This document shows positions 1-41,050 of a stretch of 41,050 bases of DNA, piece by piece. This stretch comes from Anaerolineaceae bacterium 4572_78. GTDB taxonomy: Bacteria > Chloroflexota > Anaerolineae > 4572-78. Made by a program: the position numbers and the translations under genes. Within the stretch, counting starts at the first letter, position 1; every line of letters starts with the position of its first letter. The notes beneath the pieces were generated by a model. The model had not been told where the DNA came from and did not search any database. It saw nothing but the letters and a program-made list of their open reading frames with translations. The DNA lies in the NCBI GenBank assembly GCA_002084875.1, contig NBMH01000015.1, positions 1 to 41,050 on the forward strand, written 5' to 3'.

Positions 1-962
1 GGACGCAATAAACATTTTCTTAAGCCGTTGGATACATTGTATCAAGCAGCTATCAAACCAATTTATCCCTATCTATCCACCGATTTAGTCATCCTTGCAC
101 CGCATGCCGAACTGCATAAATTACCATTGGCGGCGGCTCGTGACATGTCCTCACCCCGTGAACGAAGGGAGTTAGAGGAAGGTGGTACATACTTTGCCGA
201 ACAAAAAACACTCATGGTGGTGCCAAGTTTAACGGTATTGCATGTTTTGCATGAACAAAATGAAAAAGACAAGAAAGGTTCAGGAAAACATTTCTTGTCT
301 GAAACTGAATTGCTCTGCATCGCCCATGCGGGTGAAGGCGACAGCTATCTTGAAAATGTCGCCAATGAAGCAAAGGCAATCGCTCAATCATTCCAGCCTT
401 CCACGCTCATTACGAATGATAAAAATATGGAAGTCACCCCAGAAGTGGTCATGAGCCATGCCCCACAAAAACGACTCATCCACATCAGCAGTCATGGCAA
501 GTTCAACAAAAAAGAGCCTGAAAAATCGGGGTTGCTATTGGCAAATGATAGCATCTTAACCGTACAGGACATCATCAGTCGCATGACACTGCATGCCGAT
601 ATGGTCACATTGGCGGCATGCGAAAGTGGGCAAGTCGATGTACAAAAGGGCGAGTGGATGATGCGGCAACTTCTCACCTTTTCCAAAGGTTTTATGAAGA
701 AATTGGTGAATCATCTTCACCTGCTATCGCCATGCAAAATACAAGTCAAATGTTACAAAAGGAATATCCCAATCCCTACTATTGGGCAGCGTTCCAAACT
801 TATGGCTTGGGGCATCAAGGGATTAATATTCAACTCAACCCCAATCCACAAAAAACTTATATGAAAGTGCTACTATGTTGGCATGTTTGCTTCAAGACAA
901 AGAAACATATTCGTACCAAACATTACAACCTGAACAAAAACAATCGGTCAAAGAAGGAGTAA
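1..962 (+). pseudogene. CHAT-domain (caspase-like) protease, 5'-partial and broken by an internal deletion/frameshift
   Basis: Reading frame 1 is open from the first base, so the true start is off the window. CHAT landmarks are visible: LVILAPHAELHKLPLAAARD near the left edge, the catalytic-His region RLIHISSHGKF followed by SGLLLAND, and the catalytic-Cys region VTLAACESG at about 606-635. After CESGQVDVQKGE (to about 654) the family normally continues with about 20-25 residues of the type GLxRAFLYAGAxSVLxSLW before VDDAATxxLMxRFY. Here VDDAATSHLFQRFYEEI follows at once, in frame 3 (about 654-704), then NPYYWAAFQTYG, with a stop at 962. A block of about 60-70 bases is therefore missing and the frame is broken. 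CHAT proteases are used in bacterial conflict and regulated-proteolysis systems. The two frames are seen; the size of the missing block is inferred from the family pattern. Confidence 0.72.
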
Positions 963-2464
963 AAAAATTGCATGAGGATAATCCGAATGACCTCAAGCAA
1001 TTTGCTCTTGATTTGCATGATTTTGTGCTGGAACGAGATTATCTCTACAAGGCGTTGGATATAAATGTTAAACTGTGGAACCGTACCGATATGGCAACAG
1101 CACAACGTTGGGATGATGATGATCCCAAAATTTTATCCGACAATTTACACAAAGCCCATGTTTTTGTCAATTTTTATGGCAATGCTAAAAGTGTTTTTGC
1201 CCTAGCGGGACTTCAAACCAGTTTGATTAAGACTTTCCAATTAAAGCCACATCACAAACGCAAACATGCATGGCGAAATACGGCAAGTAAATATTACCTA
1301 TATTGTTTTCAACGTGAAAATGATACGATTGTATTGCAACTTATCATGACCTGTCAGGCAAATAAATTGGCATGGCAAAATGAAAGTAAAGAATTGCATG
1401 CCCTGTTGAATGATAATTTGCTTATTAGTGTATGGGGATATAGCCTTATTTATCAGGCAACATATTGCTCACAACATTCTACAACTCTGGAGAGTCGTCA
1501 AACGTTAGCCGCCGATGTGTTAAATTGCATGCAACCATTTATTGGCACGCATACAAAACAAATCGCTTTTAGTAAGTTGAATAGCGGGCATGTGCGGCTT
1601 TACAAAACACCAATTGAAAAGCATGGTATTGAGGCAAGCATGATTTATGTGGCATTGACCACCACCGAACATGAAAAAACCATGCTAAAAACATTCGGCG
1701 ATGTCACAGCACCTTTCACCAATCCCGATGTGATTGCCCATAAAATTTATCACCAGGTTCGCCAATATCGTCATCCTGAAAAGTTGGATGCTTTGAAAAT
1801 GAAACTTCAAAATATGCAATATGATGCGGGAAGAATTTTGAAAAAGTTGCAACCTGAAGCGTTAGGCTTACTGGCTGAAAATCGGACTCAATATTATTTG
1901 ACCGAAGATTATGGCGATTTAGTTGGCGATGTCAGACCGTTTTTTGAACGCATGCGAATTTCATTGGGCAAGCAACAAACCAATTATCATGTGGCATGGC
2001 AACAAGATAATGAATCAAATACCATTCAGCTTGATTATGAGCAAGAGCGTGATATTTTTGAACATCATGGCATTCATTTAACATCGGCTTTATCTGAGCT
2101 TGATTTATTGAATGTGCAAACGGAACATGTTTCAACTGCTGTGCACACTGCCCTCGAAGCAGTGCGAACAGAATCGGAATTAAAACGACAAATATTAGAA
2201 AATCAATTCGTAACCGTGCTGACGATTTTAGGTACAGTCGTTACAGTCACACAATTGGTCAACAAGGAAATGACCACGTGTATTTTTGCCATACTGATTC
2301 CATACTTGGTCGAGGAGTCAATTGCCCTTGATTTAATCGCCAAAGTCATGGCAGAAAACTCGATGGAAGGGGGCATTGTCCAATTCATCATTCAATTGCT
2401 TTTGACAATTATCATTTCGCTTATCGTTTTGGCATGGAAAAATGGCTGGTTTGATGCAAGATAA
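875..2464 (+). CDS. unknown 529-aa protein with C-terminal membrane helices, downstream of the CHAT gene
   Basis: I do not recognise the family. The N-terminal 430 residues are charged, look mainly helical and are soluble-like. The C-terminus has two hydrophobic stretches, one at ENQFVTVLTILGTVVTVTQLV and a final one at IIQLLLTIIISLIVLAWKNGWF, so the protein is probably tail-anchored with its bulk in the cytoplasm. It overlaps the tail of the CHAT frame, and the ATG at 875 has no good ribosome binding site. The same frame is open back to 827, so this could be the C-terminal part of one CHAT fusion protein that has been frameshifted apart at about 855-865. CHAT proteases often sit beside effector or membrane partners in conflict systems, so a substrate or partner role is possible but only inferred from position. 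Confidence 0.6.
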   Translation: MLACLLQDKETYSYQTLQPEQKQSVKEGVKKLHEDNPNDLKQFALDLHDFVLERDYLYKALDINVKLWNRTDMATAQRWDDDDPKILSDNLHKAHVFVNFYGNAKSVFALAGLQTSLIKTFQLKPHHKRKHAWRNTASKYYLYCFQRENDTIVLQLIMTCQANKLAWQNESKELHALLNDNLLISVWGYSLIYQATYCSQHSTTLESRQTLAADVLNCMQPFIGTHTKQIAFSKLNSGHVRLYKTPIEKHGIEASMIYVALTTTEHEKTMLKTFGDVTAPFTNPDVIAHKIYHQVRQYRHPEKLDALKMKLQNMQYDAGRILKKLQPEALGLLAENRTQYYLTEDYGDLVGDVRPFFERMRISLGKQQTNYHVAWQQDNESNTIQLDYEQERDIFEHHGIHLTSALSELDLLNVQTEHVSTAVHTALEAVRTESELKRQILENQFVTVLTILGTVVTVTQLVNKEMTTCIFAILIPYLVEESIALDLIAKVMAENSMEGGIVQFIIQLLLTIIISLIVLAWKNGWFDAR

Positions 2465-2491
2465 GGAATGTATTTGTAGCCGCAATGTCTC

Positions 2492-4054
2492 ATGACAAAA
2501 AAAGCAAATCTACAAACCATCGCCAAAGCCGCTTCATTGGTTATGATATTTTTCATTGCCAGCCGAGTTTTAGGCTTGATACGGGACATGGTCATCGCCA
2601 GCCAGTTTGGCACCAGTCCTGAAATGGATAGTTATCTCGCCGCATTTCGCTTGCCCGATTTACTATTTAATGTAGTTGCTGGAGGAGCGTTAGGTTCGGC
2701 ATTCATACCTGTGTTTACCGATTATTTAACAGATGATGATACCATCGGAGCCTGGCGATTAGCTTCAGCCATCATCAATTGGGTATTAGTAGTTACAATT
2801 GTATTAGGTGGATTGGCAATTGTTTTTGCTCCCTCATTTATCAATATTATTGCTCCTGGTTTTAATCCCGAACAAAAAATCCTTAGCACCAAATTGATGC
2901 AATTGCTGATGATTTCCACCATCATTTTTGGAGTGAGCGGTCTCATCATGGGAATTTTACATGCCAATCAACATTTTTTATCTCCAGCCATAGCCCCTGT
3001 AATTTATAATCTAGCCATCATCGGCGGGGCATTGCTTCTTGGTCCGATTTGGAGTGTTTATGGTTTGACAGCAGGTGTAATCGTTGGAGCAGTGGGACAC
3101 CTTGTTGTTCAATTACCCGCTTTATACGGACATGGCATGCGTTATCATTTCATTTTCATGCCACGTAACCCATCTGTTCAACGCGTGGGTTGGCTAATGG
3201 CTCCTCGCATGTTTGGTTTAGCGGCAGTGCATATAAATTTTTTATGGGATGCCATTTTAGCCTCGACATTGACATCGGGCAGTTATGCTGGGCTTGATTA
3301 TGGGAGACGTGTGATGTTATTGCCGCAAGGAATCATCGCTCAAGCGGTTGCTTCGGCTGCCTTTCCCACATTTTCAGCATTGGCTGCTCAAGAAAAATGG
3401 GACGAATTACAAACTGTTTTTATCGGAACATTACGAAGTATTATTTATTTGTCAGTACCAGCCGCCATCGGTCTTATCATGCTCGGTAAACCGATTATTA
3501 TTTTGCTCTTCCAACGCAATGCCTTCGATGAAATATCTACACAAGCTACTGTATGGGCATTATGGTTTTATACGCTCGGCTTAGTGCCTCATGCCATAGT
3601 AGAAATTGTCACTCGTGCTTTTTATGCCTTGAAAAACACAAAAACTCCAGTCATCATCGGCATAGTTTCGATGGCAATCAATGTAGTATTAAGCATTTTA
3701 CTGATGATTGGTTTTGAAAAAATTGGTTTAGCCCCGCATGGCGGTATTGCCTTAGCCAGTTCAATCGCGGTTACAATTGAGATGATATGGTTAATGGTCG
3801 CCCTACGAAAAAATGTCAAAACATTATCCATTCAACCTTTATTGACACCAGTCCAACAAATTTTGTTAGCTGGGGGCATCATGGCAATTGGATTATATGC
3901 CATCCGATTTATTATGATGGGCATGAGTATTTTGTTAATTGCCTTAGTCGGGGTGGGATTAGGTGGATTGATTTATGTGGTGGTAACGTTGATGCTGGGA
4001 GTTGATGAACCTAAAATTGTGATTGAGATGCTCAAGACTAGAATTAGACTATGA
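2492..4054 (+). CDS. murJ: MurJ/MviN lipid II flippase
   Basis: A 520-residue polytopic membrane protein of normal family length with about 14 hydrophobic helices. The N-terminus ASRVLGLIRDMVIASQFG, followed by DSYLAAFRLPDLLFNVVAGGALGSAFIPVF, is the MurJ signature. The conserved Arg/Asp residues of the central cavity region (RDMVIA, FRLPD) are present. MurJ moves the peptidoglycan precursor lipid II across the cytoplasmic membrane. The gene starts 27 bases after the stop of the upstream unknown gene, so cotranscription is possible. The AAGGA at 2463-2467 lies too far upstream to be an ideal ribosome binding site. No truncation or frameshift is seen. Confidence 0.95.
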   Translation: MTKKANLQTIAKAASLVMIFFIASRVLGLIRDMVIASQFGTSPEMDSYLAAFRLPDLLFNVVAGGALGSAFIPVFTDYLTDDDTIGAWRLASAIINWVLVVTIVLGGLAIVFAPSFINIIAPGFNPEQKILSTKLMQLLMISTIIFGVSGLIMGILHANQHFLSPAIAPVIYNLAIIGGALLLGPIWSVYGLTAGVIVGAVGHLVVQLPALYGHGMRYHFIFMPRNPSVQRVGWLMAPRMFGLAAVHINFLWDAILASTLTSGSYAGLDYGRRVMLLPQGIIAQAVASAAFPTFSALAAQEKWDELQTVFIGTLRSIIYLSVPAAIGLIMLGKPIIILLFQRNAFDEISTQATVWALWFYTLGLVPHAIVEIVTRAFYALKNTKTPVIIGIVSMAINVVLSILLMIGFEKIGLAPHGGIALASSIAVTIEMIWLMVALRKNVKTLSIQPLLTPVQQILLAGGIMAIGLYAIRFIMMGMSILLIALVGVGLGGLIYVVVTLMLGVDEPKIVIEMLKTRIRL

Positions 4055-4079
4055 TAGATTGCAAAAAAATTTAATGTTA

Positions 4080-4109
4080 TTGACAATAAATTCAGTATTG
4101 TGTTACAAT
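4080..4109 (+). promoter_or_regulatory. Sigma70-type promoter with extended -10
   Basis: TTGACA at 4080-4085 is separated by 18 bases from TACAAT at 4104-4109, and TG one base upstream of the -10 (4101-4102) makes an extended -10. It lies 35 bases before the ATG of the secreted Ig-like protein and is the clearest promoter in the window. Confidence 0.65.
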
Positions 4110-4120
4110 TAAATTGTAAC
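4102..4120. promoter_or_regulatory. Perfect 9+1+9 inverted repeat overlapping the -10 (candidate operator)
   Basis: GTTACAATT (4102-4110), one A, then AATTGTAAC (4112-4120) form a perfect palindrome that covers the -10 hexamer and likely transcription start of the gene at 4144. The position is ideal for a dimeric repressor. No regulator gene adjoins it, so its binder is unknown. Confidence 0.5.
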
Positions 4121-4143
4121 TTAACATAATGTAGGAGAAAAAG

Positions 4144-5070
4144 ATGAATTTATTTCAAAAACACATTGTAACTATTTTGCTTATTTTTGTACTTTCGAGT
4201 ATATTTGTTGGACAGTCTTTTGCTGAAGAGGGAGGTACTGCCAGTATTATCAGCCCGACGCATGGGACGACTGTTTCAGGAGTGGTGACAATTAGAGGAA
4301 CGGCTAAGCACTCTGCTCTTGATAAATATGAGGTTTTCCTCAAAGATGGTGATAATTTATTGTGGGTGACCACGGCTTTTAGCGTGGTTGAAAATGGGAA
4401 TTTAGCTCGATTGGATACCCGAAAATTTCCAAAAGGAATGTATCAATTAGTTATCCGTCTGGTCAAAGCAGATGGAAATTATCAAAATTTTGACGGACCA
4501 ATCATCACTATTGGCGACCAATCTGCGACAGATACTCATGCCGCACAAGTGGAGTCTGCTTTTTTATATTCCACTCCTGGCAAGGCAATAGCCCGCTTAA
4601 GAAACTGCACAGGGCAGGCTCTGACTTTCGATTATAATAGTTTCCAAGACTTTCGCAGTTCAGGTGAATTGGCATTGGATGGTAAGCAAAGTGACGATAT
4701 GTGTGAATATATCGATTTCGCTTTGGTACCAGGCAAATATCATGGTACGGCAAAGGGATTAGCTGAAGATGATGGTTTCACCTACGAGTTTGAAGCTATT
4801 GATGGTAGTATTTACAATATAACTTATAATGGTTCAGGTGCAGGGCTTTTTGAATTGGCGATTGAACCTATATCAGGAGATACCCCGAGTATGCACCTAC
4901 CAACACAGTTTTATGACGATTCAGTCTCCTCTCAATTGATGCCCGTAACAGGTAATAATACAAATGTTGTCATGCATCATCAACCTGCTTACATAGCATT
5001 ACTGGTATTAGTTATACTGGTGGTCGGTGGTATGTTATCAATCATCAAGCAACATCCTAAGAAGCAATAG
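4144..5070 (+). CDS. Secreted, C-terminally membrane-anchored Ig-like domain protein
   Basis: A 308-residue protein. The start is fixed by AGGAG at 4133-4137, six bases before the ATG. Residues 1-27 are a signal peptide (hydrophobic TILLIFVLSSIFVGQSFA, cleavage near SFA-EE). Residues about 32-125 form an Ig-like domain of the type seen at the ends of penicillin-binding-like proteins in this group (IISPTHGTTVSGVVTIRGTA, then NGNLARLDTRKFPKGMYQLVIRLVKADGNY). A second domain at about 135-240 resembles short extracytoplasmic beta domains (FLYSTPGKAIARLRNCTG). Residues about 282-302 are a membrane anchor (YIALLVLVILVVGGMLSII) followed by lysines. It is therefore an outward-facing anchored protein; its ligand is unknown. 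Confidence 0.75.
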   Translation: MNLFQKHIVTILLIFVLSSIFVGQSFAEEGGTASIISPTHGTTVSGVVTIRGTAKHSALDKYEVFLKDGDNLLWVTTAFSVVENGNLARLDTRKFPKGMYQLVIRLVKADGNYQNFDGPIITIGDQSATDTHAAQVESAFLYSTPGKAIARLRNCTGQALTFDYNSFQDFRSSGELALDGKQSDDMCEYIDFALVPGKYHGTAKGLAEDDGFTYEFEAIDGSIYNITYNGSGAGLFELAIEPISGDTPSMHLPTQFYDDSVSSQLMPVTGNNTNVVMHHQPAYIALLVLVILVVGGMLSIIKQHPKKQ

Positions 5071-5100
5071 GGCTGTTCAACGCTAGTTGTAGGGGCGTAT

Positions 5101-5293
5101 GGCTTATACGTAGGGCTGTTCAATGCTAAAGAAGATATTGGATTTCGTACCTCAATCTCGTCCATGGGGTATTGTTTTTAACAGCATAAAGTAGGGATTT
5201 ATGGCATAAATCCTACACGATGATAAGACATGTGTTCCATATTCCTACGTGTTCTACCTGAAAAATAGCATTGAACAGCCCTGGGCTTATACG
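5101..5293. mobile_element. MITE-like element: 17-bp terminal inverted repeats inside 10-bp direct repeats
   Basis: AGGGCTGTTCAATGCTA at 5112-5128 is matched perfectly in inverted form at 5266-5282. The pair is flanked by the direct repeat GGCTTATACG at 5101-5110 and 5284-5293, as a target-site duplication would be. The 171-base unit has no ORF of note. A diverged half copy of the end lies immediately upstream (5070-5085, GGGCTGTTCAACGCTA) and another at 10244-10260, so the end sequence is dispersed. No transposase family can be assigned. Confidence 0.5.
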
Positions 5294-5357
5294 CCCTTAC
5301 TATTTTCAGTTGGGGTGGAGGAACGGTTACCTCCAATAATATTGACTGTAGCCTTTG

Positions 5358-8174
5358 TTACCCAACAAGTGGTAAACTAAAACTAAAAGTTGAACCTTTA
5401 CCTAATTTGCTTTCAAACCATAATTCCCCGCCATGCATTTCAATCATGCTTTTGGTAATGGATAAGCCCAAGCCTGTGCCTCTTTCATCACGAATATTTT
5501 GGTCGGCAGAACGGAAAAATTTGTCAAACAGTTTTTTCTGGTCTTCTTCTGAAATGCCATATCCTGTATCTGTAGTATTTACGGTTAGATACTGTTTATC
5601 ATCCCATTCTACATTGACAAATACATTTCCGTTTTCAGGGGTATATTTGCAAGCATTGCTGACTAGATTTGCCATAATTTGTACCAGCCGTCCATGGTCA
5701 CCGCGTACATTTGGTACTGCGTCGGGGATATTCGTGTGGAACTTGATATGCTTTTTATCAATTTGGGTTTGCATGGATTGCATAACTTCTTTGATGATAT
5801 TTTGGATAGAAACGACATCCATTTCTAACTTGATGTAACCTGCTTCAATACGGCTGACATCCAATAAGTCAGAAACGATACGATTCATCCTTTCGATATT
5901 GGAGTGGATAACATGGATAAATTCCTGTTGTTGTTCTGAAAGTTGCACATCACCCACATGTTCAAGCATGGTAGTATATCCCTTGATATTTGTCATAGGA
6001 TTCTTTAGTTCATGGGAGGCTACGCTCATAAATTCAGTCTTTGCTTGATTTGCAGCATTGACTTCTTCAAATAGTTGAGCATTACGAATGGCTAGAGCGG
6101 CATGGTCAGCCAATCGCAATGCAAATTCTTTATCAGTTTCGTTAAATAGTTCTAAGTCAGCAAGTTCCATGCTAATTACACCAATAACTTGTTCTTCTAA
6201 AATGATTGGTACACAAAGTTGTGACGTTGAACGGCAATCACTGGATAAGTTATCAATCTCATCACCTACGGCAATTATTGGTTGACCTGTTTTTGCCACT
6301 TTGCCGAGAATACCTTTATTCAGATTCCATACTGTGGTCTTATAATAGTCGTATTTTTTGGCAACACCAACCATTGTTTTGAATAACAAACCTTGCCTAT
6401 CTTTGTTGATAATCCCAATTAATCCGACATTAGCACCAAAGGCATCCATTGTACGCGATATGGTTAACTCAAGAACAGCATCAAATTCTAAAGAAGCACT
6501 CAGCTCATGGTCAATCATCTGTAAAGTGTTCAGTTCTTGTATCCGAGCAGAAAGTTCCTTATCAGTTTGTGTAAAGCGTTCAGCATTAACGATAGCAATG
6601 GCGGCTTGGCTGGCAAAAATTACCAATGTGGTTAAATCATCTTCGGTAAAACCACGTCCACTTTTTTTGTTGATGACTTCAACGACTCCTATGATACGGT
6701 TAAAAGCACTCATTGGTACACCTAAAATGTCTCTTGTCTTAAAATCGGTCTCTTTATCAAAGTTTATGTTCCAATGTGGGTCACTAGCCACATCATTAAC
6801 AATCATGGGTTTTTGATTAACCACAATTGAACCTGCAATGCTGTTTTTGTTTAGAGGTATTTTTTGCCCAACTAATGCCATGCCCTTTGGTCCTAGGGCT
6901 ATCTCAAAAATAAGAAATTGTCCTGTAGGGTCAACAACGAAAATAGAACCAGCTTCTGTATTTAAGATTTCAACCGCAACTTTTGTTACTACTCGTAAAG
7001 CAGTTTCACGGTCAAGCGTGGCACTGATAATTTGATTAACTTCATGCAATCGTTGCAATTGAGAAGCTTTTTCATGAGCTTCTCGGATGAGACGGGCGTT
7101 TTCAAGAGCAATCGCCGATTGACTAGCCAATACTTCTAATAATTCTACATCCTCTTCTGTGAAATTGTGGGTGTTTGTATGGCGAATTAACTCTAATACA
7201 CCACGCACTTGACCTTTCCAAGTAAATGGAACGGCAACAACGGGACCAAATGTGTCGCTTGGATAAATTTGGTATTGGTCAGACATCTTCTGATAATTAG
7301 GAATGATACGTGAGTTACCATCTTGTACAACTCGTCCCGCGATACCTTCTCCAATTTTGAGATGAATATCTGCATAATTCTTACTTAAGTTAAAACAAAT
7401 TTTGTTATTAAGCACATCAAGAAATTGGTCTAATAAATAAATTGAGCCACCCATCGCATTTAACAAATTAGTAGCACGTTCTACAACTGCCATTAAAATG
7501 CGGTCAGTATCTTGTTCAGAAGCAATATCCAGGCTGGTATCTTGTAGGGCAAGTAGTTCTTTGGTTTTGCGATTGGCAGTTTCAAAAAGTTGAGCATTTT
7601 CTAGTGTAATTAACGTTTTTTCTGAAATATTTATGAGAAAGTCTAACTCATCAGGTGTGTAAGGTTTATCTGTTATTTTATCCTGTAAGGCTAACCAGCC
7701 CAATAATTCTTCTTTACCCATCAACGGTATCACTAACCTGATGCTAAACATGGCAAGACGAGCGATTTCTTCCTGGTCAACAGTTATCTTGGTGGTTGGT
7801 AGACCGTCATTATCTAATATAATTGGTTCAGGATGTTGATTTAGCCATTGAGGCAATGTGTCTGATAACAAATAAGAAACATGGATGTAACCTTTTTCAT
7901 TTTCCGAACGGATAGTATACTGTGATTCTTTAATATCTATTAGAAAAACTAAAGCATTTTTTGGTGGGAGTATTGTTTGTATTTGACTCAGGTAAAAATC
8001 CAAGATATAATTAACATTAAGTGGATGAGAGGCAAGTTCTTTAGCATATTCTTGGATGAGACGTTGATAATCTTCTTTTGGTGGAAGGATATGACGATTG
8101 ATGAAGTCTCTCAGCCATTCTCGTCCTATTCCCGCAAGGGCAATTAAACAGGCAGTATACACAACTGTAAACAA
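5358..8174 (-). CDS. Multi-GAF sensor histidine kinase (catalytic part, separated from its 7TM half by a frameshift)
   Basis: A 938-residue kinase frame. It holds about four GAF domains (roughly residues 60-200, 215-355, 385-535 and 560-700). A HisKA domain follows, with the phosphoacceptor H-box SVASHELKNPMTNIKGY at about 720. The C-terminal HATPase has N-box NLVSNACKYTPENG at about 833, G1 box DTGYGISEEDQKKLFDKFF and G2 box GTGLGLSITKSMIEMHGG. All kinase boxes look intact. The frame starts with TTG at 8174 but is open back to 8403, and that extra stretch encodes hydrophobic helices (YIIIIFPTITFPISLTYIL; LYCILAIIAGLIYAVLTLVII), so the TTG start is probably not real. It most likely forms one gene with the membrane frame at 8333-9184. 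No response regulator adjoins it. Confidence 0.88.
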   Translation of the reverse strand: MFTVVYTACLIALAGIGREWLRDFINRHILPPKEDYQRLIQEYAKELASHPLNVNYILDFYLSQIQTILPPKNALVFLIDIKESQYTIRSENEKGYIHVSYLLSDTLPQWLNQHPEPIILDNDGLPTTKITVDQEEIARLAMFSIRLVIPLMGKEELLGWLALQDKITDKPYTPDELDFLINISEKTLITLENAQLFETANRKTKELLALQDTSLDIASEQDTDRILMAVVERATNLLNAMGGSIYLLDQFLDVLNNKICFNLSKNYADIHLKIGEGIAGRVVQDGNSRIIPNYQKMSDQYQIYPSDTFGPVVAVPFTWKGQVRGVLELIRHTNTHNFTEEDVELLEVLASQSAIALENARLIREAHEKASQLQRLHEVNQIISATLDRETALRVVTKVAVEILNTEAGSIFVVDPTGQFLIFEIALGPKGMALVGQKIPLNKNSIAGSIVVNQKPMIVNDVASDPHWNINFDKETDFKTRDILGVPMSAFNRIIGVVEVINKKSGRGFTEDDLTTLVIFASQAAIAIVNAERFTQTDKELSARIQELNTLQMIDHELSASLEFDAVLELTISRTMDAFGANVGLIGIINKDRQGLLFKTMVGVAKKYDYYKTTVWNLNKGILGKVAKTGQPIIAVGDEIDNLSSDCRSTSQLCVPIILEEQVIGVISMELADLELFNETDKEFALRLADHAALAIRNAQLFEEVNAANQAKTEFMSVASHELKNPMTNIKGYTTMLEHVGDVQLSEQQQEFIHVIHSNIERMNRIVSDLLDVSRIEAGYIKLEMDVVSIQNIIKEVMQSMQTQIDKKHIKFHTNIPDAVPNVRGDHGRLVQIMANLVSNACKYTPENGNVFVNVEWDDKQYLTVNTTDTGYGISEEDQKKLFDKFFRSADQNIRDERGTGLGLSITKSMIEMHGGELWFESKLGKGSTFSFSLPLVG

Positions 8175-8332
8175 ATGATTATTGACAGGATGTGGGAGTT
8201 GGAATATGGATATAATTACTAAGGTAAGAACAGCATAAATTAACCCAGCAATGATTGCTAATATACAATAAAGGAGTATTGTTCTAAAAATTTTTCGGTA
8301 TTTTGATAAATCATCTTGACATAAAATGTATG

Positions 8333-9184
8333 TTAGGCTGATAGGAAAAGTGATGGTAGGAAAAATAATAATAATATACCATAATTTGGAAAGGTCAAAA
8401 AACTACCAGTTGTATACGTTTCCCATACACTTGCTATACTTAACAATAATGCGAATGTGTAAGGGATATATTGGAGTAATGTATTTCGTTTTATTTCACG
8501 AGGCTTTACGGGGAAAACTAATGAAAGATGTGCAAGTGATGCTCCAATAAAAGGAAGGGTAACAATCCAAATATAGCTTAAATAATGATAGGTTAGTAAA
8601 TCAAAAATAGTTCCTGTAAGGATGGCAAATAAAGCACAAAATAAGGCAAACACTTTTGTAGTTTCTTTTACTCCGTACCAATGTATTGTGGAAACCGCAC
8701 AGCCTAAATAAAAAAGACCAATGAAATAAGGTACCCCAAATAGCATAAAAAGGTCAATGAATGGAAAAGAGGTTAGGGTGGCTGTAATATCTATTATGTC
8801 TTCACTGTCGGCATGAGTAAACGTAAGATGGACTTTATCATTGACAGAGTTGTATTTAAGCACGTCAATAAGGTCATGGCTGCTTAATACGGGTACATTA
8901 TTTATTGTCTGCAATTGGTTAGGCGGAGCAATGTCAATATTTATGTTTCTATAATACGGAAACAAAAGTGAGTAATAGACAGGTGAGACCACTAAATTTT
9001 TCTCAAACAGAACACCAACAAACGGGTATTGAATCCATTGTCCGACCAAGATTGGAGCGGTAAGATTAATACCAACGGATAATGAAACAATCGATATAGC
9101 AATGATATTTTTTAATCTATCAGACCATATTGAATTTGATAAACCAACATGAGTTTCTTGTGAAACGTTAGACATAATTTTCAA
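8333..9184 (-). CDS. N-terminal PDZ-like plus multi-TM sensor half of the histidine kinase
   Basis: A 283-residue frame with an N-terminal helix (IIAISIVSLSVGINLTAPILVG), a periplasmic PDZ-like segment (LQTINNVPVLSSHDLIDVL) and then at least five more helices. It runs out at 8333 after NYGILLLFFLPSLFLSA. At the T6 run (8397-8402, read on the minus strand) one extra T would continue it as GSFFDLSKLWYIIIIFP and straight into the GAF kinase frame ending at 5358. The combined product of about 1,270 residues (TM, PDZ-like, 7TM, GAFs, HisKA, HATPase) is a familiar plan in this group. So this is either a real frameshift, slippage at T6, or a sequencing error. Confidence 0.7.
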   Translation of the reverse strand: MKIMSNVSQETHVGLSNSIWSDRLKNIIAISIVSLSVGINLTAPILVGQWIQYPFVGVLFEKNLVVSPVYYSLLFPYYRNINIDIAPPNQLQTINNVPVLSSHDLIDVLKYNSVNDKVHLTFTHADSEDIIDITATLTSFPFIDLFMLFGVPYFIGLFYLGCAVSTIHWYGVKETTKVFALFCALFAILTGTIFDLLTYHYLSYIWIVTLPFIGASLAHLSLVFPVKPREIKRNTLLQYIPYTFALLLSIASVWETYTTGSFLTFPNYGILLLFFLPSLFLSA

Positions 9185-9408
9185 CTAAACAGTAGACCTG
9201 CGAATAAATTACATGTTAGGTAAAAAATACTAATAGTAGTTTAACACAAAGATAAATGTTAGTCAAAAATAGGTGTGTGACGAGTTTTTTCAGCGGAAAC
9301 TTGGCTTAGGGTATACGTCTCATGAGAATACGTCAACACACATCATAATCTTGGTGTAGTGCTTTACGGCATTAGTGTAGTAGCATTATTCAATATAACA
9401 GTAATCTT

Positions 9409-10155
9409 TTAACGCCGCAACAAGGCATTATGCAATAATAACTGTCCTATCATATTAGCAATTATCAACTCACATATCCAGCGTATTAGTATAAGACAGG
9501 TGCCAAAAATGATGATTCCCAATGAAACTACCGCATACAAAACAAGTTCATCTACCCAATACGTGAATAGGAGACTGGTAACAAAAATTATCATTCCCAA
9601 CGGAGATAAGGTATACAAGAAAATTGCCGTAAATAATATGAGTAAGATGTAATTCCCCAAGTCACGTTTGGCAAAACGAATAATGCTTCTCAAATTAAAT
9701 ACTGATGATAACTTTCCAAGTTTGGCATAGCGGATAAGAATAGCGGGATAAAGGAAAGCAGGTCCAATACCGAGCAAAAATATGCCACAGTTCATGCAAA
9801 ATCCTGTAGCCCACAAACCAATTTGAGCATACTCTAAGTCAAGCCGTTCTTGTTGCCCTAAAAATGCCAGCCCAAAGAATATAAGCATTGTTATAAAAGC
9901 ATAAGCAATAGTAGGAATAAAGTAAACGGAAATACCGATAAAGAGATTTAGACCATCCATAAAATACATACCAATATTATTCCATTTTGGTAATGGATGA
10001 GCCTCACCATCCCGAACATTACGAATCAATTGAATGATATACCCCGTATTTATCAAGCCGATAAGCGGTATCCATGATAAAAATGCTCCGACAATAAACT
10101 TGACAAACCAATTTTCATCATCAAATACATATCTTAGTGCTTTGCCTATATTCAT
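9409..10155 (-). CDS. DUF4013-type integral membrane protein
   Basis: About 248 residues counting from the ATG at 10155, chosen because GAGGATT precedes it at good spacing; a longer frame to 10209 lacks such a site. The start MNIGKALRYVFDDENWFVKFIVGAFLSWIPLIGLINTGYIIQLIRNV, then GEAHPLPKWNN, is typical of the DUF4013 family. Several more hydrophobic segments follow. The family is of unknown function. It is transcribed alone, with a 224-base gap to the sensor kinase downstream. Confidence 0.8.
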   Translation of the reverse strand: MNIGKALRYVFDDENWFVKFIVGAFLSWIPLIGLINTGYIIQLIRNVRDGEAHPLPKWNNIGMYFMDGLNLFIGISVYFIPTIAYAFITMLIFFGLAFLGQQERLDLEYAQIGLWATGFCMNCGIFLLGIGPAFLYPAILIRYAKLGKLSSVFNLRSIIRFAKRDLGNYILLILFTAIFLYTLSPLGMIIFVTSLLFTYWVDELVLYAVVSLGIIIFGTCLILIRWICELIIANMIGQLLLHNALLRR

Positions 10156-10484
10156 AGAATCCTCATGTTGGACAAATTCGACATGATTTTTAATCATGTG
10201 GCTACACAATGGAGCGAAAAAGCTTGCTTTTTCATGTCAAAAATAGCATCGAACAACCCTAGGGGCGTGGTGAACGGTTATCCACGAATCATCTTCAGGG
10301 TGTTATTATCTCGTATGTGATTTAATTATTAAACTCTTATCATCGAAAAAGTATAGGTTATGTGGTTTATGTTGTCAAGTTTGATATTAATTTTTCATCA
10401 CCTCATTAGTGCTACAAATTAGCAAAATTCTTAGCGACATGCTATCATGTGGTTTTTAATCACAGGAGCAACAAAGGAAAAATA
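10156..10484. other. Intergenic region with two dispersed repeat fragments
   Basis: This holds the divergent upstream regions of the DUF4013 gene and glnA. It carries a GGAGCG...CTTG...CATG palindromic repeat at 10211-10237 and a diverged copy of the MITE-like end at 10244-10260 (TAGCATCGAACAACCCT). No convincing -35/-10 pair for glnA was found by eye; the rest shows nothing recognisable. Confidence 0.5.
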
Positions 10485-11837
10485 ATGTTTACCAAAAAAG
10501 AAGAAGTAATTACATTTATTAAAAAAAATCACATTTCCATGATTGATGTTAGGTTTGTGGATTTGTTTGGTAGGTGGCACCATATCACCTTACCTGCAAA
10601 AAGCATTGACGAAGTGTTTAGCAAAGGTGTAGGATTTGATGGCTCAAGTATTCCTGGCTTTAAGAGTGTCGAAGCTGGAGACATGATTGCTATTCCCGAT
10701 GTGGAAACTGCCCATCTTGACCCTTTTTGGAATAAACCAACTTTGGGCATGATTTGTTCTCTCCATGAAGCGGATACAAAAGAACCATTTGCTTCTGACC
10801 CAAGAACAGTTGCACAACGAGCTAACGACCGCATGGAGTCAATTGGTGTGGGTGATACAATATTGTGGGGTCCAGAGTTTGAATTTCATTTGTTTGATAA
10901 AGTATGTTACAGCTCTAAACCTCATGAACAGCGTTATTCTGTAGATACCATAGAAGGTGAATGGCATGCAAATGAGCCTGGTTTGGGCAATACCATACCT
11001 GCTCAAAAAGGATATCATATCATTCCCCCGAAAGATAGTTCGTATAATATTCGTTCCGAAATATGTGAACTAATCGAAGACATGGATATTGCAATTAAAT
11101 ATCATCATCATGAGGTCGGGGCTGAATCTCAAGTCGAAATTGAAACTGAGCTATACCCCATGATGAAAATGGCGGATGCGGTTACGCTCATTAAATATAT
11201 TGTGCGAATGGTGGCAAATGACCACCACAAAACGGCAACGTTTATGCCAAAGCCGCTTTATGAACGAGCAGGGAATGGCATGCATTTTCACACTGCCATG
11301 TATTATATCGGCGGCATGCTCACACATGGGCGGGCATTGCTTGCTCTGACAAATCCTAGTACCAATTCATATAAACGACTTTTGCCTGGCTTTGAGGCAC
11401 CGACCAAGATGATTTTTGGAGCGGCAAATCGAAGTGCGGCAATTCGCATACCAAAATATGCCACTGCTCCCGAAGATAAACGAATTGAATTTCGTTGTCC
11501 TGATGCCATGTGTAATCCATATCTGGCAATGGCTGCCATGCTGATGGCTGGACTTGATGGCATCGAAAACAAAATTGACCCTAGGGAACACAACATGGGT
11601 CCGTTTGATGTCAACATTGCTAACATGCCCCAAGAAAAAATTGAGCAATTAATTTCTGCTCCAACTACTTTAGAGGAAGCCTTAAATGCCTTAAAAAATG
11701 ACCATGCATTTCTTTTAAAGGGGAATGTATTTTCTAATCAAATGATAGAGGCTTGGATTGAGGCAAAATATCAAGAATATCGAGCTGTAAAGGATCGCCC
11801 TCATCCTTATGAGTTATCTTTATATTATGATTTGTAG
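10485..11837 (+). CDS. glnA: Glutamine synthetase, type I
   Basis: A 450-residue enzyme making glutamine from glutamate, ammonia and ATP. The start at 10485 is chosen because AAAGGA lies about eight bases upstream; an in-frame start at 10449 has no such site. Landmarks: GVGFDGSSIPGF near residue 55, metal-binding ILWGPEFEFHLF, GAESQVEIE, GNGMHFHTAM, NRSAAIRIP and RIEFRCPDAMCNPYLAMAAMLMAGLDGI. In the place of the adenylylation motif (usually NLYDLPPEE) the protein reads GPFDVNIANMPQEK with no tyrosine, which suggests it is not controlled by GlnE-type adenylylation. The length fits the short type I class. It stands alone between two divergent or convergent neighbours. Confidence 0.96.
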   Translation: MFTKKEEVITFIKKNHISMIDVRFVDLFGRWHHITLPAKSIDEVFSKGVGFDGSSIPGFKSVEAGDMIAIPDVETAHLDPFWNKPTLGMICSLHEADTKEPFASDPRTVAQRANDRMESIGVGDTILWGPEFEFHLFDKVCYSSKPHEQRYSVDTIEGEWHANEPGLGNTIPAQKGYHIIPPKDSSYNIRSEICELIEDMDIAIKYHHHEVGAESQVEIETELYPMMKMADAVTLIKYIVRMVANDHHKTATFMPKPLYERAGNGMHFHTAMYYIGGMLTHGRALLALTNPSTNSYKRLLPGFEAPTKMIFGAANRSAAIRIPKYATAPEDKRIEFRCPDAMCNPYLAMAAMLMAGLDGIENKIDPREHNMGPFDVNIANMPQEKIEQLISAPTTLEEALNALKNDHAFLLKGNVFSNQMIEAWIEAKYQEYRAVKDRPHPYELSLYYDL

Positions 11838-11945
11838 TTAGGGCTAGGAATTAGGAGCGTCAAAGCTTGATTTGACATGTTGGAAGTTTGGATAATGTAG
11901 CCGTGATTTCCAATCATGCATAATCGCAATTGGAAATTGCGTCTA
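11838..11945. repeat. Intergenic palindromes between convergent glnA and fabF
   Basis: The first palindrome is GGAGCGTCAAAGCTTGATTTGACATG (11854-11879), with GTCAAA/TTTGAC arms, one of three related copies in the window. The second runs from 11898 to about 11945: GTAGCCGTGATTTCC inverted against GCAATTGGAAATTGCGTCTAC. A related half recurs at about 29836-29856. Lying between convergent genes, they could end transcription from both sides, though neither has a clear T-run. Confidence 0.45.
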
Positions 11946-13190
11946 CTAATTCGACCCGTTATATTTTCTCAAGGCAAGAACCACATTATGTCCCCCAAAT
12001 CCAAAAGCATTTATTAATGCCACTTGAGTTTGTTGCTGACGGGCAGTATGGGGAACATAATCCAAATCACATTCAGGGTCGGGATATTCTAAATTGATGG
12101 TGGGCGGGATAATTCCATGTGCAAAACCTAAGACACTTGCTAAAGTAGATAATGCTCCAGCCGCTCCGAGTGTATGCCCAATCATAGATTTAGTGGCAGT
12201 AACAGGAATTTGATAGGCACGTTTGCCAAAAACGGCTTTAATTGCTTTTGTTTCGGCGCTATCATTGATGGGCGTGCTTGTGCCATGGGCATAAATCACA
12301 TCAACTTCATTTGACGATAAACCAGCATATTTGATGGCTTTCTCCATTGCCTGAATAGCACCTTTACCATCTTCGCGTGGAGCAGTGATATGGTAGGCAT
12401 CTCCCGTTAAGGCACCACCCAACACCTCCGCATAAATACGAGCCTGACGAGCCAAAGCATGTTCTTCTTTTTCCAAAATCATGACCGCAGCACCTTCCCC
12501 TTGCACAAATCCATTTCGTTTAGCATCAAAGGGGCGACTAGCTCCTTGTGGATTGTCGTTATAATTCGATGTAGCTCGCATGCGACCAAATGCAGCTACG
12601 ATAACAGGCGATAAAACCCCTTCGACCCCTCCAGTGATAATAACATCGGCTTCACCTCGTTTTAATAGATGATATGCCTCAACAAAAGCATAATTACCAC
12701 TTGCACAAGCTAATGCCGATGTTAAAACGGGACCCATTGCTCCCGTTTCAATTGACACTTGGGAAGAAGTTGTGTTAGCAATTATCATCGGCATGTAAAA
12801 TGGTCCAATGCTCCGTGGTCCTCTTTTATCTAACAGGAGGGTAGATTCTTCCATCAAGCTAATTCCACCACCACCAGTATTAATAACCACTCCAACTGAA
12901 CTTGCATTGTCAGAGGTGATGTTAAAATTTGCATCAGCTAATGCTTGGTGCGTGGCGACTAGGGCAAATTGAGTTGGGCGAGCCGTTCGTCTAGCTAATT
13001 TCTTCGATAAGTAATCATGCGGATTAAAATTTTTTACTTCGCATGCAATTTGTGAATGGTAGCCTGTAGGGTCAAAACTCATGATACGTCCTGTCCCCGA
13101 TACCCCATTTTTGAGATTTTCCCAAAACGTGGCAACATCATTTCCTATTGGTGTGACTGCACCTAAACCTGTGATAACAATACGTGACAT
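11946..13190 (-). CDS. fabF: 3-oxoacyl-[acyl-carrier-protein] synthase II
   Basis: A 414-residue condensing enzyme, full length. It elongates acyl-ACP with malonyl-ACP in fatty-acid synthesis. The N-terminus MSRIVITGLGAVTPIGNDV is typical. The catalytic triad is complete: the nucleophile Cys in ALACASGNYA (about residue 163), His in YAHGTSTPINDSAE and His in KSMIGHTLGAAGAL. The C-terminus NAFGFGGHNVVLALRKY is also conserved. It is a monocistronic minus-strand gene with no other fab genes near it. Nothing is unusual in its sequence. Confidence 0.95.
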   Translation of the reverse strand: MSRIVITGLGAVTPIGNDVATFWENLKNGVSGTGRIMSFDPTGYHSQIACEVKNFNPHDYLSKKLARRTARPTQFALVATHQALADANFNITSDNASSVGVVINTGGGGISLMEESTLLLDKRGPRSIGPFYMPMIIANTTSSQVSIETGAMGPVLTSALACASGNYAFVEAYHLLKRGEADVIITGGVEGVLSPVIVAAFGRMRATSNYNDNPQGASRPFDAKRNGFVQGEGAAVMILEKEEHALARQARIYAEVLGGALTGDAYHITAPREDGKGAIQAMEKAIKYAGLSSNEVDVIYAHGTSTPINDSAETKAIKAVFGKRAYQIPVTATKSMIGHTLGAAGALSTLASVLGFAHGIIPPTINLEYPDPECDLDYVPHTARQQQTQVALINAFGFGGHNVVLALRKYNGSN

Positions 13191-13336
13191 TATGTTTCCT
13201 CGCTATTTAAAATTCTCTTTATTATATACTAATTTTGCCAGTCAGAGAAATTTGCACTTATATAATGGAGTCCTTACTTCAACCAGGTCACAATTCTGTA
13301 GAAAACTATTGACATGCATAGATATTAATCAACAGT

Positions 13337-13534
13337 TTACTTACACGGGTGCAACCAGCCCTCTAACCTGTCCTTTGGCAAGTGAGTTATGCCAAACTTC
13401 GGTTTACTTTTACGCAAAATGTTATATGCCCCATTCACATCGGCATTGATTAAAATGCCTGTTTTTGAACGGTACAATCCTCGTTTAACTCGTTTGCCAC
13501 TAAAAACGTAAGATTGTTGCGGATTGTACTTTTT
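13337..13534 (-). pseudogene. tnpB (IS200/IS605-type OrfB) C-terminal remnant
   Basis: The last 65 or so residues of a TnpB nuclease: KKYNPQQSYVFSGKRVKRGLYRSKTG then ILINADVNGAYNILRK. The Asp in NADVNGA is the last catalytic RuvC residue. The rest of the gene, including the other RuvC residues and the zinc-finger region, is absent; the frame continues upstream into unrelated residues. TnpB is an RNA-guided nuclease of IS605-type elements. The guide RNA would overlap or follow this 3' end (about 13200-13400), but I cannot identify it by eye. Confidence 0.75.
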
Positions 13535-13595
13535 TGGGGTAGTCCTGTATACATAATGATTTGCAAAAAAGAAACAATCAAGATATAATGAAATC

Positions 13596-13871
13596 ATGGA
13601 AAATCAAAAATGTCAAAATAAATGTCCAAGATGTCAAAGTGAAGAAGTTGTCAAAAATGGCCATATCCATAATGGCAAACAAAGATATATATGTAAGCAA
13701 TGTGGTCGGCAGTTCGTTAAAGACCCACAAAATAAGCCTGTTTCAGATGAGCAGAAAGCACTCATTGACAAGTTGCTATTAGAAAAAATCCCTCTCGCAG
13801 GCATTGCTCGTGTAGTCGGCGTTTCAGAACGATGGCTACAAAACTATGTCAATGTGGTGTATGATAAATGA
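13596..13871 (+). pseudogene. IS1-family transposase N-terminal fragment
   Basis: A 91-residue frame with a zinc-finger start (CPRCQSEEVVKNGHIHNGKQRYICKQCGRQF; four Cys) followed by the helix-turn-helix ALIDKLLLEKIPLAGIARVVGVSERWLQNYV. This matches the N-terminal DNA-binding half of IS1-like transposases. The DDE catalytic half is missing, because the frame stops at 13871 and beta-propeller sequence follows. No terminal inverted repeats were recognised. It lies head to head with the tnpB remnant, which points to nested or successive insertions. Confidence 0.75.
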
Positions 13872-14143
13872 TAAGGTACCACAAAAGGTTTATTGCTCGT
13901 GTACCAGTGCCATATACACCCGCCAAAATGGTAATAGACCCCTTGACTGAAAATGTGTATGTGACTAGTATTTATGCTGATGTATTAACAGCTATTCAAG
14001 GCACGGAGGTTTTAACTACTTACAAAACAGGCTGGCTTCCTTTTGGTATTGGTGTAAATCCTGCTAATGGTTGGGTGTATGTATCGAATACGAATGACCA
14101 TAGTGTCACTATTTTGGGTTTTGAGGAGGATGTGTTAGAATAG
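13868..14143 (+). pseudogene. YVTN-type beta-propeller fragment
   Basis: About 90 residues with two propeller blades: PAKMVIDPLTENVYVTSIYADVL and PFGIGVNPANGWVYVSNTNDHSVTIL. Such repeats normally number six or seven in an extracytoplasmic propeller, so this is a C-terminal fragment. Its 5' part is replaced by the IS1 remnant, and the start overlaps that frame by four bases. It is probably what is left of a surface protein interrupted by the insertion. Confidence 0.6.
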
Positions 14144-14183
14144 TTTGGCTTGAAGAATAAAAACCAACTCTATAGTTTCTTCT

Positions 14184-14441
14184 CGTGCCTACGCTCTGCG
14201 TAGGCACGCACACGGGGCACTCTGCGTAGGCACGCACACAGGGCACTCTGCGTAGGCACACACACGGGGCACTCTGCGTAGGCACGCACACGGGGCACTC
14301 TGCGTAGGCACGCACACGGGGCACTCTGCGTAGGCACGCACACGGGACACTCTGCGTCCAATCGCATACAGGACACTCTGTGTCCAATCGCATACAGGGC
14401 ACTCTGTGTCCAATCGCATACAGGACACTCTGTGTCCAATC
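14184..14441. repeat. 26-bp tandem repeat array, two unit types, with a flanking perfect hairpin
   Basis: Nine full units and a partial one, each exactly 26 bases, run from 14194. Units 1-6 read CTCTGCGTAGGCACGCACAC plus GGGGCA with minor changes (to 14349). Units 7-10 keep the CTCTG(C/T)GT start but switch to CCAATCGCATACAGG(G/A)CA (14350-14441). Just before the array CGTGCCTACG (14184-14193) pairs with CGTAGGCACG (14199-14208) around a CTCTG loop, so the first unit is the right arm of a 10-bp stem. There are no unique spacers. The minus-strand frames across it encode only the periodic repeat and are not genes. Confidence 0.9.
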
Positions 14442-14545
14442 AATTATTTTTATTATCAAAGAGGCAGTGCCAAGTAACCCTGCCCCATAGCGAGGGCAAC
14501 CATAAAGGATTGCCCATACTATTTTCATAACAAAGGAGTATCAAA

Positions 14546-15861
14546 ATGAAACACACATTTCATAAATTACAAAACACCATAATAACGATTGGTGTATTAT
14601 TAACAGTTGTCATAATAGGGGGAGGGTAGATTATTGCTAGAGAAATCTCTCTCGGCAAAAACCAACACCATCACCATTGAGGACATCGTCGTCCAACTTA
14701 ACGACTATCATGAAGGTGGTCAGATTTATGGTCCAGGTGCAGCTGGTATTTATAACAGCCTATCCTAAAAACTAGACGGTGCCATTGATGCCCGTGATAG
14801 AGGGCAACCGCATGTGGTCTGCAATAAACTAAATGCCTTCATCAACGAGGTAGAAGCAAAACGGGATAAGCAGCCAAATGGCATTGAGTCAACTGCGGCT
14901 GATAATTTAATCAGCATGGCAGGGCAGATAACTGGAAACTTTTGTGAGGTAACAGTTACGCCTGAACCGACCATGTCAGGCACAGTTGAATCCACATCAT
15001 CCCCACAAGCAACTCTCACGATTCAGCCGACTGGTACAGCGACGGGGAGTGTTGTTTTGTCGCCTGATGAGTGTATCGCCAGTCAAGGCTGTTTTACGGT
15101 TGAATTTCAAGGGTATGAATATACTAATGGTCAAGTACGGTTGACATTTAAAGTGACCAATCACTGCAAATGGGATGTGGGTTATGTGGCCTTGGTACAA
15201 ATAATTGGACTCGCATGTCACCGACAGATGACGATACTTACTCGAGTCGTTTGGGAGATTATCATGTCGAATGGACAAATGAGCATGGGCGGGCTGGTTT
15301 TGCTAGTGTGAAGTTTGAAACGCTGTTTGATGGATTTGGTAAAAACAAATCGGATACCTTCCGCATGTATGTCACCGATTTTGACTCTGATACGTCTATG
15401 CAAGTGCAAGTGCATGCAGGTTTGCAACGGGAACGATTTAGCTTTGATTTGACGGAAAACACATGCTTGCCACACCCCTATCCCGAACCTTCGTACATGA
15501 GTTTACGGCTCGAATTACGAGGAGAATTGACCCCAACGATTAAAATTATTTCGCATCAATCTGCTCAAACGGAAACGTTTTACATTAAACCCGTGATAAA
15601 ATCCGTAACCATGCCCATCACACCGTTGAATCGTATCTCGCAAAAGCACCCATATCAAATACCCAAAACATACAACGACGACTTGGAATTTATGAATGGT
15701 TGGACCCAGCTTGCCCATGAAGATTTTGAATCGATTGCTTTTTTAGGGGACACCCCCAATGATTGGGGGATGAAGCTGGTCGCATTATGATTGATAGTGG
15801 TTGTTGTGTAACGGAATATTATTTTCCTGGCAAAAACTTGCTGAATGGCGGCACAAAGTAA
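14546..15861 (+). pseudogene. Secreted multidomain protein, decayed (frameshifts and a nonsense codon)
   Basis: A good ribosome binding site (AAGGAG, 14533-14538) precedes ATG 14546 and a signal-like start MKHTFHKLQNTIITIGVLLTVVIIGGG, which hits TAG at 14627. The frame is regained (+1) after the G5 run at 14618-14622 as LLEKSLSAKTNTITIEDIVVQL, then meets TAA at 14766 in SLS*KLDGAID (CAA to TAA would fit), followed by CNKLNAFINEVEAK. Another shift near 15192 joins CKWDVGYVA to GTNNWTRMSPTDDDTYSS, and one at the G5 run 15765-15769 joins FLGDTPNDWG to DEAGRIMIDSGCC, ending with TAA at 15859-15861. So at least four lesions are present. The domains look extracellular; the ligand is unknown. Confidence 0.75.
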
Positions 15862-15867
15862 ATAAAG

Positions 15868-15901
15868 AGACATGAAAGGTTTTTAAAAACCTTTCATGTC
15901 T
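15868..15901. repeat. 34-bp perfect palindrome (family with 26350-26383 and 40537-40570)
   Basis: AGACATGAAAGGTTTTT (15868-15884) is followed directly by its exact reverse complement (15885-15901). The same plan, with core GGTTTTTAAAAACC, recurs twice in the window. The downstream bases TAACCATAGAAGTT resemble those after the copy at 40537 (TAACCATGGACGTT), so the repeat unit is longer than the palindrome. It begins six bases after the pseudogene stop and could also act as a terminator. Confidence 0.8.
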
Positions 15902-15934
15902 TAACCATAGAAGTTGTGGATAATTATTCACTCC

Positions 15935-15969
15935 CCCATCGTTCCGACGCAGAGCATTGGAACGATGGG
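15935..15969. repeat. 11-bp stem hairpin, CCCATCGTTCC / GGAACGATGGG
   Basis: Perfect arms at 15935-15945 and 15959-15969 surround a 13-base loop, GACGCAGAGCATT. The loop shares the CGCAGAG motif (complement CTCTGCG) with the tandem array at 14194, which suggests the array may have grown from such a hairpin. Confidence 0.65.
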
Positions 15970-15994
15970 AATGAACGGTTACAGTTGTGAATAA

Positions 15995-16042
15995 GGAGCG
16001 TCAAACCTTGGTTTGACATGACAAAGCAAGCGTTGTCGCTCC
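15995..16042. repeat. GGAGCG...CGCTCC dispersed palindromic repeat
   Basis: GGAGCG (15995-16000) and CGCTCC (16037-16042) bracket an inner palindrome GTCAAACCTTGGTTTGAC (16000-16017). Related copies are at 10211-10237 and 11854-11879, and an end-like piece (TTTTGTCGCTCC) lies at about 40585. It is immediately downstream of the 16050 gene on the minus strand. Confidence 0.5.
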
Positions 16043-16049
16043 AAATCTA

Positions 16050-19000
16050 TTAATTTCCCTTCAATTCCACAATTGTATTAGACTGTAAACTATTGCCAAT
16101 TTCTCTAATAGCCACTTGCAAGGCTTCCTCTAGCGACTCGGCTCGTTGAATTTTCTCGCTAATTTCATTGATGCGAGCTTCACTAGAGGCTCGTAACTGT
16201 GTTTCATCAAGAAGCCGTAAGTTTTCCGCCGCTTGAGCAAACTGCTCGGCTATTGATTCCACTAAGGCAATTTCTTCTTCAGACCATTGTCGTGTCGAGT
16301 CAATTTCTTGCAAGCCCAATACGCCAATTATCTCACCGCGTAAATTGAGAGGGACAACAAGTTCTGAACCATTATCACTTGACTGTTTTTCGTTATGAGT
16401 TATTGTCTGTTGTTTTGTAACGGCAAAAGGTACTGTAACAGGCAGATGGTCTTTAGGAAAAGTAATTCCTTCTTTAGTTTGTTCATAACCTAGTAATCTA
16501 GTTTTACTTCGATATGTTTCCCATGACTGAACGGTATAACGGCGTTGAGTATTTTCAACAGATTCTAATGCAGTTTGGGTTTCTTTCAATAGCCGTTGAT
16601 TTTCGATGGTAAAGGCAATTTGTGTTTTTAGAGAACGATAAGCCTGTAATTCACGCTCTTCAAACTCATGTGTTTCTTCACCTGTTAGGACTAACATACC
16701 TAGCTGACGCGAACCAACCCACAAAGGTAAAATCATAACTGATTTCACATCCTGCGATTTTAATAAGGCTAATAAACTAGGCATGATATTATTCTCTGTT
16801 TCGATATTACTTGAGTAAAAAATACTCGGGTCCTTGAATATATCAATCCATGTCAAATCAGTGTTTGATGCTCCAAAGTCAGGAGCAGCAACGCTTGAAT
16901 TGTCAAGTCTTTTATATTGCGTTCCAATAGGCAAAGGTGGTTTCCCCTTGCCACTGTGCCAATTTGCCACCACATTCAATATCGCACTCCGACTTCTCTC
17001 TTCTTCCAGTGGAGAGGATGGTGATTGGGTCTGTTCAAATACCATCAATACGGCTTGATTGATAGCTGGAATGGGGACGCTTTCAACGATGGCAGTAATG
17101 ACTTCTTGTAAATCATTAGTGGCACTAATTCGTTGCCCTGCATGATATAATCGTTCGGCTTGAGCGGCTCGCTGTGTGGCTAAATCAACACTGTACAAAT
17201 TTTGGATAGCAACAGCAGCTTGACTCGAAAGTGTGGTTAAACGCCGAATATCTTTTTCCAAAAAGGGTGTTGGTTGACGATAAATGGCATTGATATATCC
17301 AATCCACCTGCCGCCCACAACCAACGGCACAAACAGAATGCTTTTCGCCTGAAACTGCTTAATGTATAATTCCTTTAGCGGACATTCTTCCACGAAACGA
17401 GAGTCATTTTCAATATCTTCAATCAAAACAGGTTCATCATGTGATAATAAACGCTCTAATAACGGAAATTCTGAGAGCAAATAATGAGTCCATGTATTTT
17501 CTACAGGTTCCTCATGCCAACAGCTAAGCATGGAAACTGATTCAGGTTTTTGGGTGGATGTCCATGGGCGGTCAAAATAGTATATACTTACATTGTGAGC
17601 ATCTCGACCGATTAATGTACAGTTGCGGAGAGTGTTGATAATATCATCATAAGTCTGAGCAGTACTTAATTCAGTACCCGCCTCATATAAAATTTCTGTT
17701 TCTGCTAAGGCTTCTTGCTGAGCAAGATTTGCCCGCCGACTGGCAATTATAGCTGCCAGTGGCTCTCGTATTTGACGCAAGATAAACTTTTCATCCGCAG
17801 AAAATTCATGGGGTTTTGTATAGTTGAATGAGACCAATCCTTGCCATCTGCCCGCACTTCGCAGAGGAAGCATAGCTTGGGATTGAAAATTGAATTCCTG
17901 CATTAAATCTTTTTGGGATTGATTCAAACGATGGTCAGTTTTGGTATCGGTTATGAAAAGCGTTTCATCGGGTGTATCAATCCATAATTTTGCCATTGGA
18001 AAATCTTGTACTATAAATCGTTGATGTAATGTATGATGGTGTAGGTACGGTTTCGCTACTGCACTTTCTTGTTCAGGGACGGGAACCTGCACTACTGTGC
18101 TACCATGCCACACAGCTTTTGGTTCGAAAGCAATCAGCTTATTGCTCACGTCAGTTTCAAAGTAATGAAGTACAACGATGACCATGTGTTTGTTGTCGCT
18201 TGCCAAGGCGAGTGTAGCTACAACCTCTGATTCTGTGATTGCCTGAGATAGGTCAGATTCCATTTGGGATAGCTTTTCAAGCTGCATAGCCCGTTGTTGA
18301 GCCTGCTCTAAAAGTTGCCGATTTTCAAGAGTCGAAGCCAGTAAAGAAGCAACTTGTAGTATCAACTGCTCGTCATGTATATCATAAGCATTTAATTCTC
18401 TATGTCCCACATTTAAAGCACCAATCACCTGTCCACTTGTCATCAAAGGAGCAATCATTCCCGATTTCAATCTCATTCTAACTAGAGGTGCCGATATCAT
18501 GCCTGGCATCGCTTCAAGGCTAGGATGAATCATGGTTCGTTTTGTTCGCATCACTTCAGCAACATGTGTGCCTTCAAGATTAAATTTTTCTGCTTGGACA
18601 GACACGATGTTTGTCCTACATGTAGTTTCATCTTCTAGGTTCAAGGAGTACACATGAGCATGTTTGCTATTTTTTTCATTGACTAAGATAACTGTAGCAT
18701 AATGACATTGAACGATATTAGTCATGTTATCTGCCACCACATTGAGTATCTCATTTATATCAGCAGCCAAGTTCAAAGCTGAGCCCATCTCATTTAATAA
18801 ATTCAATCGTTCAGCTTGGGCTTCGGTTTTGGCTAAGGCATCTTGAGTTTGAGCAAAAAGCCTAGCACTTTCTAATGATAACGCCACTTGTTCAGAAATC
18901 GATTTGATTAATGCCAAATCATCTTGCGATAAGGGGTCATCTTCGTCATCGTACACCCCTAACACTCCTATAGTATCATTATGGATTATCATCGGGGCTA

Positions 19001-20609
19001 CTGCCACCCCACTTTGCACATCCCCTTCGAAGTTTAGAGGTTTGGGAGCGGATTTAGCATAAACAAGATTCTTCATCTTAATCGCTTCTTCAATTTCAGG
19101 AGACCATAAATTATCTTCCTGTCGCATGATGGCTTTTTCAAAAGAATAACCACTAGGCATCTTCGTCGTCTCACGCCATGTTTTCCATCCTTCACGACTC
19201 ATGGCTCGTTGTAGGGTACTTAATTCTTGTAGCCGATCAAATACCTCATCTGTCCACTGCTCTTTTTCCATAACAATGTTAATCACTTCATCTTCAAATC
19301 GCTGACGTACTTCTTCGGGAGTGTATGAAAAAATTGAGGAATCAATGATATTTTCATCTTCCTCCTCGCTTAAAATATTAAGCAGGTGAGGATTGGCATA
19401 AATTACCATCCCTTCTAGGTCTGTAATGGCAAACCCTTGTCCCGAAGCATCGGCAAATTGACGAAAGATATTTGCTTCTTCGAGCAGGTCTGTACTATCA
19501 ATTGCTACTGCTATCTGACTGCACAAACCAATAAGCAACATTTGGTCTTCCGCAGAAAACCGTTCACCTACTTCAAGCCGTATCAATAATACGCCTAACA
19601 CTTCTTCTTCTAATTTGATGGGTGTAGCTACATCAATGCTTGCTTCAGATACATTAGGTAACCAACTTGGAAGTTCGGACATACTTTGTTCTAAAACAGG
19701 TCGTCTCATGCCCGCAGCCCGAGCTACAATACTATCCTCAAAATTCAAATCAATTGTTTCAGGTTCAGTATCATCGGTGCCAGCCACTCGAAACAATATA
19801 TCTTGTTTGAAGGTATAAATATGAACTTGGGTATAACCAAACTGCTTTTGAATTAAATGGACAACCTCTTGGAAAAGTTCCGATAAGGCAGGAACTGTAG
19901 CAATTAATTTGGCGATTTTAGTAATGGTCTGTACTTGACGATTGCGATACTCAAGTATATCCTCGATAGTTCGTTTTAATTCCTTCTGTTCGGTAATGTC
20001 AACAAACATACCCTGTACTGCAGGCTTTCCCTCATATTCTATCGCCAAAACATACAACAGTACATCTATGGTCGAGCCATCTTTTTTACGCAGACGAGTT
20101 TCATATCGAATTGGAACTGGAGCGACCACGCTGGCTTTGTCAGACATTTTTGGTTGGGAAGAATAGGCAGAAATCCGCCGCTCTACAGGATATATAAATG
20201 ATTTAACTGGTTTGTCAATCACTTCTTCTTTATGCATGTAGCCTAAAATTTGTAAACCCGCTTGTCCAATATATCGTATCACCTCATCCTGATAAATAAA
20301 AATGCCAACGGCAAAATTATCTACCAATGTTTCAACCATGTCTTGTGATTTTTTCATAAGGTGAACAATATTATTGACAATAATATTTTGTGTTTTAGAA
20401 AAGGTTTGCCACAAAAATGTGCTTGATTCTACATCATCAACCTTCGGCTGAATCACCTCTTGCAATGCTGTAATAGCATGGTGCAAATATTGGTAGTTTG
20501 AGCCATCTTCTTCTTCATTGTACTGCTTAATGAGATACAAAACTCCTTCATCATCATAATTTTTTGCCGATTGGGCCAGTTTATCCGTAAATGGAAATAT
20601 ATTTTTCAT
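16050..20609 (-). CDS. Giant PAS/multi-GAF sensor protein without output domain, probably 5'-truncated
   Basis: The frame has 1,519 residues. A PAS domain at about 90-215 (VDNFAVGIFIYQDEVIRYIGQ; ends in VDITEQKELKRTIED) is followed by GAF domains and a second, short PAS-like segment at about 385-460 (GFAITDLEGMVIYANPHLLNIL). Five or more GAF-type units follow to the end. No HisKA, GGDEF, cyclase or receiver domain appears; the C-terminus is ARINEISEKIQRAESLEEALQVAIREIG, a usual closing helix for such arrays. The ATG at 20609 has no good ribosome binding site, and the first residues (FPFTDKLAQSAKNYDDEG) continue a linker that begins in another frame upstream (20600-20781). So the real start was lost. 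It may sense small ligands or redox state; a partner kinase would be needed. Confidence 0.8.
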   Translation of the reverse strand: MKNIFPFTDKLAQSAKNYDDEGVLYLIKQYNEEEDGSNYQYLHHAITALQEVIQPKVDDVESSTFLWQTFSKTQNIIVNNIVHLMKKSQDMVETLVDNFAVGIFIYQDEVIRYIGQAGLQILGYMHKEEVIDKPVKSFIYPVERRISAYSSQPKMSDKASVVAPVPIRYETRLRKKDGSTIDVLLYVLAIEYEGKPAVQGMFVDITEQKELKRTIEDILEYRNRQVQTITKIAKLIATVPALSELFQEVVHLIQKQFGYTQVHIYTFKQDILFRVAGTDDTEPETIDLNFEDSIVARAAGMRRPVLEQSMSELPSWLPNVSEASIDVATPIKLEEEVLGVLLIRLEVGERFSAEDQMLLIGLCSQIAVAIDSTDLLEEANIFRQFADASGQGFAITDLEGMVIYANPHLLNILSEEEDENIIDSSIFSYTPEEVRQRFEDEVINIVMEKEQWTDEVFDRLQELSTLQRAMSREGWKTWRETTKMPSGYSFEKAIMRQEDNLWSPEIEEAIKMKNLVYAKSAPKPLNFEGDVQSGVAVAPMIIHNDTIGVLGVYDDEDDPLSQDDLALIKSISEQVALSLESARLFAQTQDALAKTEAQAERLNLLNEMGSALNLAADINEILNVVADNMTNIVQCHYATVILVNEKNSKHAHVYSLNLEDETTCRTNIVSVQAEKFNLEGTHVAEVMRTKRTMIHPSLEAMPGMISAPLVRMRLKSGMIAPLMTSGQVIGALNVGHRELNAYDIHDEQLILQVASLLASTLENRQLLEQAQQRAMQLEKLSQMESDLSQAITESEVVATLALASDNKHMVIVVLHYFETDVSNKLIAFEPKAVWHGSTVVQVPVPEQESAVAKPYLHHHTLHQRFIVQDFPMAKLWIDTPDETLFITDTKTDHRLNQSQKDLMQEFNFQSQAMLPLRSAGRWQGLVSFNYTKPHEFSADEKFILRQIREPLAAIIASRRANLAQQEALAETEILYEAGTELSTAQTYDDIINTLRNCTLIGRDAHNVSIYYFDRPWTSTQKPESVSMLSCWHEEPVENTWTHYLLSEFPLLERLLSHDEPVLIEDIENDSRFVEECPLKELYIKQFQAKSILFVPLVVGGRWIGYINAIYRQPTPFLEKDIRRLTTLSSQAAVAIQNLYSVDLATQRAAQAERLYHAGQRISATNDLQEVITAIVESVPIPAINQAVLMVFEQTQSPSSPLEEERSRSAILNVVANWHSGKGKPPLPIGTQYKRLDNSSVAAPDFGASNTDLTWIDIFKDPSIFYSSNIETENNIMPSLLALLKSQDVKSVMILPLWVGSRQLGMLVLTGEETHEFEERELQAYRSLKTQIAFTIENQRLLKETQTALESVENTQRRYTVQSWETYRSKTRLLGYEQTKEGITFPKDHLPVTVPFAVTKQQTITHNEKQSSDNGSELVVPLNLRGEIIGVLGLQEIDSTRQWSEEEIALVESIAEQFAQAAENLRLLDETQLRASSEARINEISEKIQRAESLEEALQVAIREIGNSLQSNTIVELKGN

Positions 20610-20781
20610 TCAAAGTTTTCACATGCTGAGCCAATGCAATTACTACATCCATATCTCCCATCAAAATTAATTCTAAAAACGTTGCCATCTCTTTACACAT
20701 AATCAATCCTAAACCTGTTCCTGTTTCTTGATTAGTGCCTCGTTTTGAATGATGCACATCAATACGAAAAAGTCGACTCAC
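20600..20781 (-). pseudogene. Histidine-kinase HATPase remnant frameshifted into the PAS/GAF gene
   Basis: VSRLFRIDVHHSKRG then GTGLGLIMCKEM is the end of a HATPase domain (G2 box). It is followed, without the usual HGG and FxxxLP part, by LELILMGDMDVVIALAQHVKTLNEKY, a linker type that in such proteins continues as FPFxxKLxxLA. That continuation is the start of the next frame (FPFTDKLAQSAK) after a one-base shift near 20598-20603. The remnant abuts the radC stop, so the rest of the kinase is gone. It shows that the downstream sensor was once longer. Confidence 0.65.
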
Positions 20782-20785
20782 AGGC

Positions 20786-21268
20786 TCATGAAAATCCCAA
20801 TCCTTTTTCTTTTAAACTGACATATCCTTGCTGACCAATAACAATATGGTCAAGAACATCAATACCAAGCAATTGCCCCGCTTCAATTAGCCTTTGAGTG
20901 ACATGGACATCCTCTTCGGAGGGGGTTGGGTCACCTGAAGGATGATTATGAACCACTATCAGTGAGGTTCTGTTTTCGCGGATAGCCTCTCTAAATACTT
21001 CGGCAGGTCGAATAATTGAACTATTGACATTGCCGATGCAAATCGTAGGGGAGGCTATAACAAAATTTTTAGTGTCAAGGAGAAATACTTTTAAGTGCTC
21101 TTGCTCTAGTTGTCTCATCTCAAACATGAGTAAGTTTGCCACATCAGTCGGACAGGTAATTTTTGGGCGTTGTGAAGGTGAGGCTATCATCAATCGCTCA
21201 CTGTGACGCTCTCCTTTGGGCATATCATGAATCGTTATGTGATATTCGTTTTGTGTGGAATCTATCAT
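20786..21268 (-). CDS. radC: RadC-type JAMM/MPN protein lacking most of the HhH region
   Basis: A 160-residue protein; RadC is usually about 220-230. The metalloprotease-like motif is intact: [14 protein letters not shown] matches HxH-x7-S-x2-D, and upstream [36 protein letters not shown] is standard. The N-terminus [18 protein letters not shown] is also standard, but it runs straight into [22 protein letters not shown]. The helix-hairpin-helix block between them (about 70 residues in relatives) is missing in frame. The ATG at 21268 overlaps the TGA of the upstream acyl-CoA ligase (ATGA), indicating coupled translation. The role of RadC is poorly defined; it is no longer regarded as a proven repair protein. 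Confidence 0.85.
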
Positions 21269-22938
21269 GAAACTTTCCCCATAAACTCTTCCCGCAAAAC
21301 ACGTCGTAAGACTTTGCCCGCTAGAGACATGGGCAATTCATCGCGAAATTTTATGGCACGAGGGACTTTGTAATGGGCAAGATTTTCTATACAGAATTTC
21401 CGAATTTCTCCTGATGTAGCTGTTTCACCTTTTTTTAATTTAATAAAAGCGGTAATTTTTTCACCCCGAACTTTGCTAGGTACACCAATCACTGCGGCAT
21501 GCTCAACTTTTGGATGCCGGTACAAAACTTCCTCAACTTCACGGGGATATACATTAAAACCACCACTTAAAATCATGTCTTTTTTGCGGTCAACAATACT
21601 AAAATAGCCGTCTTCATCCATGACGGCAATATCTCCAGTGTATAGCCAGCCATCAACCAAAGCTTGTGCTGTTTCTTGGCTTCTTCTCCAATACCCTCGC
21701 ATGACTTGCGGTCCCTTAATCAACAACTCTCCTCGTTGGTGTACATCTAGTTCTGTAATGCCATCTTCGGCATCAACAATTTTGGAATCTGTACTAATGA
21801 TAGGTAGCCCAACCGACCCCACTTTGCGAATTCCAAAACGTGGATTAACATGTGTTACACCTGAGGATTCGGTCATACCATATGCTTCTGTAATAGGGGC
21901 TCCTGTGCATGCTTCAAACTGTGTGATAACACTTTCGGGCAATGGAGAACCTCCACTAAAACATGTATTGATTGATGTCAAATCAACATCATTAATTCCT
22001 TTATAATTCAAAACTGCTGTATACAAAGCAGGTATCCCCAAAAAAAAGGTGGGTTTTTCTTTGGCAATGGTAGCCACTAAATCAGGGATTTCAGGGCGGG
22101 CTAATAAAATCAGCGTTGCCGCCAAACGCATTGCCAAATTCATCACTAACATGCCATAAACATGAAAAATCGGTAGTATAGCAATTGCCTTATCTTCTGT
22201 TTCACGATGTTCCTGTAATAAAAAATGGTATGTTTGAATAACGTTTGAGACAAGATTGCGATGAGATAACATGGCTCCTTTTGGTGTACCTGTTGTACCA
22301 CCTGTGTATTGTAAGCAAGCTAAGTCATCAGGTGAGATGTCGGCTACAGGATGAAATGCCTGCTTGCCCAATGTCAAACCTTTAAAAGATAACACTCTTT
22401 TTTTATCATAAGGAACATTAACCCATTTTCCTTGTCGGCGAATTTCTAAAGGAACTAATATTTTTTTAACGATGGATAGATAGTCCTGTATACCTGTTAC
22501 AATGATGTGTTCAATACCGAGTTGTTGACAAACATCATTCACTTTCGGAAAAATAATATCTAAAGTAATGACCAATTTTACTTCTGCATCTTGCCATTGA
22601 TGTGCTAACTCACGTTCAACATAGAGAGGATTTGTTAAGACTGTTACAGCACCTAACCATAATGTTGCATAGTAGGCAACGATAATTTGGGGACAATTTG
22701 GCAAAATGATACCTACATGGTCACCTTTGCGAATACCTAGGTTATGGAGTGCATTGGCAAACCGACACACGTTATCATGCAATTCTTGATACGTAAGGCG
22801 GCTTCCCATGAAGATTGTGGCTACTTGATTTGGGTATGTTTTTGCTGCATGGTATAAGTAATCAGGAATTGTAAAATCTGGGAAATCTAAGAAGTGAGGT
22901 ACATCCTCATCATAAAATTTTAGCCAAGGCTGTTCCAT
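21265..22938 (-). CDS. fadD: Long-chain fatty-acid-CoA ligase (AMP-dependent synthetase)
   Basis: About 557 residues counting from the ATG at 22938, chosen because GGAGA precedes it; the frame is open to 22992 without a better site. It activates fatty acids to acyl-CoA through an acyl-AMP intermediate. Motifs: P-loop-like [72 protein letters not shown] and the catalytic Lys in [13 protein letters not shown]. It overlaps radC by four bases at its 3' end. The symbol is by family; substrate chain length cannot be read from sequence alone. Confidence 0.9.
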
Positions 22939-22983
22939 TGTGTTTTCTCCAATTGTGGTATAGACTGAAAGCCTGTACATGCT

Positions 22984-23001
22984 GACGGGCAAATGCCCGT
23001 C
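22984..23001. repeat. 8-bp stem hairpin, GACGGGCA / TGCCCGTC
   Basis: Perfect arms (22984-22991 and 22994-23001) around AA lie between the unknown gene at 23011 and the acyl-CoA ligase start. A weaker pair of small hairpins sits on the other side of that gene, including AACGGA/TCCGTT around TTTCTAG at 23553-23571. No T-run follows, so a terminator role is doubtful. Confidence 0.45.
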
Positions 23002-23010
23002 CTACTCGAT

Positions 23011-23511
23011 TCAATCTTGTGATTCTAGCTCTTTAATAATAGTATTCAATTCCTGCATATTATCTTCGGCAACTTTGTTAATTGCCGAAACGATATGTTC
23101 CTGCCTTTCATTTTCAGATGCGAGGAAAAGTTCGGGCGGTGGTTCAGGAACTAACTCTTTTTTAACAAGATGCATGAATAACACTTGACTCAACTGCTTA
23201 TGTTCTTTAGTAGTTGGGGCAGCCTGCCAAGCACGGAAGGCAGAGTATGCAACAAGCATGTCTTGGATTTGGGTGGTTTTACAATAACCAATACAATACA
23301 GCAAGACAGTTTCCTCTAATGCCTTTTTTATTTCTTGGTCACTTTTCAAATTTGAATCAATTAACCAAACCAACTCAAAACGAGAGTCAGTGCAGAAATG
23401 AGCAATTTTTTGCAGAAAGGCTATCAAACCTTCCTCAGAAAGCGACTCTAACCATGTGGTAAATTCTTGAATCGAATCAGCCAAACTTGGATAGTTCGAG
23501 CAATGGCTCAA
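23011..23511 (-). CDS. Unknown 166-aa helical protein
   Basis: I do not recognise the family. The protein is acidic and mainly helical, with no signal peptide or membrane segment, so it is probably cytoplasmic. The frame begins at TTG 23511 with no ribosome binding site at useful distance. A strong site (AAGGAG) instead precedes an ATG at 23522 in another frame (MKIFEPLLELSKFG, then stop). Loss of one T from the TTT just after ATGAAAATA would give MKILSHCSNYPSLADSIQEF and join the two. So the true start is probably the ATG at 23522, with a one-base indel. It lies between the SPFH gene and the acyl-CoA ligase on the same strand. Confidence 0.6.
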   Translation of the reverse strand: MSHCSNYPSLADSIQEFTTWLESLSEEGLIAFLQKIAHFCTDSRFELVWLIDSNLKSDQEIKKALEETVLLYCIGYCKTTQIQDMLVAYSAFRAWQAAPTTKEHKQLSQVLFMHLVKKELVPEPPPELFLASENERQEHIVSAINKVAEDNMQELNTIIKELESQD

Positions 23512-23616
23512 ATATTTTCATGATGATTACTCCTTATGTATTTCTCATGTAAAACGGATTTCTAGTCCGTTCACAATGTTACTGGCAAAATGCCTGTATT
23601 ACATGTGGTCACCAAA

Positions 23617-24819
23617 CTATGGTGTCGTCATTGTGTCAGTAACAACATTGCCTGGTGATGGTGTGCCTGTAGGTTGGGAAGAATTGTTTGATGTTGCCAG
23701 CGAAATAGGTGTAGCAGTTGCTGTCGAAATTGGCAATATATCCTCACTCGATTCCATCGTCGGTAATGGCAAAATGAATGGTGTATCATTAGGTAATAAC
23801 ATGACTCTGATACTTGGTGACAACTTGTCAATATATTCGTAAGTCAATAAAGCATCATTTATTGCCAAAGCTTGTTCGATTATTTTCAAGGCATCGAATT
23901 CAGCTTCGGCTTGGAGGCGTCGTGATTTGGCTTGTGCCTCAGCTTCAACAACAATCGCAGTTGCTTGTGCTTTTATCTCAATCTCAATCTTTTCTGCTTG
24001 AGCTTTAGCCAATTCCTTTACCTCATCTGCACGTCCTTTTGCCAACTTGCGAATACGGTCTGCTTCGTAACCACTTTGAATTTCCCTCTGAGAAGCAACT
24101 TGTTTTTGTTCAACTGAAGCCGCATATTCGGAAGAAAAGCCGATGTTACGTAAGACAAATTCATCTAAGAAAAATCCTCTATCTTCTAACAAGGTTCGCA
24201 TTTTCTCATTGAGGGCAATTTCTAAGTCAGTACGTTTATTACTGTTGACTTCATCGACTGTATAGTTTGCCACCAATGTACGAACAATTCCCCGTACTTT
24301 GGGGCGAATGAGTGATTCGATATATCTGTTTTGCCAATCAACATGTACCCGTACAGCCTGTCCAGAATCGATTTTAAAAATAATTGAACAGTCTATTGAC
24401 ACTTCCTGTCCATCTTTTGTACGAGCTATAATCGAATCATCGCCTATCATATTTCCTTCCATTGGCTTTCGAGACATGGTGTATGTTTGCCAATATATCG
24501 GGTATATAATAACTTGTTCTGCTAAAGGGATAATCCATCGCAATCCTGATTCTAATGGTTTAGCACGTATACCCCTTGGAGACACCAATGAAATCACTAC
24601 ACCAATTTTCTCGGGTTGAATAAATACCAGACTAGCACTGATAATGCTGATAATTATTCCAATTAATATGGGTCCAATTAAACTCCTAACTACTATTTTG
24701 AAAACAGCGTAATTAAAACCGCACCGTCGGGTAGTAGTATAGAATGAAAATAAACTCCAACTTATGACCACTATCCACACTATTGTTGTGGCTACTTCTA
24801 AAAAAGCATCAAGATTCAT
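23617..24819 (-). CDS. SPFH/Band-7 (prohibitin-like) membrane protein
   Basis: A 400-residue protein. Two hydrophobic segments near the N-terminus (TIVWIVVISWSLFSFYTT and LIGPILIGIIISIISASLVFI) anchor it. The Band-7 domain runs from about residue 70 to 240 (IQPEKIGVVISLVSPRGIRAKPLESGLRWIIPL through NYTVDEV and DEFVLRNIGFSSEY). A long charged coiled coil follows (VASQREIQSGYEADRIRKLAKGRADEVKELAKAQAEK region), and the tail is rich in Thr/Ser/Pro. Such proteins form membrane microdomain scaffolds and often control proteases. The usual partner NfeD or FtsH is not adjacent. Confidence 0.88.
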   Translation of the reverse strand: MNLDAFLEVATTIVWIVVISWSLFSFYTTTRRCGFNYAVFKIVVRSLIGPILIGIIISIISASLVFIQPEKIGVVISLVSPRGIRAKPLESGLRWIIPLAEQVIIYPIYWQTYTMSRKPMEGNMIGDDSIIARTKDGQEVSIDCSIIFKIDSGQAVRVHVDWQNRYIESLIRPKVRGIVRTLVANYTVDEVNSNKRTDLEIALNEKMRTLLEDRGFFLDEFVLRNIGFSSEYAASVEQKQVASQREIQSGYEADRIRKLAKGRADEVKELAKAQAEKIEIEIKAQATAIVVEAEAQAKSRRLQAEAEFDALKIIEQALAINDALLTYEYIDKLSPSIRVMLLPNDTPFILPLPTMESSEDILPISTATATPISLATSNNSSQPTGTPSPGNVVTDTMTTP

Positions 24820-24995
24820 TATAAAACGTTATCAACCTTCTATGCAGTACGGATATCTTACTCGCACTACAAACACATAATTTTACATTTTCATCACTAT
24901 AATAGCAATACGGATTTTTGTCAAAATAAACACAGGTATGTTTATCCAGTAACCGTTTGCCCACATTCCTAGCCTCAGAACCCCCCACCCCTAGG

Positions 24996-25016
24996 CCCTC
25001 CCCATTATGGAGAGGG
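24996..25016. repeat. GC-rich hairpin at the 3' end of the AfsR-type gene
   Basis: CCCTCCCCAT (24996-25005) and ATGGAGAGGG (25007-25016) form a near-perfect stem in an AT-rich background. The last codons of the AfsR-type gene (tail ETPSP) come from it. Similar CCCTCTCC-type hairpins stand at 28784-28806, 29769-29820 and 38541-38610, so it is a dispersed repeat that could also stop transcription. Confidence 0.5.
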
Positions 25017-28000
25017 GGTCTCATGGTGGTGAATGTGCCAAGCAATATCTATTTCATGATTCACATGCACATTTTTTAAGAAAGAACTGCGTAATTCATC
25101 ATCCCGAATTTTATCTGCTTTGGCATGCAAAAGCAGATGAGCCTGCTCTAAAATTGTTTTAGCTCTATCATCATTATTTACTTTTAAGATACGATAGCAA
25201 ATTAAGTAAATACGGAATGGTTCTTCGCTACCATCAAGGGTATGATTTTCAAGATGTATTAAAATGGGTTCAATAGTTTTTTTTGCTTTTATGAAATCTC
25301 TTTGTACAAAATAGATATAAGCTAAACTTGCCAACGTTTCTGTAACTAGCTGTAACATAAGTAATTCATGCCAAATAGCTAAGGACTCCTGATACACTTG
25401 TGTTGCCGAGTCAAAATTTTCTAAGCCAAAGTAAGCATGTCCTAAAAATAACAAGGCATATCCCTCAATATCCCGCCCACCAATTTGATGAGCAATTTGT
25501 AATGCTTGTTCGCTAAATGCTTTTGCTTGTGAATTATCATCAAGATGATGTGCATGAAGGGCTAAATTTGCTAAGGCTACACTTTCTTGATATTGTGAAC
25601 CGACTTCACGTTGAATATGTAATGCTTGTTCGGTATACTTCAATGCCGAAATGTAATTACCTAAATCATCTGCAGTTCTCCCTAAATTGCCGAGCACATT
25701 TGCTTGCCCTTGCAAATCACCAATATCTTGAAAGATATGCAGAGCATGTTCATAATATTTGCGGGCGTTGGCATAATCAGTATGGCGGTCAGCCAAGACA
25801 CCTAAATTACTAAGGACACGTCCCTCCCCATGTCTATCTCCAATTTTATGATAGATTTGTAAAGCCTGGTGATAATAAGTAGTTACTTGAGTATATTCCC
25901 CTTGATAATCTGCAAGTGTACCTAGCCCATTTAAAACTTGACCTTCACCTTGTATATCTCCAACATGCCGATAGATAGCCAGGCTTTGCTCATATTGTTT
26001 TTTAGCAATGGTATATTTATTCTGACGCATGGCACTGGTCGCTAATCCACGCAAGCTTTCTGCCTCTAAACGCTTGCGTTTAACGGTACGGGCTAATTCA
26101 AGTGCTTGTTCTAATTTTGCTTGAGCAATGTCATATTTCCCTTGTTGTTGTAAAGCCCAACCCCATTCTAAATAGCCCAGTGTCATGGTTTCAACATTTT
26201 GATTTGCTTCAGCAAGTTGAACTGATTCTTGAGCAATTGTAATTGCCTTATCATGACTACCTTGTTTAGAAAATAAATGTGCTTGTGCAACAAGGAGTTG
26301 TGCTAAAATTGTTTCTTCTTTGCCAGGAGGGACAAAGCTTTCATGATTAAGACAAGAAAGGTTTTTAAAAACCTTGCTTGTCTGACCAAGAATGCTACGT
26401 ACATGGTCAATCCCAGTAGCGAAAACAGTTATCCCTTCATTAAACAGACCTCGTAAATCATAAAATTGGCTAAGAGCATGACAACTCTTGCCGAGTAAAT
26501 CTACATAAGCAAGTTTTATCGCCCAATGCCAGGCTTGCCGAATGTTATCCAAATCGGTTCGAATCTCTGCAGTTGCTGTTTGAGGAATTTTACCATTTAA
26601 TTTTGTTTGTCGTTCTGACACAAATAAAAGGTAATATGAGGTATGTCGTTGCCGCACAGATTGAGTCAAGTGTGGGGTGCGTTTTTCTTTGGCAAATTGG
26701 CGTAGCAATTCATGAATTTCATATCGTTTCCCTGTTGTTTGACGTAACAACGATTTGTGAACCAATGCCGTTAAAATATTTGGGGTAGCATTGGTAATTG
26801 CTACTGCGGCGGATTGATAGAAGCCTCCTCGAAAAATAGAAATTTGAGCCAAAACAGTTTGTTCTATGTCAGACAATAATTCCCATGAACTTTCAAAGAC
26901 TGCTCGTATACTCAGATGGCGAGCGGGCATGTCGTGCCAATCAGTTGCCAAGTGGTCTATATTCGTTTCTACGTTATGAATAATTGTTCTTAACAATGCA
27001 ACATCATCATGTTGAGCAGATGCCGCATGGTACGACAAAGCTGGCTTCGAATTGTTCATGCTAATTTGGGCAGCGGCTAGTTCTATCCCCAAAGGGAGTC
27101 CTTCTAGCAATTGACATAGACGGACAATGTAAGAACCTGTTTCGATTGTGAGGGCAAATTTGGTTTTTACTTGCCTAGCACATTGAACAAACAGGCGAAC
27201 TGCACTTGCAGACATGAGAGAATTTAATGAGGCATTGGGCAAAGGATATAGCAATCCTTCAATTTGCAATAACCATTCTGCACGCAAATTCAAACGCTCG
27301 CGTGAGGTGACAAGTAATTTCAAATTCGGAGAAGTTCTCAACATTGACATGAGCAAATCTACGCTATCCATGAGATGTTCAAAGTTATCAAGGATAAGCA
27401 AAATATTTTTTGAACGTAGGAAATCAAGTAACTGGTCTTGGGGTAATCTCTGTCCCATGAAATTTATAAGCAGAACATTACCTATCGCGGTAGTCAATAA
27501 ATCAGCTGAACGAATAGAAGCTAAAGGGATAAAATACACTCCGTCCTTAAACGCCGAAAGAAATTGTTCTCCGACCTGTACCGCTAAACGTGTCTTACCA
27601 ATTCCACCCATGCCGCTAATTGTCACCAGACGGCAAGCATCATTTCTAAGATATTCGGCAACAATTGCTTGTTCTTCTGTGCGACCGATAAAAAGAGTCA
27701 ATTGCGTAGGAAGATTATGATGCTTTAAGTTAGGTAAATGCTCAAAGCCGATTAACTTAGATACTTGCCTATTTCTTTTATCTATCCATTCACCACGTTC
27801 AATTTGTTGGTAAAGAACTATTGTCTTTGCCGAAGGGGCAGTATTGAGTTCTTCAGCTAATGTAATACAGTATTCTTGATAATGATTTAAGGCGGCATTG
27901 CGTTGCCCACAGCGAGCTAGAGAACTCATAACTTGACGGTGAGCTTCTTCTTGCCATGGGTCTAGGTTTAATTTTTGATAGGCATAATGTAATGTTTCTT

Positions 28001-28547
28001 TATATTGTTCTTTGTCTTCATAATAATCACTTAGCCAGTTAAAAACTTCCAATACTTTATCTCTATAGTAGTTTTGCTTTAGTAATATCCATTCTTCAAA
28101 TTCAACACTATTACCAAAACTAAACCCTGCTAAAAAGTCGCCTCGATACAAACTTATAATTTGTTTCCATGTATTCAGGTTGGTTGAGTTTGATTGCTGA
28201 CATTCTTCAAAAAGTTGTTCTAACATGAATACGTCAATCTGCCTCGCACTTTTAAAATCAAAGCGAGCTGTTCGGCGTGTAATCATTACAGCGGGTGGGG
28301 TTATCATTTTACTGCCAACCGTTCGCCGCAGGTTTGATAACACCGACCTCAAATTTTGATTTGCTTTGTGTTCTGAACTTGTGGGCCACAATAACCCCGC
28401 CAAAAACTGTCGGGAATGTAGGCGGTCATGCTCGACAGCAAGATAGGCTAATAAAGCCTGTGATTTTTTTGTGGTAAATGTTGTAATGGGGTTATTATTT
28501 AAAATAACTTGAAACGTACCAAGCAAGTTGATTGATAAATTTGTCAT
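25005..28547 (-). CDS. AfsR/SARP-type regulator: BTAD, NB-ARC and TPR domains
   Basis: A 1,180-residue transcription regulator. The start is fixed by AAGGAGA 7-8 bases before the ATG at 28547. The N-terminus (about 1-100) is an OmpR-like winged helix (LLGTFQVILNNNPITTFTTKKSQALLAYLAVE), followed by the bacterial activation domain to about 250 (LYRGDFLAGF, LDPWQEEAHRQVM). The NB-ARC NTPase has Walker A GMGGIGKTRLA, Walker B ILLILDNFEHL, LLVTSRERLNL and GLPLGIELAA. The C-terminal half is about ten TPR units. It is a STAND-type switch, activating transcription after NTP-dependent release. A 34-bp palindrome lies in frame at 26350-26383, adding TSKVFKNLSC between the NTPase and TPR parts. Target genes are unknown. 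Confidence 0.93.
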   Translation of the reverse strand: MTNLSINLLGTFQVILNNNPITTFTTKKSQALLAYLAVEHDRLHSRQFLAGLLWPTSSEHKANQNLRSVLSNLRRTVGSKMITPPAVMITRRTARFDFKSARQIDVFMLEQLFEECQQSNSTNLNTWKQIISLYRGDFLAGFSFGNSVEFEEWILLKQNYYRDKVLEVFNWLSDYYEDKEQYKETLHYAYQKLNLDPWQEEAHRQVMSSLARCGQRNAALNHYQEYCITLAEELNTAPSAKTIVLYQQIERGEWIDKRNRQVSKLIGFEHLPNLKHHNLPTQLTLFIGRTEEQAIVAEYLRNDACRLVTISGMGGIGKTRLAVQVGEQFLSAFKDGVYFIPLASIRSADLLTTAIGNVLLINFMGQRLPQDQLLDFLRSKNILLILDNFEHLMDSVDLLMSMLRTSPNLKLLVTSRERLNLRAEWLLQIEGLLYPLPNASLNSLMSASAVRLFVQCARQVKTKFALTIETGSYIVRLCQLLEGLPLGIELAAAQISMNNSKPALSYHAASAQHDDVALLRTIIHNVETNIDHLATDWHDMPARHLSIRAVFESSWELLSDIEQTVLAQISIFRGGFYQSAAVAITNATPNILTALVHKSLLRQTTGKRYEIHELLRQFAKEKRTPHLTQSVRQRHTSYYLLFVSERQTKLNGKIPQTATAEIRTDLDNIRQAWHWAIKLAYVDLLGKSCHALSQFYDLRGLFNEGITVFATGIDHVRSILGQTSKVFKNLSCLNHESFVPPGKEETILAQLLVAQAHLFSKQGSHDKAITIAQESVQLAEANQNVETMTLGYLEWGWALQQQGKYDIAQAKLEQALELARTVKRKRLEAESLRGLATSAMRQNKYTIAKKQYEQSLAIYRHVGDIQGEGQVLNGLGTLADYQGEYTQVTTYYHQALQIYHKIGDRHGEGRVLSNLGVLADRHTDYANARKYYEHALHIFQDIGDLQGQANVLGNLGRTADDLGNYISALKYTEQALHIQREVGSQYQESVALANLALHAHHLDDNSQAKAFSEQALQIAHQIGGRDIEGYALLFLGHAYFGLENFDSATQVYQESLAIWHELLMLQLVTETLASLAYIYFVQRDFIKAKKTIEPILIHLENHTLDGSEEPFRIYLICYRILKVNNDDRAKTILEQAHLLLHAKADKIRDDELRSSFLKNVHVNHEIDIAWHIHHHETPSP
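26350..26383. repeat. 34-bp palindrome inserted in frame in the AfsR-type gene
   Basis: AGACAAGAAAGGTTTTT (26350-26366) is followed by AAAAACCTTGCTTGTCT (26367-26383), a palindrome with one mismatch per arm pair. It shares length and core with the copies at 15868 and 40537. It keeps the reading frame open and encodes the odd TSKVFKNLSC segment at about residues 722-732. Confidence 0.8.
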
Positions 28548-28825
28548 GTCTCATTCTCCTTTCAATTTGGGGTCTACTAACGATATGGAGTGAACAATTA
28601 AATTTGGTTAACTCTTTCCACAAATTAGCCCATTCCAAATACGGACACATGACTGGAAATGGTAATTTCATGATGTGATTAAACCATGTTGTTAGATATT
28701 TGGCAAATTTGGGTTGCTACTGGTAGCCATGGGCTTTGCCATGCACAAACCGTAAGCCGTTAGACCCAACCCCCAATCTTGTTCCCCTCTCCCACTGGGG
28801 GAGGGGTTAGGGGGTTATGGCTAGG
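28548..28825. other. Intergenic region between corA and the AfsR-type gene, with one GC-rich hairpin
   Basis: It contains the AfsR-type ribosome binding site next to the start and a CCCCTCTCCCA / TGGGGGAGGGG hairpin (28784-28806), just beyond the corA stop in the minus direction and a plausible terminator for corA. No promoter stands out and no gene was found in the rest. Confidence 0.5.
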
Positions 28826-29740
28826 CTAAAGCCAGCGGCGGCGATGGAAAAAAATGAGCATGAGTATCAGGATTGATATCATCATTACTGCAATTATCAA
28901 AAAAGCATACGATTTTTGAGCTAAGGGTAAAGAGACATTCATGCCATAAATACCACTGATTAATGTCATGGGGAGCATGGTTATGGAAATGACCGTTAGA
29001 GTACGCATGACTTCGTTAATCCGATAGGAGATAAGCGAGTCTGTTGCTTCGCTAAGGTCAGCCATAATTTCATAGTCTTCATCTAGCATGTCACGCACAT
29101 GAATGATATGGTCAAGAATATCACTAAAGTATACATCTAATTCATCATGGATAAATGAACGGTCTTCTCGTTCTAAGTTGGCAATAATATTGACCTGAGG
29201 TCTGATAATACGTCGTAGGGCAATAATATCTCGTCGTGCCATAGAAATCTCTTGTACAATAGTTTGCATGTCATCAATAAAAATATCCTTTTCAATTTCA
29301 GTAATTTGCTGTTCAATCTTTTTGATGATGGGAAATAAGTAGTCAATCAAACGGTCAATGACGGCATGGAGTAGCACACTTGCACCACGTTCCATGTAAC
29401 GCTGGCGGACACTTTCTAAATGATAACATTCATCAAAAAATTTATCAAGTGGCTTTAATACATCATCATGAACGGTGACCAAATATCCCTTACCGATGAA
29501 AAAAGCAACTTTGCTAGGTCGGCTAATCCGTCGAGTATAGTCAAATTTAGGAAATTGCATGACAATAAAAAGATAGTCATCATACTCATCAATTTTAGGA
29601 CGCTCTAGGTGGCTGAGACAGTCTTCTAAATCAAGTGGATGAAACGAGTAATTATCCTTGAGGTATGTTATATCCTTGATGATAGGATTTGTAATGTCAA
29701 TCCAAGCAACATTGGCATGTCTAATAACTTGTAGTGTCAC
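28826..29740 (-). CDS. corA: CorA-type Mg2+/Co2+ transporter
   Basis: About 304 residues. GTG 29740 is preferred to TTG 29743 because GGAG then lies seven bases upstream. A soluble cytoplasmic domain (HPLDLEDCLSHLERPKIDEYDDYLF; VHDDVLKPLDKF) is followed by a long helix and two C-terminal membrane helices. The signature YGMNVSLP holds the GMN motif that forms the selectivity filter. CorA is a pentameric channel for divalent cations. A repeat hairpin (29769-29820) precedes it on the transcribed strand. No defect is seen. Confidence 0.92.
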   Translation of the reverse strand: MTLQVIRHANVAWIDITNPIIKDITYLKDNYSFHPLDLEDCLSHLERPKIDEYDDYLFIVMQFPKFDYTRRISRPSKVAFFIGKGYLVTVHDDVLKPLDKFFDECYHLESVRQRYMERGASVLLHAVIDRLIDYLFPIIKKIEQQITEIEKDIFIDDMQTIVQEISMARRDIIALRRIIRPQVNIIANLEREDRSFIHDELDVYFSDILDHIIHVRDMLDEDYEIMADLSEATDSLISYRINEVMRTLTVISITMLPMTLISGIYGMNVSLPLAQKSYAFLIIAVMMISILILMLIFFHRRRWL

Positions 29741-29768
29741 CAATTATCTCCGATTTTTAGTTTAGTAG

Positions 29769-29820
29769 ACCCCAACCCCACCAGCCATTCCTCTGCGAGG
29801 AGGAAGGGTTATGGTGGGGT
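29769..29820. repeat. Nested hairpin between the SCO1664-like gene and corA
   Basis: Outer arms ACCCCACCA (29775-29783) and TGGTGGGGT (29812-29820) enclose an inner CCTC-TGC-GAGG stem. It belongs to the same GC-rich dispersed class as the hairpins at 24996, 28784 and 38541. A copy of the GGAAATTGCGGCTAC motif follows at about 29841-29856. Confidence 0.5.
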
Positions 29821-29867
29821 ATGAACTGTTACCACATCGCAGTTGGAAATTGCGGCTACGAGCATGA

Positions 29868-30641
29868 TTAGATGGGAGGATATGGATAATCATATTTCCC
29901 TGATATTTTTGGGAATTTACCTGTGTTAAGAAGAATATTAAGCCGATGCCCTATTTTGGCGATTTCGGTAGACGAAAGAAGCTCCGAAAGGTTCTGATAT
30001 AATTTGGAATCGGACTTAAGACATTTCTTGAAATTTTGTAAATCGGCATAAAGTGTTTCAGTAATTTTTGTATTTGCATATTCCCAAATGACCGTTTTGA
30101 GTTTGTAGTCAGTATGAAAGGAGAGACCATGGTCAATTGCCCACAATTTCTGATGAGCATCAAGTAAACAATGTCCCCCCTTACGGTCGGCGTTATTTAT
30201 TAAATAGTCAAAGAGGACTATCTGCTGAAATTTTGTTTGAAGTTGCGGATTGTCCTTCAGTGTAAAATAGTGAATGTGATAATCCGCATAGATAAACTGT
30301 TGGAGGCACCCAATACCATGAGGTCCATCACGCAAAATCGTGTAAGGCACAGCAACCCATGTTTCCAAAGCACAACTTACCTGATATGCAGCCACTTCAC
30401 GTCGACATAGTGTTCCATGTGTAAAATCCCACAAAGGATGCTCACCTACACTAGGTTTATAGATAGCATTTAAGGTTACATCCTGGTATAAGACTTGTAC
30501 AAGGAATGTATGATTTGACCCCCAAGGCATCAAACCTATTAATTTAATTTCGCCATGTTGCAAGATGTTGATAATGGTTTGATTATCAATATCTCGTTGA
30601 GGTTCAAGAACTTCAGCGATATTAATTGATTCAATAACCAT
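29868..30641 (-). CDS. SCO1664-family kinase-like protein
   Basis: A 257-residue protein of the family named after SCO1664, related to the phosphatidylinositol 3/4-kinase-like fold. Visible landmarks: GLMPWGSNHTFLVQV, NAIYKPSVGEHPLWDF, LCRREVAAYQVSCAL, IVLFDYLINNADRKGGHCLLD and LWAIDHGLSFHTDYKLKTVIW. NADRKGGH and IDHGLSFH correspond to catalytic-loop and metal-binding motifs of the fold. The real substrate is not known. The gene is 30 bases downstream of the DUF3090 gene on the same strand, a pairing conserved in Actinobacteria and Chloroflexota that suggests a shared function. Confidence 0.88.
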   Translation of the reverse strand: MVIESINIAEVLEPQRDIDNQTIINILQHGEIKLIGLMPWGSNHTFLVQVLYQDVTLNAIYKPSVGEHPLWDFTHGTLCRREVAAYQVSCALETWVAVPYTILRDGPHGIGCLQQFIYADYHIHYFTLKDNPQLQTKFQQIVLFDYLINNADRKGGHCLLDAHQKLWAIDHGLSFHTDYKLKTVIWEYANTKITETLYADLQNFKKCLKSDSKLYQNLSELLSSTEIAKIGHRLNILLNTGKFPKISGKYDYPYPPI

Positions 30642-30671
30642 GAAGTGTGTCTCTTTTTTCTCCTATAATCG

Positions 30672-31160
30672 CTATATGGGATAGCGGTGGTGTGAATTTA
30701 GTCGTGGACTTGGTCGCCCTTGTCCAACAATCTTTGATGCCTGTTCACAAAGAGATTGTAATTGCATGCGACTTATCCAAAAACGGGCAGTATCCCCATC
30801 TTCTTTTGTCTCCTCATCCTCAACCAGCTCATGTAACTCAAGCATTATTCTATCACGTTTCCCATCGTATCCTAAAATGACTTGTTGAACGGTAAATAGA
30901 GGACTAGTCGGCTCTCGTAAATTATGGTCAAGAGTACCAGTTTCTATCAATTCAATCTCAGGAAAATCCTCAAGCGTTTTAATGACTCCTGAACCCGTTT
31001 CTGCAATAGCTTGAGCATGCTCTTTTTCTATTTTAAGCGTTACGGTACGTAGTGCATCTGAAGCTTGTAATAAAAAAACACGCTGTCCCGGAGAACCAAT
31101 GGCACCAACTGTAATATGAGTCACAAAATGAAGTTCAATATTTTCATTCATAATTATCAT
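30672..31160 (-). CDS. DUF3090 family protein lacking its C-terminal zinc-ribbon part
   Basis: A 162-residue protein; relatives are about 180-190. The start HFVTHITVGAIGSPGQRVFLLQA and ARFWISRMQLQSLCEQASKIVGQGRP are typical. Relatives then carry a Cys pair (CPLCGxPxDPxGHxC-type) before ending PRxNGHR. Here GRP is followed by SPRLNSHHRYPI with no Cys, so about 16-20 residues look deleted in frame. The function is unknown; the partner gene is the SCO1664-like kinase-like gene next to it. The ATG at 31160 has no clear ribosome binding site, and a second ATG at 31151 is possible. Confidence 0.82.
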   Translation of the reverse strand: MIIMNENIELHFVTHITVGAIGSPGQRVFLLQASDALRTVTLKIEKEHAQAIAETGSGVIKTLEDFPEIELIETGTLDHNLREPTSPLFTVQQVILGYDGKRDRIMLELHELVEDEETKEDGDTARFWISRMQLQSLCEQASKIVGQGRPSPRLNSHHRYPI

Positions 31161-31380
31161 CAGAAAAAGCTATAGTAAAATATGTTCAAAAACGTAAATA
31201 TTCGTTTCCCCATTCAGTTATCAATAAAGAATCAATCTGAACTACTACTATTATATTAAACATGGAATAAAAGTCAAGGTGAGGTAATCAAAGAGGTATT
31301 TTATTTTTGATTCTTGCTAGATGTTGTAGTCTGTATTGAAATATTTCGCAAGGACAAGCACAAAACATTGATTAGAAAAT

Positions 31381-31409
31381 TTGCAAAATCGTGTAGATTA
31401 TGGCATAAT
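31381..31409 (+). promoter_or_regulatory. Candidate sigma70 promoter for the adhesin
   Basis: TTGCAA (31381-31386), a 17-base spacer and CATAAT (31404-31409). It would give a leader of about 215 bases. Two of twelve consensus positions differ, so it is a fair but unproved match. Confidence 0.35.
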
Positions 31410-31555
31410 TTAGTATGGCAAGTTTCCTTACCTGCTTAGCATGTGTTGTAATGAAACAATACCTATAGATGGAAAATTTGTAGTAATTTTATTACGTCAA
31501 ACGTTGAGTGGAAATAATGGTTGTGGTTTTTTAAGAGCTAAACGGGAGGGGTAAA

Positions 31556-31612
31556 GTGAATCAATCATTATTTAAGTATATTAAAGGCAATCTGTCTGTC
31601 TTATGTGATTAA
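31556..31612 (+). CDS. Possible 18-aa leader peptide upstream of the adhesin
   Basis: GTG 31556 follows a strong ribosome binding site (GGGAGGG, 31544-31550) and opens 18 codons, MNQSLFKYIKGNLSVLCD, ending in TAA at 31610-31612. The adhesin start is only 20 bases further, with its own AGGAG. Position and spacing fit a translated leader that tunes the gene below, but so short a frame can also occur by chance. Confidence 0.3.
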   Translation: MNQSLFKYIKGNLSVLCD

Positions 31613-31632
31613 AAATTAGGAGAAAATTTTTA

Positions 31633-34600
31633 ATGAATACATCTTATGACTTTTCAAAATGTGCCGTTTCAAGGACGGCATTTACACTTATCGTTAGCTT
31701 GTTAATGATACTGGCATTGCAAAGAGTTGCATCTGCTCAATCGATTGAAATTAGTATTTCCGATAATCCAGACCCAGTGATGCCTGGTGAGGTATTGACT
31801 TATACTGTTGTTGCAAATAATGGTCCTAATTACATGTTCGGTGTGGCAATTACGGATGTGTTAGATATGAATGTACATTACATCACCGCAACTAATAACC
31901 CCATCTATCACCCCACCTCGAATTTTGGTGGTGAGGCATTGGAATGGTATCTGGCAGATATTCCATCACAAAGTACTATTCAAGAAACGGTCATTGTTAC
32001 GGTTGATAGTATGATAAGTGGCACAATGTTGAATAACATGGTGATGGTCGTTCAAGAAGGGCAACTTGTTGCTGAGGGTAATGAAAACACACTTATCGTT
32101 AACGATGGACAAACCGATGGTCACATCACAGGTTATGTCCATGACGCAATGAATAATCCTTTAGAAGGTATCATGGTGGAAGCCTATTCTAATATAAGTG
32201 CAACCTGGATGATGTACCAAGAAAGTTGGTCAAACAATAATGGCTATTACGATATAGCTGGTCTGCCCGATGATACCTATCGGGTTTGCTTCATTGATTC
32301 TTCACAAACTTATGAGCATCAATGTTATAGCTATGCCACAGATATTTTCAGTGCAACGGATATTGTGGTAAGTAGTGGGGCTGTTATTACAGGTATTAAT
32401 GGTTATCTTAACCCTATAGGTGGTATGCATGACCATGGCGTAGTAAACGGTCATGTCAGTAACGTGCAACAAACTCCTCTGATGAGCATTGAAGTCGGTC
32501 TATATTCCGAATATGACAATGACACTGGTGAAATATTGTGGCATCCCATGTATTTTGGTATGACTGATGCAAATGGTTATTTTGAATTTACTGGTTTGGT
32601 CAGTGACACCTATCGTGTTGGCTTCATGGATTACGAAAATTATTACCTGACTGAATTTTATGATGATGTTCATGATGTCATGTCTGCTACTGATATATTT
32701 GTTATGGACGGCATGACCACTACTATTGATGCCATGTTAGATGTAGCTGGAGCTATTAGTGGTACCGTAACAGATGATAACGGAATACTATTGCCATACA
32801 TCCAAGTTCAAGTATTCGACACTTTAAGCTACACAAATGACTATAGTGATACTAATGGCAAACACGGCTGGTCAAGCCAAACAGATGAGTTTGGTCGTTA
32901 TCATGTCGGCGGTCTGCCCACAAATGAATACTATGTCGAATTTATTGACTCCACTGGACAACACCTCCCCGAATTTTACAACAATGTTACTAACATTATG
33001 TCAGCGACATTGGTTTCGGTCATGCAAGGGCAAACCACACCTGATGTTGATGCCGTATTGTCATCAGGTGGAAGCATTGAAGGAATCGTAACCAATAATC
33101 AAAATGAACCACTTGGTGGCATTAAGGTGACAGCTTATGTGTATGACATTTCGAACGAGACATGGGATGAAACAGGTTTTGGATACACTGTACATGTCTC
33201 AACAAATGCATTTTCAAACACAGTCCCTGGCTCCTATAGCATTGGTGCTTTAGCCGATGGCATGTACCGCATTGGTTTCTATGATTATCAAAATATTTAT
33301 GCAGGTGAATATTATGATGATGCTACAACCATTCATGACGCAACAGATATTATAATCTTTAATGGTGCTACCGTCAGTGGTATTGATGCTGTCCTATCTA
33401 AAGGCGGGCATATCACTGGTACAATCGCTACAGAAGATGGGCAACCATTCTATGAAATTGAATCGAGTGTTTATCAGCATGACTCATCTACCAATGATTG
33501 GGAACTTGTCCGCTCAATGTATATCCACAATTACACAAATACTACCACTACAACCGATACATTTTTCTATGATATTGGTGGCTTAGCAACTGGCGTTTAT
33601 CGTCTTGGTTTCTATGATTATAGCAATCGTTTACAAGGAGAATTTTATGATGATGCTACCGATGTCTACAGTGCTACAGATATTTCTGTCATTGCAGAGC
33701 AAACAACACCTGACATCAACGTGGTCTTGTCATCTGCACCTCAGATATGGGGTACAGTGAGTTGTGCCAATGGTGTTATGTTAGATTGGGGCAATGTCGA
33801 GGCGAATCAACTTGATGGTACGAATTGGATATTTGTAAACAGTACCGATGTTTATACGGATGGTAACTATCAACTACACTTAAATTATGGCACCTATCGC
33901 ATTCATTTCTCTGGTCAATGTGGTGATGTCTACCATGAAGAGTATTATAACAATGCCGCCGACATTGACAGTGCAGATGATATCATTATTCAAGGTGACA
34001 TGGGGATTCCAAACATCAGTGCTGTTTTAGGCGACTTGCAAAATTATGCACCTCACGCCGAATTTGACGAGGCATTTACCGATGAGGACATGTCCATTAT
34101 GATTGATGTTCTTTGGAATGACCATGACCCCGATGGTGATCATTTAACCTTATTGTATGTTGGACAAGGCATGGATGGTAACACTCATGCCAGTGGCAAT
34201 GTGATTACCTATACTCCTAACCTTGATTTTAATGGGACAGATATTTTCTCTTACACGATTACAGATGGCGACCTAATTGCTACTGCGGGCGTAACTGTCA
34301 CAGTTTATCCTGTCAACGACCCACCTGTCGCCGATGACATGCATATAACTACCGATGAAGATACAGAGGCTCACATTCAATTTCCCGTTTACGATGATGA
34401 TTTTAGTAATTTGACAATTGGATTTGACAATCCTGCTAATGGTTATGTTGAGATGGGTTCGACTTATGACCATGTGATATATACTCCAAACGAAAACTTT
34501 TTTGGAGATGACAGTTTTAGCTACTTTGCCCATGACGGTGAATTTACAACTACTGCAGTGGTCAGCATTAACGTACTCGCAATCAATGATGCCCCGAATG

Positions 34601-37600
34601 TCCATGATGATTCATATATCGTGGACGAGGATACAATTCTTATCGCCGATGTGTTGGCAAATGATTATGACTTTGAAGGTGATGTGTTAAGTATTACCGA
34701 TGTTATACCATCAATTGATGGTCATGCGACTACCGATGGTAATACCGTAACCTTCACTCCAACTTTGGACTTCAATGGTATTACTTCATTTGAATATACC
34801 GTTAGCGATAATGAATTTACTATTATTGGTACAGCCATTATCACAGTAACGGCGGTCAATGATGCTCCTGAATCTTATGATGATTTTGCCATAACTGCCA
34901 TGAACGTGCCGCGTAACATTGCCGTTTTAGGAAATGACTATGATGTGGATGGTGATGTTTTGTTTGTTGCCGATGTAGGAGCTCCAACAAATGGTACGGT
35001 TACAATTGACAACACAGGTATTAATTATGCACCTAGCGATAACTTTGTTGGCATGGATGTTTTCACCTACACCGCTAGCGATGGTGAGCTGACTGACATG
35101 GCATTAGTAACTGTAACGGTTGAGCAAAGTTTCACCAACACAGCACCCGAAGCAATTCCTGACCAAATATCAACCCTTGAAGATACAGCTGTCATGATTG
35201 ATGTTCTGTTTAATGACTTTGATATTGATGGAGATACACTCTCCATTGAATCAGTCGAGCATGCAACAAATGGCACTGCGACATTCAATGCCAGTAGCAT
35301 CACCTACGAACCGTTTGCAGATTTCAATGGTTCTGATATTTTCACATATACTATCAATGATGGTCAATTAAGCAGTTCAGCACAGGTGTATATCTATGTT
35401 GAATCTGTAAATGACCTGCCAGTCGCCAACGATGATAACATGACTGTTGATGAAGATGGATTTGTTACCGTTGATGTTTTAGCAAATGATACGGATGTTG
35501 ATGGTGACATGCTGACTGTTTCTAATGTTGAACAAGCAACAAACGGTGAAGTCTATTTCAATGCTAATGGCGGTATCGTGTATGAGCCATTCGCCGATTT
35601 CAACGGCAGTGATAGCTTTATTTATCATGTCACTGATGTCTTTAGCGAAACAGCTAGTGCAACCGTTTTTGTTACAGTTTATCCTGTCAACGATGCTCCC
35701 GATGCTTACGAAGATTTTGCTCAAACGGCAGAAAATACGCAACTTATCATAGAACCCTTGCTGAATGATAGTGATAGAGATAGCCTTGTATTCACAATTA
35801 TTGCGGTTGACGACCCTCAAAATGGTATGGTCAGTTTTGATGATTCTACCATCACTTACAATCCTGATGCCAATTTCTTTGGACATGACATATTTAATTA
35901 TACCATCAGTGATGGCGAATTAACCGCTACAGCTAGAATTGAAGTTGCGGTTTATCAGCTTCATCGTGGATTGCTCTTCATCAAAACGGTCGGAGCAAAT
36001 CCAACTGAATGTGCTAACACATTTTTTGTATTTGTTGATAAAGATTCCGAAGTAACCTATTGCTACGAAGTAAATAATACTGGTGAAGTAACATTCGACA
36101 TGCATGACTTGGCTGATGACAAACTTGGTATGTTACTTGATGATTTCACTTATTCCTTAGCCCCAGGTGAATTTTACATGTTCACCACAACGGCTATAAT
36201 TACTCAAGATACAGTCAACAATGCCGTATGGTACGCCACAGACATCAACGGCAATGTTATCTCTCGAACGGCTTCGGCTCACGTGGAAATTGGCGAAACA
36301 GATTTGTATGTCAGCAAATGGCTAAACATGCCCGTTACCTTAGCGGGAAGCGAAATTGAATATCAAATTTACTATAGCAACTGGTCAGAATATCGAGCCT
36401 ATAACGTTCAGGTTACAGATATTCTACCCACCAACTTGAGTTATGTTAATTATAGCGTTTATACATGGGATGAAAATATAGAAGTGACATTATCTGAAGT
36501 ATCAGGAAATACAGTTATGTGGACAATCCCTGAATTGGGTGCTTGGCAAAGTGGGTATATTAACGTTATCGCCCATATTTCTGACTCTGCCAATGAAGGC
36601 GATTTGATAACTAATACCATTACCATTGAGTCTAATACGCCCGATGATAATCCCGATAATAACAGTTATACTCATGTCACAGAAGTGCAGGTTCCGCACC
36701 AAGATGTCGCCATTGAAAAATACACTTATGGGACAGCAGAAGTTGGGGGTTTTATCGATTATTACTTGTATTACTACAATGCAGGCAATACTGAAGTCAG
36801 CGATATTATAATTACAGATACATTGCCGGTCGGCACAACATTTATTGATGAGTACAACTACGAAGGTGTCACTGCCGAATTTAACGGCAATACAATTGTA
36901 TGGCATGTTCCCTCATTATTGCCGTATTGGGGCGGTAGCATCCAAGTAACCGTTCAAGTCAGCGACGATGTTGCAACTGGTACCGAACTGGTAAACGCGG
37001 CTACAATTTCAAGTGCGGGGACAGACGCTCATCCTGAAAATAACATCTATGCCGTAAGCCAAACAGTTTATATTCCTGGTAGCATTTCAGGGATTGCAAC
37101 TGACCCCGATGGCAATCCTGCAACAGGAGCATGGGTTAGCATTTATCATGATGCTGACGGCACGAGCCCATTATCCAACACCAACGAGTCATGGAGCTGG
37201 GCTGGTGGTGCGAATGTTGATGCCAACGGATTTTATCAGGTGGATGGCTTAGAATCAGGCGAATACATCCTTGAATTTTTCTATTGGCCATATCCCTCCG
37301 AATTTTATAATGATGTCACTGAAATTATTAGTGCCACTAATGTGGGAGTTTTTGCTGGTCAAACCACAGCAGGTATTGATGTTCAGTTTAACCGCCCTGT
37401 TCCACCGATTGCTTCAGGTTCAAGTGAAACGGGCTTCATCACCAATGACCCAACTACTGGTGAACTTGAGGTTTGGGTTAATGTCTATCAACCATCTGAC
37501 TTGACTGTAACAAAAGAAATCTCATGCACCGATGGCAGTATACCAACCGATGTTACGCTCATTTTAGAAACAGATAATGGTGCCATCGTCAATTATGCTA

Positions 37601-38523
37601 TGGACTTCCTTGAGGGTTACATGTTCAGTGCAGTTATCCCAGCTGACCAATTGGAAAGCGGCACATTGAGTGTCAGTTACAGTTGTTTCGGAGTCATTAC
37701 AGAGTCTGACATTGGGCATATTCTGATTGACCCCAGCGGGTTTATTACCGATGCTGAAACAGGTGAGCCGATAGTGAATGCAAAGGTCACGCTCTACAAA
37801 TTGGATAATTGGACAACCAAAGAGTCAGCAGCTGATATTCGACCTAACACATGTCATACTTTGGAAACTAGAGGGGACATCACATGGAACAAAATGGTAG
37901 CTGCTCCCGAAGTTGGTCGCCCTGCGAATCCAGCAGCAGACCCGCAAGAAATTGACCCAACAGTCAATCCATTTTACACAGACAGTACTGGTTATTATTC
38001 ATGGGATGTATCTGAAGGATGTTGGTATATCGTTGTCGAAGCAGATGGCTACGAAACACGAGTCAGTCCCGCCGTCGGCATACCCCCTGAAGTGACTGAC
38101 CTTGATTTAACCATGTACAAACATGATTCAATCAAAGTAGAATTTAGTTTGGGTAGTTACTTCGCCACCGAATCAGACGGCACAGTTACCATTGATGTTA
38201 CATTGAGTAATGAGGTAAATCAAGAAGTTACAGTTAAGTATCGTACCAGTGACCTCTCTGCCAAAGCAGGTGAGGACTACACTATTCTAAGTGGTAACTT
38301 AACATTTGAGGCAGGCGAAATAGCTAGGGAAATTGAAGTACCACTCCTTGATGATAAGGTTTCCGAAAGTACGGAAACGTTCAAACTCATCTTAAGTAAT
38401 CCTGTCAATGCCATTTTAGGAGGACGCTCATGGATGACACTGACAATTACAGATGATGATGAGCAAGGTACTCAAATCACAAATGATAATGTAATCTACT
38501 TACCAATTGTATTAAAATGGTAG
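31633..38523 (+). CDS. Giant secreted repeat protein / adhesin (2,296 aa)
   Basis: The start is supported by AGGAG at 31618-31622. A signal peptide covers about residues 1-36 (LIVSLLMILALQRVASAQ). Then come a DUF11-like domain (about 37-155), six carboxypeptidase-regulatory-like beta modules (about 155-800; e.g. ITGYVHDAMNNPLEGIMV and IEGIVTNNQNEPLGGIKV), and seven cadherin-like repeats (about 800-1440; pattern NDAPxxxDDxxxxxEDTxxxxDVLxNDxDxDGD). Two DUF11 domains (about 1555-1815), further beta modules and one Calx-beta domain (about 2165-2280, ending LTITDDDEQG) follow. The Asp-rich loops suggest Ca2+ binding. The tail VIYLPIVLKW resembles a C-terminal signal seen in Chloroflexota surface proteins. 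Likely roles are cell-cell or surface adhesion; no enzyme domain is seen. Confidence 0.9.
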   Translation: MNTSYDFSKCAVSRTAFTLIVSLLMILALQRVASAQSIEISISDNPDPVMPGEVLTYTVVANNGPNYMFGVAITDVLDMNVHYITATNNPIYHPTSNFGGEALEWYLADIPSQSTIQETVIVTVDSMISGTMLNNMVMVVQEGQLVAEGNENTLIVNDGQTDGHITGYVHDAMNNPLEGIMVEAYSNISATWMMYQESWSNNNGYYDIAGLPDDTYRVCFIDSSQTYEHQCYSYATDIFSATDIVVSSGAVITGINGYLNPIGGMHDHGVVNGHVSNVQQTPLMSIEVGLYSEYDNDTGEILWHPMYFGMTDANGYFEFTGLVSDTYRVGFMDYENYYLTEFYDDVHDVMSATDIFVMDGMTTTIDAMLDVAGAISGTVTDDNGILLPYIQVQVFDTLSYTNDYSDTNGKHGWSSQTDEFGRYHVGGLPTNEYYVEFIDSTGQHLPEFYNNVTNIMSATLVSVMQGQTTPDVDAVLSSGGSIEGIVTNNQNEPLGGIKVTAYVYDISNETWDETGFGYTVHVSTNAFSNTVPGSYSIGALADGMYRIGFYDYQNIYAGEYYDDATTIHDATDIIIFNGATVSGIDAVLSKGGHITGTIATEDGQPFYEIESSVYQHDSSTNDWELVRSMYIHNYTNTTTTTDTFFYDIGGLATGVYRLGFYDYSNRLQGEFYDDATDVYSATDISVIAEQTTPDINVVLSSAPQIWGTVSCANGVMLDWGNVEANQLDGTNWIFVNSTDVYTDGNYQLHLNYGTYRIHFSGQCGDVYHEEYYNNAADIDSADDIIIQGDMGIPNISAVLGDLQNYAPHAEFDEAFTDEDMSIMIDVLWNDHDPDGDHLTLLYVGQGMDGNTHASGNVITYTPNLDFNGTDIFSYTITDGDLIATAGVTVTVYPVNDPPVADDMHITTDEDTEAHIQFPVYDDDFSNLTIGFDNPANGYVEMGSTYDHVIYTPNENFFGDDSFSYFAHDGEFTTTAVVSINVLAINDAPNVHDDSYIVDEDTILIADVLANDYDFEGDVLSITDVIPSIDGHATTDGNTVTFTPTLDFNGITSFEYTVSDNEFTIIGTAIITVTAVNDAPESYDDFAITAMNVPRNIAVLGNDYDVDGDVLFVADVGAPTNGTVTIDNTGINYAPSDNFVGMDVFTYTASDGELTDMALVTVTVEQSFTNTAPEAIPDQISTLEDTAVMIDVLFNDFDIDGDTLSIESVEHATNGTATFNASSITYEPFADFNGSDIFTYTINDGQLSSSAQVYIYVESVNDLPVANDDNMTVDEDGFVTVDVLANDTDVDGDMLTVSNVEQATNGEVYFNANGGIVYEPFADFNGSDSFIYHVTDVFSETASATVFVTVYPVNDAPDAYEDFAQTAENTQLIIEPLLNDSDRDSLVFTIIAVDDPQNGMVSFDDSTITYNPDANFFGHDIFNYTISDGELTATARIEVAVYQLHRGLLFIKTVGANPTECANTFFVFVDKDSEVTYCYEVNNTGEVTFDMHDLADDKLGMLLDDFTYSLAPGEFYMFTTTAIITQDTVNNAVWYATDINGNVISRTASAHVEIGETDLYVSKWLNMPVTLAGSEIEYQIYYSNWSEYRAYNVQVTDILPTNLSYVNYSVYTWDENIEVTLSEVSGNTVMWTIPELGAWQSGYINVIAHISDSANEGDLITNTITIESNTPDDNPDNNSYTHVTEVQVPHQDVAIEKYTYGTAEVGGFIDYYLYYYNAGNTEVSDIIITDTLPVGTTFIDEYNYEGVTAEFNGNTIVWHVPSLLPYWGGSIQVTVQVSDDVATGTELVNAATISSAGTDAHPENNIYAVSQTVYIPGSISGIATDPDGNPATGAWVSIYHDADGTSPLSNTNESWSWAGGANVDANGFYQVDGLESGEYILEFFYWPYPSEFYNDVTEIISATNVGVFAGQTTAGIDVQFNRPVPPIASGSSETGFITNDPTTGELEVWVNVYQPSDLTVTKEISCTDGSIPTDVTLILETDNGAIVNYAMDFLEGYMFSAVIPADQLESGTLSVSYSCFGVITESDIGHILIDPSGFITDAETGEPIVNAKVTLYKLDNWTTKESAADIRPNTCHTLETRGDITWNKMVAAPEVGRPANPAADPQEIDPTVNPFYTDSTGYYSWDVSEGCWYIVVEADGYETRVSPAVGIPPEVTDLDLTMYKHDSIKVEFSLGSYFATESDGTVTIDVTLSNEVNQEVTVKYRTSDLSAKAGEDYTILSGNLTFEAGEIAREIEVPLLDDKVSESTETFKLILSNPVNAILGGRSWMTLTITDDDEQGTQITNDNVIYLPIVLKW

Positions 38524-38540
38524 GAGATGGAAATCCCATT

Positions 38541-38610
38541 CCCCTCTCCTCGCATGGAGAGAGGAGTCCGCAATCTTTGGCAGACTCCCCTCTCCTAAGT
38601 AGGGGAGGGG
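38541..38610. terminator. Paired GC-rich hairpins between convergent adhesin and gyrB
   Basis: CTCTCC/GGAGAG (38544-38561) and CCCCTCTCCT / AGGGGAGGGG (38587-38610, one mismatch) flank GAGTC/GACTC arms (38564-38586). Sitting between two converging genes, they are likely to stop transcription from both sides, although T-runs are weak. They belong to the dispersed GC-rich hairpin class. Confidence 0.5.
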
Positions 38611-38627
38611 GTTGGGGGTGGGGTCTC

Positions 38628-40486
<1,859 letters not shown>

Positions 40487-40536
40487 TCTTATTCCTTCTC
40501 GTATACTCGAAGGTCATAAAGTAACATTTCGGATCC

Positions 40537-40570
40537 AGACCTGACAGGTTTCTAAAAACCTGTCAGGTCT
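40537..40570. repeat. 34-bp palindrome upstream of gyrB
   Basis: AGACCTGACAGGTTT (40537-40551) and AAACCTGTCAGGTCT (40556-40570) are perfect arms around CTAA. It is the third member of the GGTTTyTAAAAACC family. GTAACATTT (40521-40529) and AAATGTTAC (40609-40617) form a wider inverted pair around it. Confidence 0.8.
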
Positions 40571-40665
40571 AACCATGGACGTTTTGTCGCTCCAGAAGGT
40601 CTTTATGAAAATGTTACTCTACGTCCGCTTTTTAGTATATTCAAAATGAAAAAGCCATAGAAACC

Positions 40666-40766
40666 AGCCGTTGGAACCCCCGACTTCTAGTCGGGGGAGG
40701 AAAACGGCTTACCTCATTTTTGCCTTAAATATAATTTCCTACCCGACCCACTTCTAGTGGGGCGGG
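40666..40766. repeat. Twin hairpins with a shared ACTTCTAGT apex, downstream of iscB
   Basis: First hairpin: outer AGCCGTT / AACGGCT (40666-40672, 40703-40709) and inner CCCCCGACT / AGTCGGGGG (40677-40685, 40689-40697) around TCT. Second: CCCGACCCACT / AGTGGGGCGGG (40742-40752, 40756-40766) around the same TCT loop, with one mismatch. They lie 15-115 bases past the iscB stop, where the right end of an IS200/IS605-like element would carry subterminal hairpins. A terminator is another option. Confidence 0.65.
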
Positions 40767-40780
40767 GTGATAGTTTTGAA

Positions 40781-41050
40781 TTAAAAACTGTATTCGTAGC
40801 CATCCGCACCTTGTATCACTTGACAGTATTTCCAATTCATGTCTATTTTGTTGACTCGAAAATTGCCTCTGGTACGCACAGCTACACGCCCAAAATGCAC
40901 CCCAGCATATTTGCCTTTTGGCACAACGGCTCGCACAATGTCACCTGTTTGAAAGCCATGCACTCGTTTGCATTGCTTGGGCTTGGTGCGTGGAAATCCG
41001 TACTTGTTTACTCGGCACATTTGACGGCTACCTCTACCTACTGCTTTGAT
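40781..41050 (-). CDS. iscB: IscB RNA-guided nuclease, C-terminal part (runs off the window)
   Basis: The frame is open from the right edge: IKAVGRGSRQMCRVNKYGFPRTKPKQCKRVHGFQTGDIVRAVVPKGKYAGVHFGRVAVRTRGNFRVNKI, then NWKYCQVIQGADGYEY and the stop. AVGRGSRQMCRxxKYGFPRTK and FQTGDxVxAVVPxGKxxGxxxGRVAVRxxGxF are the conserved C-terminal domain of IscB, the IS200/IS605-associated ancestor of Cas9. The RuvC and HNH catalytic residues and the guide RNA, which lies upstream of iscB, are outside the window, so activity cannot be judged. It is codirectional with gyrB, 294 bases away, and is followed by paired hairpins. Confidence 0.85.
   Translation of the reverse strand: MKAVGRGSRQMCRVNKYGFPRTKPKQCKRVHGFQTGDIVRAVVPKGKYAGVHFGRVAVRTRGNFRVNKIDMNWKYCQVIQGADGYEYSF

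Follow-up and report, generated by a model that had tools for sequence, protein, structure and literature searches.

A secreted protein with a YLP tail

The window (the whole stretch of DNA analysed, 41,050 nucleotides) carries a gene for a large secreted protein (Table 1), in which Pfam recognizes four CarboxypepD_reg, seven Big_9/cadherin-like and three DUF11 domains and a single Calx-beta domain. Its signal peptide is likely cut between ASA and Q, a site read by eye. The translation terminates in ...TITDDDEQGTQITNDNVIYLPIVLKW*, with YLPIVLKW at 38497-38520 and the stop codon at 38521-38523. The Calx-beta domain (PF03160, 6.2e-23) covers profile positions 4-118 of 119, and a second profile comparison aligned it to 119/119, with an end at residue 2275-2276. 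Because the profile match is complete before the tail is reached, the tail lies outside the domain. A first-pass annotation of this DNA had VIYLPIVLKW end the protein shortly after its last folded domain, which is exact, the two being separated by the 11-residue linker.

Directly 3' of the tailed gene lie G+C-rich inverted repeats of the CCCCTCTCC / GGAGAGG type; another locus (L066) seems to read through a similar inverted-repeat element after its YLP motif. The neighbouring gyrB-like gene is split into two ORFs, which suggests a frameshift, from assembly or mutation.

Table 1. Coordinates of the tailed gene, its parts and adjacent features in the window
Feature	Position	Strand	Basis
Gene, 2296-aa secreted multidomain protein	31633..38523	+	Translation, Pfam
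Signal peptide, residues 1-35	31633..31737	+	Hydrophobic stretch from residue 11
Calx-beta domain, residues 2165-2275	38125..38457	+	Pfam and AlphaFold2 model
Linker DEQGTQITNDN, residues 2276-2286 (11 residues)	38458..38490	+	From the Pfam domain boundary to the motif
YLP-box tail VIYLPIVLKW, residues 2287-2296	38491..38520	+	Translation, motif search
Tail core YLPIVLK	38497..38517	+	Terminal-carrier profile (n = 108)
G+C-rich inverted repeats	38524..38630		
gyrB-like gene	38628..40486	-	Named by eye
gyrB-like gene, one ORF	38628..39521	-	
gyrB-like gene, other ORF	39584..40486	-	

A protein-level motif at the C-terminus

The codon pattern TAYYTNCCNNTNNTNNTNMRN, which encodes Y-[LF]-P followed by three residues, hydrophobic for the most part, and one that is K/R/H/Q-like, occurs at 74 sites in the genome of the window (G000; 4.10 Mb, 82% complete), compared with 14 for the reversed pattern. 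When a stop-like codon is required right after the K/R position, the counts are 23 and 0; as the stop-like TRR is matched by TGG too, the window site is included through its W codon. After 17 of the 74 sites were dropped (position 5 not I or V, or H/Q at position 7), the 57 kept sites comprised 54 different 20-mers, and YLPIIL was spelled in 13 ways across 16 sites. This synonymous diversity at the DNA level therefore speaks for conservation of the protein sequence and not for a DNA repeat. The tail is a selected, modular element of about eight residues, [IV]-Y-L-P-[LI]-[VI]-[LVIM]-[KR]-end.

Distinct motif-bearing ORFs were collected from the sites of this genome, of its relatives G402 and G404 and of named public contigs, leaving out of the position count ORFs shorter than 90 residues and those open at the 3' end. 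The motif lies within 10 residues of the end in 108 of the 131 ORFs, at 11-25 residues in 4 and deeper inside in 19. With the public contigs excluded, as their pattern demanded a stop-like codon, it is terminal in 64 of 85 ORFs, at 11-25 residues in 4 and internal in 17, where even placement would predict about 0.9 terminal motifs.

Among the 108 terminal carriers, the stop follows position 7 immediately in 91, and V or I precedes Y in 92. Position 4 is mostly L (85) or I (20), position 5 V (83) or I (25), position 6 L (62), V (24), I (12) or M (10), and position 7 K (55), R (50), H (2) or N (1), frequencies that, like those of Y-L-P, were partly imposed by the patterns that fetched the sites. 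Most carriers finish on K or R, and the extra W of the window protein is unusual: its tail, VIYLPIVLK-W-stop, runs one residue beyond the mode. It has the form YLP-[LI]-[VI]-x-[KR] at the C-terminus of a protein with a signal peptide.

The ratio of K to R at position 7 follows the GC content of the locus, from 27:2 (<45%) through 14:7 (45-55%) and 10:16 (55-60%) to 4:25 (>60%), and the bulk K:R ratio of the same proteins moves in the same direction. As tail and bulk shift alike with GC, a linkage specific to K is unlikely. The internal copies (17 of 85) often precede a Thr/Pro linker and a further domain, and one of them, YLPLILKN, is kept at the same place in two genomes of one genus (loci L152 and L169).

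Distribution and carriers

At least one site is present in 24 of the 25 genomes of the order (313 sites, versus 4 for the control), and the strict tail is present in 55 of 400 genomes sampled evenly across the phylum. When named genomes were scanned with a single codon choice, 61 stretches were returned, 46 of them from Chloroflexota by record title and 15 from other phyla. All 46 are in-frame ends, three of them closed frames no longer than 50 codons (L187, L217, L233), and their carriers include Oscillochloris, Viridilinea, Roseiflexus, Herpetosiphonaceae, Anaerolineae, Caldilineae, Thermoflexales and others. No frame ends at 12 of the 15 stretches from other phyla. Of the three that do coincide with an end, two close frames of 29 and 18 codons (L214 and L218), and the third (L205) belongs to a frame that is open at its 5' end and does not look secreted. 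These 15 stretches, among which we found no convincing tail, were inspected and then excluded from the carriers.

Some genomes negative by the strict pattern have looser tails: YLPYVVK, YMPYVVK, YLPAVIK, FLPMTTR, YLPRIER and WLPLVK in the Herpetosiphon-like G034, G043 and G078, and YLPIALR and FLPSINK in G283. Thus, the strict pattern understates the range. A second, stop-free pattern gave 0-3 sites in 38 tail-negative genomes, about the control level. In the genomes scanned, the tail is found as such only in Chloroflexota.

BLAST grouping assigned 92 carriers to 64 families, the biggest with six tailed members, and a Pfam scan of 109 carriers matched 95 families, the commonest in nine. DUF11, PKD, Calx-beta, beta-helix, FG-GAP, cohesin, PPC and C25 peptidase are among the domains in their last 350 residues. 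In a simple signal-peptide test limited to complete ORFs of at least 150 residues, 49 of 60 tailed ORFs passed compared with 93 of the 303 remaining ORFs in these loci (p = 3e-13), and most of the 11 that failed look, by eye, like gene fragments starting within secreted domains. These results bear out the first-pass claim that such tails end many unrelated secreted Chloroflexota proteins. The tail had also been described as free of a sortase motif and of a long hydrophobic helix; accordingly, an LPXTG-like motif occurs in none of the 108 terminal carriers, and just two have a TM-like stretch within their final 45 residues, so that such a helix is nearly always absent.

Choice-of-anchor domains, in NCBI naming, precede different surface anchors. 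Choice-of-anchor Q is present in 8 and choice-of-anchor D in 2 of the 109 carriers; among 10 carriers scanned, in four of the five inspected for spacing (L160, L206, L215 and L137, not L201) the domain ends about 7-15 residues before the tail. Because these domains end right before it, the tail occupies the place of an anchor.

Relation to known sorting signals

NCBIfam release 20 holds two models, NF050076.1 (sort_motif_YLP; cut-off 15 bits) and NF053834.1 (ultrashort_CTERM; 10 bits), both described as 'YLP-box putative sorting motif' and considered here by name and description. The models represent the same motif in the same place as in our carriers, and their descriptions name neither internal copies nor a machine. 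At E 0.01, NF050076 matched 7 of 109 carriers. Both models match the ends of L164, L174, L189, L222, L215 and L173 at profile positions 1-3 to 10-11, and some carriers exceed the cut-offs, L222 for example with 17.1 and 14.3 bits. Neither model matched the window tail up to E 10, in the whole protein or its C-terminal 100 residues, which leaves it short of the cut-offs. The YLP tail is thus already catalogued by NCBI as a putative sorting motif, and the window tail joins that kind. Our literature searches on Chloroflexota sorting and CTERM signals, including parts of PMC11980579 and PMC12617251, gave no account of it. The first-pass view that such tails have no described sorting machine therefore holds for the machine, which is neither named in NCBIfam nor found in this literature, but the motif itself is catalogued.

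Like the tripartite CTERM signals (LPXTG/sortase, PEP-CTERM/exosortase, GlyGly-CTERM/rhombosortase and MYXO-CTERM/myxosortase), the YLP tail is short, C-terminal and shared by many secreted proteins of unrelated families, with a basic end and, in some carriers, a choice-of-anchor domain in front. Unlike them, it has no transmembrane helix between motif and basic end (TM-like in 2 of 108) and no signature Thr-Gly, PEP or invariant Cys; in comparison with MYXO-CTERM, any Cys falls within the last 20 residues in just 8 of 108 carriers. It also differs from LPXTG and PEP-CTERM in that its occurrence does not follow that of sortase and exosortase genes. The C-terminal domain of type IX secretion shares basic last residues with the YLP tail but is an 80-residue domain, whereas the tail has eight residues. 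C25 peptidases related to PorU accompany the tail, and some carry it, but this link is no stronger than that of a Calx-beta control.

Search for partner machinery

The tail could be a processed sorting signal, in which an extracytoplasmic peptidase or transpeptidase would recognize LP-x-V near the end and remove the last residues, and may couple the carrier to a lipid, a glycan or a component of the wall, in the manner of sortase, exosortase and PorU. The strict terminal position, with 91 of 108 tails ending right behind K/R, and the choice-of-anchor domains ahead of the tail favour this explanation. We compared 32 tail-positive with 38 strict-tail-negative genomes, a panel of our own choosing with statistics that ignore phylogeny and an imperfect negative set, as the pattern was strict and G034, G043, G078 and G283 carry looser tails. 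Sortase was found in 30/32 tail-positive and 33/38 tail-negative genomes, and not in the tail-bearing G168 (97% complete) and G343 (95%); exosortase was found in 4/32 and 3/38. Both distributions argue against a processed signal, as does the lack of a transmembrane segment in nearly all tails.

C25 (PorU-like) peptidases offer the processing explanation more, being present in 29/32 tail-positive versus 11/38 tail-negative genomes (p ~1e-7) and, at several loci, themselves ending in YLP tails. However, the control domain Calx-beta is equally skewed (28/32 versus 10/38, p ~2e-7), C25 was not found in the tail-bearing G406, G414 and G276, and the C25 carrier L075 scores 147 bits, far under the PorU cut-off of 420. 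Because the control shows the same skew, the C25 link is no better than a marker of a rich secretome, and we rejected a C25/PorU-like peptidase as the processing enzyme. NF053835 (PDIAV_lipo), with an accession adjacent to that of ultrashort_CTERM, was likewise rejected as a partner, passing its cut-off in 2/32 and 2/38 genomes. A search for SprA, the translocon of type IX secretion, matched 0/32 tail-positive genomes and none of the control genomes.

No membrane protease or transporter was prominent among the genes that recur next to tailed ones. An ABC-type ATPase family was such a neighbour in 5 loci, and among the recurring non-tailed neighbours a repeat protein beside small tailed proteins alone looked relevant. 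These small proteins (L149, L150, L151, L154, L159, L167, L206 and L209; several SGGGYSLNGGFW-like) adjoin long repeat proteins that start with an FTYQG-type domain, a family seen in 8 loci of 4 genomes. The phylogenetic profile that the first-pass annotation had proposed for a co-occurring membrane protease was thus run for chosen families, and yielded no specific partner. No enzyme family tested is required by the tail.

Other gene arrangements were observed around these enzymes. A cluster of radical-SAM, C25 and sortase genes, named by eye, recurs in L271, L272, L274 and L247 (G034, G070, G043 and G401), together with a protein of about 276-322 residues and an LPXTG-like protein (cut off in L272). 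L271 and L274 add a PqqD-like small protein, and L274 and L247 an S24/S26-like peptidase; the cluster resembles a modified-peptide cassette. On G402:C382 (L276) an exosortase gene adjoins a C25 peptidase ending in YLPLVAR, and in G168 and G343, which gave no sortase match, a radical-SAM-like gene precedes a C25 peptidase (L278, L279). C25 matches are most numerous in G011 (8), G184, G361 and G000 (5 each), all but G000 with exosortase; G184 and G361 have no strict YLP tails.

The internal copies bear on processing as well. As motif copies are conserved inside proteins, a tag that acts by terminal processing only is disfavoured. Together with the free exchange of K and R, these copies point to a docked beta-strand more than to a signal that is processed and specific for K. 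The title of a paper cited in PMC11980579 reports that an archaeal sorting enzyme processes a non-C-terminal signal, and internal copies are thus compatible with processing. On balance we consider a processed signal rather unlikely.

The tail and the Calx-beta fold

The tail might also be a structural end strand that completes or caps the carrier's own last beta-sandwich, with no partner in trans. Its sequence is hydrophobic and strand-like, beta-sandwich domains occur in many carriers, and 17 of the 19 internal motifs are followed by N, S, T, D or G, as at the end of a strand. An AlphaFold2 model of a 137-residue construct (7 sequences, pLDDT 76; an earlier model with pLDDT 35 was not used) assigns a strand to YLPIV at model residues 130-134, with local pLDDT of about 65-70. 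As this strand lies within the same chain, packing on its own domain is possible in the window protein.

Against an end strand, solved Calx-beta domains match model residues 6-119 (residues 2165-2278 of the window protein) with Z ~11 and, in the first twelve matches, rmsd 2.4-3.0 over 100-110 residues; the tail, at model residues 130-137, lies beyond this fold. A phmmer alignment with the Calx-beta construct 3e9t, which has 114 residues, extends no further than query residue 117, and the VIA-align matches that reach the tail are Asf1-like (4rrp, 1roc, 1wg3) with Z ~8, the level of a common arrangement. Additionally, Calx-beta proteins of the tail-less G065 and G318 stop at the domain end (...TIQNDD and ...WIMNDD), which makes the tail an addition to the domain. 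Viral-contig searches for Calx-beta relatives returned 0 and 2 loci. The tail also follows Thr/Pro linkers (L065, L100, L167) and C25 peptidases. The first-pass annotation would have been overturned by a motif confined to one homologous family and explained as its last strand; the tail instead spans many families and, in the window protein, lies past the last strand of the domain. We regard an end strand as improbable.

Discussion

We favour, with moderate confidence, the explanation that the YLP tail is a short C-terminal sorting or attachment (retention) tag of the Chloroflexota secretome. Judged from sequence, surface sorting or retention is its most likely function; the first-pass annotation had proposed that it may be an uncharacterised signal for export or attachment. 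Carriers would be exported by Sec, with the tail emerging last, on the outer side, where a putative common envelope receptor would bind it as an extended beta-strand. Such a shared receptor would give unrelated proteins one cell-surface destination. Docking of this kind would require neither cleavage nor transpeptidation, and none seems needed because there is no membrane-holding helix, the choice of K or R follows base composition and internal copies are kept.

Non-covalent docking, taken as a version of the tag on its own, is proposed tentatively. The observed terminal placement (64 of 85) is stricter than a position-free docking strand needs, and counts against it. Still more speculative is the full form of this idea, a helix-free, internally tolerated beta-strand tag of eight residues by which a single dedicated receptor in the envelope would hold dozens of unrelated exported proteins of each cell, with neither a transpeptidase nor a lipid anchor involved. 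Were it true, which we consider rather unlikely, this helix-free docking code would be a kind of sorting code without a described precedent. A stability or quality-control tag, which would set no address and be sensed at the C-terminus, outside the membrane, by a protease or chaperone, or shield proteins from carboxypeptidases, fits the C-terminal position, the basic last residue and the failure of the sortase and exosortase searches to produce an anchor enzyme, but it leaves both the conserved internal copies and the anchor position behind choice-of-anchor domains unexplained and is very improbable.

As NCBI catalogues the motif, the question raised by the YLP tail is its machine and not its existence. 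If the tail is a sorting tag, it would need no transmembrane segment, unlike the usual three-part C-terminal signals, and its receptor or enzyme would become a tractable target. Such a tag would mark out surface proteins across a widespread phylum, and annotators could recognize them from sequence.
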